Assembly (NCBI GenBank): GCA_026988435.1
Contig: JALSLH010000083.1
Span: 78,558-142,557, forward strand
From: Methylophaga sp.
GTDB taxonomy: Bacteria > Pseudomonadota > Gammaproteobacteria > Nitrosococcales > Methylophagaceae
Direction: 5' to 3'
Length of the DNA stretch: 64,000 nt
The notes under the pieces were generated by a model. It was not told the DNA's origin, did not search any database, and saw nothing but the letters and a program-made list of their open reading frames with translations. Each line of letters opens with the position of its first letter. Position 1 is the stretch's first letter. The position numbers and the translations under genes are program-made. Shown here in pieces: positions 1 to 64,000 of this stretch.

Positions 1-510
1 GCGGTTATTTTGAAGGGCCGCAACGATGACGAAGTTGTTGACCTTGCAGCTTTTGCTATAGAGAATGACCTTGATATCTCATATATTGAAGAAATGCCAC
101 TCGGCCATGTTACACATAAGCGTGAAGAAAGCTTTTGCTCTAGCGATGAAATATTGGACACATTGCAAGCTGTTTTTCAATTACAGCAAAGTGCTAGCAA
201 AACAGGAGGGCCTTCTCGCTATTACCAAGTTGCGGGCACGCAAAGTAAAATAGGTTTTATTTCGCCACATAGCCATAATTTCTGTGAGAGCTGCAATCGT
301 GTTCGAGTGACAACAGAAGGGCGCTTGTTGCTATGTTTAGGTCAGGAACATTCTGTTGATCTTCGTGGTATTATTCGCCGCTATCCGGGTGATGTTGAAC
401 GATTAAAAGAGGCGATTATTAAGTCGATGGATATTAAACCTGAAGGCCATGATTTTAATATTGCTGAGCAGCCAATTATATTTAGGCATATGAATGTCAC
501 TGGCGGCTGA
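1..510 (+). CDS. moaA: GTP 3',8-cyclase MoaA, C-terminal part (truncated by window start)
   Basis: Open from base 1 in frame; C-terminal motif GFISPHSHNFCESCNRVRVTTEGRLLLCLGQE typical of MoaA second Fe-S domain. Confidence 0.93.
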   Translation, partial: AVILKGRNDDEVVDLAAFAIENDLDISYIEEMPLGHVTHKREESFCSSDEILDTLQAVFQLQQSASKTGGPSRYYQVAGTQSKIGFISPHSHNFCESCNRVRVTTEGRLLLCLGQEHSVDLRGIIRRYPGDVERLKEAIIKSMDIKPEGHDFNIAEQPIIFRHMNVTGG

Positions 511-1318
511 TCCACATCCTATTATGACGGATGAGGGCATTCATTCGCTTCATATAACTCAGGTTGTTGATGAGCATGGGCAAGCCCGTGAAATAGCATT
601 AACGGGTGAAAGACCGCTAACTATATATCTTGATAAACAAGAGATAGTTACACTGATGACCATGGGGACGCAACCGGAGCTATTGACACTTGGCTATTTA
701 CGTAATCAAGGTTTAATACATACATTGCGCGAAATTATTGCAATTCAAGTCGATTGGGAAGTTGAGGCGGTTGCAGTAACAACGCATCAAAAGCAGTCGA
801 ATATTGATGAGATCTTATCAAAACGAATAGTGACAAGTGGTTGTGGTCAAGGGACAATGTTTGGCAATGTAATGGCATCGCTAGATAAACTTACATTAAT
901 ATGCCCAGATTTCACATCAAAGACTATTTATCAAGTGCTAGATGGCTTGGCGGAATATAATAAAGTGTACAAACAGGCGGGGGCAGTACATGGGTGTGCA
1001 TTATGCTCAAGCTCGGGCGATGTTCATGTTTTTGTTGAGGATGTTGGCAGGCACAATGCGGTTGATGCTATTTCAGGCTGGATGCTATTGAATGATATAT
1101 CAGGCGCTGACAAGGTGTTTTATACCACAGGTAGGCTAACGTCCGAAATGGTTATTAAAGTTGCTCAGATGGAAGTTCCTTTGCTTCTATCACGTTCTGG
1201 AATCACAGAGATGGGCTTGAATCTTGCTAGGAATATAGGCATTGGTTTGGTTGCTCGTGCTAAAGGTAAACATTTTTTAGTTTTTAATGGCCTCGAACAC
1301 TATTTTAAACAAAGTTAG
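494..1318 (+). CDS. fdhD: Formate dehydrogenase accessory sulfurtransferase FdhD
   Basis: AVHGCALCSSSGDVHVFVEDVGRHNAVDAISG and FYTTGRLTSEMVIKVAQMEVPLLLSRSG motifs; overlaps moaA end by 17 bp. Confidence 0.93.
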   Translation: MSLAADPHPIMTDEGIHSLHITQVVDEHGQAREIALTGERPLTIYLDKQEIVTLMTMGTQPELLTLGYLRNQGLIHTLREIIAIQVDWEVEAVAVTTHQKQSNIDEILSKRIVTSGCGQGTMFGNVMASLDKLTLICPDFTSKTIYQVLDGLAEYNKVYKQAGAVHGCALCSSSGDVHVFVEDVGRHNAVDAISGWMLLNDISGADKVFYTTGRLTSEMVIKVAQMEVPLLLSRSGITEMGLNLARNIGIGLVARAKGKHFLVFNGLEHYFKQS

Positions 1319-1525
1319 AACGCATTCTTAAGTTATTAATATAAGATATGCTACTAGGTTAATGATTTTAAGTAATTTTACTTTAATTTTACTTGTAAAG
1401 GTAGTATTATTTAAGGCGTAGTTTTTTAGGATGTTAAAAAAAGTAAAACAAAATATTGGCTAAAGATATGTGCCACTAGTGCCGATACGAAGGATATAGA
1501 ATTTCGACGGAAAGAGAATGCTCAA

Positions 1526-2662
1526 ATGGCTTCAATTCAATATAAAGATACTATAAATGAACATTATGTCTCTTACGCAACAGGCAGGAATTTAGTGAAA
1601 GTTCCTGATCTTAATAAACATGTGGTTATCGTTGATGATGAATCAACGGGCAGAATGATCATGGGTAAAATTCTTCACCAGGTGATGGATAAAATCGTGT
1701 TGCATGAATTTGAACATCCTGCCGATGTATTAGAATGGTTAGATAATAACCACCCTGATTTAATTGTTACTGATTATCGAATGCCGGATATCAATGGTAT
1801 CGATTTTATAAAGAAAATACGTCTAAGAGAGGGCTGCCAAGATATTCCGATCATGATGATCACGGTTGCAGACGAGAAAACAGTGCGTTATAACGCTTTG
1901 GAAGCAGGTGCAACAGCATTTTTAACACGTCCTATCGATCATATTGAATGTAGAACAAGTTGCAGAAACTTACTTAAATTGAGTGAGCAGCATTCAATTA
2001 TTCAAAAGCGTGCGCAATGGTTGGCCGAACAAGTCGAGTTGGCAACGCAACAGATTGTTTCGCGTGAAAAAGAGACACTGTTATGCCTAGCGAAAGCGGG
2101 TGAATACCGTGATGAAGAAACCGGAAATCATGTTGTTAGAATGGCAAAATATTCACGCCAAATTGCTGAGGAGCTTGGCATGGTAGTGGATGACTGTGAT
2201 TCGTTAGAATATGCAGCACCAATGCATGATATTGGTAAAATAGGGATTCCTGATGGAATACTTCTTAAACCTGGCAAACTTAATCCTGCAGAGTGGGAAA
2301 TAATGCAGAAGCATGCTGAAATAGGCCACGATATATTAATTGATAGCGATTCTAAATATATGCAAATGGGCGCTATTATTGCATTAACACATCATGAAAA
2401 ATTTGATGGAAGTGGTTATCCTAAAGGTTTAAAAGGTGAAGCTATTCCTCTGATAGGAAGAATTGTTGCCGTTGCTGATGTTTATGATGCGCTTACTTCT
2501 GAGCGACCTTATAAAAAAGCTTGGCCAATAGAAGATGCTTTAGATTATTTAAAAGAACAATCAGGCCAGCACTTCGACCCTGAATGCATCGATGCATTTT
2601 TCAAGCGAATAAAAAAAATCAAAACAATTGAAAATGATTATGCTGACAATGATACTGAATAA
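1526..2662 (+). CDS. rpfG: Response regulator with HD-GYP c-di-GMP phosphodiesterase domain, RpfG-like
   Basis: REC domain (VDDE...VTDYRMPDI) plus [10 protein letters not shown] and [14 protein letters not shown] motifs; next to RpfC-like kinase and RpfF. Confidence 0.88.
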
Positions 2663-2703
2663 CTTTGGAATAGAGGTTGGGGCAAGTGTTCTAAGGAGCA
2701 AGC

Positions 2704-5256
2704 ATGTTTGGCATTGATTCATTTAAAGAACGCACAAAAAAGATGGGGGATTCCGAGGCGGAACAAGTCATGATTAGGCTCGTTTTTGGTTTAATTGTGC
2801 TACTCTATCTTGCTTTTCCTTGGGGTGGCGGCACATTATCTGAAACATTTTCATCTACTGCTACACTCATAATGGCGGGGGCATATATAATCGGTTGGCT
2901 TATTGCCTTAGCACTATATGTTCATCCTTATAAATCTATGGCGCGACGCCTTTTCGGTAACGTTTTAGATATAGGCACATTATCATTTTTAATGTTGATA
3001 TCGGGTGCAGAGAGTGTGTTTCTTTTCGGAATTTATCTATGGGTCACTCTAGGGAATGGTTTCAGATATGGCCCTAAATACTTATATTTCTCTTTAGCAA
3101 TCAGCATTGTTGGTTTTATGGCAGCCATGCAATTGGGTTCGTATTGGCAAACTCCAGATACAATGGAAATTGGTTATAGTTTACTAATATTATTGATTTT
3201 AGTTCCAATGTATACCGCATTCCTTATTAAGAAATTACATGCTGCAATAGAGAGTGCAAAACAAGCAAATGAAGCTAAAAGTCGATTCTTAGCTAATATG
3301 TCACATGAATTAAGAACGCCGCTTAACGGTGTAATTGGTTTGGGAGATTTGCTTCGAGAAACAAAGCTTGATAATGAGCAGTCTGATTTAGCCAATACCA
3401 TGCACAAGTCCGCTCATACACTGCTTGGGTTAATTGAAAAAGTATTAGATATATCTAAAATTGAAGCAGGGAAGATTGAAATATCGAAAAAACGTTTAGA
3501 TCTACACGCCTTGGTCAACTCAGTGTTAGAAATGCAAAGCCCAATTGGCAATGCAAAAGGATTAACTGTCTCATGTACTATCGATTCAAACGTGCCCTTT
3601 CTACTTGAAGGTGATCAGCAGCATATCAGGCAAGTGTTGATTAATCTAATAGGTAATGCAATCAAGTTTACCCAGCAAGGCTCTATTAACTTACATCTTT
3701 ATAGCGTGAGCAATGATGATGTCACCACTAGACTGCGCTTTGAAATAAAAGATACCGGAATAGGTATCGATGCAGATGTGATTGATAGTGTGTTTGATGA
3801 TTTTACTCAGGTAGGTAAGGCTGTGGAGGGTGGAACTGGTTTGGGAACAACGATTTCAAAAGAGTTAGTAGAGTTAATGGGTGGGGAAATAGGTGTAGAA
3901 AGTAAGCGTTATAAGGGCTCAATTTTTTGGTTTGAATTACCGTTTAAAATTATTCCATATGATGCCTTGGATATTTCTGACAACAAACTACTTGTCATGT
4001 CTAAAGAACAGACGGTAGCACAATTAAAACCAATGTTAGACAATTGGCAGATAAAATTTGATGAAGCTAGCTCACCAGTTAAAGCATTAAAATTATTGAA
4101 TCAAGCTATTGAACAAGGTGAGGGGTATAAAGTCGTTTTGGTTGAACGAGCGTGTTTGGCAGATTTTACGCCGAAACAGTTTTCAGAAATGCTGAAGGCT
4201 GAGCGATTATTACATAATATTTCATGGGTATTGTTGAATAGCAGTGCTGAAGATTTAAAAGAACAAGATGTGGGTGAACATTATATATCGGTGATAAGCG
4301 ATATGCATGATAAACGACTATTGTTTAATGCTATTCATGCCGCGCAAAGTATTCACTCAAATGCAGAAAATGTCGTATCGCTTTCGGATCATTATGCGAA
4401 GCAGATAGGCGCTAAGCCTTTAACCATTCTTGTTGCAGAAGATAATTTAGTAAATCAAAAAGTTATCGATGGAATATTAAGACGAGCAGGGCATTCGGTG
4501 ATTATTGCGAATGATGGAGAAGAAGCACTAGATATTTTAGAAACAGAAATTGAAAATATTGATCTATTAATCGTTGATAAAAATATGCCAAGACGGTCTG
4601 GTGATGAAGTGGTTTTGGCAATGAGATATCTGGATATGGCGCATTATATCCCTACAATAATGTTGACAGCAGATGCGACACCAGAAGCAAGGAAAGTAAG
4701 CACTAATGCGGGTGCAAATGAATTTTTAACCAAGCCTATAGATGCAAAAGAATTGTTAGAAAAGATTGCGAGTCTCACAGCGCAAACGAAGAAAGATAAA
4801 ATAAAAGTAGATCAAAAAATTGCTAAGTTTCCCACACAAAAAACGAATGAAGAGAAGGTTGAAACTAGAAACGAATGGTTTGATGAAAATATTTTTCAAT
4901 CGTTAATGATGTTAGGCGATACAGATTCGAGCTTTATAGAAAAGTTGGTTCATGGCTTTATAGCTGATGGCGAAAAGCATGTTAACCGCATTGATATTGC
5001 CGTTTATGACGATTATCTTGAGCTACGAGAATCATTGCATGCACTTAAGGGATCGGCTGCTGAGTTAGGATCTATTCCGCTTGTTGATATTTGCCGAAGG
5101 GGAGAGTCGTATAAACCTTATGATATTGGTACTGATAAACTATTTCAATTAAGCAGTGATATTAAATCTATATATATAAATACTGTAACAGCCTTAAATA
5201 ATGCTGTATCCAAGGCTGTTACAGTTGATTCTAATGATAAAACAACGGCCAGTTAG
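2704..5256 (+). CDS. rpfC: Hybrid sensor histidine kinase, RpfC-like (TM input, HisKA-HATPase, REC, Hpt)
   Basis: SRFLANMSHELRTPLNGVIGL H-box, GGTGLGTTISKELVELMGG, REC (VAEDNLVNQKVI...VDKNMP), Hpt (LHALKGSAAELG). Confidence 0.85.
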   Translation: MFGIDSFKERTKKMGDSEAEQVMIRLVFGLIVLLYLAFPWGGGTLSETFSSTATLIMAGAYIIGWLIALALYVHPYKSMARRLFGNVLDIGTLSFLMLISGAESVFLFGIYLWVTLGNGFRYGPKYLYFSLAISIVGFMAAMQLGSYWQTPDTMEIGYSLLILLILVPMYTAFLIKKLHAAIESAKQANEAKSRFLANMSHELRTPLNGVIGLGDLLRETKLDNEQSDLANTMHKSAHTLLGLIEKVLDISKIEAGKIEISKKRLDLHALVNSVLEMQSPIGNAKGLTVSCTIDSNVPFLLEGDQQHIRQVLINLIGNAIKFTQQGSINLHLYSVSNDDVTTRLRFEIKDTGIGIDADVIDSVFDDFTQVGKAVEGGTGLGTTISKELVELMGGEIGVESKRYKGSIFWFELPFKIIPYDALDISDNKLLVMSKEQTVAQLKPMLDNWQIKFDEASSPVKALKLLNQAIEQGEGYKVVLVERACLADFTPKQFSEMLKAERLLHNISWVLLNSSAEDLKEQDVGEHYISVISDMHDKRLLFNAIHAAQSIHSNAENVVSLSDHYAKQIGAKPLTILVAEDNLVNQKVIDGILRRAGHSVIIANDGEEALDILETEIENIDLLIVDKNMPRRSGDEVVLAMRYLDMAHYIPTIMLTADATPEARKVSTNAGANEFLTKPIDAKELLEKIASLTAQTKKDKIKVDQKIAKFPTQKTNEEKVETRNEWFDENIFQSLMMLGDTDSSFIEKLVHGFIADGEKHVNRIDIAVYDDYLELRESLHALKGSAAELGSIPLVDICRRGESYKPYDIGTDKLFQLSSDIKSIYINTVTALNNAVSKAVTVDSNDKTTAS

Positions 5257-6200
5257 GCTGCAAACTTACTACTTTGGCGAGCGACTAAACGTTCCATCAT
5301 TCGGAGATCTTTGGTTGATAAGTTAAGTGCAGCATCAGCCCATACATGAGCAATATCAATAAGTTCTTCATAAGGGATTTGTTGGCATATATCTTTGACC
5401 TTAGCCATAGAACGATAGCTGTTAGGCGCACGTTTTGCCGCTTTTATGTATTTATATAGTGCAAGTTCACCATCTCCTTTTTCAGCTAAAATATCAATAA
5501 TACCCATATCATAAAGCTCCTCAGCTTTATAGATTTTGCCAGACAGAATCATTTTTTCTGCGGCTACAGGACCTATCTTTCTTGATAGAATTGAATAAGC
5601 CCCCATACCTGGAAACAAATTGAATAGAACTTCAGGTAAGCCTAGTTTTACACCGCGCTCAGCAATAATTAGATTACTTGATAATGCTGCTTCAAAACCT
5701 CCGCCTAATGCATCACCCTGAATAAGGGATACTGTGGTGAGATCAAGATCAAAATGGTTCATATTTTGATAAAGAATATCAATACATTGGACAGCATATG
5801 AGAAAAGACCTTCTCGGTTTTTCTCTTGTATAAGTGTGCGAAACAGGTTCAAATCACCACCTAGATTAAAGATGCCATTTACATCAGAGCCCACTACTAA
5901 ATAATCATACTTCTGATTAGAGCTGTAGGCCATTTCTGCTTTAATATTTCCTAGGTACGCTCTTAAGTCGTTGAGCAAAGTTGGAGTAAAACATGGTCTT
6001 GGTTCGCCTTTCATCAAAAACCAGCCAATTTTATATTTACTATCGTAATGTGTCTTTAACTGCGAGTACTGTTGATTGTGTTCTTGAATTGAGGGTGACT
6101 CTTGAAGCTGTGAAACATTTGCCAAATTGCTACCTTGAAAGCTGTCCAAACGTGCTAAATTATCCATTCCCTTTTCTCCTGAAATTAATTTGTATGGCAT
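5253..6200 (-). CDS. rpfF: RpfF-family DSF synthase (crotonase fold)
   Basis: Crotonase fold with GDALGGGFEAALSSNLIIAERGVKLGLPEVLFNLFPGMGAYS carrying two conserved Glu; convergent with rpfC with 4 bp overlap. Confidence 0.88.
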   Translation of the reverse strand: MPYKLISGEKGMDNLARLDSFQGSNLANVSQLQESPSIQEHNQQYSQLKTHYDSKYKIGWFLMKGEPRPCFTPTLLNDLRAYLGNIKAEMAYSSNQKYDYLVVGSDVNGIFNLGGDLNLFRTLIQEKNREGLFSYAVQCIDILYQNMNHFDLDLTTVSLIQGDALGGGFEAALSSNLIIAERGVKLGLPEVLFNLFPGMGAYSILSRKIGPVAAEKMILSGKIYKAEELYDMGIIDILAEKGDGELALYKYIKAAKRAPNSYRSMAKVKDICQQIPYEELIDIAHVWADAALNLSTKDLRMMERLVARQSSKFAA

Positions 6201-6614
6201 AAATTAAATAATGTATGCACTATATTTTTGACTGAAATCAACGTATATGTCGAGAGAATTAATGTATTAGATTCAGATATAAGGTTTTAATTTTTGTCAT
6301 TAAAAAACAAAATAATTAAAAAAATAACTATAAATAAAGTTCCTGAACTTAGGTGTAGCCATGGTTTATGAATGATGATAAACAATTATTTTAGCTCATT
6401 ATTGTTTCAGGACCCCCAATTCTAGGGGTGGGTTAAAATATTAAAACGTGAGTCATATCACATATTTTTTTAGACGTGACGCACATTATCGGGAAATTTG
6501 CGCAAAATTCGTCACATTATGACAATTTAAGGTTTAGGAAGTTAAGCCCGTATTAAACCGCTTTTTATGCTGTTCTAGCATGAGGTCAATGATAATAATT
6601 GCTTGGCATTAAAA

Positions 6615-7022
6615 CTATTGTTTACGGGTGAATTTTATAATATGACGGCGGTCTCGCTTATTAGGGCGGCCTTTATCAGTCCTGAAACCAAGTGGTTGGT
6701 TTTTGATTTGTTCATGTAGATCAGCACGTTTTTCTATACTAGCCTCACTTTCAATATAGAGTTGCTGTGCTTCAGGTGCTGGACGGCGCTGTTTTGATAA
6801 GCCTAACACTGTGATGATATGCTGATACGGCGGTTTTGAGATAGTGAGTATATCGTCAGGTCTGATTGTGCGACTGGGTTTAACGCGGTTTTTGTTTAGA
6901 TGAATCTTGCCGCCATTAATAGCCTCAACCGCTAGACTACGCGTTTTATAAAAACGCGCAGCCCATAACCATTTATCTAATCGTTGATTATCCTCAGAAA
7001 CTGTTTCTTTTTTTGCCATCAA
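6615..7022 (-). CDS. hslR: Heat shock protein 15 (S4 RNA-binding)
   Basis: QRLDKWLWAARFYKTRSLAVEAINGGKIHLNKNRVKPSRTI S4 domain; basic tail. Confidence 0.9.
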   Translation of the reverse strand: MMAKKETVSEDNQRLDKWLWAARFYKTRSLAVEAINGGKIHLNKNRVKPSRTIRPDDILTISKPPYQHIITVLGLSKQRRPAPEAQQLYIESEASIEKRADLHEQIKNQPLGFRTDKGRPNKRDRRHIIKFTRKQ

Positions 7023-7030
7023 TCCTCCTT

Positions 7031-7105
7031 GTCATTCCGGCAGATTTTTAGCCGGAATCTGATTATAAAGCAAGACTCCGGCTAAAAGCATACCGGAGTG
7101 ACGGA
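7031..7105. repeat. Paired inverted palindromes (dRS3/REP-like)
   Basis: gtcattccggcagatttttagccggaatct (7031-7060) and inverted actccggctaaaagcataccggagtgacgg (from about 7074). Confidence 0.8.
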
Positions 7106-7139
7106 GGGGCGAAAATTTACAGATTGAATGATCACGAGT

Positions 7140-7408
7140 GTATACCCAAATTACTTGAAGATGCAGATTTCAGAGCTTAGCACGAAGGTCAGAACAAGGC
7201 GCAATGTGAAGGCAATGACTAGTCCTTGTCGAGCATTGTAACGCAGTGCTGGCATTCGTGCTAAGCTCCCGCAGGGCAAGAGGATAAACCATTATCTTCG
7301 TCGTTATAAAACTTAGAATTAGAACGACTAATTCCTGCGTTTTATGCCTAGAATATAATGGCTTCTTCTCTTGCTGAAACCTGCATCTTCAAGTATTTTG
7401 GGTATATA
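7140..7408. mobile_element. MITE-like structured element with ~26 bp terminal inverted repeats
   Basis: TIR tatacccaaattacttgaagatgcag / ctgcatcttcaagtattttgggtata; internal 14 bp perfect inverted repeat gagcttagcacgaa/ttcgtgctaagctc. Confidence 0.75.
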
Positions 7409-7422
7409 TTATATATTGGCAC

Positions 7423-9387
7423 TTAAACCTTGCCCTGTAGCTGAGGCAAGATGGACTCATTTTCTAATGTCGATGTATCAGAGGTAATTTCTTCACCTTT
7501 AGCAATCGTACGTAATAAACGTCGCATTATTTTACCTGAGCGTGTTTTAGGTAGGTTATCAGCGTAGCGAATTTCATCAGGCTTGGCGATGGCACCAATT
7601 TCATTGCCTACCCAAGTACGCAGTGTTTGAGTGAGTTCATCATCAATGCCACCTTTTGGTCGATCACCTTTGAGCACAACAAAAGCAAAGACAGATTCGC
7701 CTTTAATATCATGTGGCTTACCGACTATCGCAGCTTCAGCCACTAAAGGATTCGACACTAACGCTGATTCAATCTCCATGGTACCTAAGCGGTGGCCAGA
7801 TACGTTAAGCACATCATCAATCCGACCCATAATCCAAAATAAACCATCTTCATCACGGCGGGCACTGTCACCTGCAAGATAGTATTTGCCATCGAAATAA
7901 GGCCAGTAGGCTTCTTTATACCGGTTATCATCGCCCCACACGGTTTGAATCATAGAGGGCCATGGCTTACGAATAACAAGATAGCCACCTTCATTCGCAG
8001 TGGTTATTTCATTACCCTCTTGATCAACAATGGCGGCATCAATACCCGGCAGTGCTTTTGTACACGATCCTGGTTTAGTTACTGTCACGCCTGGTACGGG
8101 AGCAAGCATATGTGCACCTGTTTCCGTTTGCCACCATGTATCTACTATCGGACACTTTTCTTTACCAATAACGGTGTGATACCACATCCAAGCTTCTGGG
8201 TTAATCGGCTCACCAACAGTACCAAGAAGGCGTAATTTAGATAGGTCATAATTATTGGGAATTTCATCGCCTTGTTTTATCAGGGCGCGAATTGCTGTTG
8301 GGGCAGTATAAAATATAGTGACAGCGTGACGTTGACACATATCCCAAAAACGACCGGCATCAGGGTAGGTAGGCACACCTTCAAATATTACAATAGTCGC
8401 GCCTGTAGCGAGTGGGCCATAAGCAACATATGTGTGCCCTGTGATCCAGCCGACATCTGCAGTACACCAAAACACATCAGAATCTTGAATATCAAATACC
8501 CAACGCATGGTGGTGATGGCATTAAGCAAATAACCACCGGTTGAATGTTGAATGCCTTTTGGCTTGCCTGTTGAGCCTGATGTATAGAGTAAAAATAATG
8601 GATCAGTCGCATTCATCCATTCAGGTTCACATTCTGCTGATTGGTTTAGAATGGCATTATGCCACCACACATCACGATCAGGTTTCATTGCAACATCATG
8701 GCCTGTTCGTTTAAAAACAATAACATTTTCAATACTGTTACAGCCTATTTCTAATGCAGAATCTGTTGTTGATTTAAGTTCAATAATTCTGCCGCCACGA
8801 TGTCCGCCATCCGCGGTAATAACCATTTTTGCTTGTGTATCTTCAATACGATCTTTTAACGATGAAGCAGAAAAACCGCCAAATACAACGGAATGAATGG
8901 CACCAATACGAGCACATGCTTGCATTGCAATAACGGCCTCAGCAATCATCGGCATGTAAATAATTACGCGATCGCCTTTGCTTATATTCTGAGCTTTAAG
9001 TGCGTTGGCAAATATACAGACTCTTGAATGTAATTCACGATAAGTGATTTCTTCAACATCACCTGCATCACCCTCAAAGATAATGGCTTTTTTATCGGCA
9101 TTTTTTTCTAATTGGCGGTCAAGGCAGTTATAAGAAACATTTAATTTTCCATCAGGAAACCAACGGTAAAAAGGGGCATTTGATGAATCAAGTGTTGTGG
9201 TGAAAGGTGTCTGCCAATCTATTTCAGTTCGTGCTTGTGTGGCCCAAAAATCTTCATGATCTCGGTCAGCGTGGGCATATAACTCCGCTAATTTATCAGC
9301 TGAGAGTGTTGCTGTTGCTTTGAACTCTTCACTAGGTGGAAACAGGCGATTTTCATGCAAAACAGATTGAATATTATTTTCAGACAT
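7423..9387 (-). CDS. acs: Acetyl-CoA synthetase
   Basis: [23 protein letters not shown]-binding motif; C-terminal [14 protein letters not shown]. Confidence 0.97.
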
Positions 9388-9429
9388 AATTTTAAAACCT
9401 TAGAAAGGACTTGTTTATGGAGTATAAAT

Positions 9430-9468
9430 AAAAAAACCTCTCAAAAGTAAACTTCTGAGAGGTTTTAA
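9430..9468 (-). terminator. Rho-independent terminator downstream of aldehyde dehydrogenase gene
   Basis: aaaaaacctctcaaaagtaaacttctgagaggtttt stem-loop with T/A runs. Confidence 0.8.
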
Positions 9469-9483
9469 TGCGACTAAATGATA

Positions 9484-11004
9484 TTAAAAGAAACCAAGTG
9501 GGCTTGTACTGTAGCTAACCAATAAGTTTTTAGTTTGCTGATAATGATCAAGCATCATTTTATGGGTTTCACGGCCAATGCCTGATTTTTTATAGCCACC
9601 AAATGCGGCATGAGCAGGGTAGAGATGATAACAGTTCGTCCATACACGGCCTGCTTGAATGCCTCGGCCCATTCGGTATGCAAGGTTAGTATCGCGTGTC
9701 CATAAGCCTGCACCTAGCCCAAATTCAGTGTCATTGGCAATCGTTAGTGCTTCTGCTTCATCTTTAAAGGTTGTCACTGAAACTACAGGGCCAAAAATTT
9801 CTTCTTGGAAGATCCGCATATTGTTTGTGCCTTTAAATAAGGTGGGTTCAATATAGTAGCCAGAGTCAAATTCACCGCCAACTTGCGCGATATTTCCGCC
9901 AATCAAAAGTTCAGCACCTTCTTGTTTGCCAATTTCAACATAATCTAAGATTTTTTCAAATTGTTGTTGGGAGGCTTGTGCACCAACTTGGGTATCAGTA
10001 TCTAAAGGATTGCCACGAATGATTTTCTTAGAGCGCTCAATAACGATTGAAATAAACTCATCATAAATACTTTCTTGAATGAGTGCGCGAGACGGGCAGG
10101 TACAGACTTCACCTTGGTTAAAGAAAGCGAGTACAGCACCTTCGGCGGCTTTGCTAATATAATCATCTTCTTGTTGCATGATATCTTCAAAGAAGATATT
10201 GGGCGATTTACCGCCAAGTTCGACTGTAGAAGGAATTAAGTTATCTGCGGCGCATTTAAGGATATGTTGACCAACAGGCGTTGAACCTGTGAAGGCGATT
10301 TTTGCGATGCGTGTACTTGTCGCTAATGCTTCACCGGCTTCTCTGCCAAAACCGTTGACAATATTTAATACGCCCGGCGGTAATAAATCACCAATGACCT
10401 CCATTAGTTTTAAAATGGAAACAGGCGTTTGTTCTGCTGGTTTCATCACGATACAGTTGCCCGTGACTAAAGCAGGTGCTATTTTCCATGCCGCCATTAA
10501 TAGGGGGAAGTTCCAAGGAATAATTTGACCTACCACACCTAAAGGTTCGTGAAATTGGTAAGAAACCGTGGTTTCATCTATCTCACCCATTGTGCCTTCT
10601 TGAGCGCGCATACAGCCAGCATAATAACGGAAGTGATCCACACACAGTGGCACGTCAGCATTGAGTGTTTCACGCACGGCTTTACCGTTGTCCCACGTTT
10701 CTGCAACGGCCAACATTTCAAGGTTTTCTTCAATACGATCGGCAATCTTTAATAAGATGTTTGAGCGTTCGGTGACAGATGTTTTACCCCAAGCATCTTT
10801 GGCAGCATGTGCGGCATCGAGTGCTAAGTTAATATCTTCTTCAGTTGAGCGGGGGATTTCACAAAAACCTTCGCCCGTTACCGGAGTCACATTGGTAAAG
10901 TAATTACCTTTTACCGGAGCCTTCCACTCACCATTAATATAGTTACCGTAACGTTCTTTAAACGACACTACTGCCGCTTCTGTACCTGGATTTGCATAGA
11001 TCAT
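9484..11004 (-). CDS. NAD-dependent aldehyde dehydrogenase (acetaldehyde dehydrogenase type)
   Basis: [14 protein letters not shown] and [13 protein letters not shown] catalytic Cys motif; adjacent to acs. Confidence 0.93.
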
Positions 11005-11151
11005 AATCTGTTCCCAACATTAGAAATATAAAACTGAATCATAAACTAGCTAGTGGCTGTCGGGTTGATTATTATTCCTAAAAACTTGACTAAGCGTCCA
11101 AAATAGTCAGAGAATTAGTTTATTAGCTTTATTTTTAACGTGGTTACCGCG

Positions 11152-12087
11152 ATGAACGATACGCAAATAAATTTAGATAAAAGGCGCGAGAAGCGACATT
11201 TATTAATTGAAAATAAGGTTTCTTTTCAAGGGCCGGATTCTGAGTTAAGTATTTATGATACTTATCGCAGCGCATCACGTGTGGGCCTTGATGCGGATCA
11301 ATTACTTTTTTGTGGCATGGTGACGGGCAAAAAAGTGATGCATTCAGTGCATGAAGGATTAGAACTAGATCAGGTTTTTCTTCCGCATGAATCTTATGTT
11401 ATGTCACCGGGAGAATATGTTGAAATAGATTTTCCTGAAGCAAATGAAGCGCAACCAACAACCTGTTTGACGATTGAAATATCAAAAGAGCGAATAGAAA
11501 GTCTCTCTGAAAAGATGAGGGATATTACTCGGCTAGGAAAATTAGACCATGACTGGGAATATCAGCCCCATATTGTGCATACTCACCATACCGCTGCAAC
11601 GCAGCAATTATTAGAAAAACTAGTCTCTTTATTTACACACAATCACCCAGACAAAGAAATGATGGTTGATTTAGGTGTGTCTGAACTTGTAATTAGGCTG
11701 TTGAGAGAGCAAGGGCGTGAACAATTATTAAATTATAGCCGCCACAGTCCAGATGCGAGTGGAATCACGCTGGCGATTAATCAGCTAACCCAATATAGTG
11801 CATTGCCGCTGGATATTGATGCTTTATGTCGCTTAGCTTGCATGAGTCGGAGTAAACTTTACACTGAATTTAAAAAGCAGTTGGGTTGTTCACCAAGTGA
11901 ATATTTGCAACAACAACGTTTAAAAAAATCTGCAATACTACTCCAAGCAGGTAATAAGGCGAGTGAGGTTTGTTACCAAACAGGTTTTAATGATTTAAGT
12001 CATTTTAGCCGCCGGTTTTCGCAATTTTTTGGTCAGAGCCCGACGCAATATCGTAGTCATTATATAAGCAATAACGACAGTAAATAA
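11152..12087 (+). CDS. AraC family transcriptional regulator
   Basis: C-terminal double HTH: LCRLACMSRSKLYTEFKKQLGCSPSEYLQQQRLKKS...GFNDLSHFSRRFSQFFGQSPTQYR. Confidence 0.92.
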   Translation: MNDTQINLDKRREKRHLLIENKVSFQGPDSELSIYDTYRSASRVGLDADQLLFCGMVTGKKVMHSVHEGLELDQVFLPHESYVMSPGEYVEIDFPEANEAQPTTCLTIEISKERIESLSEKMRDITRLGKLDHDWEYQPHIVHTHHTAATQQLLEKLVSLFTHNHPDKEMMVDLGVSELVIRLLREQGREQLLNYSRHSPDASGITLAINQLTQYSALPLDIDALCRLACMSRSKLYTEFKKQLGCSPSEYLQQQRLKKSAILLQAGNKASEVCYQTGFNDLSHFSRRFSQFFGQSPTQYRSHYISNNDSK

Positions 12088-12190
12088 GTTAGACAATATT
12101 AACGGTTATTGTTACGATGGCCGAGTGTTTTACTCGACTATTTTTACAATAGCCCAACACTGAAATAATACAAATTCAATAGGAGTCATT

Positions 12191-12790
12191 ATGAGCGTTT
12201 TAGTAACAAAAAAAGCCCCAAAATTCACAGCAGCAGCAGTCATGCCCGACAATACAATCAATGAAAATTTTTCATTGTCTGATTATAAAGGTCAAACGAT
12301 TGTTTTATTCTTTTACCCATTGGATTTCACCTTTGTATGTCCATCTGAAATCATTGCGCACCATCATCGTGTGGCAGAATTCAAAAAACGTGGTGTTCAA
12401 GTAATTGGTGTATCTATCGATTCACAATTCACTCATTTAGCATGGCGCAACACGGCCGTTAAAGATGGTGGTATCGGCCAAATTGATTTCCCATTAGTGG
12501 CTGACACTGATCATAAAATCATGAAAAAATATGGTGTTAAACATCCTGCAAGCATTGCTTTGCGAGGTTCATTCTTAATTGATCCAGAAGGCATTGTGCG
12601 TCATCAAGTCGTCAATGACTTACCCTTAGGTCGTGAAGTTGATGAAATGCTTCGTTTAGTTGATGCACTTCAGTTTCATGAAGAGCATGGTGAAGTGTGT
12701 CCAGCAGGTTGGAACAAAGGTGATGAAGGAATGAAAGCAGATGCTGCTGGCGTTGCTGATTACCTAGCAAAACATGGCGACGAATTATAA
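12191..12790 (+). CDS. 2-Cys peroxiredoxin (AhpC/Prx1 type)
   Basis: FFYPLDFTFVCPSEI and HGEVCPAGW Cys motifs. Confidence 0.95.
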   Translation: MSVLVTKKAPKFTAAAVMPDNTINENFSLSDYKGQTIVLFFYPLDFTFVCPSEIIAHHHRVAEFKKRGVQVIGVSIDSQFTHLAWRNTAVKDGGIGQIDFPLVADTDHKIMKKYGVKHPASIALRGSFLIDPEGIVRHQVVNDLPLGREVDEMLRLVDALQFHEEHGEVCPAGWNKGDEGMKADAAGVADYLAKHGDEL

Positions 12791-12817
12791 GCTAGCTCAT
12801 TATTTCTGATGCTCGCC

Positions 12818-12906
12818 GTCATCCCCGTAGCTTTAAGCGGGGATCTATTTAAGCTGCAATTATGTGATTTGTTGAGATTCTCGATTAAAACACTCGAGAA
12901 TGACGG
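12818..12906. repeat. Paired inverted palindromes (dRS3/REP-like)
   Basis: gtcatccccgtagctttaagcggggatct and inverted agattctcgattaaaacactcgagaatgacgg. Confidence 0.75.
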
Positions 12907-12949
12907 TGTGTAAAAATGGAAGTTATGATAAAGCTCGTTACTTATCCAT

Positions 12950-12981
12950 AAAAAAGCCCCGACTTGTCGGGGCTTTTTTTG
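12950..12981. terminator. Bidirectional Rho-independent terminator
   Basis: aaaaaagccccgacttgtcggggctttttttg between convergent genes. Confidence 0.9.
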
Positions 12982-13005
12982 TTTTACTGAATGAACTGAG
13001 TTTAT

Positions 13006-13428
13006 TTAAACGCGGTTCTTTTCACGAATTTCATCTAATGTTTTGCAATCAATACATAATGTAGCAGTCGGTCTAGCTTCAAGACGACGAATACCAATGT
13101 TGGTACCACATGATTCGCAGTAACCATAATCACCTTTATCGAGATCTTCAAGTGATTGCGTTATCTTTTTGACCAATTTGCGCTCGCGATCACGTGTGCG
13201 TAACTCGAGGGTAAATTCTTCTTCTTGTGAAGCACGATCATTAGGATCGGGAAAGTTAGCCGCATCATCTTGCATATGATGCACCGTGCGATCAACTTCT
13301 TCCATTAATTCGCTTTTCCACGATTCAAGAATTGTTCTGAAATGTGCGTATTGATCGTCGTTCATGTAATCCTCACCCTTTTTTTCTTCATAGGGTGTGA
13401 ATTTCCCATCAAACTGTGTAGAACCCAT
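13006..13428 (-). CDS. dksA: RNA polymerase-binding transcription factor DksA
   Basis: [24 protein letters not shown]-terminal zinc finger [29 protein letters not shown]. Confidence 0.94.
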
Positions 13429-13542
13429 GTAAACCTCAAAATATGTTTTTCAAAATCAAGGGCGCATCTTATACCAGAAACTCCCTACGCGTGCAAAAAA
13501 TTTGTTATCATTTTACCCTATTTTCTAACTAAAAAGCGTGAT

Positions 13543-14304
13543 ATGACACAATTAAAAGCAGTTATTTTTGATGTAGATGGTACATTAGCCGAAACCGAAC
13601 GCGATGGACACCGTGTTGCATTCAATCTTGCATTCTCTGACGCAGGTTTAGATTGGAATTGGGATGAGGAATTATATGGTAAATTGCTAGCTGTAACAGG
13701 CGGTAAAGAACGTATTCGTTATTTCTTGTCTGAATTTAATCAAGGCTTTCAATGTGATGGTGACTTAGGCCAATTTATCGCATCATTACACGCAGAAAAA
13801 ACCAAACATTATGTGACATTATTAGAATCAAATGCGATTGCGTTACGACCGGGTGTGGTTAGATTAATAAATGAGATAAGAGAGCGCGGTTTGCGGTTGG
13901 CTATTGCGACAACAACTACGCCTGCTAATGTTACTGCATTAGTGACCAATACACTGGGTGCTGAAGCACTAAATTGGTTTGATTGTATTGCGGCGGGTGA
14001 CATTGTTCCCGCTAAAAAGCCGGCTCCTGATATTTTTGATTATTGCTTAGAGCAAATAGGCTTTAATGCAGATGAATGTTTAGTTTTTGAAGATTCTGCT
14101 AATGGCGTACTTTCATCTTGTGGGGCTAATATTCCAACTGTAGTGACGTTAAATAACTACACTAAAGATGATGATTTTAGCGGTGCTGTAACCGTATTAG
14201 ACCATTTAGGTGAAGCCGATCTAGCATGCACTGTTATTTCCGGCAAGAAGATAAGTGGCTCTTTTGTAACAGTAGATGATTTAAAACAGCTTCACGCGCA
14301 GTAA
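13543..14304 (+). CDS. HAD-IA hydrolase, CbbY/beta-phosphoglucomutase-like
   Basis: MTQLKAVIFDVDGTLAETERDGHRVAFN; start trimmed from ORF-track 13342 to ATG 13543. Confidence 0.88.
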   Translation: MTQLKAVIFDVDGTLAETERDGHRVAFNLAFSDAGLDWNWDEELYGKLLAVTGGKERIRYFLSEFNQGFQCDGDLGQFIASLHAEKTKHYVTLLESNAIALRPGVVRLINEIRERGLRLAIATTTTPANVTALVTNTLGAEALNWFDCIAAGDIVPAKKPAPDIFDYCLEQIGFNADECLVFEDSANGVLSSCGANIPTVVTLNNYTKDDDFSGAVTVLDHLGEADLACTVISGKKISGSFVTVDDLKQLHAQ

Positions 14305-14312
14305 AAATCGGT

Positions 14313-15479
14313 ATGCTTGCACAACGCGCGAAAGATATTACGCCATTTCATGTAATGGATATTCTAGCTCAAGCTAAAAAACTTGAGTCGCAAGGCAGAG
14401 ATATTATTCACCTAGAAGTAGGTGAACCTGATTTTGAAACGCCTCAACCCATTATTAATGCGGGGATTGCGGCACTCAAATCGGGCAAGACGCATTATAC
14501 GCCCGCACTAGGTTTGCCCGAGCTACGAGAAGCGATAGCTAACTGGTATCAGACACGTTATAGCGTGTCTATATCACCAGAACGGATTGTGGTTACCCCA
14601 GGAGCATCAGGTGCGTTAATGTTACTAATGGGCGCGTTGTTAGAACGTGATAACAAAGTAATGCTGGCCGATCCCGGTTATCCTTGTAACCGAAACTTTG
14701 CTCGGTTTGTTGAGGGCAAGGCGCAGTCTATTGCTGTGGATGCATCGAGTAACTATCAACTCACAGCTGACCATATAAACGAGCATTGGCATGACGATAC
14801 AGCGTTAGCACTCGTGGCATCACCATCAAATCCAACGGGCACAGTATTATCCCAACAACAATTAACGGATTTAGCGACAGCCGTGAAGGCAAAGAATGGT
14901 TATTTGGTTGTTGATGAGATTTATCATGGTTTGACATACGATGGTCTGGAAGCATCGACGGTTTTATCAGTCGATCAAAATGCCTTCGTAATTAATAGTT
15001 TTTCGAAATTCTTTGGCATGACGGGCTGGCGATTAGGCTGGCTAGTGGCACCAAAAGAATATGTGCCAGTGATGGATAGGCTGGCGCAAAATCTATTTTT
15101 AGCTGCCCCCACAATGTCTCAATATGCGGCATTATCAGCATTTAACGATGATACCCTTGCAATTTTGGAGCAGCGACGGCAAAAATTTGAACAACGCAGA
15201 AATACATTATTGCCTGCCCTACAAGATTTAGGGCTTGAAATAAAAGCTACGCCACAAGGCGCATTTTATATTTATGCTAAAGCCACACAGCTATTCAGTG
15301 ATAAAATATCGGATAGTATGACTTTAACAAAGCATTGGCTACAGCAAGCAGGCGTAGCCGTTACACCCGGCAATGATTTTGGTCAGCATCAAGCCGAGCA
15401 ATACATTCGCTTTGCTTATACCGCAGAACCAAGCCGGTTATTGGAAGCAATCGAACGCATTAAAACTTTAGGATATTAA
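14313..15479 (+). CDS. PLP-dependent aminotransferase class I/II
   Basis: LEVGEPDFETPQP, SPSNPTGTVLS, NSFSKFFGMTGWRLGW lysine motif. Confidence 0.93.
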   Translation: MLAQRAKDITPFHVMDILAQAKKLESQGRDIIHLEVGEPDFETPQPIINAGIAALKSGKTHYTPALGLPELREAIANWYQTRYSVSISPERIVVTPGASGALMLLMGALLERDNKVMLADPGYPCNRNFARFVEGKAQSIAVDASSNYQLTADHINEHWHDDTALALVASPSNPTGTVLSQQQLTDLATAVKAKNGYLVVDEIYHGLTYDGLEASTVLSVDQNAFVINSFSKFFGMTGWRLGWLVAPKEYVPVMDRLAQNLFLAAPTMSQYAALSAFNDDTLAILEQRRQKFEQRRNTLLPALQDLGLEIKATPQGAFYIYAKATQLFSDKISDSMTLTKHWLQQAGVAVTPGNDFGQHQAEQYIRFAYTAEPSRLLEAIERIKTLGY

Positions 15480-17708
<2,229 letters not shown>

Positions 17709-17721
17709 AAATGGAGATATA

Positions 17722-18168
17722 ATGCCTAACAAACAAATAGGTTCGGCAACATCGCAATTGCTTTTATGGGTATTAGTGATTATCAATAGCCTTGGATTAG
17801 CATGTTTATATTATCTAAATCAAAAGCCTATGGATAAAGATATTCCTAAGCTGATTGGCACATGGAGTGGTGAGAATGTCACCGTTTCTGATTCCAAGGG
17901 CTATAAAGAATGGGATAACAAAACAATTACAATAACCGAACAAAAAGATCGTCGTTTTCGTGGCACATTTACCTATGCCGATGGCACTAAAAACTTCTTC
18001 GGTGTAATTTATCCCGATAATATTTCATTTACTTGGGTTTCAACCCCGAGCAAAGGCTTTGTTCAGGGGCGAATTCTTGATGATAATACGATTGGTGCAT
18101 GCTACCTTGAGGCCTATGAACAAGCAACGGCAGGGTGTGCCACGCTTAAAAGAGAAAATAATAAATAA
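17722..18168 (+). CDS. Hypothetical protein with one N-terminal TM segment
   Basis: Intact 148 aa ORF after icd; hydrophobic N-terminus. Confidence 0.6.
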   Translation: MPNKQIGSATSQLLLWVLVIINSLGLACLYYLNQKPMDKDIPKLIGTWSGENVTVSDSKGYKEWDNKTITITEQKDRRFRGTFTYADGTKNFFGVIYPDNISFTWVSTPSKGFVQGRILDDNTIGACYLEAYEQATAGCATLKRENNK

Positions 18169-18176
18169 ATTCTATT

Positions 18177-20054
18177 TTAAAGAGTATAGGTGGAAATCAA
18201 CTTTTTAAGATCGGCAGCAATCGTATTGATCTGGATGCTTGATTGACTGGCTTCATTAGCCTGAATAGCCGTTTCTTGTGCTGTTTCATTAATATCTGTG
18301 ACACTATTACTGATACTGGTTGAAATAGCACTTTGCTCTTCAGATGCCGTTGCAATACTGGTATTAAGATCAAATATTCTGCTTACTGTATTACTTATTT
18401 TGTCCAACTCCTGAGTTGCAGTGAGAGCATCAGTGGCGGTTAATGATGCACCAGCTGAACTGTCTTGCATAATGGAAACCGTGTTTTTTACGTTTGTTTG
18501 AAGGCTTTCGATAAAAGATTGTATTTGGGTCGTTGAATCTTGAGTACGACTTGCCAGTGTTCTTACTTCATCAGCAACAACGGCAAAACCTCGACCATGT
18601 TCACCTGCTCGGGCAGCCTCAATAGCCGCATTTAATGCGAGCAAATTTGTCTGTTCTGCAATCCCTCGGATAACATCAAGTACTGTACTAATATTTTGAC
18701 TGTCATCTTCAAGTTCCTTCGTTGCTTCAGCTGATGAGTGTAATTTGTCGGCTAAAGTACTTATTGATGAACCGACTTCTTCTATCGCAGATTTACCTTT
18801 TTGCACTGTTTCGTTTGCTTCCTCTGCCGCGTTAGCCGCAATATGAATATTGCTTGTTATTTCTTCAGTAGCATTGACCATTTGTTGAACTGCTTCTCGC
18901 ACATGATCTGATTTTTCTTGTTGGGAAGAAGCGAGTTGGTATGTTTGTTTTGCAATCTCTGTGTTTTCGTTAGAGACTTGTTCTAGGTTGTCAGAAAAGG
19001 CAGGTATTTGGCGAAAGGTTTCTTTTAGACTTGCTACAAATTGATTAAATAGTCGGGCAATGTCGGTTACTTCATCTTCACCCTCGATATTGAGCGATGC
19101 TGACAAATTACCTGAGCTCATCACTACTTGATTTAAATGGTCTTTGATGATGCCTAAACGTGCATTAATTGATCTAGAAATAAATACGATTGATGCAACA
19201 ATTAAGAACATAAAGAAAGCGGTGAGTATTAATAATTTGCTATAAAGCTGTGTTGTTTGACTATCAATAACTGTAGACAATTCATTGGTTAGGGAATTAA
19301 AAATATCTTCTGTTTGATGAACATTATTGCGCATTTCACCATGTAACCCTGTTTTTGGTGTAAGACCTAACTTGAGATAGCCTTTAGTAAGATCTAAAAA
19401 CATGGATTGATGGGCATTCATCTTTGTAGAAATCAATTTTTTATCGGTATAACTGAGTGTTGATTCTTGTAGGTGTTGATTAAAAACGGCATAGTTTTTT
19501 TGGAACTTGCCAATATATTTTTCTAGTTTTCGTAACATAAAGTCTTTTTCATTACGACGGAGCATAAGCATATCGGCAATTAACTGGATTGCAGCTGTCT
19601 CTTTTAATTTTGCTTCGGCATCATGTACCGAGGCTCGTAACTGACCACGCAAACCTGATTTGGGGGTTAAGCCAATATCCTGATTAATTTTAATCACATT
19701 ATCAAAAGAGCGATTATAGTCATTTAAGTATTCGATTAATAAACTCAAGTCATCAGCTTTATTGAGCTTAAGCGCGTTTAAATTGTTTTGAACTAAGTGA
19801 ATATCGTCTATTAATGTATCAAAATTATGGGTGAATTTTTGTTGGTATTTAAGATCAAGGCGTGCAAGAAAATCTTTTTCATTTCTACGTAAGGTTAGCA
19901 TGTCTGACTTACTTTTTTGAACTAAAATAAGCGTTTCATCCAATAATTTTATCGTGGAGAATGAGTTAACTGTAACCGCGGAAAGTGCAATAAGACAGAT
20001 GATAGTCAATGCGGCTAAACCATATAGTTTTTGTTTTATTGTTATATTTTTCAA
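18177..20054 (-). CDS. Methyl-accepting chemotaxis protein with HBM-like sensor domain
   Basis: [37 protein letters not shown] signalling hairpin; duplicated [11 protein letters not shown] N-terminal modules. Confidence 0.93.
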
Positions 20055-20207
20055 GGCTTTTTCCTTAGTTCACTAAATTATTAAAAATTCGATATTAATA
20101 GTATCGTCATCAATATTGGATCCTTTAGGAATAATAGTCATCACCAACGGAGATTTTAGGTATAAGAACGTGTACTAGATTGTGATTGAAAAATAATTTG
20201 GGAAAGT

Positions 20208-20939
20208 CTAATTCTTAAAGTTATCCAAATATAGCGCAGTGGCTCCTGCTACGGCAGCAGGAATCACCAAAAAGTTCACAAAAGGAATCATGGTTGCTGC
20301 CAGTGTCGCACCACCAAATCCTAAGGCGAGTGAACGTTTTTGTTGCAATAATGCGCGCTGTGCAGGGAATTTTAGTAGATGATTTCCCATTGGATAATCA
20401 TGATAATCAAGTGCTAACATCCAGCTTGAAAAGACGATCCATAATACTGGAGCGATGATATTTAGCACCGGTATCCACGAGAAAATAAACAGCGGTACCA
20501 TCCAAAGTAATACATATATTAACTTGCGAATTTCATTCCATAGTAATTTTGGGGCATCTTTTAAGATTTCCTTAAATGAAAGACTGGGTGGTGTTTCGCC
20601 TAATAGTTTTGTTTCTACGGCTTCGGCTAATACACCATTAAATGGTGCGGCTAATAGATTGGCGATAATCGAAAAGCTAAAGAAGACGATTAAAATAAGT
20701 AAACCTGCAAATAAAGGCCAAATAAGCCACATTACCCAGCTTAGTAGCCATTCGGGTATCCACGTTGGAATAAAGCTGTTTATCCATTGGTCAAATTTGC
20801 TCACGCCTAGCCAAATAGCGAAGCTGAATAGTAGGGTGTTGATAGCCATGGGAATATACGCAAAGCGGCGAATACCTTTTTTGTGGATTAAAGAAAAACC
20901 TTTCAATAAATAGCCTGCGCCTTTAAATAATTCATTCAC
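20208..20939 (-). CDS. cysZ: Sulfate transporter CysZ
   Basis: EI24/CysZ-like multi-TM sequence: GAGYLLKGFSLIHKKGIRRFAYIPMAIN...NLLAAPFNGVLAEAVE. Confidence 0.88.
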   Translation of the reverse strand: MNELFKGAGYLLKGFSLIHKKGIRRFAYIPMAINTLLFSFAIWLGVSKFDQWINSFIPTWIPEWLLSWVMWLIWPLFAGLLILIVFFSFSIIANLLAAPFNGVLAEAVETKLLGETPPSLSFKEILKDAPKLLWNEIRKLIYVLLWMVPLFIFSWIPVLNIIAPVLWIVFSSWMLALDYHDYPMGNHLLKFPAQRALLQQKRSLALGFGGATLAATMIPFVNFLVIPAAVAGATALYLDNFKN

Positions 20940-22210
20940 GATTTAAAACTTCCTTTAGCTAACAAGGCAGCACCATAGGCTGCATCAGTATGTTGGGGTG
21001 TGATAAAGGGTACGCCAATGCACTTTTGGCGTAAAGTTTGCCAAACATTATTAACAGCGCCTCCACCTACCGTACGAAGTGATGTTAAAGGCGTGGCTCC
21101 AGCATCTTGCAAACATTGATACGCCTGTTGTTCGATTTTAGCGATGCCCGTCAATAGTCCATGCAAAAATTCAGCATCATCTGCTGGGCGAGGCGTGAGT
21201 TTGGGTTGAAGATGAGGATCATTGACAGGAAAGCGTTCGCCAACACTCAATAAAGGGTAATAATCAACGGGCGTTTTATCCAAGTTAATCTGCTGGCTTA
21301 AGAGATTAAGGCGTTGATTGTCAAAATAATGCTTAAGTACCGCGCCGCCAGTATTTGATGCGCCGCCGACTAACCAGTTGTCACCCAGCCGGTGACTATA
21401 AATACCTTGTTCGGCAATAAAGAGTGGTTTATCGCTAATCAGTTTAACCACTAATGTAGATCCTAATGATGTCACCGCATCACCAATATTATTTGCCCCT
21501 GTGGCTATTAACCCCGCGATGCTGTCTGTTGTGCCAGCCATAATTTTTGGGGTGTAGCTTAATTTTAATTGTTGGCATAATGATTTTGATAATGTCCCAA
21601 TTGGCGTACCGGGAGCAACAATTTTGGGTAACAATGATTTGTCCGTGAGAGAGTCAATCCAATTGGGCCAGCATTGTTCAACAGGATCATAGCCTGTTTT
21701 AAGCGCATTATTATGATCGCTAATACCTAATGGCGCACCGAGCTTGAAATTAATCCAATCGGCTTGATGTAATAATTGTGTATCGGCTGATAGCACAGTG
21801 TGTTGTTGTAAATAAAGTAGTTTTGCCAAACCACTTGAACTACCATGAGCAGCTGATTCTTTTGGGGCGATATTGGCAATGAGATTGCTTTGTTCAATTG
21901 ATCTTGCATCGTTATACATCAAGATAGGACTAAGTGGTTGTCCTAAACTATCCGTTAGTAATATAGAGCCAGAGGTGGCATCTACAGCAATCGACCGAAC
22001 CTTATAATCGCGGCATTGTGAAATGACTTGAGTTAAGGTTTGCAAAACTACTTGCCATTGATAATCAGGATCTTGTTCTGATTTGGGTGGAATAGTAGGC
22101 GGGATGAACAGTGCTTGTTGATCGCTGGCAATGATATTAGGTTGTTCATCAATGGCAATCACTCGACACCCTGAGGTGCCGAGATCGATGCCTATATATA
22201 CGTTACGCAT
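20936..22210 (-). CDS. FGGY-family carbohydrate kinase (xylulokinase-like)
   Basis: YIGIDLGTSGCRVIAID and GTTDSIAGLIATGANNIGDAVTSLGSTLV; overlaps cysZ by 4 bp. Confidence 0.88.
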   Translation of the reverse strand: MRNVYIGIDLGTSGCRVIAIDEQPNIIASDQQALFIPPTIPPKSEQDPDYQWQVVLQTLTQVISQCRDYKVRSIAVDATSGSILLTDSLGQPLSPILMYNDARSIEQSNLIANIAPKESAAHGSSSGLAKLLYLQQHTVLSADTQLLHQADWINFKLGAPLGISDHNNALKTGYDPVEQCWPNWIDSLTDKSLLPKIVAPGTPIGTLSKSLCQQLKLSYTPKIMAGTTDSIAGLIATGANNIGDAVTSLGSTLVVKLISDKPLFIAEQGIYSHRLGDNWLVGGASNTGGAVLKHYFDNQRLNLLSQQINLDKTPVDYYPLLSVGERFPVNDPHLQPKLTPRPADDAEFLHGLLTGIAKIEQQAYQCLQDAGATPLTSLRTVGGGAVNNVWQTLRQKCIGVPFITPQHTDAAYGAALLAKGSFKS

Positions 22211-22214
22211 TCAG

Positions 22215-22350
22215 CGTCATTCCGGTCGCTTGTAGCCGGAATCTATAGCGGCTCAACAAACGCTCGAATATAAATCTAGCCATTAATTATTTTCTTTTCG
22301 GTTAGCGTAGTCTTAGTAAAAAATTCCCACTAACAATATGTGGGAATGGC
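22215..22350. repeat. Paired inverted palindromes (dRS3/REP-like)
   Basis: gtcattccggtcgcttgtagccggaatct and inverted attcccactaacaatatgtgggaatggcgg. Confidence 0.65.
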
Positions 22351-22359
22351 GGTGTTAAT

Positions 22360-22749
22360 TTAAGGCAAAACAACTGGCGTAGGCGCAACCCAGCCTTCTT
22401 TTCTATGCTCAGCAACCACATTAGTATAAACACCACCACGCACATTAAAAATGCCAGTTACACGCATAAAACGTGGATTGGTTGCTGCCACTAAATCATC
22501 TAAGATCTGGTTGGTGACTTTTTCATGAAATGCGCCTTCTTCACGATAGGTCCACATGTATAATTTGAATGATTTTAATTCGACACATTTTAGATCAGGC
22601 ACATAATCAATTTTAATGGTGGCAAAGTCAGGTTGCCCCGTCATTGGACATAGACAAGTAAATTCAGCTGTCTCGATGTGGATGGTATAATCACGGTCAG
22701 GAATGGCATTGTCGAAGGTATCTAATTGTTTGCTTGGTTTTGTGGACAT
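22360..22749 (-). CDS. queF: NADPH-dependent 7-cyano-7-deazaguanine reductase QueF (short type)
   Basis: [51 protein letters not shown]. Confidence 0.95.
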
Positions 22750-22797
22750 GATGAACTCTCAAATTACTAAAATCTAGACATATTATAAGGCTACTTA

Positions 22798-25609
<2,812 letters not shown>

Positions 25610-25651
25610 CAGTAAAAAACACGTCATTGCTGAGATCTTTACTTATATTAT

Positions 25652-25697
25652 TCCCGATACTGTGCTTACGTCACTCCCGATACTGTGCTTACGTCAT
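25652..25697. repeat. Two tandem copies of a 23 bp unit
   Basis: tcccgatactgtgcttacgtca[c/t] repeated at 25652 and 25675. Confidence 0.8.
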
Positions 25698-25924
25698 TCC
25701 CGAGATCTTTTATCGGGAATCTAGGCTACATAAACCCGTGACCATTTGAATATGCAGTTTTCACCACATCGTCATTCCGGTAGGTTTTTAGCCGGAATCT
25801 ATAGTACAAATGCTATCCCTGAAATTATTGAAGATGCAGGCTTTCACTTCTTATCATTCTGGCATGTTGCAAATGAGTGTCTCGTTTACACTCAGATTCC
25901 GGCTAAGAGCCTACCGGAATGACG
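25695..25924. repeat. Cluster of dRS3/REP-like palindromes
   Basis: attcccgagatcttttatcgggaat; then gtcattccggtaggtttttagccggaatct (25771-25800) and its inverted near-identical copy (25894-25924). Confidence 0.8.
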
Positions 25925-25953
25925 GCATCTATTATAATTCAATAGGAACAAAC

Positions 25954-27000
25954 ATGACTGCACTAGCACAAGCCATAAAAAAAGTAGCCACCGGGCCTCA
26001 CTTAAGCAAAGACTTAACACAACAAGAATCTAGGCTTGCTATGGATGAGATTTTATCTGGAAAAGCCGATTTAGTTCAAGCGGCAATCTTTCTAATTGCT
26101 TTGCGAATGAAGCGAGAAACAGATGAAGAAAACCTAGGTTTATTACAATCAATTCAATCAGTAACGACTCAAACCTCATCCAAAATAGATAATCTGTTAA
26201 TTATCTCTGATCCCTTCAATGGTTATAATCGCCACTGCCCAATTGCTGCTTTTTTACCCGCTGTTTTAGCCGCGTCTGGCTTGCCCACTATCACACAAGG
26301 TGTGAAAGAAATGGGGCCAAAATTTGGGGTGACGCATTCACAAGTATTAGAATACGCAGGGGTGTCCACTATGCTTTCGGTCGCAGATGCAACTGACCGT
26401 GTGAATAATTCAGACATAGCATGGGCGTATCTTGATCAAGCAAAAACGACGCCTAACTTATACGCATTACAAGATTTACGCACTCGAATAATAAAACGAC
26501 CAAGCCTAGCAACACTCGAAAAACTTGTTATGCCGATTAAAGCGAAAAACACATATTTACAAATTGGCTTTGTTCATAAAGCCTATCCGCCTGTTTTAGC
26601 ATGGTTAGCACGCCAAGCAGGGTTTGCCTCTACATTGATGGTTCGTGGTATTGAAGGCGGCGTATTGCCAACCTTACGTGAGGAATCTAACTGTTTTAGT
26701 GAAAAAAAAGGGATTGCAGTATCTTATCCTGTCTCACCAATTGAATTTGGTGTTCAACAAGACACGCGAGGCGTGCTGCCGCAGCAAAATGAGCATGTAA
26801 CAGTAGCAGAAACAGTAGAGCAGGGCTTAAACGCATTGAGTGGACAATCAGGCGCAGCTTTTGATAGCCTAGTGCTAGGCGCCGCAATGGCACTAAATCA
26901 CTTTGAATTACAAGCATCACCACAGCTCGCAGCCGATCATGTTCGGCACGTTATTAAATCAGGCAAAGCAAAAGCCTATTTTGAAAGGGGAAAAGATTAA
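25954..27000 (+). CDS. YbiB/TrpD2-like protein (anthranilate phosphoribosyltransferase superfamily)
   Basis: GPHLSKDLTQQESRLAMDEILSGKADLVQAAIFLIALRMKRETDEE; start trimmed to ATG 25954. Confidence 0.82.
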   Translation: MTALAQAIKKVATGPHLSKDLTQQESRLAMDEILSGKADLVQAAIFLIALRMKRETDEENLGLLQSIQSVTTQTSSKIDNLLIISDPFNGYNRHCPIAAFLPAVLAASGLPTITQGVKEMGPKFGVTHSQVLEYAGVSTMLSVADATDRVNNSDIAWAYLDQAKTTPNLYALQDLRTRIIKRPSLATLEKLVMPIKAKNTYLQIGFVHKAYPPVLAWLARQAGFASTLMVRGIEGGVLPTLREESNCFSEKKGIAVSYPVSPIEFGVQQDTRGVLPQQNEHVTVAETVEQGLNALSGQSGAAFDSLVLGAAMALNHFELQASPQLAADHVRHVIKSGKAKAYFERGKD

Positions 27001-27416
27001 TGGTTTTTCAACAAACCTTGAGTTACAAAACAGCTGGACGCAGCACAATAAATATCACAGAAGAGATACAGCAACTAGTGCAACAATCAGGCATTCAAAT
27101 TGGTACATGCCACATCTTTGTACAGCACACCAGTGCATCGTTGATGTTATGTGAAAATGCCGATCCTGATGTACGCGTAGACTTAGAAACCTATATGCAA
27201 CACATAGTGCCCGATGGCGATCCCATGTTTTTACATCAAGATGAAGGCCCCGATGATCTGAGCGCCCATATCAGAACAGTGTTAACCAACCCAGATTTAA
27301 CCGTACCCGTCAGCAATGGGCGTTGTGACCTAGGTATATGGCAAGGTATTTATTTGTGGGAACACCGCACCCATAGCCATCATCGGCGTGTGATTGTGAC
27401 TGTTCAAGGGGAGTGA
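27000..27416 (+). CDS. YjbQ/UPF0047 family protein
   Basis: GTCHIFVQHTSASLMLCENADPDVRVDLE and GTWQG-like GIWQGIYLWEHR. Confidence 0.9.
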   Translation: MVFQQTLSYKTAGRSTINITEEIQQLVQQSGIQIGTCHIFVQHTSASLMLCENADPDVRVDLETYMQHIVPDGDPMFLHQDEGPDDLSAHIRTVLTNPDLTVPVSNGRCDLGIWQGIYLWEHRTHSHHRRVIVTVQGE

Positions 27417-27459
27417 TGGGTTTGTATCCCCAGGCCTTGATGCATATTTTCTAGCCGTT

Positions 27460-27828
27460 TCAATTACCCGCTAAAAGAGATTCCGCTGGAATACCTAAGT
27501 CTTTATGCAAGTTTTTTATCATAGGCAATGTGAGGGGCCGTTTGCCGTTTAGGATTTCATAAACTCGGTTCGTTCGCCCAATCATGGGCGTTAAATCTTT
27601 AGCCGTTAACCCTCTCTGCTCCATCACAAACTTAATTGCTGCAATAGGATCAGGAAAATCAATGGGGTAATGTTTACGTTCGTAATCTTCAACTAGCGTA
27701 ACAAGTACATCTAAGCGGTCACCCTCGTCCGAGCCTAGTTTAGCCATCATTAAGCCTTCAATTTCTTGAAGTGAATTTTGATAATCATCATTTGTTTTTA
27801 TTGGATGTATATTCATCGTTATCACCAT
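27460..27828 (-). CDS. higA: HigA-type antitoxin (HTH)
   Basis: AIKFVMEQRGLTAKDLTPMIGRTNRVYEILNGKRPLTLPMIKNLHKDLGIPAESLL. Confidence 0.88.
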   Translation of the reverse strand: MVITMNIHPIKTNDDYQNSLQEIEGLMMAKLGSDEGDRLDVLVTLVEDYERKHYPIDFPDPIAAIKFVMEQRGLTAKDLTPMIGRTNRVYEILNGKRPLTLPMIKNLHKDLGIPAESLLAGN

Positions 27829-28130
27829 TAAATTTCTTGTGCGTCTATTTTATCGTATTGCTTATGTGTTCCGATAAAGCGAATGTAAATGACTTTGTAA
27901 TCGTAGTTTATCCAAACAATTAAGCGATACTTGTTACCGCTAATATTAAAAACAACCCGCCCATCTTTAAGAATACTTGCATTCCCAAAATCAGACTTAA
28001 CTTTACTTGGGCTTTCCCAATTCGCCTTTAATGCATGACGATACCACGCCATTATTGATTCTTTAGCATCATTGTATTCTGATGATTCACCCCAGAAAGC
28101 TTTGAGCGTAGACAGTGCAATAATTCTCAT
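27828..28130 (-). CDS. higB: HigB-type toxin (RelE superfamily mRNA interferase)
   Basis: AWYRHALKANWESPSKVKSDFGNASILKDGRVVFNISGNKYRLIVWINY...IRFIGTHKQYDKI; overlaps higA by one base. Confidence 0.9.
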   Translation of the reverse strand: MRIIALSTLKAFWGESSEYNDAKESIMAWYRHALKANWESPSKVKSDFGNASILKDGRVVFNISGNKYRLIVWINYDYKVIYIRFIGTHKQYDKIDAQEI

Positions 28131-28136
28131 GAATCA

Positions 28137-28158
28137 ATTATAGTCCCACCTAGGGACT
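28137..28158 (-). promoter_or_regulatory. Candidate higBA operator/-10 promoter element
   Basis: Inverted repeat AGTCCC-N5-GGGACT abutting TATAAT (minus strand) just upstream of higB. Confidence 0.5.
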
Positions 28159-28236
28159 CATGCAAGCTCTAATCTTATCTGCGCCATATATTATTTTTTA
28201 ATGGAAAAGAAACAAGCGGACTTAATTAAGAAAATT

Positions 28237-28335
28237 AAATAACGACCAAGCTCACCAGCTGCCAAAAGTGGTGTGGCTGTAGCGTAGTGAAAGCCGCGCC
28301 GCTTTTGGCAGTCTGAGTGCAGCGCCTTGTTATAC
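28237..28335 (-). other. Integron attC-like recombination site C
   Basis: Minus strand: GTATAACAAGGCGCTGCACTCAGACTGCCAAAAGCGG...CCACTTTTGGCAGCTGGTGAGCTTGGTCGTTATTT; imperfect inverted repeat with R''/R'-like ends, located 3' of the ORFs. Confidence 0.75.
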
Positions 28336-28605
28336 GTTTTTATCACCTGCCACCCAGCTATACTTTATTGCATTTACTTCTCTGTCAAATTCTGATTTTG
28401 ACATGGCTTTATTATTTTTTATTGACTCAAGTAATTTGTTATTGCTTTTTCCTTCGATTACGGAGGCATAAGCAACATAAAACTTAAAATTTTCTTTTGG
28501 TAAAGGGCGTGGGGCAATTAAATATTCTGTTGGCTGTGCGTGATTACCAAAGAGCGTAATAACTTCTCTTAGTTTGGCTCTATTTGTTTGAATTCTTATG
28601 AACAT
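28330..28605 (-). CDS. Small protein of unknown function coupled to the R-M operon
   Basis: 91 aa; ATG overlaps MTase stop (TAATG). Confidence 0.65.
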   Translation of the reverse strand: MFIRIQTNRAKLREVITLFGNHAQPTEYLIAPRPLPKENFKFYVAYASVIEGKSNNKLLESIKNNKAMSKSEFDREVNAIKYSWVAGDKNV

Positions 28606-29531
28606 TAAAATAGCTCTTCCTGCTCAACTTCTTTCGAATTATTTTTTAATGAAATACCATATTTTTCATTTACGGCCTTTTTAAATACCTCTAAAGCATT
28701 TTCATGATTTTTTAAAAACCAATTTATATGATTCTCTAAATATTCGTCTCTTATTTCAGGTTTTCTAAGGTCGTTTGGTACTCGTTCCATTCTTGGATCG
28801 ACACTATCAAACCCAGCAAAAGGTTCTTTGAGCCTTAAATTTGTCATTTCAATATAATCGGGGTTTAATTCAAACCCTATCGCATTACGATTTAATTGTT
28901 GGCATACACGCATAGTAGTACCGCTACCAGAAAATGGATCTAAAACGATACCATTTTCATTACTTGATGCCATAACCATTCTTTCTATAATGCCCTCTGG
29001 CTTTTGTGTAGGATGGTTTTGTCTATTTGGATTACAATAATGAACATGAGAAAACTTCCAAACATCCCCTGGGTTTGCACCACGCATGTTATTTCTGGAA
29101 CGGTAGTATTTTTGAGGTACTCGCACATTATCTAAATTAAACGTGAATTTGCTGGATTTAGTAAACATCAAAATATCATCGTGTCTTGGTGAAAAACCTT
29201 TGGTTTTTCCTAAGCCTTGAGTGTAATGCCAAACAATCCAGCTATTGAAAAATAACTCTAAATCTCTATCTAGAATATCGTATAAATAAGATATGAACCT
29301 AACACCCATAAACACATATATAGTGCCTGTTGGTTTAAGAACCCTTTTTGCTTCGGATAACCACGATTTTGTAAAATCAATATATTCATCGAATCCTTTT
29401 AAATCATGATTATTCCCGTAATTTTTTCCGAGGTTATAAGGGGGGTCTGCAACAACAAGATCAACTGATGAGCTTTTTATTTCCTTAAATAGCTCGATAG
29501 CATCACCACAACGTAAATCAATTTTAGACAT
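28605..29531 (-). CDS. Site-specific DNA methyltransferase, beta class (N6-A or N4-C)
   Basis: Motif IV VADPPYNLG precedes motif I LDPFSGSGTTMRVC. Confidence 0.93.
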   Translation of the reverse strand: MSKIDLRCGDAIELFKEIKSSSVDLVVADPPYNLGKNYGNNHDLKGFDEYIDFTKSWLSEAKRVLKPTGTIYVFMGVRFISYLYDILDRDLELFFNSWIVWHYTQGLGKTKGFSPRHDDILMFTKSSKFTFNLDNVRVPQKYYRSRNNMRGANPGDVWKFSHVHYCNPNRQNHPTQKPEGIIERMVMASSNENGIVLDPFSGSGTTMRVCQQLNRNAIGFELNPDYIEMTNLRLKEPFAGFDSVDPRMERVPNDLRKPEIRDEYLENHINWFLKNHENALEVFKKAVNEKYGISLKNNSKEVEQEELF

Positions 29532-30299
29532 CTATTTAATCCACCCATTTTTCTCTGCATATTCAAGCCACTGATCGTAACCTTTTTTAGAAGCAATGAA
29601 TTTTTTGTCAAGTAATTGACAAAACTCCCATGCAGTACGAGTTTCGATTGTTACATAATGAATATCCCTGATCTGAATTTGCCCTGTACCAAGTGCAGGA
29701 TTGTAGCTTATGTCTGAATTTGATAAATACTTTAGATCGTAGGCATTAAAATCAACAACCTCCATAATACCCATCATCATTTTTGTTTTTTTATCTCTTG
29801 TACTAGAAACGCTATGTTTTATCGAAAGAACTATAAATATATAGTCGGGATCTTGAACATATGCCGATCGGATTCTGGCAAAAGATGTAATATTGGGTGA
29901 TTTTCCACTATTAGCTATATCTTTTGAAGTTGCTTTCACATCAACATGACTTGTAACAGAAGAACTTCTTTTTCTTGTTTTTTTAAACTGTAAAATAACA
30001 TCAGCCATGTTGAGTCTTTCCCCGGCCTCAACATTTATAAGCTCATAAGTATTCTTTCCATCTTCAAGAGATTCTGTAAATATCTCGAATGCCCATGCTT
30101 CTACAAATGGACCTGCGATTTTATTCACATTTTCCATAGGTATGCCCAGCTTCAAATTGGTGTTTATAATTATTTTGTTTCGCCCAGAATCCATTGCATC
30201 TTTCATAATTGACTCAATGGACTGAACCACAAAATTTGAACACTCTTCATAGTCCTTAGACTCTATGGGCTTTTTTAAATCAAGTTTTTCATAAGGCAT
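29532..30299 (-). CDS. Putative type II restriction endonuclease
   Basis: Adjacent to MTase start (TAG|ATG); PD-(D/E)XK-like ADVILQFKK...HVDVKA. Confidence 0.78.
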   Translation of the reverse strand: MPYEKLDLKKPIESKDYEECSNFVVQSIESIMKDAMDSGRNKIIINTNLKLGIPMENVNKIAGPFVEAWAFEIFTESLEDGKNTYELINVEAGERLNMADVILQFKKTRKRSSSVTSHVDVKATSKDIANSGKSPNITSFARIRSAYVQDPDYIFIVLSIKHSVSSTRDKKTKMMMGIMEVVDFNAYDLKYLSNSDISYNPALGTGQIQIRDIHYVTIETRTAWEFCQLLDKKFIASKKGYDQWLEYAEKNGWIK

Positions 30300-30340
30300 A
30301 TAATTATTTCCAGTATTTCTGTTGATTGATTGTTTTTGAC

Positions 30341-30415
30341 GTATAACGCCTGCATAACTGGCGTGGAACGAAGCGACAGCGTAGTGGAACGTCCACGTTT
30401 ATGCACTTGTTAGAA
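30341..30415 (-). other. Integron attC-like recombination site B
   Basis: Minus strand: TTCTAACAAGTGCATAAACGTGGACGTTCCACTACGCTGTCGCTTCGTTCCACGCCAGTTATGCAGGCGTTATAC. Confidence 0.78.
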
Positions 30416-30418
30416 CGT

Positions 30419-30742
30419 TTATTTTGGGGTGTAGTTTGCTTCTGGCCATAGCTCATTAATTTCGTCCGCCTGTTGTTGCGCACTAAACCTTTCCCAAGTT
30501 ATACCATTAACATCTTTTTCTTCACTAAAATTTGATGCTTCGTCATCTTCCCAGCCTAAGTGCCTTAATTCACCTGGCGTGCATGATTGATCTTGTCTTA
30601 TTGAAACATTTAATGAGTCTGTTCGCCAAAGTGCATATTCGTTTTTTACATATGAGCATGGCTCCATACCAAGGCGCACACTATAATCTTTAATTGTTTC
30701 TTCAATTATATTTGTAGAAATGGCGATATGTAATTTCTTCAC
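30419..30742 (-). CDS. Cassette-encoded hypothetical protein, possibly VOC/glyoxalase-like
   Basis: 107 aa ORF whose stop abuts attC site B; IAISTNIIEETIKDYSVRLGMEP resembles VOC N-terminus. Confidence 0.6.
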   Translation of the reverse strand: MKKLHIAISTNIIEETIKDYSVRLGMEPCSYVKNEYALWRTDSLNVSIRQDQSCTPGELRHLGWEDDEASNFSEEKDVNGITWERFSAQQQADEINELWPEANYTPK

Positions 30743-30758
30743 TATTTTTCCTTTTGAG

Positions 30759-30888
30759 TTCTAACGCCAAATTCAGTGGCCGCTGGCAGATATAAGATGA
30801 ACTCTGCAAACACACTGAACTTTGATGTAAAAGTGACCTCTGATAAAAACTGCGCTGCCAGCGGTCGACTGGAATTTATTGTTATAAC
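30759..30888 (-). other. Integron attC-like recombination site A
   Basis: Minus strand: GTTATAACAATAAATTCCAGTCGACCGCTGGCAGCG...CTGCCAGCGGCCACTGAATTTGGCGTTAGAAC, ~130 bp imperfect palindrome. Confidence 0.78.
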
Positions 30889-31256
30889 CGTTCATTTTCT
30901 ATTCTGTGTAATTCTTGAATATCTGGCTCTGGAAAATTTTCACAAACTATATATTCTTGAAGGTTTAACACATTAACTTTTTGTAATGCTAACAGCTCTT
31001 CAACGGCTCTTTTTTCAACGCTTATTTTCCCTGAACCTGCCCAGTGACGATTACTTCCTTTTTGTTTAATCCCTGAGATCCAGTATTCATTTCCATTCGA
31101 AAAATCAAAGTAATTACCCGAAACACCATGCCCCTTTTTTAAAGACATTTGATTAAAATAGATTGTTGAACCGCTACGTGACTCTTTAATAGTAGCAATC
31201 CAAGCAGGCCCGGAGTCCCCGAAATCAGATTTTAGTTCAATATACTTAATCATCAT
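30882..31256 (-). CDS. Cassette-encoded hypothetical protein
   Basis: 124 aa ORF; stop codon lies inside R''-like box of attC site A. Confidence 0.65.
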   Translation of the reverse strand: MMIKYIELKSDFGDSGPAWIATIKESRSGSTIYFNQMSLKKGHGVSGNYFDFSNGNEYWISGIKQKGSNRHWAGSGKISVEKRAVEELLALQKVNVLNLQEYIVCENFPEPDIQELHRIENERL

Positions 31257-31270
31257 TTAGATATTTTGAG

Positions 31271-31416
31271 GTTATAACAATTATTATACACCCCTAAAAG
31301 GTGCATAAAAAACAACCTAAAGGTGTATAACCAAATTTAAATATTATTTTACCCATATAAAACAATCCATTAGTAAATGTAAGTGCACCTTTAGTTAAAA
31401 GTAAATACACCTTGTG
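31271..31416. promoter_or_regulatory. Repeat cluster upstream of first cassette (candidate attI-like or operator region)
   Basis: GTTATAAC plus four copies of CTAAAGGTGYAYAA-like motif (two in each orientation, 22-23 bp spacing). Confidence 0.4.
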
Positions 31417-31526
31417 AAGTTGTTAGACTAATTTTGTTCAAAATGTCGTTTTAAAGCATTCTAGCATGTGTGTTGAGAAAAGTTATGCCGACTGCGATAG
31501 GCGGTCTAGTCTGTTGATGAAAAAAT

Positions 31527-31558
31527 CCCCGGTTAACGCATGTTTTCGTTAACCGAGG
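31527..31558 (-). terminator. Rho-independent terminator for creD
   Basis: Minus strand cctcggttaacgaaaacatgcgttaaccggggattttttc. Confidence 0.8.
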
Positions 31559-31567
31559 TATTTAATA

Positions 31568-33088
31568 TTATGCCTTTTCTGAACCAATATTACGCGTCAA
31601 AAACATCATCACCGCTAGCACTATAAGCAACAGTACGGTGCCACCCATTAAGGCATGATCTTCTAGTTTTAGTAATGAATACAACATAAAATAGAGCCCT
31701 GATAGTAATGTTGCGATTAGACCTGTTCGTCCTATACTTCTTAATGCGGCATAGGCATAGAGGCTAATCATGCTAATGATGATGCCGGCGGCAGATAGGT
31801 AGGCGGTGAAAAAGCCGGTTTGTTCAGCTAATGACAATAGCGTTAAATAGAACATAGAAAGTGCTAGACCAATCATGCCATATTGCACGATATGTAGGCG
31901 CTTGCCGATGCCTAATTCAAATAAAAGAAACGTGATGTAGGTCAGAATAAAGAACAGTGAACCGTATTTAATGGCACGGGTTATTTTTGAATACAGTGAA
32001 TCGGCTTCAAATAAATTAACACCGGCTGTAAATTCTTCAACATCGAAGTTTTGAGTTTCTAATGTCCATAGTTGGGGGTAACTTCTGGCTAGATGTGGCA
32101 CTGACCAGTTTGCCTTAAAGCCTTCATCGCTGATGGTGGGTTCTTCTGGCAGGACATTGCCTTGGAAGCTAGGATGTGGCCAGTTAGAGCTAATGGTCAC
32201 ATTTGTTGTTTTACCAAAAGGACTAAAATAAAAGCCGTTGCTACCATTAATGTTCATCGTTAGTGAGAAGTTAAAACTATCTTGTTGAGACTCTGTGCCT
32301 TCGGCTGGAATAGTGAGCGGGGCGTGAAAGCCATTAACAATGGTTTTGCTTAATTTAGTGCTGGGTCCAAAGTCGACTTGTTGATGTGCTGTATTAGGCA
32401 TGTTCCACGATAAACTTGAAATTTTATTAATGGCTTGCGTGTCTGATATTCCTAGGGTAAACCATGCTTTATCCCAATGGATTTCATCGATGTGTTTCGA
32501 TAGGCTGCTGATATCTGGGCGCTTAAAGTTACCTGATATTTTAACATCGGCAGTATAAACCAAGGCTTCATAAAGACTTCGCTTGCGAGTTGTTGAAAGC
32601 AGGTTTGCATCGATATTTAAATCTTCAGGCAATATAATGGCTGTGCGTTCATTGTAATGCGTTTTGTCTACTTTTCGTTCAAAACCATTGGCATCTGTGA
32701 GCACTTTTACGGTGGTGATTTTTTCTGTGTAGGGCACGATTAATACTGGGCCTTGTAGGTTTTGTTGTTGCCCCCAAGTGCTCGAAATATCATGCAATAC
32801 ATCGTGGTAGAGTGCATTACGTTCATTGACTATATCGGCCACCATGCCGAGTGGAATATTCATTAAGCCCACTAACACGGCAATTAAACCAAATCGAAAA
32901 ATAAGCGAGCTATTGAGCCGCTTAAAATCAGAAAGATAGCTTTTTACGTTGTTTCCTTCTGTCCTCATACCTTCTGTTGAGGGCTTTAAGAATCCGATCT
33001 TTCGCGCCATAAAGATAGCAAAAAAGACAATTCCTGCCATTCCTGCCAGTAAAAATAAAAGCCCAATCAATCCAAATATAATTTCCAT
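31568..33088 (-). CDS. creD: Inner membrane protein CreD
   Basis: GQQQNLQGPVLIVPYTEK; YGSLFFILTYITFLLFELGIGKRLHIVQYGMIGLALSMFYLTLLSLAEQTGF. Confidence 0.92.
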   Translation of the reverse strand: MEIIFGLIGLLFLLAGMAGIVFFAIFMARKIGFLKPSTEGMRTEGNNVKSYLSDFKRLNSSLIFRFGLIAVLVGLMNIPLGMVADIVNERNALYHDVLHDISSTWGQQQNLQGPVLIVPYTEKITTVKVLTDANGFERKVDKTHYNERTAIILPEDLNIDANLLSTTRKRSLYEALVYTADVKISGNFKRPDISSLSKHIDEIHWDKAWFTLGISDTQAINKISSLSWNMPNTAHQQVDFGPSTKLSKTIVNGFHAPLTIPAEGTESQQDSFNFSLTMNINGSNGFYFSPFGKTTNVTISSNWPHPSFQGNVLPEEPTISDEGFKANWSVPHLARSYPQLWTLETQNFDVEEFTAGVNLFEADSLYSKITRAIKYGSLFFILTYITFLLFELGIGKRLHIVQYGMIGLALSMFYLTLLSLAEQTGFFTAYLSAAGIIISMISLYAYAALRSIGRTGLIATLLSGLYFMLYSLLKLEDHALMGGTVLLLIVLAVMMFLTRNIGSEKA

Positions 33089-33213
33089 TATTTCACCTTG
33101 TGTCAGTTGTTAAAAAGTAACGGTTACAAGTGTAGGTGTTAGATATGGAGTTCTTGTGGTGTAAATAAGGAGTTTTTGTGCAGATTTGATTTTCTATTGA
33201 ATGTTTGGGATAG

Positions 33214-33243
33214 AGATCCCGGCTAAAAGCCTACCGGGATGAC
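33214..33243. repeat. dRS3/REP-like palindrome
   Basis: agatcccggctaaaagcctaccgggatgac. Confidence 0.75.
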
Positions 33244-33262
33244 GAAAACAAACTGAACTATC

Positions 33263-34816
33263 TTATCCAGAGTTCAGGGTAATAATAAAATGAGCACCAA
33301 TGTCAGTGGGTTCAGCATGGATAGTGCCTCTCCATGCTTTAAGCGTAGATTCAATAATACCTAAACCCAGGCCTGTGCCACCCGTGTCACGGCGAGTAGT
33401 GAAAAAAGGTGTAAAAATACGGCTTCGATTAGCAGGTGAAATGCCGGTGCCATTATCATGGATAGAGAGTTGTAGTTGTTCATCGCTATGGCTCAATTTA
33501 ATAAGCACTTTATTCGCTTTATGTTGCAGGCTATTGTCGAATAAATTAGCAAAGACAAGTGTTAATGCCTCGACTGAGACGCTTATATTTTCATCGAGGC
33601 TATCATCTAAGATCAGCTTAAGTTGTTTTGCTTTATAAATAGCTTGTAACTGGTTTAAAACCTGCAAAATATTACAGGTTTCTGTTGATGCTTGCAGTGC
33701 ATCCGCTCTAGCCTGTTGTAGTAGACGTGTGACCAGATTTTCTAATCGTTTGGTATCTTGTTGAAGATTATCCAAAAAGCGCTGGCGCTGCTCAACGGGC
33801 ATCTCATCTAAATGATCTTGTAAAAGTTCTAATGTGCCTTGTATTGATGTGAGCGGGGTTTTAAATTCGTGCGACACATGTGCTGCAAATTGCTCAATAT
33901 ATTGCGTGCGTTCATGCACTATTTGTGACATTTCAGCAAAGCTGTTTGACAGTTCAGCTAGCTCATAGGTGCCAGGTTGTTGAATGGCATTAATTGTTTC
34001 AACTTCGCCTCGTGTTACTTTTTTTGTTTGGTCGATTAATTCTCGAATAGGTCGTGATAAACGCGATGAGATAAATAAGACGATTAGGCTAGTGACACCT
34101 AGCAATAAAAGGGCAATAAAAAATACCCGGCCTTTAATGCCATCAAGGTGTTTTAATATGTTTTGAGGTGTGCGAGATAGGTAGACCACGCCGTAAACAC
34201 GACCTTGATCGATGATCGGAAAGGCGGTGAACACTCGAATTCCAGTGCCACGGCTCAGTGATGCAAGGGGAGGTTGCGCTTGATCAGATATCCGCTGACG
34301 CAATACAGAACGGTATTTGCCTTTTAATGCGGCTTGAACTTCTTCAATGTGAGCAAATGACAAGCCTATTTCTTCACGCCCCGCGATGACGATGCCATTT
34401 TCATCAAGAATTCTGATCCCTGCCAAGGTAAATTGTTGGGTATTACGCAAGATAGTTTGCATTTTTTGCCCAGCTTGTTTTGCTACTAGATTTTCAGATG
34501 CTGGACTATCTAAAACTATTCCATCGGGGCGAGGAGGCAATGTTTGTTGTTTTGATAGATCTAATTCAGGTTTGATAGGGGTGTAATGACCACTTAATAA
34601 AGTGTGGTTCTTATTAATTAATTGGCGGTATACAGCTGCAAAAGCAGCCGACTGCGTGATTAGCTCTAATTCAGTCTTTTGAACGAGCTCATTTTCATAA
34701 AAACGAAAGAAATATAAACTGCCGAGAGGTAAAAGTAATATGGATAACATGAGCAGTAATAAGATAGTGCGAAGCCGAAATAGTCGCTTGCTCTGAGGTG
34801 TTGCGTTTATATGCAT
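33263..34816 (-). CDS. creC: Sensor histidine kinase CreC
   Basis: HVSHEFKTPLTSIQGTLELLQDH H-box, GTGLGLGIIES; between creB and creD. Confidence 0.87.
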   Translation of the reverse strand: MHINATPQSKRLFRLRTILLLLMLSILLLPLGSLYFFRFYENELVQKTELELITQSAAFAAVYRQLINKNHTLLSGHYTPIKPELDLSKQQTLPPRPDGIVLDSPASENLVAKQAGQKMQTILRNTQQFTLAGIRILDENGIVIAGREEIGLSFAHIEEVQAALKGKYRSVLRQRISDQAQPPLASLSRGTGIRVFTAFPIIDQGRVYGVVYLSRTPQNILKHLDGIKGRVFFIALLLLGVTSLIVLFISSRLSRPIRELIDQTKKVTRGEVETINAIQQPGTYELAELSNSFAEMSQIVHERTQYIEQFAAHVSHEFKTPLTSIQGTLELLQDHLDEMPVEQRQRFLDNLQQDTKRLENLVTRLLQQARADALQASTETCNILQVLNQLQAIYKAKQLKLILDDSLDENISVSVEALTLVFANLFDNSLQHKANKVLIKLSHSDEQLQLSIHDNGTGISPANRSRIFTPFFTTRRDTGGTGLGLGIIESTLKAWRGTIHAEPTDIGAHFIITLNSG

Positions 34817-35496
34817 GCGCTTAGTTTATAGCCAACACCGTGTTGAGTCTCGATAATATTGTTACAGCCTGCTGTTGAGAATTTTTGACGAATATGACGG
34901 ATATGACTATCAATAGTGCGGTCACTGACCACAATATTATGTTGATAAGCACCATCCATAATGGCATTTCGACTATAAATGATTTTAGGGTTGTTAATCA
35001 TTTGAGCTAAGATTGAAAACTCTACGGCAGTGAGTGAAATATCTTTTTCATCCCAGCGAACAGTGTGTTGTTCGATATTGATCTGTAATCGACCATGAAT
35101 TAGGTCTTTTTCATCCGCATCGCCGACTTTTTGAGCTTGTGTACGTTTTAGAATGGCTTTAATCCGGGCAACTAACTCTCTAGGGCTAAAAGGTTTGGTG
35201 ACATAATCATCACCGCCAATCTCAAGCCCGAGAATGCGGTCAATTTCATCATCACGAGATGATAAAAATAAAATGGGAATATCTGATATTTTACGGATTT
35301 CTCGGCAACACTCTAGCCCGTCCATTTCAGGCATATTTATATCTAAAACGATTAAGTCGAAAGACGATTGTTTTAACAGCGTGATCGCTTGTTGGCCATG
35401 AGTCGCATTGCTGACCCGTAAGTCAGCTTTTTCAAGAGCAAAATTGATGACTTCGCGAATATGTAAATCATCATCTACGATTAGAATATTTGCCAT
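34807..35496 (-). CDS. creB: Response regulator CreB-like (OmpR family)
   Basis: REC plus winged helix; overlaps creC; synteny with creD. Confidence 0.85.
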   Translation of the reverse strand: MANILIVDDDLHIREVINFALEKADLRVSNATHGQQAITLLKQSSFDLIVLDINMPEMDGLECCREIRKISDIPILFLSSRDDEIDRILGLEIGGDDYVTKPFSPRELVARIKAILKRTQAQKVGDADEKDLIHGRLQINIEQHTVRWDEKDISLTAVEFSILAQMINNPKIIYSRNAIMDGAYQHNIVVSDRTIDSHIRHIRQKFSTAGCNNIIETQHGVGYKLSACI

Positions 35497-35504
35497 GAAT
35501 TCTA

Positions 35505-36491
35505 CTAATTTGCCCGAATAAATAATTGTGCTTTTTTCATTAAATCAAAAGGTGCTGATTGGCTACCCATAAATACTTTTAAAAAGTCATCACTGGTGAG
35601 TGGTTGCTCAGGATCGATGCTGATTAGTAATTGATTAGGTTGTTGGGTAAATTTTATAAGTTCTTCAATCATTAGTGAGTAAACTGGGTTGTAATCGTGC
35701 AAGGCAGATTGCATTTGCCGTAATTGAGTAACAGCTTGCTGAGTTAATTGCTCATTGCTTAAGCCTGTTTGTTTTGACGATACGGTACGTATTTTTTCGA
35801 TTAAACCCGTATTATTAAAGCTGATAGAAAGGCTATTTAAGGTGGTTGCTAATAAATCGAGTGTTAAATTATCTGACAGAAGCGACTCATTAGTTTTGAC
35901 ATAGGCTAACCAGCCTGTATTACCTAAAGATACATTCGCTTTAATACTAAAATTATCGTTAACAGATTGTTGGATTAGTGCTGTTAGCAGCCCTGTTTTT
36001 TCATCCATATTGTAGTTTGCATGAGTAGAAAAATGTAGCTCATTTCCCATTACATCGACAAAGGATTGTAAGTCGGGATCATTACCGATCATGTCATCAT
36101 CTAAAATTATCATTCCATCTGAGATATCGATACTCATTGACAAGGGTAGGTGATCTTGATTTTTTGCAGAAAATGCCTGCCAGTTTAAACCTGAAATAAC
36201 GAGTTTACCCAAAACAATATCGGGTTCTTGTTCGTTACCCTGAATTTTAAAATTTTGTAGGGTAATGCTACGGGCTAAAGGTGAGGTATCAATTGCATCG
36301 TAGCTAAGATCAACACCTTGTATTTTGGCATCTTCGACCATTGATAGCATCGATTGTTCAGCTTGTGAGTCGGCTTGATTATCAATATAGGCATAGAGGC
36401 CAGCTACGATTAGGGTGATTAATATTATAATTGTGATAATTGATACATTGCCGCGCTTTTTATTGATTGCTAATTTCACCGGTAACTCCAT
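35505..36491 (-). CDS. Hypothetical membrane-anchored protein
   Basis: 328 aa, single N-terminal TM, upstream of creB on same strand. Confidence 0.6.
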   Translation of the reverse strand: MELPVKLAINKKRGNVSIITIIILITLIVAGLYAYIDNQADSQAEQSMLSMVEDAKIQGVDLSYDAIDTSPLARSITLQNFKIQGNEQEPDIVLGKLVISGLNWQAFSAKNQDHLPLSMSIDISDGMIILDDDMIGNDPDLQSFVDVMGNELHFSTHANYNMDEKTGLLTALIQQSVNDNFSIKANVSLGNTGWLAYVKTNESLLSDNLTLDLLATTLNSLSISFNNTGLIEKIRTVSSKQTGLSNEQLTQQAVTQLRQMQSALHDYNPVYSLMIEELIKFTQQPNQLLISIDPEQPLTSDDFLKVFMGSQSAPFDLMKKAQLFIRAN

Positions 36492-36639
36492 TTTAGGGTC
36501 ATTTTCAAGGGTAGAGTAGCGATAATACGCTAATTATTAATTAGCTGAAATGCAAATACGTCACAAATTTGAACAGTACAAATGATAATGGCCATATACG
36601 GTATAATGGGCAGTTAAATTTATCTTAAGGAAGCATAAT

Positions 36640-38130
36640 ATGCTGTTATCAGCGAAACAAGACTGGCTGGGGAATATTAGAGGAGACATTCTTGCCGGAA
36701 TTGTTGTTGCTTTGGCGTTAGTGCCAGAAGCGATTGCTTTTTCAATTATTGCTGGCGTTGATCCTAAGGTGGGGCTTTATGCCTCATTTGCCATCGCTGT
36801 GATGATTGCTATTGTCGGTGGGCGAGCCGGAATGATTTCTGCGGCAACGGCGGCAACGGCTTTATTAATGGTGACATTAGTAAAAGATCACGGTTTACAG
36901 TATTTATTAGCTGCGACCGTGTTAGCGGGTGTTTTACAAATTGTGGCGGGTTACCTTAATCTTCATAAGTTTATGAGCTTTATTTCTAAGTCAGTGATGA
37001 CAGGTTTTTTAAATGCTTTAGCTATTCTTATCTTCATGGCGCAACTTCCAGAGTTAACAGGTGTAACGTGGCATGTCTACGCTTTAACAGCGCTAGGACT
37101 GGGGATCATCTACTTATTCCCCTATGTACCCAAATTAGGGCAATTACTACCTTCTCCTCTAGTTAATATTGTGGTGATCACACTGATTGTTTATTTTATG
37201 GGCATTGATGTTCGTACTATCGGTGATATGGGTGAGTTGCCAGATACTCTGCCCATATTTTTGTGGCCTGATGTACCACTTAATTTTGAAACATTACAAA
37301 TTATCTTCCCATATTCAATTTCGATAGCCATTGTGGGTTTATTGGAATCATTAATGACAGCCAATGTAATTGATGAATTAACCGATACGGAAAGTGATAA
37401 AAAACGCGAATGTAAAGGGCAGGGTATTGCTAATATCGGTTCAGGCTTGATTGGCGGTATGGCAGGTTGTGCGATGATTGGTCAGTCCATAATCAATGTA
37501 AAATCGGGTGGCCGTGGCCGCTTGTCTACCATGGTTGCGGGGACATTTTTATTGATCTTAGTCGTCTTTTTAAGTGATATTTTATCCATTGTGCCGATGG
37601 CGGCTTTAGTTGCAGTGATGATTATGGTGTCTATTGGTACCTTTGACTGGGGTTCTATCAAGTCACTTAAAACCAACCCAACCAGTGCCTCAACAGTGAT
37701 GGTTGCAACAGTGATTGTGGTGGTGTGGACACATAACCTGGCATTTGGTGTGTTTACTGGTATTTTGATTGGCTCATTATTTATGGCGCAACGCTTAAGC
37801 CAGTTTATGTATGTTGATTCTGATTATAATGAGGATACAGATACACGAACGTATACAATTATCGGGCAGGTTTTCTTTAATTCATCAGATAAATTTATTG
37901 CCTTTTTTGATTTTAAAGAAGCCGTTGATAAAATAGTGATTGATGTTCATCGTGCCCATTTTTGGGATATTACTGCAGTTGCCGCTCTTGATAAAGTGGT
38001 GATTAAATTGCGTCGTGAAGGTGCAGATGTCAGTATTATCGGTTTAAATGATGCTAGTGAAACCTTGCTTGATAAATTTGCCGTGCATGATAAACCTGAA
38101 GAGATTGAAAAAATTATGGGGGGACATTGA
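36640..38130 (+). CDS. SulP family inorganic anion transporter with STAS domain
   Basis: [37 protein letters not shown]-terminal STAS-like segment. Confidence 0.93.
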
Positions 38131-39002
38131 AAATGAGTTCAACTAAAAAGTGCGTGCTTGCGTGCATTGATGGATCTGAGTTGGGTAATGCTGTTTCAGG
38201 TTACGCTATTTGGCTATCACAAAATAGCCAGTCTCCGATCAAGTTTTTACATACTATTGAGCATTCACATCGCACTGAACATGCCCACCATGAAGGCACT
38301 ATCACGCCCAATATGAAAGAGCACTTATTAGATGAATTATCTGATGAAGAGCGTTCTGAAAGCAAGCAGCTTATTGCCCAAGGCAAGGATATATTGAATA
38401 AAGCTCGCCAAATGGCTGAGCAAGCAGGCTTAAGTGAAATCATTGCTAAACAACGCCATGGCACGCTGCCTGATGCGTTATCAGATTTAGAATCTGAAAT
38501 AGTGATGGTTGTATTAGGTTCAAAAGGCGAAGATCATGATGGCCATAAAAAAGGTTTAGGATCGCAACTAGAAGAAGCGATTCGGGCGATTCATACACCG
38601 GTGTTTATTGTAAAAGATGAAAAGCTATCTGAACCTAAAAAGTTGATGTTTGCATACAATGGCAGTCCAACATCTAAAATAGCGCTAGAGTTTATAAAAC
38701 AAGGCACTTTTTGCACTGCCTCATTAGAGGTTCATTTAGTTTGTGTTCATAAAAACTTGGTGGATGCGGAGAAATTAGTCGTAGAAGGACAACGTGTTTT
38801 AGCTGAGGGTGATATCAATACAAAAACAAAAGCGCTGGAGGGCGAAGCCGCTGAAGAGCTAATTCGTTATCAGCAAGACAATGACATTGATACCATAGCA
38901 ATGGGTGCGTTTAGTCATGGCAAAGTCCATGGTTTGTTTTTCGGTAGTTTTACTACACAAATGCTATTAGAAAGTAGCGCTAACTTTTTGTTAATACGAT
39001 GA
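38127..39002 (+). CDS. Universal stress protein (tandem UspA)
   Basis: Two UspA-like halves; overlaps SulP gene by 4 bp. Confidence 0.87.
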   Translation: MKMSSTKKCVLACIDGSELGNAVSGYAIWLSQNSQSPIKFLHTIEHSHRTEHAHHEGTITPNMKEHLLDELSDEERSESKQLIAQGKDILNKARQMAEQAGLSEIIAKQRHGTLPDALSDLESEIVMVVLGSKGEDHDGHKKGLGSQLEEAIRAIHTPVFIVKDEKLSEPKKLMFAYNGSPTSKIALEFIKQGTFCTASLEVHLVCVHKNLVDAEKLVVEGQRVLAEGDINTKTKALEGEAAEELIRYQQDNDIDTIAMGAFSHGKVHGLFFGSFTTQMLLESSANFLLIR

Positions 39003-39514
39003 AAAAATTTGGCGAAGAAGGGTCATATGAAGATGAATGGGAATTTGAGAAAAGTAAATCTCAGATAAAACGTGAATTATTAGCCTTAAAAGACTTAGGC
39101 AAAGAATTACTTAAATTACCGGTTAAAGATCTTGATAAACTTAATTTGTCTGAACGTTTGTATGAGGCGCTTGTAAAAGCCCAAGGCATGACAAAAGGCG
39201 CCTTAAAACGGCAAACGGGTACGATTGGCGGTTTAATGGTCCATGAAGACTACGATGAGATTAAACTGAGTATTGACAAAATACGCCAGCAGCACAATGG
39301 TGAAATTAAACAGTTTCACCAACTCGAAATATGGCGAGATCAACTGCTGACTGGTGATAATGAAGTGATGACTACGTTACGCAATCGATTCGAAGCGTTT
39401 GATATTCAGCATGTTAGGCAATTAATCAGAAATGCTAATAAAGAAGTTGAGCAAGAAAAACCGCCAAAATCGGCGCGTATTTTATTTAAATACCTACAAC
39501 AGCTTAGCTCTTAG
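38999..39514 (+). CDS. darP: Ribosome biogenesis factor DarP/YjgA
   Basis: KSQIKRELLALKDLGKELLKLP and RRQ/IGGLMV-type YjgA sequence. Confidence 0.85.
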   Translation: MKKFGEEGSYEDEWEFEKSKSQIKRELLALKDLGKELLKLPVKDLDKLNLSERLYEALVKAQGMTKGALKRQTGTIGGLMVHEDYDEIKLSIDKIRQQHNGEIKQFHQLEIWRDQLLTGDNEVMTTLRNRFEAFDIQHVRQLIRNANKEVEQEKPPKSARILFKYLQQLSS

Positions 39515-40859
39515 GTAGCTGAATAACAAAACGTGCGCCTCCGATAGGGCTTTGTTTTAAGCTGAGCTTACCTTGATAAGCATTGACAATATCACTGGCT
39601 ATTGCCAAACCTAAACCTTGTCCATCGACTTGAGTGTCTATCCGTTTTCCACGTTTAAGGATGGCATCATATTGGTGTTGCGGCACACCTGCGCCATCAT
39701 CATCAATTATAATTTCTAAAAAATCAGCTTGCCAAAAGGCCTGAATATGAACACGTTTATTACAATATTTATAAGCATTATCAAGTAAGTTTCCCAATAA
39801 TTCATAAAGATCACCCTCATCAGCATGAACAAAAATATCGTTTTCAATTTGAAATTGATGTCGAATATGTTTTGCCAGATAAACTTTATTGAGTGATTTT
39901 AGTATCTTATTAATGACATCCCCGAGTGAAACAGGGGCTTGCAAACTGCTTTGTCCTTCAGTTGATGCGCGTTGTAATTGATAATCTACTAGATCTGAAA
40001 TGCGGTTTAATTGTTCGTGGGTGGTGATGCGAAGATCAGAAATATTGCTATTGTTTTCAAACTCTCCCCTTAATACAGCTAATGGGGTTTTCAAGCTATG
40101 AGCTAAATCTGCCAATGAATTTTTATAGCGTTGACGGCGTGAATGTTCGTGATCGAGCAGAATATTTATATTCTGGGTAAGCTGATTAAGTTCTATCGGA
40201 TAGTCTTTAGATAAGCGCCTCTTGTCACCACTTTTAATGGCATTAAGATCGTTTGAGACTTCATTTAAAGGACGTAAGCTCCAATGCAGTATTAATGCTT
40301 GTGCAATTAAAAGTATTAAGCCTGTGCCGCCCAACCAATACCATAAACTTCGTTGAAAACCGGCTTTTTCTTGTTCAATAGTGCTTAATGCTTCAGCTAT
40401 ATTGATAGTATAGTTATATTCTTGTCCAAAATCATTTTCCCAAACGATTCCATAAGCAAGGTTGATAAATTCACCTTCATTTTCAATATTAAGTACTGAT
40501 ATTTGTTCATTTGAGGGGCCTTCAGGCTTTTCAGGTAATGCCAAATATCGACCTAAGGTTGATGCTGATTGCCAAATAACGTTCTGTCCAGTTGATATTT
40601 GAGCATATAGTCCCGAATTGGGGATAGAAAACTCGGGTTCAGCTAATTTAATAGGCATGGTGACTAGACCGCTATTACTAAACTCTGCGGCGGATAAAAT
40701 ACTATAAACGTAATTTTGTAGTCTTTGATATTGTGCTTTATCGGCACTGGTTTTAAATGCGTTATTTAAACTAAAGGCAGACAATCCTAAAAAGGCGATT
40801 AGCACAAGGCTAACAACTAAAAGTAAACGATTGCGAAAAGAAAGTTGTTTACTGAGCAC
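39504..40859 (-). CDS. Sensor histidine kinase, PhoQ-like
   Basis: LADLAHSLKTPLAVLRGEFEN H-box; GQGLGLAIASDIV. Confidence 0.9.
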   Translation of the reverse strand: MLSKQLSFRNRLLLVVSLVLIAFLGLSAFSLNNAFKTSADKAQYQRLQNYVYSILSAAEFSNSGLVTMPIKLAEPEFSIPNSGLYAQISTGQNVIWQSASTLGRYLALPEKPEGPSNEQISVLNIENEGEFINLAYGIVWENDFGQEYNYTINIAEALSTIEQEKAGFQRSLWYWLGGTGLILLIAQALILHWSLRPLNEVSNDLNAIKSGDKRRLSKDYPIELNQLTQNINILLDHEHSRRQRYKNSLADLAHSLKTPLAVLRGEFENNSNISDLRITTHEQLNRISDLVDYQLQRASTEGQSSLQAPVSLGDVINKILKSLNKVYLAKHIRHQFQIENDIFVHADEGDLYELLGNLLDNAYKYCNKRVHIQAFWQADFLEIIIDDDGAGVPQHQYDAILKRGKRIDTQVDGQGLGLAIASDIVNAYQGKLSLKQSPIGGARFVIQLPKS

Positions 40860-41529
40860 GTGCTAAGGTGAAGCGATATCCACGCCCACGTAATGTCTCA
40901 ATGGGATTTATTGTTTTATCGGGGTCAAGTTTAGCTCGCAGACGTTTTATAAATACTTCAATAACATTACTGTCACGATCATGGTCTTGATCATAGATAT
41001 GTTCAGTGAGTTCAGATTTAGATAATACCTCACCTGCATGCAACATCATATAGTGTAGTAGGCGGTATTCATAAGCTGTTAAATCAATAGGGATATCGTT
41101 GTTGGTAACATCTTGGCTTGACGGATTTAAGCAGATAGAACCACATTGTAGAGAAGCACTTGCCCATCCAGATGCGCGTCTTGCAAGGGCATTGAGTCGG
41201 GCTAAAAGCTCTTCAAAATGAAATGGTTTGACGAGATAATCATCAGCGCCGGCTTCGAGGCCTTCAACTTTATCTTGCCAGCGTCCCCTTGCCGTTAAGA
41301 TAAGTATTGGGAAATCTTTGTTTTTTTCACGTAGCTTTTGAATAACTTCAATGCCAGATAATTTAGGCAAACCTAAATCAATAATAGCGACATCATAGGG
41401 GTGTTCTAGACCTAGGAAAAGGCCTTCATCACCATCTGGTGCGACATCAACCGTTAAATTTTGATTTTGAAGTTGTTGTGTGATCTGTTCACGAATTTGG
41501 CGTTCGTCTTCGACTAATAAAATACGCAT
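40849..41529 (-). CDS. Response regulator, PhoP-like (OmpR family)
   Basis: MRILLVEDERQIREQI...DLGLPKLSG; winged helix C-terminus. Confidence 0.92.
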   Translation of the reverse strand: MRILLVEDERQIREQITQQLQNQNLTVDVAPDGDEGLFLGLEHPYDVAIIDLGLPKLSGIEVIQKLREKNKDFPILILTARGRWQDKVEGLEAGADDYLVKPFHFEELLARLNALARRASGWASASLQCGSICLNPSSQDVTNNDIPIDLTAYEYRLLHYMMLHAGEVLSKSELTEHIYDQDHDRDSNVIEVFIKRLRAKLDPDKTINPIETLRGRGYRFTLARAQ

Positions 41530-41539
41530 TGTATATTAT

Positions 41540-41803
41540 TTATTTTGGTGGAAGCCCAGTTAAGGCATCAAGCTTGTAGATTTTTACTTTGCCATCTTTA
41601 TGTAGAACTTTAATAAGAAAAATAACTTTCTTATCGGCATTATCTTTATCAACGGATAAAATCTTGCCTTTAGATTCAACTTGAATAATGTCAGCGGCAG
41701 ACTGTTTGGTCAGCGGTAACTCAACAGTATCTTCTGCCCAAGCAGAGCTAATACTCATAGTAGATAGAATGAGTAGTGTAAAAAATAGGCGTAAATAATA
41801 CAT
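41540..41803 (-). CDS. PepSY-domain secreted protein
   Basis: Signal peptide then QVESKGKILSVDKDNADKKVIFLIKVLHKDGKVKIYKLDALTG. Confidence 0.78.
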   Translation of the reverse strand: MYYLRLFFTLLILSTMSISSAWAEDTVELPLTKQSAADIIQVESKGKILSVDKDNADKKVIFLIKVLHKDGKVKIYKLDALTGLPPK

Positions 41804-41847
41804 AAGGTTAATATTACACTAGAGCAAGAAAGTAATACATAAAAAAC

Positions 41848-41886
41848 AACAGCCCCCTAAACAAGGAGAAGAATAGAGGGCTGTAA
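41848..41886 (-). terminator. Rho-independent terminator downstream of cytochrome c gene
   Basis: Minus strand acagccctctattcttctccttgtttagggggctgttgtttttt. Confidence 0.65.
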
Positions 41887-41919
41887 AAACGTATTTTTAA
41901 TTCATGTCTAACGCATTAT

Positions 41920-42339
41920 TTATTTTGCTTTTTTAGGTTTTTCGTTACCAATTGCACCATCAGAACGTGCAAGCAAGTAATTATAGATTAACTCTTTATC
42001 TTTCATTACTTTCGCATTGGCTTTCCATGCTGGCATACTACCAATTTGGCCTGATTTACCATTTTCTACAGTGCTAAAGAAGTCTTCTTTTGAAAGTATT
42101 TTTAAGCTTTCAGTTAAATCTGCACCAAGCCCACCGTCATTAAGACCTTCACCGTATTTAGCATGGCAACGCGCACACCAGTTGCGGAATAGTTTAAAGC
42201 CTTTATAAGTGTCAGCATCAAGATATTTACCATCTGTTACTGTGTAAGGTTTATCATCTGCAAAAGTCGGCAATGATACGGCACTAAAAGCAATGGTTGC
42301 CGCACTGGCAAGTATGATAAGTTTTTTATTCAATTTCAT
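41920..42339 (-). CDS. Secreted c-type cytochrome
   Basis: Signal peptide; CARCH haem motif (FRNWCARCHAKYGEG). Confidence 0.9.
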   Translation of the reverse strand: MKLNKKLIILASAATIAFSAVSLPTFADDKPYTVTDGKYLDADTYKGFKLFRNWCARCHAKYGEGLNDGGLGADLTESLKILSKEDFFSTVENGKSGQIGSMPAWKANAKVMKDKELIYNYLLARSDGAIGNEKPKKAK

Positions 42340-42444
42340 TTTCCTCTCCGATTAAAAATTTTTACTTCAACTTGAAGTATAGCCTTCCTAATAAACAGCT
42401 CCAGCTCTCTTTTCATGGCTGTTATGAGCTACTTTAGCAAACCC

Positions 42445-42464
42445 AAGCTGAACGTAAGCTGAAT
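42445..42464 (-). promoter_or_regulatory. Candidate OmpR-family box (11 bp period direct repeat)
   Basis: Minus strand ATTCAGCTTACGTTCAGCTT; second related copy near 43143-43159. Confidence 0.4.
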
Positions 42465-42537
42465 GAAGTGTGATTTATACCTCGAGACGTAAAATACCAT
42501 GATTTAGCCCAGTATTACCAGTCTAAACTGTAATATT

Positions 42538-43089
42538 TTAGTAATAATTGTCCACAGGGCGTACCGAAACTTCAACTGGGATCCGTTTTCCAGGGTGGTG
42601 CTCCATATATGTAGTATATGATTGTCCATTATAACGATAGGTAACACGATAACCGTCACGTCGTTCTTCTTCATGATAACGATCAATCATGCGACATTGC
42701 TCAACAGTATTGTTATTAGAATGATGTTGTGAATTATTGTGATTATAATCTCGGCCGACAGAACCACCAAGCAAAGCACCAGCAACCGTCATTATTTTTT
42801 TACCATTGCCACCGCCAAATTGATTGCCTACAACACCACCGACAAGTCCACCTGCAATGGTGCTAGTATAAGATTTATATTGATTATGACTGGGTCGGTA
42901 TTGTTGTTCTTGCCAACATTCACGTTGCGGTGTTGAAACGCGTACCGTTTTATATAAAGATTCTACATGTGTCACACGCGCAGTATCTTGAAAGTTGTTT
43001 TTAGATTGGTAATGATTATTGTCGGCATATAATGGTAATGACAATACTAATGTTGCCGATAAACTGAGTGTTGAAAGTAGTTTTTTCAT
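42538..43089 (-). CDS. Glycine-zipper 2TM-domain envelope protein
   Basis: TIAGGLVGGVVGNQFGGGNGKKIMTVAGALLGGSVG. Confidence 0.85.
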   Translation of the reverse strand: MKKLLSTLSLSATLVLSLPLYADNNHYQSKNNFQDTARVTHVESLYKTVRVSTPQRECWQEQQYRPSHNQYKSYTSTIAGGLVGGVVGNQFGGGNGKKIMTVAGALLGGSVGRDYNHNNSQHHSNNNTVEQCRMIDRYHEEERRDGYRVTYRYNGQSYTTYMEHHPGKRIPVEVSVRPVDNYY

Positions 43090-43142
43090 AGCAGCTCCTC
43101 CTTATTTTGTGTAGCTGTGAGATAAAGCTTAACAAGGGATAA

Positions 43143-43159
43143 ATGAACCAAAGCTGAAT
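43143..43159 (-). promoter_or_regulatory. Candidate OmpR-family box upstream of glycine-zipper gene
   Basis: Minus strand ATTCAGCTTTGGTTCAT, same arrangement as 42445-42464. Confidence 0.35.
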
Positions 43160-43292
43160 ATAATGGACTTTTATCTTTATTTTTATACACTAAATATTAT
43201 AAAAGGATCGATACACAGATCGGACTTAGGTGAAATGTTGATATACTTGACTTTAGTCACCTCTAATAAAACTTATTACAGACGGATATAAA

Positions 43293-45659
43293 TTGAAGGT
43301 AGCAGAACCTAACTTACAAACTGAGTCATCACAGGAGTTAGCTCTTTATAAGATGCGACTAAGCTTGTTGGTGAAACAAACTCCAGCAGGTGTGTGGGCT
43401 GGAATTGCATCTGGTTTCTTATTTATATATTTGGCCTGGGGTACAGTTAGTACTGATGTTCTTATTTTATGGATCGTTTGTTTTTCGCTGGGTTCGATAT
43501 CGCATTTATTTCTCACTCGTTATGTAAAAAGTAAACTTGTCGAAGAGGAGGTAACAAGTTCTCTTTCTAAATTAAATTGGCTTGAACGATTGATGATGGT
43601 CAGTTTTCTTATAGGGGGAATAGTATTTGGTTTTATAGGCTTGATGATGAAAGTAGATTGGCCGGTTCATTTACTTGTTGTAGTACCGTTATTAGCAGCG
43701 GGTGCTGTAGCAGGATCGCTAAGTTCGAATCAAGGTAGTTTTAGTGGGTATTTGAACTTTATAAGCCCTATAATGTTTATGGTGGCATTTGGATTTTTTA
43801 GAATTGGAATGCCAATATTAGGTGCTTTTGTGTTGATTTTCTATATTGTGATGGTAGTGACAGGTAAATTAACGCATCAGGCACTTATAGATAGCTTTAG
43901 ATTTAGAGTTAATAATCTAGAATTAATAGAGAATTTAACACGGAATAGTCAGGAGCAGAGCCAATTATTAGAACAATTGCGTAAAAGTGAACAATTGGCA
44001 AATGGTGCTTTTGATGCTTCAGGCATGGCAATGGCATTGGTTGATCGTGATGCAAGCATATTCAAAGTGAATCAAGCAGCTTGTGACTTATTTCAGTTTT
44101 CTGAGGCGGGTTTATTAGGTAAAAAATTCATTGCTGCTTCACAAGAAAGTGATCGTACAAAAGAATTAGCGCTATTTAAAGAGCTCATTGATGGCGATCG
44201 TCATCAGTATCAATCAAAAGATAGCTATTTGGTCGGGGAGAATGAAGGAACAATAAATATTTGGGTCGAAGTTACTGTTGCAGCAGTAAGAGATGATGAA
44301 GGACAATTTGAATATGCGGTAATGCATGTCAAAGATATTAGTCAAGAATATAAGCTAACACAAAGATTGACGTATCAAGCCCAACATGACGCATTAACAG
44401 GCTTACCAAATCGTTATGCATTTGAAACAAAACTACAGTTACTATTAGATACTGATAACAATGATGAACATGTTCTTTGTTATATCGATTTAGATCAGTT
44501 TAAGGTTGTGAATGATACCTGTGGCCATATTGCTGGCGATGATTTATTAAAGCAACTAGCACTTTTACTTAAACAAGAACTTCGTAAGTCTGATTTGTTA
44601 GCACGTATTGGTGGTGATGAATTTGCAATATTATTGTTTAATTGTTCTATGGATATGGCGGTCAAACAGCTTGAGAAATTATTGGCCTCGCTACGAAAAT
44701 TTCGATTTATTTATGAAGGGCAAAGTTTTAATGTTGGGGCAAGCATAGGCTTAGTTGAAATAGGTAATAACAGCTCAATGACTGAGGTATTGAAACAGGC
44801 TGACAGTGCCTGTTATGCAGCAAAAGATGCGGGCCGCGGCCGTTTACATATTTATCGGCAAGATGATGAAGCTTTAGCCCAGCGTAGCGGGGAGATGGAA
44901 TGGGTCACGCGTATTCAATCTGCGATTGAACAAAATAACTTCGTGCTCTACTACCAAGAAATAGTACCCATTAAGGGTGAAGAAACAATACCACATTATG
45001 AGTTACTTATTAGAATGCTAGACGCGGATGGCAGTATTATTCCTCCGGGATTATTTTTACCGGCTGCGGAACGTTATAATCTGGCGGCAGAAATTGATGT
45101 ATGGGTAGTGAAACATACCATAGATACACTTAATATAGCCCGCGTCTACGGAAAGGATATTTCGGGTATCTATGGCGTGAATTTATCTGGACAGTCTTTA
45201 GGTGATGCTCGTTTTTATGAAGAGATCATCGAATTAATACATGAGAATGATTTTAGAGGAACGGGGGCGGTTATTTGTTTTGAAGTGACCGAAACAGCGG
45301 CAATATCAAATATAACAGCTGCTTTGCGGTTGATGACTGACCTACGTGAGATTGGTTGTCAATTTGCTTTAGATGATTTTGGTAGCGGTTTATCCTCTTT
45401 TGCTTATTTAAAACAAATGCCCATTGATTATCTAAAAATTGATGGCATGTTTGTTAGGGATTGTTTGACTGATCCGGTAAACCTAGCAATGATTGATTCA
45501 ATTAATGGCATCGGCCAAGTTATGGGTTTAAAAACGATTGCTGAATTTGTTGAAAATGGTGCTATTTTTAGTAAGCTGTCGGAACTAGGCGTTGATTATG
45601 CCCAAGGTTATTGGAATGGACCGCCTAAGCCGTGGGTGATAGATGAGTTAGCAGATTGA
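43293..45659 (+). CDS. Membrane PAS-GGDEF-EAL protein (c-di-GMP turnover)
   Basis: LARIGGDEFAILLF (GGDEF), YELLIRMLDADG (EAL-domain start, ELL variant), DDFGSGLSSF. Confidence 0.93.
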   Translation: MKVAEPNLQTESSQELALYKMRLSLLVKQTPAGVWAGIASGFLFIYLAWGTVSTDVLILWIVCFSLGSISHLFLTRYVKSKLVEEEVTSSLSKLNWLERLMMVSFLIGGIVFGFIGLMMKVDWPVHLLVVVPLLAAGAVAGSLSSNQGSFSGYLNFISPIMFMVAFGFFRIGMPILGAFVLIFYIVMVVTGKLTHQALIDSFRFRVNNLELIENLTRNSQEQSQLLEQLRKSEQLANGAFDASGMAMALVDRDASIFKVNQAACDLFQFSEAGLLGKKFIAASQESDRTKELALFKELIDGDRHQYQSKDSYLVGENEGTINIWVEVTVAAVRDDEGQFEYAVMHVKDISQEYKLTQRLTYQAQHDALTGLPNRYAFETKLQLLLDTDNNDEHVLCYIDLDQFKVVNDTCGHIAGDDLLKQLALLLKQELRKSDLLARIGGDEFAILLFNCSMDMAVKQLEKLLASLRKFRFIYEGQSFNVGASIGLVEIGNNSSMTEVLKQADSACYAAKDAGRGRLHIYRQDDEALAQRSGEMEWVTRIQSAIEQNNFVLYYQEIVPIKGEETIPHYELLIRMLDADGSIIPPGLFLPAAERYNLAAEIDVWVVKHTIDTLNIARVYGKDISGIYGVNLSGQSLGDARFYEEIIELIHENDFRGTGAVICFEVTETAAISNITAALRLMTDLREIGCQFALDDFGSGLSSFAYLKQMPIDYLKIDGMFVRDCLTDPVNLAMIDSINGIGQVMGLKTIAEFVENGAIFSKLSELGVDYAQGYWNGPPKPWVIDELAD

Positions 45660-48600
45660 CCACTGCTTATCTAAGCGTTTAGCAGAGATAGGGTAGGCGG
45701 TTTTAATGCCTTGAGCATAGATTGATATCCGAAATTCTTCTACCATCCAGCGGTAATCTTCGAACTCAGTGGTCGTGTTTGAATTAAAATGACTTAAATA
45801 GTGTTGCCAATACGGTACCACCTCAGCCATCCACTGTTTATCACGCGATGGATTGTCAGCAAGTTTATCGAGCCTTTGACCGATAGCCTGAAAATATAGG
45901 GGTAACCGTTTTAATACACTATCAGGCGTGTGATGAACAAAACCTTGATATAACAAATGGTTTAATTGCTCACGAATTTCTTTGATGGCATGAATTGCCG
46001 TTAACGGCATTTTGTTAGATAAGCGTTTAGCAATAGCATGGTATTCAGCTAAAGGCTTAGCGACCTGTTTTGCTAGGGCACTGGCAATATTGATTAATTC
46101 ACTACGTTTTGCTTCTAAGCGCTGCTCAAAGTCTTGTTTGTTTGCTATCGGTGCTTGATCTAATAAAAAACAGCGATCAAAAGCAACATGAATAAGGTCG
46201 GTTTTAAGCTGTTCACAGGGGGTTAGTTTGTCGTCTTTCAGCTCATTACTAAAAGGCGAAGGGGGCACATTCGCATAATGCATGCACATTGTTTTAATAT
46301 CAGGCAGGTGTTTACGTAAATATTTAATAGAATCAGCTTGGGCTAGCATAAATAAACGACGTAAGCCTTGAGCCGTAAAATCTACCGATTGTTTACGTGT
46401 ATCCATCAATGTTAAATCAACATGGTCACCTCTATCTACTAAGGCCGGATATGCAGTCATTTCAAGGCCATTTTGTTGCAAAGTGATGCTCTCTGGTAAT
46501 TCATCAAAAGACCATGAAGTTAAACCTTGTTGCTCATAATCACTATCGGGTAACTGCCTAAAGCTAGCGGCGGCTTGTTTAGCCCACTTGTGTTGAAGTT
46601 GAACCAAATCTCGGCTTTCATCAAGTAATTTTCCATCATCATCGACTACTTTAAAATTCATTTGAAGATAATTGGGTAATTCAGCTATTTTCCAATCTGA
46701 TATGGCAATATCGACGCCTGTTTGTTTACGTAATTGTTCGCTTAAAGCAGCTAATAATGCGCCTGATTCAGCGGACATGTTTTTTAAGCAATTATCAGCA
46801 TAATTGGGCACAGGGATAAAGTGACGACGTTGTGATTTAGGTAGGCTCTTAATTAAAAATATGACTTTATCTCGCAATAAGCCCGGCACTAACCATTCAT
46901 AACGTTCAGCATTCGTTTGGTTGAGCAGAGATAAAGGAATAGTCTGTGTAATCCCATCATGCGCCTTGCCCGGTTCAAAATGATATTCCAAACTAAGCGG
47001 TACTAGATTAACCAACATTTGATCGGGAAATGCATTATCGGTTACATGATCGGCTTGATGCTGCATTAAATCATTACGATCTAAAAACAATAATTGAGGC
47101 TGTTCTCGCTCAGCTTTTTTACGCCATTTATCAAAGCCCGCACCATTAATAATATGGTTAGGGATGCGTTCTTTGTAAAATTGGAATAATACTTCATCAT
47201 CAACTAATACATCACGACGACGTGATTTTTGTTCCAGCTGTTCAATGCTTTTGATTAGATCTAAATTGTGCTGAAAGAAAGGCGCACGACAGTGCCAATC
47301 ACCTTGCACTAAGGCATCACGAATAAAGATTTCATGTGACAAAACCGGGTCAATCGGGCCAAAATGAATTCGGCGACGGGCAACGATGGGCAGGCCATAT
47401 AATGAAACTTGTTCAAAGGCGACCACTTGAGCCGGCTTTTTCTCCCAATGGGGATCGGCATATTGACGGCGGACTAATTCACCCGCAATAGGCTCAATCC
47501 ATTCGGGTTCTATTTTAGCCACGATGCGAGCATAAAGGCGACCTGTTTCAACCAGTTCAGAAGCCATCATCCATTTAGGCCCTTTTTTGTGCAAGGCTGA
47601 GCCGGGGAATATTTTAAGTTTAAGATTACGCGTGCCCGTGTATTCTGTTTTGTCGCTTTTAAAGGCAATATTGCTGAGTAAACCTGACAATAATGCTTGG
47701 TGAATTTCTTGGTAATCAGCAGGCACTTTATTCGGTTTTAGCCCCATTTGTGTCACTTGCACATGTAATTGCTGATGAATATCGTGCCATTCACGTAGGC
47801 GAATAAATGATAAAAAATGTTCTTTACAATATTTGCGTAATTTATTTTGAGTCAGGTGTTTTTTCTTATCGTGATAATGTTCCCAGAGTTTGATAAAGCC
47901 TAGAAAATCAGAGCGTTCATCTTTATATTTACTGTGGGCTTCATCAGCCGCCTGATGTCTGTCCATTGGCCGTTCACGTGGATCTTGAATACTTAAAGCG
48001 CTAGCGATAATAAGAACTTCGGTTAGGCTATTTAGCTTTTGTGCTGAAATGACCATGCGAGCAATTCGGGGATCTATTGGTAATTTAGCTATCTGACGAC
48101 CCACTTCTGTGAGTGTATGTTGTTTATTTACAGCACCAATTTCTTCTAATAAGCGAAAACCATCATTAATCATTTTTTGTGGTGGTGGATTAATGAATGG
48201 AAATTTTGTAGCTTCACCTAGTTTAAGTGATGACATTTGTAAAATAACCGAAGCTAAATTAGTTCTTAATACTTCAGGATCAGTAAAAGCAGGGCGATTA
48301 TTAAAATTATCTTCATCATATAATCGAATAGCGATACCCGCGGCAACTCGTCCACAGCGACCTGAGCGTTGGTTGGCACTAGATTGTGATACTTTTTCGA
48401 TGGGTAGGCGTTGCACCTTATTACGCACACTATAACGACTAATACGTGCAAAACCGGGGTCGACTACATAACGAATTCCCGGCACAGTTAACGAGGTTTC
48501 AGCCACATTAGTGGCTAAAACAATACGCCGATGCTGCCCTGTTTTAAATACTCGGTTTTGTTCTACTGCTGATTGACGAGCGAGTAGAGGTAGAATTTCG

Positions 48601-49559
48601 GTATTAGGTGGATGATGTTTCCGTAATGCCTCAGAAACGTCGCGAATATCGCGTTCACCTGATAAGAAGACCAGCACATCGCCCTGACCTTCTTTGCAAA
48701 GTTCATCCACTGCTTCAATAATACCGCGAATCATATCGTAATCGCGTTGTTCATCATCGTCACCAGCAGGTGGGCGATAACGAATTTCAACAGGATAAGT
48801 TCGGCCTGTTACTTCAATAACCGGGGCATTATTAAAGTGTTCTGAAAAACGTTGCGTATCAATAGTTGCCGAAGTAATAATAACTTTTAAGTCAGGGCGT
48901 TTCGGTAATAATTGTTTGAGATAACCGAGTAGAAAATCAATATTAAGACTACGTTCATGCGCCTCATCAATAATGATGGTGTCATATTGATTTAAGAAAC
49001 GGTCATTTTGGGTTTCGGCGAGTAAAATACCGTCAGTCATCAATTTTATATAACTTTTATCCGCTTTTACTTGGTCATGAAATCGCACCTTATAACCGAC
49101 AATATCACCGAGTTCAGATTTTAGTTCTTCTGCAATACGCGTAGCGACCGTGCGGGCTGCGATACGCCGTGGTTGAGTGTGACCAATTAAACCCGCCACG
49201 CCACGACCAAGCTCTAAACAAATTTTGGGTAACTGTGTTGTTTTGCCTGATCCCGTTTCACCGCTAAGGATAATGACTTGGTTTTCACTGATTGCTTTGG
49301 CTATTTCTTCTCGTCGTTCAATAACAGGCAGATCACCATTAAATTCAGGTTTTGGAATGTGTTTTTGACGCAGTGAACGCAGCTCAACAGATTTTATAAT
49401 TTGTTGTTCTAAAGCCGTTAATTGTTCAGGTTTTGCATTGCTATTTTTACGTAGGTTTTGTAGACGACGGCGCAAGGGAAACTGATCTGCAAGCATAGTC
49501 AGTTTTAGCTGTTTTTCGAGTTGTTGCAATCTGAGTTTCAAGTGGAGCAAGTCTGTCAT
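45648..49559 (-). CDS. hrpA: ATP-dependent RNA helicase HrpA
   Basis: 1303 aa; LSGETGSGKTTQLPKICLELGRG, DEAH, QRSGRCGRV motifs. Confidence 0.95.
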   Translation of the reverse strand: MTDLLHLKLRLQQLEKQLKLTMLADQFPLRRRLQNLRKNSNAKPEQLTALEQQIIKSVELRSLRQKHIPKPEFNGDLPVIERREEIAKAISENQVIILSGETGSGKTTQLPKICLELGRGVAGLIGHTQPRRIAARTVATRIAEELKSELGDIVGYKVRFHDQVKADKSYIKLMTDGILLAETQNDRFLNQYDTIIIDEAHERSLNIDFLLGYLKQLLPKRPDLKVIITSATIDTQRFSEHFNNAPVIEVTGRTYPVEIRYRPPAGDDDEQRDYDMIRGIIEAVDELCKEGQGDVLVFLSGERDIRDVSEALRKHHPPNTEILPLLARQSAVEQNRVFKTGQHRRIVLATNVAETSLTVPGIRYVVDPGFARISRYSVRNKVQRLPIEKVSQSSANQRSGRCGRVAAGIAIRLYDEDNFNNRPAFTDPEVLRTNLASVILQMSSLKLGEATKFPFINPPPQKMINDGFRLLEEIGAVNKQHTLTEVGRQIAKLPIDPRIARMVISAQKLNSLTEVLIIASALSIQDPRERPMDRHQAADEAHSKYKDERSDFLGFIKLWEHYHDKKKHLTQNKLRKYCKEHFLSFIRLREWHDIHQQLHVQVTQMGLKPNKVPADYQEIHQALLSGLLSNIAFKSDKTEYTGTRNLKLKIFPGSALHKKGPKWMMASELVETGRLYARIVAKIEPEWIEPIAGELVRRQYADPHWEKKPAQVVAFEQVSLYGLPIVARRRIHFGPIDPVLSHEIFIRDALVQGDWHCRAPFFQHNLDLIKSIEQLEQKSRRRDVLVDDEVLFQFYKERIPNHIINGAGFDKWRKKAEREQPQLLFLDRNDLMQHQADHVTDNAFPDQMLVNLVPLSLEYHFEPGKAHDGITQTIPLSLLNQTNAERYEWLVPGLLRDKVIFLIKSLPKSQRRHFIPVPNYADNCLKNMSAESGALLAALSEQLRKQTGVDIAISDWKIAELPNYLQMNFKVVDDDGKLLDESRDLVQLQHKWAKQAAASFRQLPDSDYEQQGLTSWSFDELPESITLQQNGLEMTAYPALVDRGDHVDLTLMDTRKQSVDFTAQGLRRLFMLAQADSIKYLRKHLPDIKTMCMHYANVPPSPFSNELKDDKLTPCEQLKTDLIHVAFDRCFLLDQAPIANKQDFEQRLEAKRSELINIASALAKQVAKPLAEYHAIAKRLSNKMPLTAIHAIKEIREQLNHLLYQGFVHHTPDSVLKRLPLYFQAIGQRLDKLADNPSRDKQWMAEVVPYWQHYLSHFNSNTTTEFEDYRWMVEEFRISIYAQGIKTAYPISAKRLDKQWSIC

Positions 49560-49590
49560 AAAAAATAAAGTAGCTATTGTACAGCAAGCT

Positions 49591-50499
49591 CTATTTAGAG
49601 AGTGATGCCTTTAAGAAATCAATAAAGCCGGCTATTTGTCTAGGCAGATATTGGCGGCTTGGGTAGACTAATTGTAAGCCTGTTTTTTCATTGTCGTTGT
49701 GTTGGAAGCCGAGCACAAAATCATCAAGAATGGTTTGTAATTTACCTGCGGCGACATCATTTTTTACATCCCAAATGGATTTATAGGCGATCCCCGATCC
49801 GGCAAGAGCGCATTGGCGGATAATAGCACCATCATTGCTAACCAGTGAGGGCGAAATTCTAATAGTAAATAGTTCATCGCCTTTATGAAACCGCCACTCG
49901 TTTAATTGTTCACCAAGCCGTTCCATAATCAAACAACGGTGTTGCTTTAAATCTTCGGGAGCTTTAGGCACGCCATAGCGTTCAAGATAGTCCGGTGAGG
50001 CGACCAATACGCGATGATTATTGGCAAGACGACGAACAATTAGATTACTATCGGGGAGGTTACCAAATCGAATGCCAAGATCGAAACCATGTTCAACGAG
50101 ATTTACAACACCATCGCTTAGATGCAAGTAGGGAATAACATTAGGATTAAGTTGGACGAATTCTGTTAGTGCAGGTGCGACGAACTGCCGGCCAAAATCA
50201 GACGTTGCGGTAATACGTAAATTGCCCGACAAACCTTCATTATCATTTTGTAATAACGACTCAGCCTCATCAACCTCTACTAATACACGCAAACATGCAT
50301 TATAAAAGCGCTGGCCAGCGTCAGTTAAAGAGATTTTGCGGGTAGTACGATTCAAGAGCCGAGTATTGTAGTGTGCTTCAAGCGCATTAACACGCGCCGT
50401 CATACTGGCTGGTGATAAACCCAGTTGACGTCCCGCCGCTGCCAGCCCACCCGTTTTTACCACCTGAACAAATAAGGCCATATTATCAATTTTGCTCAT
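49591..50499 (-). CDS. LysR family transcriptional regulator
   Basis: N-terminal HTH (GGLAAAGRQLGLSPASMTARVNALEAHYNTRLLNRTTRKISLTDAG). Confidence 0.93.
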   Translation of the reverse strand: MSKIDNMALFVQVVKTGGLAAAGRQLGLSPASMTARVNALEAHYNTRLLNRTTRKISLTDAGQRFYNACLRVLVEVDEAESLLQNDNEGLSGNLRITATSDFGRQFVAPALTEFVQLNPNVIPYLHLSDGVVNLVEHGFDLGIRFGNLPDSNLIVRRLANNHRVLVASPDYLERYGVPKAPEDLKQHRCLIMERLGEQLNEWRFHKGDELFTIRISPSLVSNDGAIIRQCALAGSGIAYKSIWDVKNDVAAGKLQTILDDFVLGFQHNDNEKTGLQLVYPSRQYLPRQIAGFIDFLKASLSK

Positions 50500-50598
50500 A
50501 TTCTTCAGTTTTTATGAATAATAATTTCATTATTTAAGCAATTATCATTGTTTGTTGCAAGTATTAGACTATAGAAACTTACATATGGAGGGTTATTA

Positions 50599-51702
50599 AT
50601 GGTATTTAACAATTTATTTAGCAGTAAAAACGTCGGAAATATTACTATGCCAAACAGGGTAGTCATGGCGCCAATGACACGTTCTCGGACACTTCAACCA
50701 GGCGATATCCCAACTGACTTGATGGCAACTTATTATGCTCAGCGTGCAACAGCAGGGTTTATTGTTTCTGAGGCGACACAGATATCACCCCAGGGAAAAG
50801 GCTACTCTTTTACACCGGGTATGTATTCTGAAGAGCAGGTGAATGGCTGGCGTAAAGTGACTGATGCAGTGCATGCTGCTGATGGCCGAATATTCTCTCA
50901 GTTATGGCATGTGGGGCGTATGTCTCACGCATCTTTTCATGACGATGGCAAGCCGGTGGGGCCCTCAGCCCTAGCGCCTGACGCACAAGTTTGGATTGTG
51001 GGTGATGATGGTGTAGGAAGAATGATAGATTGTCCTGTGCCTCGTGCATTATCAATCGACGATATTAGAGAGATTGTTCAGGATTATCGCGTAGCCGCTG
51101 CCAATGCGATTAAAGCCGGATTTGATGGTATTGAAATTCATGCTGGTAATGGTTATCTAATTGATCAGTTTTTGCGTCGTAGTGCGAATAAACGCACAGA
51201 TGAATATGGTGGCTCAGTTGAAAACCGTATTCGCCTTGCTGTTGAAGTGATTGAGGCAGTGAGTGATGAAATCGGTGCAGAGCGAGTGGGGATTCGATTA
51301 GCGCCATTTATTACACAGCGGGGAATGGATGATAGCCAAGTAATTGATGCAATTTTACTAGCCGCTAAATCATTTAATGACTTGGGCATTGCATACATTC
51401 ATTTATCGGAAGCAGATTGGGATGATGCACCAGTAGTTTCTGATAGTTTCCGCCATGATCTTCGTGCCGCTTTTGATGGTTCTATTATCGTTGCAGGAAA
51501 CTACACAGCTGAAAGTGGTGAAAAAATCATTGCCAGTGGTTTGGTAGATTTTGTTGCCTACGGTCGTAAATTTTTAGCTAATCCTGACTTGCCATATCGC
51601 TTTAAAAATAATCTACCACTTAATGAAATCACCGATTCATCCACCTTGTTTGGTGGAGATGAGGTGGGATATACCGATTTTCCAATTTATAAACAAAACT
51701 AG
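50599..51702 (+). CDS. Old yellow enzyme family alkene reductase (NemA-like)
   Basis: NRVVMAPMTRSR, QLWHVGRMSH, FDGIEIHAGNGYLIDQFLR. Confidence 0.93.
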   Translation: MVFNNLFSSKNVGNITMPNRVVMAPMTRSRTLQPGDIPTDLMATYYAQRATAGFIVSEATQISPQGKGYSFTPGMYSEEQVNGWRKVTDAVHAADGRIFSQLWHVGRMSHASFHDDGKPVGPSALAPDAQVWIVGDDGVGRMIDCPVPRALSIDDIREIVQDYRVAAANAIKAGFDGIEIHAGNGYLIDQFLRRSANKRTDEYGGSVENRIRLAVEVIEAVSDEIGAERVGIRLAPFITQRGMDDSQVIDAILLAAKSFNDLGIAYIHLSEADWDDAPVVSDSFRHDLRAAFDGSIIVAGNYTAESGEKIIASGLVDFVAYGRKFLANPDLPYRFKNNLPLNEITDSSTLFGGDEVGYTDFPIYKQN

Positions 51703-51715
51703 GAGTTACATTATT

Positions 51716-52252
51716 ATGAATAGTACAAAATTTTTAAGATACCTTATGGTTTTAGTTTTCAGCCTAAATATTGCTACAGCATTGGCTGATAACAGTTATT
51801 TATTGCCTGAAGCAAAAGTGATGACGATTGATAAAAGTCTGCTGCCAAATCAGGTGGAAGAGATGAAATCAGCAGCTCAAAATTATGCTGCTTTTTGGGA
51901 TACAGGTGAGGACGTTTATGCAAAGAAAGCATTAGCAGAAGATTTCATAGATCTCAATTTGCCAGAAGGTCGAAAACAGGGGCCAGAGGGACCTTTAGAT
52001 GCATCTACTTGGTTTAGATCGGTTGTGCCTGATTTAAAAGCAGAAATTGAAGAAATGTTTATAGTGGCTGATAAGGTTATTTTACGCTTAAAATTTAGCG
52101 GGCACTTTACAGGTAAGATGGGAGAGATTGAAGGCAAGGGACAAGCTATATTATTCAGCGCGGTAGATATGTATACCATTGAGGATGGCAAAATAGTAAG
52201 TAACTGGCATCTTGAAGATAATGACACGTTGATGAAGCAACTTAAACAATAA
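51716..52252 (+). CDS. Secreted SnoaL/NTF2-like protein
   Basis: Signal peptide; NYAAFWDTGEDVYAKKALAEDFIDLN...; start trimmed from 51623. Confidence 0.72.
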   Translation: MNSTKFLRYLMVLVFSLNIATALADNSYLLPEAKVMTIDKSLLPNQVEEMKSAAQNYAAFWDTGEDVYAKKALAEDFIDLNLPEGRKQGPEGPLDASTWFRSVVPDLKAEIEEMFIVADKVILRLKFSGHFTGKMGEIEGKGQAILFSAVDMYTIEDGKIVSNWHLEDNDTLMKQLKQ

Positions 52253-52369
52253 AGTTTTACAAATAGGCGATTTCACTTGGAGATACAGAACAAGAAAGGT
52301 CATGAAACCAATTTACTGAAAATCCAGCGAGAGCATAGTTAAAATAAATTTAACTATTGTACTTTGGTA

Positions 52370-52430
52370 TATATCCGTAACCATTTAATTTGCAATTTTC
52401 TAGCACACAGATTGAATGGTAACGGGTATA
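52370..52430. repeat. Short inverted-repeat element
   Basis: tatatccgtaaccatttaat ... attgaatggtaacgggtata, 17 of 20 bp complementary. Confidence 0.6.
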
Positions 52431-52511
52431 TAACATCACTAGCTTGCCTTGCCACCCCATCAATTATCGGGACTAAAAAAAGTAGTTTGAATGATAATGA
52501 GTACAGTATCC

Positions 52512-53561
52512 CTAATTAATAACTTGCCACTGAATTTTTTGTCCTGCTCGCATAGGGATTAAGCGTTGATCAACAAAGTTGTAGTGGTCAGGCACCGACC
52601 ATGAAGCTTTTTTTAGAGTAATTGTATTTAAATTTCTGGGTAACTGATAAAAATCAGCACCGAAATGACTAGCAAAACCTTCTAATTTACCGAGTGCCTC
52701 AGCAGCCTCAAATGCCTCCGCGTAAAGCTCTAGAGCAGCATGGGAGCTATAGATACCAGCACAGCCACAGGCATTTTCTTTGGTGCTTTGAGTATGAGGT
52801 GCGCTGTCTGTTCCTAAGAAAAACTTAGGGTTGCCACTGATTGCGGCTTTAATTAAAGCTTGTTGGTGAGTATTTCGTTTCAGTACAGGCAGGCAATAGT
52901 TGTGGGGATGGATCCCGCCAACCAATAAGTCGTTACGGTTTAATAATAAATGATGGGGCGTTATCGTTGCTGCCACATGTGAGCTAGCTGATATTACAAA
53001 ATCTACAGCCTCTGCTGTAGTGATATGTTCAAAGATAACTTTGAGAGCAGGGTAATCATTAAGAAGTGGGATTAACACTTGATCAATAAAGACTTTTTCA
53101 CGGTCAAATACATCAATGGCAGCATGTGTAACTTCACCATGAACTAACAATGGCATTTGCAATCGTTGCATTTCTTCCAGTGCTTGTGCACAGTGCTTTA
53201 GGTCTGTTACGCCCGCATCTGAATTTGTCGTTGCGCCGGCAGGGTAGAGTTTTATAGCATGAATAACACCGCTATCATGGGCGCGTTGAATTTCATCAGC
53301 CGTGGTTTTATCTGTTAAATACAGCGTCATTAATGGTTCAAATGTATTATCTTTAGGTCGTGCGGCTAAGATACGATCTCGATAGCTTATTGCAAGTACC
53401 GTAGTGGTTACAGGCGGGCGTAGATTAGGCATAATGATTGCCCGTCCAAAATATCTCGCCGTATCAGGAACGGTTCGATTTAATGCTTCATCATCGCGCA
53501 AGTGAAGGTGCCAGTCGTCAGGCTGAGTAATTGTTAGTTGTTTTATGTTTGTTTGTGTCAT
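52512..53561 (-). CDS. pyrC: Dihydroorotase PyrC
   Basis: [37 protein letters not shown]. Confidence 0.97.
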
Positions 53562-53720
53562 ACCACTAAGTATGCCACAGCTGAGGCAATAACGCTTTAA
53601 AGCCTTAATAAAAAGAAGGTCTTAGCCTTTGTTTTACTTGACCTAAGGCGGTATTCCACGTAAATTGGAGCTTTTATATTTTTTAACAGCCATTTTGGCA
53701 ATGATATTTAAGGGTAACTC

Positions 53721-55463
53721 GTGGAATTAAGCGGTGGTGAAATTCTGATTCGTTCTTTAAAAGACGAAGGTGTTGAATTTTTATTTGGCTATCCTGGCGG
53801 TGCTGTATTGCATATTTATGATGCGATCTACCGACAAGATGATGTTAAACACATTTTAGTGCGTCATGAACAGGCTGCTACTCATGCGGCAGATGGTTAT
53901 GCGCGTGCTACGGGTAAACCTGGTGTAGTCTTAGTCACATCTGGCCCTGGTGCAACAAATGCTGTCACTGGTATTGCTACTGCTTATCTAGATTCTATTC
54001 CTATGGTTGTTATTACTGGGCAAGTTCCTTGTGCTGTGATTGGAAGTGATGCTTTTCAAGAGGTTGATGCTGTCGGTATTACACGCCCATGCGTAAAGCA
54101 TAATTTCCTCGTAAAAGACGTGAATAAAATTGCTGAAACAATTAAGAAAGCATTTTATGTAGCAACGACTGGTCGACCAGGCCCTGTAGTAGTTGATATC
54201 CCTAAAGATATTACCGATCCTGCAATTAAAGTACCTTATAACTATCCCGACAAGATTACTATGCGATCTTATCAGCCGACGGTAAAAGGACATTCCGGTC
54301 AGATCAAACGTGCTGTTGAAATGTTATTGAATGCTAAAAAGCCAATGATTTATACCGGTGGCGGTGTAGTGCTTGGTAATGCATCTGAAGAATTACGCAC
54401 CTTTGTACGTCATCTAGGCTATCCAATTACTACCACATTAATGGGCTTGGGCTCTTATCCGGCTAGTGATGAACAGTTTTTGGGTATGCTCGGCATGCAC
54501 GGTAGTTATGAATCAAATATGGCGATGCATGCCTGTGATGTATTAATTGCTATTGGTGCGCGCTTTGATGATCGAGTAACGGGAAAAATTGCTGAATTTT
54601 GTCCTGATGCACAGGTTATTCATATTGATATTGATCCATCGTCCATTTCAAAAACCATTATGGTTGATATTCCTATCGTGGGTGATGTTGCGACTGTCTT
54701 GCAGGAAATGAATCATATCCTGACTACGGGTAACAAACAGACTAAGAAGAAAGATATTGATGCTTGGTGGAAAGTGATTAATGGCTGGCGTGCGAAGAAA
54801 TGCATGTCATATGATAAAAACAGCGACAAGATCAAACCTCAAGCCGCTATTGAAATAGTTCATGAACTCACCAAGGGCGATGCTTATGTCACATCAGACG
54901 TGGGTCAACATCAAATGTGGGCCGCTCAATATTACGGCTTTGAGAAACCTAACCGTTGGATAAATTCTGGCGGCCTAGGAACAATGGGCTTTGGTTTGCC
55001 AGCAGCGATGGGGGTTCAATTAGCCTATCCTGATGAAACGGTTGTCTGTGTGACCGGTGAAGGTAGTATTCAAATGTGTATTCAGGAGCTATCAACCTGT
55101 TTGCAATATGGTTTGCCGATTAAGATTATTGCCTTGAATAACCGTTATTTAGGCATGGTTCGTCAGTGGCAAGAATTTTTTTATAAAGAACGTTATTCAC
55201 ATTCTTATATGGAATCATTGCCCGATTTCGTGAAATTAGCAGAAGCGTATGGACATGTCGGTATTCGAATTGAAGATCCCGCTGATCTTCGTTGCGGATT
55301 AGAAAAAGCCTTTGCGATGAAAGATCGTTTGGTATTCGTTGATATCGTGACGGATCAAATGGAAAATGTGTATCCGATGATTGCAAATGGCAAGGCACAT
55401 AATGAAATGCATTTATCACCACATTGTGATTTACCCCAAGATCCAGAAAGGGAGTTATCATAA
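53721..55463 (+). CDS. ilvI: Acetolactate synthase large subunit
   Basis: [47 protein letters not shown]. Confidence 0.96.
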
Positions 55464-55957
55464 TGCGGCATATTATTTCTATATTGATTGAAAATGAAGC
55501 GGGGGCATTGTCTCGCGTAGTGGGATTGTTTTCTGCGCGCGCTTATAATATCGAATCTTTAACTGTTGCGCCTACCGAAGATTCGTCTTTATCTCGCATT
55601 ACCATAGTAGCGATTGGTACCGATCAAATTATTGAGCAAATTACTAAGCAACTTAATAAGTTAATTGATGTTGTAAAGCTGTTAGATCTTTCTGAAGGCC
55701 CGCACATTGAACGTGAAATGGTGCTGATAAAGGTTAAAGCGGCGACTATGGATCAACGTGATGATATTAAACGCTTAGCGGATATTTTCCGTGGCCATAT
55801 CATTGATGTTACGACGTCAACATACACAATTGAGCTAACCGGTTCAGGAAGAAAAGTAGACTCTTTCATTGAAGCATTAGCTGAACATAAAATTTTAGAA
55901 ACTGTTCGTTCAGGGGTGTCAGGTATTGCCCGTGGCGATAAGATATTACACGTATAA
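55463..55957 (+). CDS. ilvH: Acetolactate synthase small subunit
   Basis: [40 protein letters not shown]. Confidence 0.97.
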   Translation: MRHIISILIENEAGALSRVVGLFSARAYNIESLTVAPTEDSSLSRITIVAIGTDQIIEQITKQLNKLIDVVKLLDLSEGPHIEREMVLIKVKAATMDQRDDIKRLADIFRGHIIDVTTSTYTIELTGSGRKVDSFIEALAEHKILETVRSGVSGIARGDKILHV

Positions 55958-56013
55958 TAAGGCTTCCTGTTAGGAAGAACTTAAAAATTATATTTTAAAG
56001 ATTAAGGAATTAA

Positions 56014-57033
<1,020 letters not shown>

Positions 57034-57089
57034 ATATAGTTTTATCTTTAATTAACGGAGTTATTTCCAAGGATGGAGATAACAGATAA

Positions 57090-57117
57090 GAAAGCCTCAA
57101 TCTGAGGCTTTTTTTAT
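57090..57117 (+). terminator. Rho-independent terminator downstream of ilvC
   Basis: agaaagcctcaatctgaggctttttttatg. Confidence 0.85.
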
Positions 57118-57402
57118 GTCTATTACCCGGCCAATAATGCTTATTATATGCAAAGGTTCTTCTATTTCGACCTTGGTATTATCAAAAATAAGTGTCACTG
57201 TCTCTCTGTCCAACAATAAGCGACATACAACGATAGCATCTTCATATTGAATAACGTAAATATCACCACTGATAATAAACTTTTGGTTAATATCGGCCAC
57301 TACATAATCACCTTCGTCTACTGCGGGTGACATATTAGACCCTTGCATTGTGTAGGCTTTATAGTTTTTTATTAACTCAGCATTGTCATTTTTAAGGATC
57401 AT
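57097..57402 (-). CDS. Standalone S24/LexA-fold protein with degenerate active site
   Basis: QGSNMSPAVDEGDYVVAD...GDIYVIQYEDAIVVCRLL resembles S24 fold without HTH domain. Confidence 0.7.
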   Translation of the reverse strand: MILKNDNAELIKNYKAYTMQGSNMSPAVDEGDYVVADINQKFIISGDIYVIQYEDAIVVCRLLLDRETVTLIFDNTKVEIEEPLHIISIIGRVIDIKKASD

Positions 57403-58686
57403 TTATTTGTCCTCAACAATGCGGTATCGCTCTGACGTGGTTGCTTGATGAATAATAATTTTTACATCTTGTTTATTCCAGCTAAATCTTGCTTTTACTC
57501 TTTTCCATGGTGCAGATTCATTTTGCTGTTGTTCTATAAAATAGGCTTTGTCAGGATCGAGTTCTTGGCTACGAATAATAAGTTTTTTATCAACAAACTC
57601 CAGTTGAGTTCTGTCCCATGGCCTTGCTAAAGGCTCGCCAATAAATAAGCCTTCTCCAGGTTGTTGTACTGATTTCCAGTAGGCTTCGACTAGCGAGTCG
57701 CCATATAAATAAGAAGGAATCAGTACCTGAGGGTTCGGAAATTTCTCAATATAACTACAAGGTTCAACAACTGTTCCGTAACTTCCAGTTGCCCCCGCTT
57801 CTAACCAGCGAAATGCTTTCATTTGTCCAGCTTGTTCAATTCCTCGGCCTCCACTTGAAGTGAGGTGATCTGCTATAGCGCCTGGTAAATAGTGGTTCGT
57901 TTTGATAGCAGGTACATGCGTTAATCCTGTGTGATAAAACATAATATTCTGTTTGTTTTTTATTTGTGTTGATGTTTTATTCCAACGGTCATCAACATAA
58001 TGAACTTGAACTCCTTTACGATCACCCCACAAATCTGAAAATTGTTTAAATATGGGCCAACGGGTGCTGCGAGCACGGTCATGGGTTCTGACCAAATAAG
58101 CATCACTAATAGGATATGTAGAATCTGACGCAAGACCTCTATCAATAAGTTCTTTGGCTTGAATAAGTGTTGTTCCACTGAGCATCATACTCAATCTTAG
58201 TGGTGGATTATTTTGCCACAAGCTGCTCGATTCAGCATTAAAATAGGGGCTATTTGCTGTTTTATGGCAACCGCTGACCTTTTTAGATGGGTGACTACAA
58301 TATTTTTTATCGAATCCCAATGCAAAAGCACTCGTAATTGACATGCAGTCAACACGATAGGGCGCATGCCATGCTAAAACAATCAGCTTTATATTTTTGG
58401 TTAAATGTGGTGATATTTGGGCGTAAATTGATTCGAATTTTTGTTGGCTGAGCTTATCAGGATCACGAAAAATAGCGACCGGCACTACTTGCTGAGAAGG
58501 AATATGACGTTTTTCTGCATAATATTCAGCAATTTGTTGAGAAAATGAATTAAATTCTTTATATAGGACTAATACATTATTCCCACTCAATTTAGAAGGT
58601 AATTGAACTTCAGGAAGCTGTTTTGCGAATGCTGATGAGATAATGACTATTGATAAGGCAAGCATTCCAATAAATCGAATAATCAT
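57403..58686 (-). CDS. TIGR03790-like protein of unknown function with signal peptide
   Basis: NNVLVLYKEFNSFSQQIAEYYAEKRHIPSQQVV family signature; stop directly abuts ATG of downstream S24-like gene. Confidence 0.75.
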   Translation of the reverse strand: MIIRFIGMLALSIVIISSAFAKQLPEVQLPSKLSGNNVLVLYKEFNSFSQQIAEYYAEKRHIPSQQVVPVAIFRDPDKLSQQKFESIYAQISPHLTKNIKLIVLAWHAPYRVDCMSITSAFALGFDKKYCSHPSKKVSGCHKTANSPYFNAESSSLWQNNPPLRLSMMLSGTTLIQAKELIDRGLASDSTYPISDAYLVRTHDRARSTRWPIFKQFSDLWGDRKGVQVHYVDDRWNKTSTQIKNKQNIMFYHTGLTHVPAIKTNHYLPGAIADHLTSSGGRGIEQAGQMKAFRWLEAGATGSYGTVVEPCSYIEKFPNPQVLIPSYLYGDSLVEAYWKSVQQPGEGLFIGEPLARPWDRTQLEFVDKKLIIRSQELDPDKAYFIEQQQNESAPWKRVKARFSWNKQDVKIIIHQATTSERYRIVEDK

Positions 58687-58701
58687 AAAGCTGACGACAG
58701 A

Positions 58702-59328
58702 CTAATCGAGTAGAGATGTTGCAATTTTTAACATTTTATTTGTTTGAAAAATAAAATGCCAACGCCTTCCACCTTTTTGTCGCCATAGAATGGCGGCTCT
58801 AATTCCGGCTAACAATAATGCACGAACACGGTTTATATTGTCCGCTTGCTGCAAGAAGGAAGGCTCGCCTTGCACCTGAATTCGAGGATTTAATTCACTG
58901 ATTGTACGATGATATATATCCGCTAAACGAGCAATAACTTGAGCGTTGTTGATATCGCCAAAATATTCAACTTGCTGCGGAATTTGTTCAATTTCACGAC
59001 TAATTAAATCCATCATGGCAGGTCGTTTGGCAAGTTGTCTTTCTAAATGAAGTAAATTAATGGCATAACGCAATAATTGCACATCTTTTTTATCTTTACT
59101 TTTTGAAAGCTGACTATTGAGTTGTTTTAATCCAGATTTTAATTGACCAATATCGCCGTAGACTGCTTCAGTTGTGGGTGCATCAACGGCGAGTAGGCTG
59201 TTGAGTGCTGTTTCAAAATCAGCTTGCTCGACCTGACCTGTTTCAGCGATTTGTTGAACTAAAGTTATTGCCTGCATCAAGGCCGCGAGTGCAATAATTC
59301 GATCACGCTCTCGATGATTAATACTCAT
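58702..59328 (-). CDS. hflD: High frequency lysogenization protein HflD homolog
   Basis: [25 protein letters not shown]; downstream of mnmA as usual. Confidence 0.93.
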
Positions 59329-60434
59329 GGATGGATTCCAGGTGCATCCGTACTAACAATTATGCCTCCGCCTAAACAATCATCCCCTTTGTAAAAAACG
59401 ACAGATTGCCCCGGTGTAACAGCACGTTGTTTATCTTCAAACACAACATTGATCTTGCCATCATCATCTTGCGTAATCGTACAGACTTGGTCAGGCTGGC
59501 GATAGCGTGTTTTAGCCATTGCATTGCATGGCAAAGAGGGTGGTTTTCCTGCTACCCATGATAATTGCTGTGCTTTTAACGACTGACTATGTAACCATGG
59601 ATGATCGCCTTGCACTACGTAGAGAACTTTCTTCTCCATATCTTTACCTGCAACAAACCACGGCTCGCCAGAACTGTCTTTTCGCCCACCGATACCTAAG
59701 CCTTGACGTTGGCCTAGTGTGTAATACATTAAACCTTGATGCTGGCCAATCACTTCGCCTTCAGGCGTTTGCATTTCGCCCGGTTGCGCGGGGATATAGC
59801 GAGCAAGAAATTCACGAAAACGCCGTTCACCAATAAAACAGATACCGGTACTGTCTTTTTTATCGTGTGTAATAAAACCGGCTTGTTCGGCAATGCGGCG
59901 TACTTCAGGTTTAGGCAAGTCGCCTAATGGAAAAAGAGTGCGAGATAATTGATCCTGGCCTAAGGTGTATAAAAAGTAACTTTGGTCTTTATTGTGATCA
60001 AGCCCCTTTAATAAATGGAAACCGTCTTTTTGTTCTTCAACACGGGCATAGTGTCCTGTTGCAATTAGATAGCCGCCTAAGTTCATTGCATGGTCAAGAA
60101 AGGCTTTAAATTTAATTTCTCGATTACATAAAATATCAGGGTTAGGCGTGCGGCCAGCACGGTATTCATCAAGAAAATTCTTAAATACAAAATCCCAATA
60201 TTCCATGGCAAAATTGGCTTCGTGGAAGGGGATATTGATTTTATCGGCAACAGAATTAGCATCATCACGATCTTCAGCGATGGTACATTCACTTTCTTCG
60301 GCAAAATCAACCCAGTTTTTCATAAACATGCCTTCAACATCATAGCCCTGCTGTTGCAACAATAATGCAGCTACTGATGAATCAACTCCGCCGGAAAGGC
60401 CGACTACAACTTTATTTTTATTTTGTTCTGACAC
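59325..60434 (-). CDS. mnmA: tRNA-specific 2-thiouridylase MnmA
   Basis: [36 protein letters not shown] start. Confidence 0.97.
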
Positions 60435-60435
60435 G

Positions 60436-60700
60436 TGGGTCCCTCTATCTGTTTAAGCAATGTTCTGGCGACGCCAAAAAGTTATCATCAAGGCATAATT
60501 TGCGGTGAATGGTTATTCCCTTCATAAGAATTATAACGCAGAGGATAGCTTTTTGGCTAAGCCCCGAAGGGCGAGCCTTTAAGCAGTCATCTTCGTTGTT
60601 ATATTCCTTGCGAAAGGGAATACCATTTGCGGCGGAACATGCCTAGAATATGAGCGCTTGAAGACTCGCAGAATAATTCTTAAACAGATAAAGGGACCCA
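60436..60700. mobile_element. Second member of the ~265 bp structured TIR element family
   Basis: TIR tgggtccctctatctgtttaag / cttaaacagataaagggaccca; internal blocks (taacgcag, ctaagc.cccg, atcttcgt.gttat, atgcctagaatat) shared in order with 7140-7408. Confidence 0.72.
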
Positions 60701-60702
60701 TA

Positions 60703-61143
60703 TTAATTTTTTAATAGTGTTAATGGGTAACGATGTCCAGCAAGATAATCATCAAAACAATCTTGAACTAAAGGGCTACGAAACGTTGCTTTTCTTCTTT
60801 TTAATTGCTTTTGATTTAACCAAAAAGCTTGGTTTATGTCTGGGTCAAGCGTTAGGCTTGAATCGGCCTGAATTGGATTGCCTGTAAAGCAAAATCGCAT
60901 ATAGGTATCACCATTATTTGGAAGCTGCCAACGATAAATTCCTACTAACGCTGTTGGTTTAAAGGTCCATGTCGTTTCTTCACGTGTTTCACGAATCACC
61001 GCTTCGATTAGGCTTTCGCCGGATTCGAGGTGACCTGCGGGTTGATTGAGTGTCATCTTGCCGTCTATTTCTTCCTCGACCATCAGAAAGCGATTGTCGA
61101 GTTCGATTACTGCGGCGACGGTGGTGCGTGGAGTCCAAATCAT
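60703..61143 (-). CDS. NUDIX hydrolase (NudJ-like)
   Basis: GHLESGESLIEAVIRETREETTW Nudix box. Confidence 0.93.
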   Translation of the reverse strand: MIWTPRTTVAAVIELDNRFLMVEEEIDGKMTLNQPAGHLESGESLIEAVIRETREETTWTFKPTALVGIYRWQLPNNGDTYMRFCFTGNPIQADSSLTLDPDINQAFWLNQKQLKRRKATFRSPLVQDCFDDYLAGHRYPLTLLKN

Positions 61144-61714
61144 TTGAAGATTTTATCATGCCTGAGCGGAGATCAGGGGCTGGAACTTCCTTCCATCTCC
61201 CTGATGCAATGTTATCAATGGTCCAATCACCAATAGCATAGCGTATCAAACGCAATGTAGGATGACCAATCGCGGCAGTCATACGCCGTACTTGTCTGTT
61301 TTTACCTTCAGTTATTTTGAGTTCAAGCCATTGAGTAGGAATGGCTTTTCGTTCACGAATAGGGGGAGTGCGTAGCCATATATCAGGAGGCTCAATTAAT
61401 TTAGCTTTGGCAGGTTTAGTAAAACCATCTTTTAATTCAATACCCTGCCGTAAATTTTCTAAAGCTGAATCAGTTGGAATTTTTTCAACTTGAACCCAGT
61501 ATGTTTTCTCAAGTTTATACTGAGGGTCGCTAATTTGATGCTGTAACGGCCCCGAATCAGTCAGTATAACCAAGCCTTCGCTATCACGATCTAATCGTCC
61601 TGCAGGGTAAATATGGTTGATATCAATATAGTCTTTTAGTGTGCTTCTATTACCGCAATCGGTGAACTGCGTGAGTACATCATAGGGTTTATTAAAACAG
61701 ATTAGTTTTGCCAT
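60989..61714 (-). CDS. rluE: 23S rRNA pseudouridine synthase (RluE/RsuA family)
   Basis: YPAGRLDRDSEGLVILTDSG; LKITEGKNRQVRRMTAAIGHPTLRLIR; ORF overlaps Nudix gene by about 155 bp. Confidence 0.9.
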   Translation of the reverse strand: MAKLICFNKPYDVLTQFTDCGNRSTLKDYIDINHIYPAGRLDRDSEGLVILTDSGPLQHQISDPQYKLEKTYWVQVEKIPTDSALENLRQGIELKDGFTKPAKAKLIEPPDIWLRTPPIRERKAIPTQWLELKITEGKNRQVRRMTAAIGHPTLRLIRYAIGDWTIDNIASGRWKEVPAPDLRSGMIKSSNDLDSTHHRRRSNRTRQSLSDGRGRNRRQDDTQSTRRSPRIRRKPNRSGDS

Positions 61715-61818
61715 GTATGTCAGATAAGTCAGGTTGATTTTGAATAATGAGTACTTGTTATTGAAATAATAGCTAGTAACCGTGATAATGTCCCAATGCA
61801 TTATAAGGAATTAACGGT

Positions 61819-63841
61819 TTGTATACACCAATACAATTAAAAAAATGGCCAAAGTTATTTGCCATTCTAATTTTAGTGCTGACATTTCACCTGCAGGCTT
61901 TTGCCGAAGACAGTGATTCCATATTGCAGATGCCGCTAGAAGAACTATTGCAACAGCAAGTGTCATCCATAACTAAAAAGCTACAAAAAGTCGGTGATGT
62001 TGCAGCGGCAACCTATGTAATCACATCCAAAGATATTGCTCAATCAGGTGCGACTAATATCCCTGAAGCATTAAGGCTTGCGCCAGGTGTAAATGTTGCT
62101 GCAATTAATAACAATAGATGGGCTGTGTCGATTCGTGGCTTTAATAGTCGGGCTACAGATAAGTTATTAGTACTTGTTGATGGTCGTACCATCTATCCTG
62201 CTTTTTTCCCAGGTACGATATGGGAAAATAATGAAATCCCACTTAATTTAATTGAACGTATAGAAATTATGCGTGGTCCAGCGGCTTCTATATGGGGGAA
62301 TAATGCTGTTAATGGGGTGATTAATATTATAACCAAATCTGCCCATGATACAGTCGGAGCGCAGATTAATCTTAAGGCCGGTACTGAACAGCATTTACTT
62401 GCTACGGGTAGTTATGGTTGGGTGCTAGATGATGATACTAGTTTTCGTGTACATGCTTATTCTAGAAATACCGACGATTCGAAAGCTATATTTGATTCTG
62501 ATAGTGCCGATAGCTGGCAGTCACAGAACCTAGGTTTTAGATTAGATAAAGAATTGTCTCAAGGACGACTACTGGTTCAAGGCGGTGCGTTTAAGACCCA
62601 TATTAGTGATCGAATCATAGCCCCTAGATTTGATAGTGCAGTTGATATTCTTACAGATCCTAGAAAAAGTGATGGTGCACATCTGCAAGTTATGTGGGAA
62701 CAGCACTCTGCTAGTGAAACGATTAGTACTCTCCAAGGGTTTATTGAGTATATCGATTCAGACTTTGGTCTGGCAATAACCAAACGAAAAACAATGGATC
62801 TAGAATATCAACAACAACTCAAGTTATTTTCACAACATGATTTAATTTGGGGGGCAGGTTTTCGCTTATGGAGTGATAAAGCCGAATCGACACCTTATAT
62901 GCAAATGGAGACCGCCCAAAAAACTAGTAATTTGGTCAGTTTTTTTTATTCAGGATGATATAAGTCTTGTTCCTGATGAATGGATATTAACGTTAGGTAC
63001 TAGAGTAGAAAAGAAAACAGATGTTGAAATGGTTTTTTTACCGAATATTCGATTATTATGGATGCCAAATAATGAAAATAGCATATGGTCTTCTATATCA
63101 AAAGCATCACGTCAATCAACACGCGGTGAGCGAGAATCAAAATTTGTTATTTCTCCTCCATCAAGTGCAACATTATTTTTACCCGTTATTGCTGATGCTA
63201 ATGACTTCACAAAACCAGAAGACTTATACGCATTTGATTTTGGGTGGCGCAGACAGTGGGCATCATCTTTCTCAACAGACTTGGCGGGGTTTATTTATCG
63301 ATATAATGATTCGCGGTCAACACAGATTGTTATGCCAACAGCTTTCCCGCCAACACATATTGCACTCAAAGGCGGCAACGCATTAAATGTACACAGTCAT
63401 GGTGTTGAGTTAAGCACAAAGTGGCATCCATCTAAAGATTGGCAATTTTCGTTTAATTATAGCTGGAAGAAGATAAAGGCAGATTATGATGGTGTAGGCT
63501 TATTCTCTCCCTATGTCGATTCGACACCTAGAAACAGTCTATCATTACAATTTAATCACCAAATTAACGCTAATTGGAAGCTATCAGGAACCTTTCGCTA
63601 TGTTGATAGCATTGATGTATTTAGTCCTCTGCGAGATAACGGCAATGCCTATCATGTGCCATCCTATTCAACACTAGATTTAAAAGTAAACTATCAAGTA
63701 AGCCCTGATATAAAGCTATCAATTACGGGGCAAAATTTACTAGAAAGTGCTCATAAAGAATTTATTGATGATCTGTTTGCATCACCTGCAGCGGAAATAC
63801 AACGTTCTATTTACGTTGGCATTGAGTGGAATATTAAATGA
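61819..63841 (+). pseudogene. TonB-dependent outer membrane receptor, interrupted by a +1 frameshift at a T8 tract
   Basis: Plug domain SIRGFNSRATDKLLVLVDGRTIYPAFFPGTIWENNEIPLNLIERIEIMRGPAASIWGNNAVNGVINI in frame 1; C-terminal barrel resumes in another frame after 62940-62947. Confidence 0.8.
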
Positions 63842-63893
63842 TGATTCCATTATCTTGTAGAAATAGTGGACTATTATGGTAATCCCCCCATTT

Positions 63894-64000
63894 TTAATGG
63901 AGATCAGTAGTAGATATTTTTCTCTGTGTTAATTTTAATTTCTGAATTGGTGTAATACCACCAATTCCCATATTAGGTCGTTCGTTATTATAAGTCCACA
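63894..64000 (-). mobile_element. IS3-family transposase, C-terminal end (continues beyond window)
   Basis: Minus-strand translation WTYNNERPNMGIGGITPIQKLKLTQRKISTTDLH* typical of IS3 OrfB C-terminus. Confidence 0.88.

Follow-up and report, generated by a model that had tools for sequence, protein, structure and literature searches.

The 265-bp near-palindrome at positions 60436-60700 of the window (the whole 64,000-nucleotide stretch of Methylophaga sp. DNA that was analyzed), between mnmA and nudJ, is a real, mobile and structured element, a variant of the ERIC/IS630 kind of MITE, and what is new in it is the inverted doublet, the wide host range and the different ends. That it is an ERIC-like structured MITE we hold with high confidence. 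With somewhat less assurance we favor, as the whole explanation, a non-autonomous ERIC-like MITE in which selection acts on the single-stranded fold, probably in mRNA. The element and its ends are as follows.

60436..60700, no strand assigned: whole element, an inverted doublet of one structured module within matched terminal arms
60436..60467, + strand: left terminal arm TGGGTCCCTCTATCTGTTTAAG..., which adjoins the mnmA GTG start at 60434 and provides the bases preceding GTG
60669..60700, - strand: right terminal arm, which stops short of the nudJ stop codon by 2 bases

Both neighboring ORFs lie on the - strand: mnmA at 59325-60434, with its GTG start at 60434, and nudJ at 60703-61143, with its stop at 60703. 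The gap between the mnmA GTG and the nudJ stop is wholly occupied by the element, and an earlier note on this DNA had been correct in its coordinates and in describing the gap as filled. The note's count of 21 complementary bases among the 22 at the ends was borne out as well, and over 32 nt the complementarity of the arms (60436-60467 with 60669-60700) reaches 88%. The element is absent from this site in about 20 congeners, in which the nudJ stop abuts the mnmA start (ATG) or lies a few bases from it at most; because the two genes adjoin in these genomes, the 60436-60700 element is an insertion. The junction sequence in the nearest congener (G008, nudJ protein 88% identical) is AATTAAACATGTCAG, and the window junction, when compared with this empty site, reads AATTAATAT-element-ACGTGTCAG. 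There is a possible 4-bp target duplication, ATAT/ACGT, which has two differences and is no longer exact, and copies of the GGGTCCC type show no clear TA duplication. Short, non-coding, bounded by terminal inverted repeats and inserted at dispersed sites, 60436-60700 has the properties of a MITE. The mnmA start codon became GTG, and the bases preceding it, AGAGGGACCCAC, are derived from the arm, as the note had proposed; the AGAGG within AGAGGGACCCAC-GTG resembles a ribosome site and offers a putative one for mnmA. A search of the window against Rfam gave zero matches at gathering thresholds, and the best match in the element at loose thresholds scored 12.4 bits (E = 4.3).

The interior has the layout arm - module A - CCCGnnGGG - module B - arm, in which two opposed copies of a module of ~115 nt lie inside the terminal arms and have a central CCCGAAGGG in common.

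60463..60577, - strand: module A (R1 E = 4.6e-10, R2 E = 1.1e-16; own-genome coordinates C83:139020-139134), ERIC-like boxes read on the + strand
60557..60673, + strand: module B (R1 E = 3.3e-22, which is the own-genome value of a covariance model built with an alignment that includes the 60436 sequence itself; R2 E = 1.6e-18; own-genome coordinates C83:139114-139230), ERIC-like boxes read on the - strand
60560..60572, no strand assigned: shared center AGCCCCGAAGGGC, the overlap of the two module matches
60490..60494, + strand: 5' loop box AAGGC of module A
60535..60541, + strand: 3' loop box AACGCAG of module A
60591..60602, + strand: 5' loop box CTTCGTTGTTAT of module B
60639..60651, + strand: 3' loop box ATGCCTAGAATAT of module B

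In the left half of the element the covariance model recovers this module again, oppositely directed, and a covariance-model match with both modules opposed, our test for the ERIC-like superfamily, was obtained with 60436-60700. Both modules, overlapping at the center, were found at 19 of 29 loci from other genomes, the rest of which include degenerate or contig-end cases. The asymmetric internal loop between the outer and inner stems is nearly invariant; read on one strand, its 5' side is CAAGGC and its 3' side AACGCMG. Single-module elements (A or B) inside terminal arms were observed at L003 (G000:C40:30473-30572), L065 (G014) and L137 (Hydrogenovibrio). An additional block of ~50 nt is present in the apical part of module A at L045 (G000:C24:18443-18759), and several other modules of the source genome match over ~165 nt rather than 117, which suggests inserts like that of L045.

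The stems covary. Twenty-four right-hand hairpins were aligned by MAFFT, structure-free and unfitted to the covariance model; 22 of the 36 consensus pairs were changed on both sides, with a score of 0.469 against 0.147 for shuffled alignments and 149 double-changed cells against 48. When the partners in this set were slid by one column, the proportion of paired cells fell from 95% to 37-46%. A set of 68 diverse modules, in an alignment that was fitted to the model, scored 0.754 against 0.185 shuffled. The covariation suspected in the earlier note was real. The segments ggttattccctt and aagggaatacc, which it had read as long-range partners, are one apical segment seen in the two inverted copies of the module rather than a lone long-range helix, and the covariation is mostly local to each of the two hairpins and within the terminal arms. 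The arms of 30 elements gave a mean score of 46.4 when each left arm was compared with its own right arm, and 14.5 ± 5, mostly unmatched, between different elements.

As RNA, the 265-bp element has a computed fold of -119.5 kcal/mol, compared with -66 ± 4.6 for shuffled sequences (z = -11.5). The best fold of a related element at 7141-7407 is a cloverleaf composed of the arms and two hairpins, whereas the 60436 copy would gain ~6 kcal/mol by folding into one long hairpin instead of the two-hairpin cloverleaf, when local folds are composed. Since module A's outer stem does not complement that of module B across relatives, we take the predicted local hairpins to be the conserved fold. An integron attC site was also considered for the 60436 element and was dropped on a reading of the sequence, the conserved GTT being bulged and not facing AAC.

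The two strands are not equivalent. On the strand first modeled, A·C mismatches outnumbered G·T mismatches in 33 modules, with the reverse in 4 (modules outside the Methylophaga set, relatedness ignored), and the complement strand folded better in 41 of 49 modules (relatedness likewise ignored). This asymmetry and the better folding of the complement point to selection on one strand, whether as RNA or as single-stranded DNA, and it is the strand that bears the ERIC-like boxes. The doublet could instead be an ordinary MITE with an unselected fold, its symmetry maintained by mutation alone through template switching between the quasi-palindrome arms. Quasi-palindrome correction, in which one arm is copied onto the other, is a known mutational process, and arms and stems do remain matched as the sequence drifts. 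Nevertheless, the loop boxes stay fixed and unpaired and are not corrected into the stem, the module recurs across classes, and the A·C/G·T asymmetry indicates one strand, which is not predicted by arm copying in double-stranded DNA. We consider maintenance by mutation alone unlikely, and selection of the fold as a single strand is the reading we retain.

The earlier note had called the element a divergent second copy of the one near the start of the window, which is described by one further feature.

7141..7407, no strand assigned: sister element (family 1), with TATACCC ends and the two-module layout seen in 60436-60700

The internal blocks listed in the note occur in the same order in 7141-7407, and the two sequences are related beyond chance, their local alignment scoring 347 (shuffle mean 189, sd 18.4, max 266, n=500); blastn within the genome aligned them at 68% over 133 nt (E = 0.008). 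The 60436 element is indeed a divergent relative whose ends are different yet self-complementary, but it belongs to a separate lineage. Family 1 has dozens of copies in the genome, with one core and with ends TATACCCAAATTACTTGAAGATGCAG in some and TATACCCGTGACCATTCAATCTGCAG in others. Family 2 (60436-60700), in contrast, has a single copy in its own genome; its relatives occur in five further genomes from the genus or family, with cores 76-91% alike, at unrelated sites and with other arms. Named matches among the relatives of the source genome placed that genome in a Methylophaga-like genus. We conclude that 60436-60700 is a lineage within a class-wide superfamily of inverted doublets.

Several other arrangements were observed. 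A different palindromic core, of the GTCATTCCGGC...GCCGGAATGAC type, lies within TATACCC-type ends at 7031-7140 of the window, adjacent to the 7141 element, and elsewhere in the source genome at L222:120-420, and these ends therefore enclose more than one kind of core. Solo palindromes of 33 bp, AGTACTCCRTCAA-N7-TTGAYGGAGTACT, have IS630-type ends without any core at L307, L313, L318 and L328 (G254, G139). A search for same-site copies in two congeners, which would reveal arm changes after insertion, found none and yielded only independent nearby insertions; L055 (G000:C53) and L068 (G018:C29) are such family-1 insertions, with different ends, no more than ~100 bp apart in a common intergenic region. 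The element at L150 (G254:C251) is flanked by two sequences that are inverted repeats of one another, which is probably an assembly artefact of the contig end.

Ends matching an IS630 element were seen for family 1 and for a further group with AGTACTCC ends. Congener G018 carries an intact IS630-family element with a 380-aa ORF (DDE_3, E = 1.2e-36) and ends TATATACCCGTAATCCTTCAATTTGCAGA / TCTGCAGTTTCAATGATCACGGGTATATA, which are of the family-1 type, and another genome carries a 1391-bp IS630 with a broken ORF and the AGTACTCC ends. The three genomes of the genus that have near-full DDE_3 matches contain 99, 83 and 32 modules, and every other genome contains 11 or fewer. An autonomous element with GGGCACCTCT ends was sought in six genomes, which gave short derivatives only, and no partner transposase was found for the GGGTCCC / GGGCACC-type ends of family 2. 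Mobilization of the sister families by IS630 is well supported; for the 60436 copy we only infer it, by kinship. In the mechanism we propose, a DDE transposase working in trans on the arms would move the element, and one that acts on GGGTCCC arms presumably exists.

The element might alternatively resemble a REPIN, with the inverted hairpin pair moved as single-stranded DNA by a hairpin-recognizing HUH (Y1) transposase and the outer arms secondary. REPINs are inverted REP doublets that show compensatory changes (PMC3116915), the element is likewise an inverted hairpin doublet with conserved extrahelical bases, and the strand asymmetry is compatible with single-stranded DNA too. The terminal arms, however, are of the same type as IS630 ends, IS630 elements with such ends exist, and module numbers across the genus track IS630. 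Movement by an HUH enzyme we regard as more doubtful still than the arm-copying explanation, and we continue with transposition in trans by a DDE enzyme.

Modules were detected by model R1 in 51 of 369 sampled genomes of Gammaproteobacteria, and by model R2 (E ≤ 1e-4) in 95 of 399 sampled genomes of Pseudomonadota, 47 of them in Gammaproteobacteria; the 48 from other classes belong mostly to a single family. The source genome has ~99 modules, and Thiomicrorhabdus and Hydrogenovibrio are among the named hosts. The sole match in phages and plasmids by blastn was a 54-nt piece in an Azotobacter plasmid, and a search of viral contigs by box pattern gave no match. Among the copies in the source genome, which are intergenic, a crude ORF call placed 14 between tandem, 10 between divergent and 2 between convergent genes, and they often fill the entire gap.

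As to what the element does, an effect at the mRNA level is the most likely role, a view we hold tentatively and by analogy, since ERIC in Yersinia alters the stability of co-transcribed mRNA via RNase E (as summarized in PMC2229807 and PMC10969869). The unit consists of the module in two opposed copies, both built from a variable outer stem, a fixed asymmetric loop and an inner stem and enclosed by matched arms, so that the layout is the same on both strands; as the doublet is inverted, a transcript made in either direction has one module in the box-carrying sense. Selection on the fold would act on a single strand, most likely in mRNA. The element showed no intrinsic terminator, for which reason we propose that in the nudJ-mnmA transcript it would form hairpins that allow transcription through. 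These hairpins may tune processing or stability on both sides, as reported for ERIC in Yersinia, and the element would also provide the sequence ahead of the mnmA start codon. A structured regulatory RNA specific to nudJ-mnmA (a riboswitch or a leader, for example) would suit the strong structure and the position within the operon, but it is very improbable given the ~20 congeners that lack the element at this site, the relatives at unrelated loci and the lack of an Rfam match. As an ancestral regulator of nudJ-mnmA the element is refuted; it may have been co-opted there later.

The kinship with ERIC was evaluated at loci from Escherichia, Salmonella, Klebsiella, Citrobacter, Pantoea and Rahnella. 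Most of the ERIC loci compared have [C/G]AAGGC-GGC ... GCC-AACGC-[A/C] in one common position, with the terminal stem on one side and the inner stem on the other. With filters off, R2 was run on 14 ERIC loci; each of the best six matches (16.7 to 9.6 bits) spanned the ERIC in register, on the strand that the modules predict, and three further matches of this kind lay lower down. The scores are individually weak (16.7 bits at best), and a test of the boxes only gave p < 0.05 for 8 of 12 ERICs; we argue for kinship because position and strand agree, not from single scores. By the strict definition of ERIC, a unit of ~127 bp with a conserved 44-bp center GTGAATCCCC...GGGGTGAGCG, the element falls outside, being 265 bp long with two modules and a different apical sequence. 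The ERIC loop CAAGGC / AACGC(A/C)G, which separates the outer from the inner stem, is found at 60490-60494 and 60535-60541. ERIC looks like a one-module relative in which the terminal repeat serves as the outer stem.

ERIC has been used for decades in strain typing, and its role is still debated. We suggest, more tentatively than the mRNA-level role, that ERIC may be an enterobacterial offshoot, with one module, of an ancient superfamily of mobile folded elements in Proteobacteria, whose module, with its fixed asymmetric loop on one strand, is carried inside the ends of several transposase families, and that the doublet may work in either direction of insertion because a conserved cell factor (an RNase, an RNA-binding protein or a single-strand DNA enzyme) recognizes the loop. 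A superfamily that spans a class, shares the loop of ERIC, shows covariation at dozens of helix pairs and has clear partners among IS630 elements provides hundreds of natural variants, which indicate the important bases and the strand, and selection on the ERIC fold becomes directly testable. The 60436 case illustrates how such an element slips into an operon and replaces the region before a start codon.

A full-text literature search with conserved module strings returned unrelated papers only, a search for MITE with Methylophaga returned nothing relevant, and no published report of inverted doublets was found in the literature outside subscription papers. Correia/NEMIS, YPAL/RU-2, CIR and QMITE2 are, like the element, structured bacterial MITEs or palindromic repeats, and CIR is also two-armed; they differ in sizes, ends and hosts (PMC2229807, PMC10969869). 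With REPINs, inverted REP doublets moved by RAYT, the element shares an intergenic inverted hairpin doublet and compensatory changes (PMC3116915). The likeness to IS630-derived MITEs of the CCC type lies in family 1, whose ends are shared with the intact IS630 of congener G018; unlike these, the 60436 copy ends in GGGTCCC..., for which the search gave no partner, and it lacks a clear TA duplication. ERIC has been described only in Enterobacteriaceae and Vibrionaceae (review PMC10969869), and MITEPlu5/ERIC of Photorhabdus resembles CCC-type IS630 ends and has a strong fold (PMC6267812). Whereas ERIC has ~127 bp and one module, the 60436 element has 265 bp, two inverted modules with their own stems and GGGTCCC ends, and does not keep the 44-bp ERIC center. 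Like ERIC / IRU / RU-1 (MITEEc1, MITEYpe1, MITEPlu5), it is an intergenic palindromic MITE with the loop boxes CAAGGC / AACGC(A/C)G (PMC6267812), and family 1 has, like ERIC, IS630-type ends, TATACCC...TGCAG.
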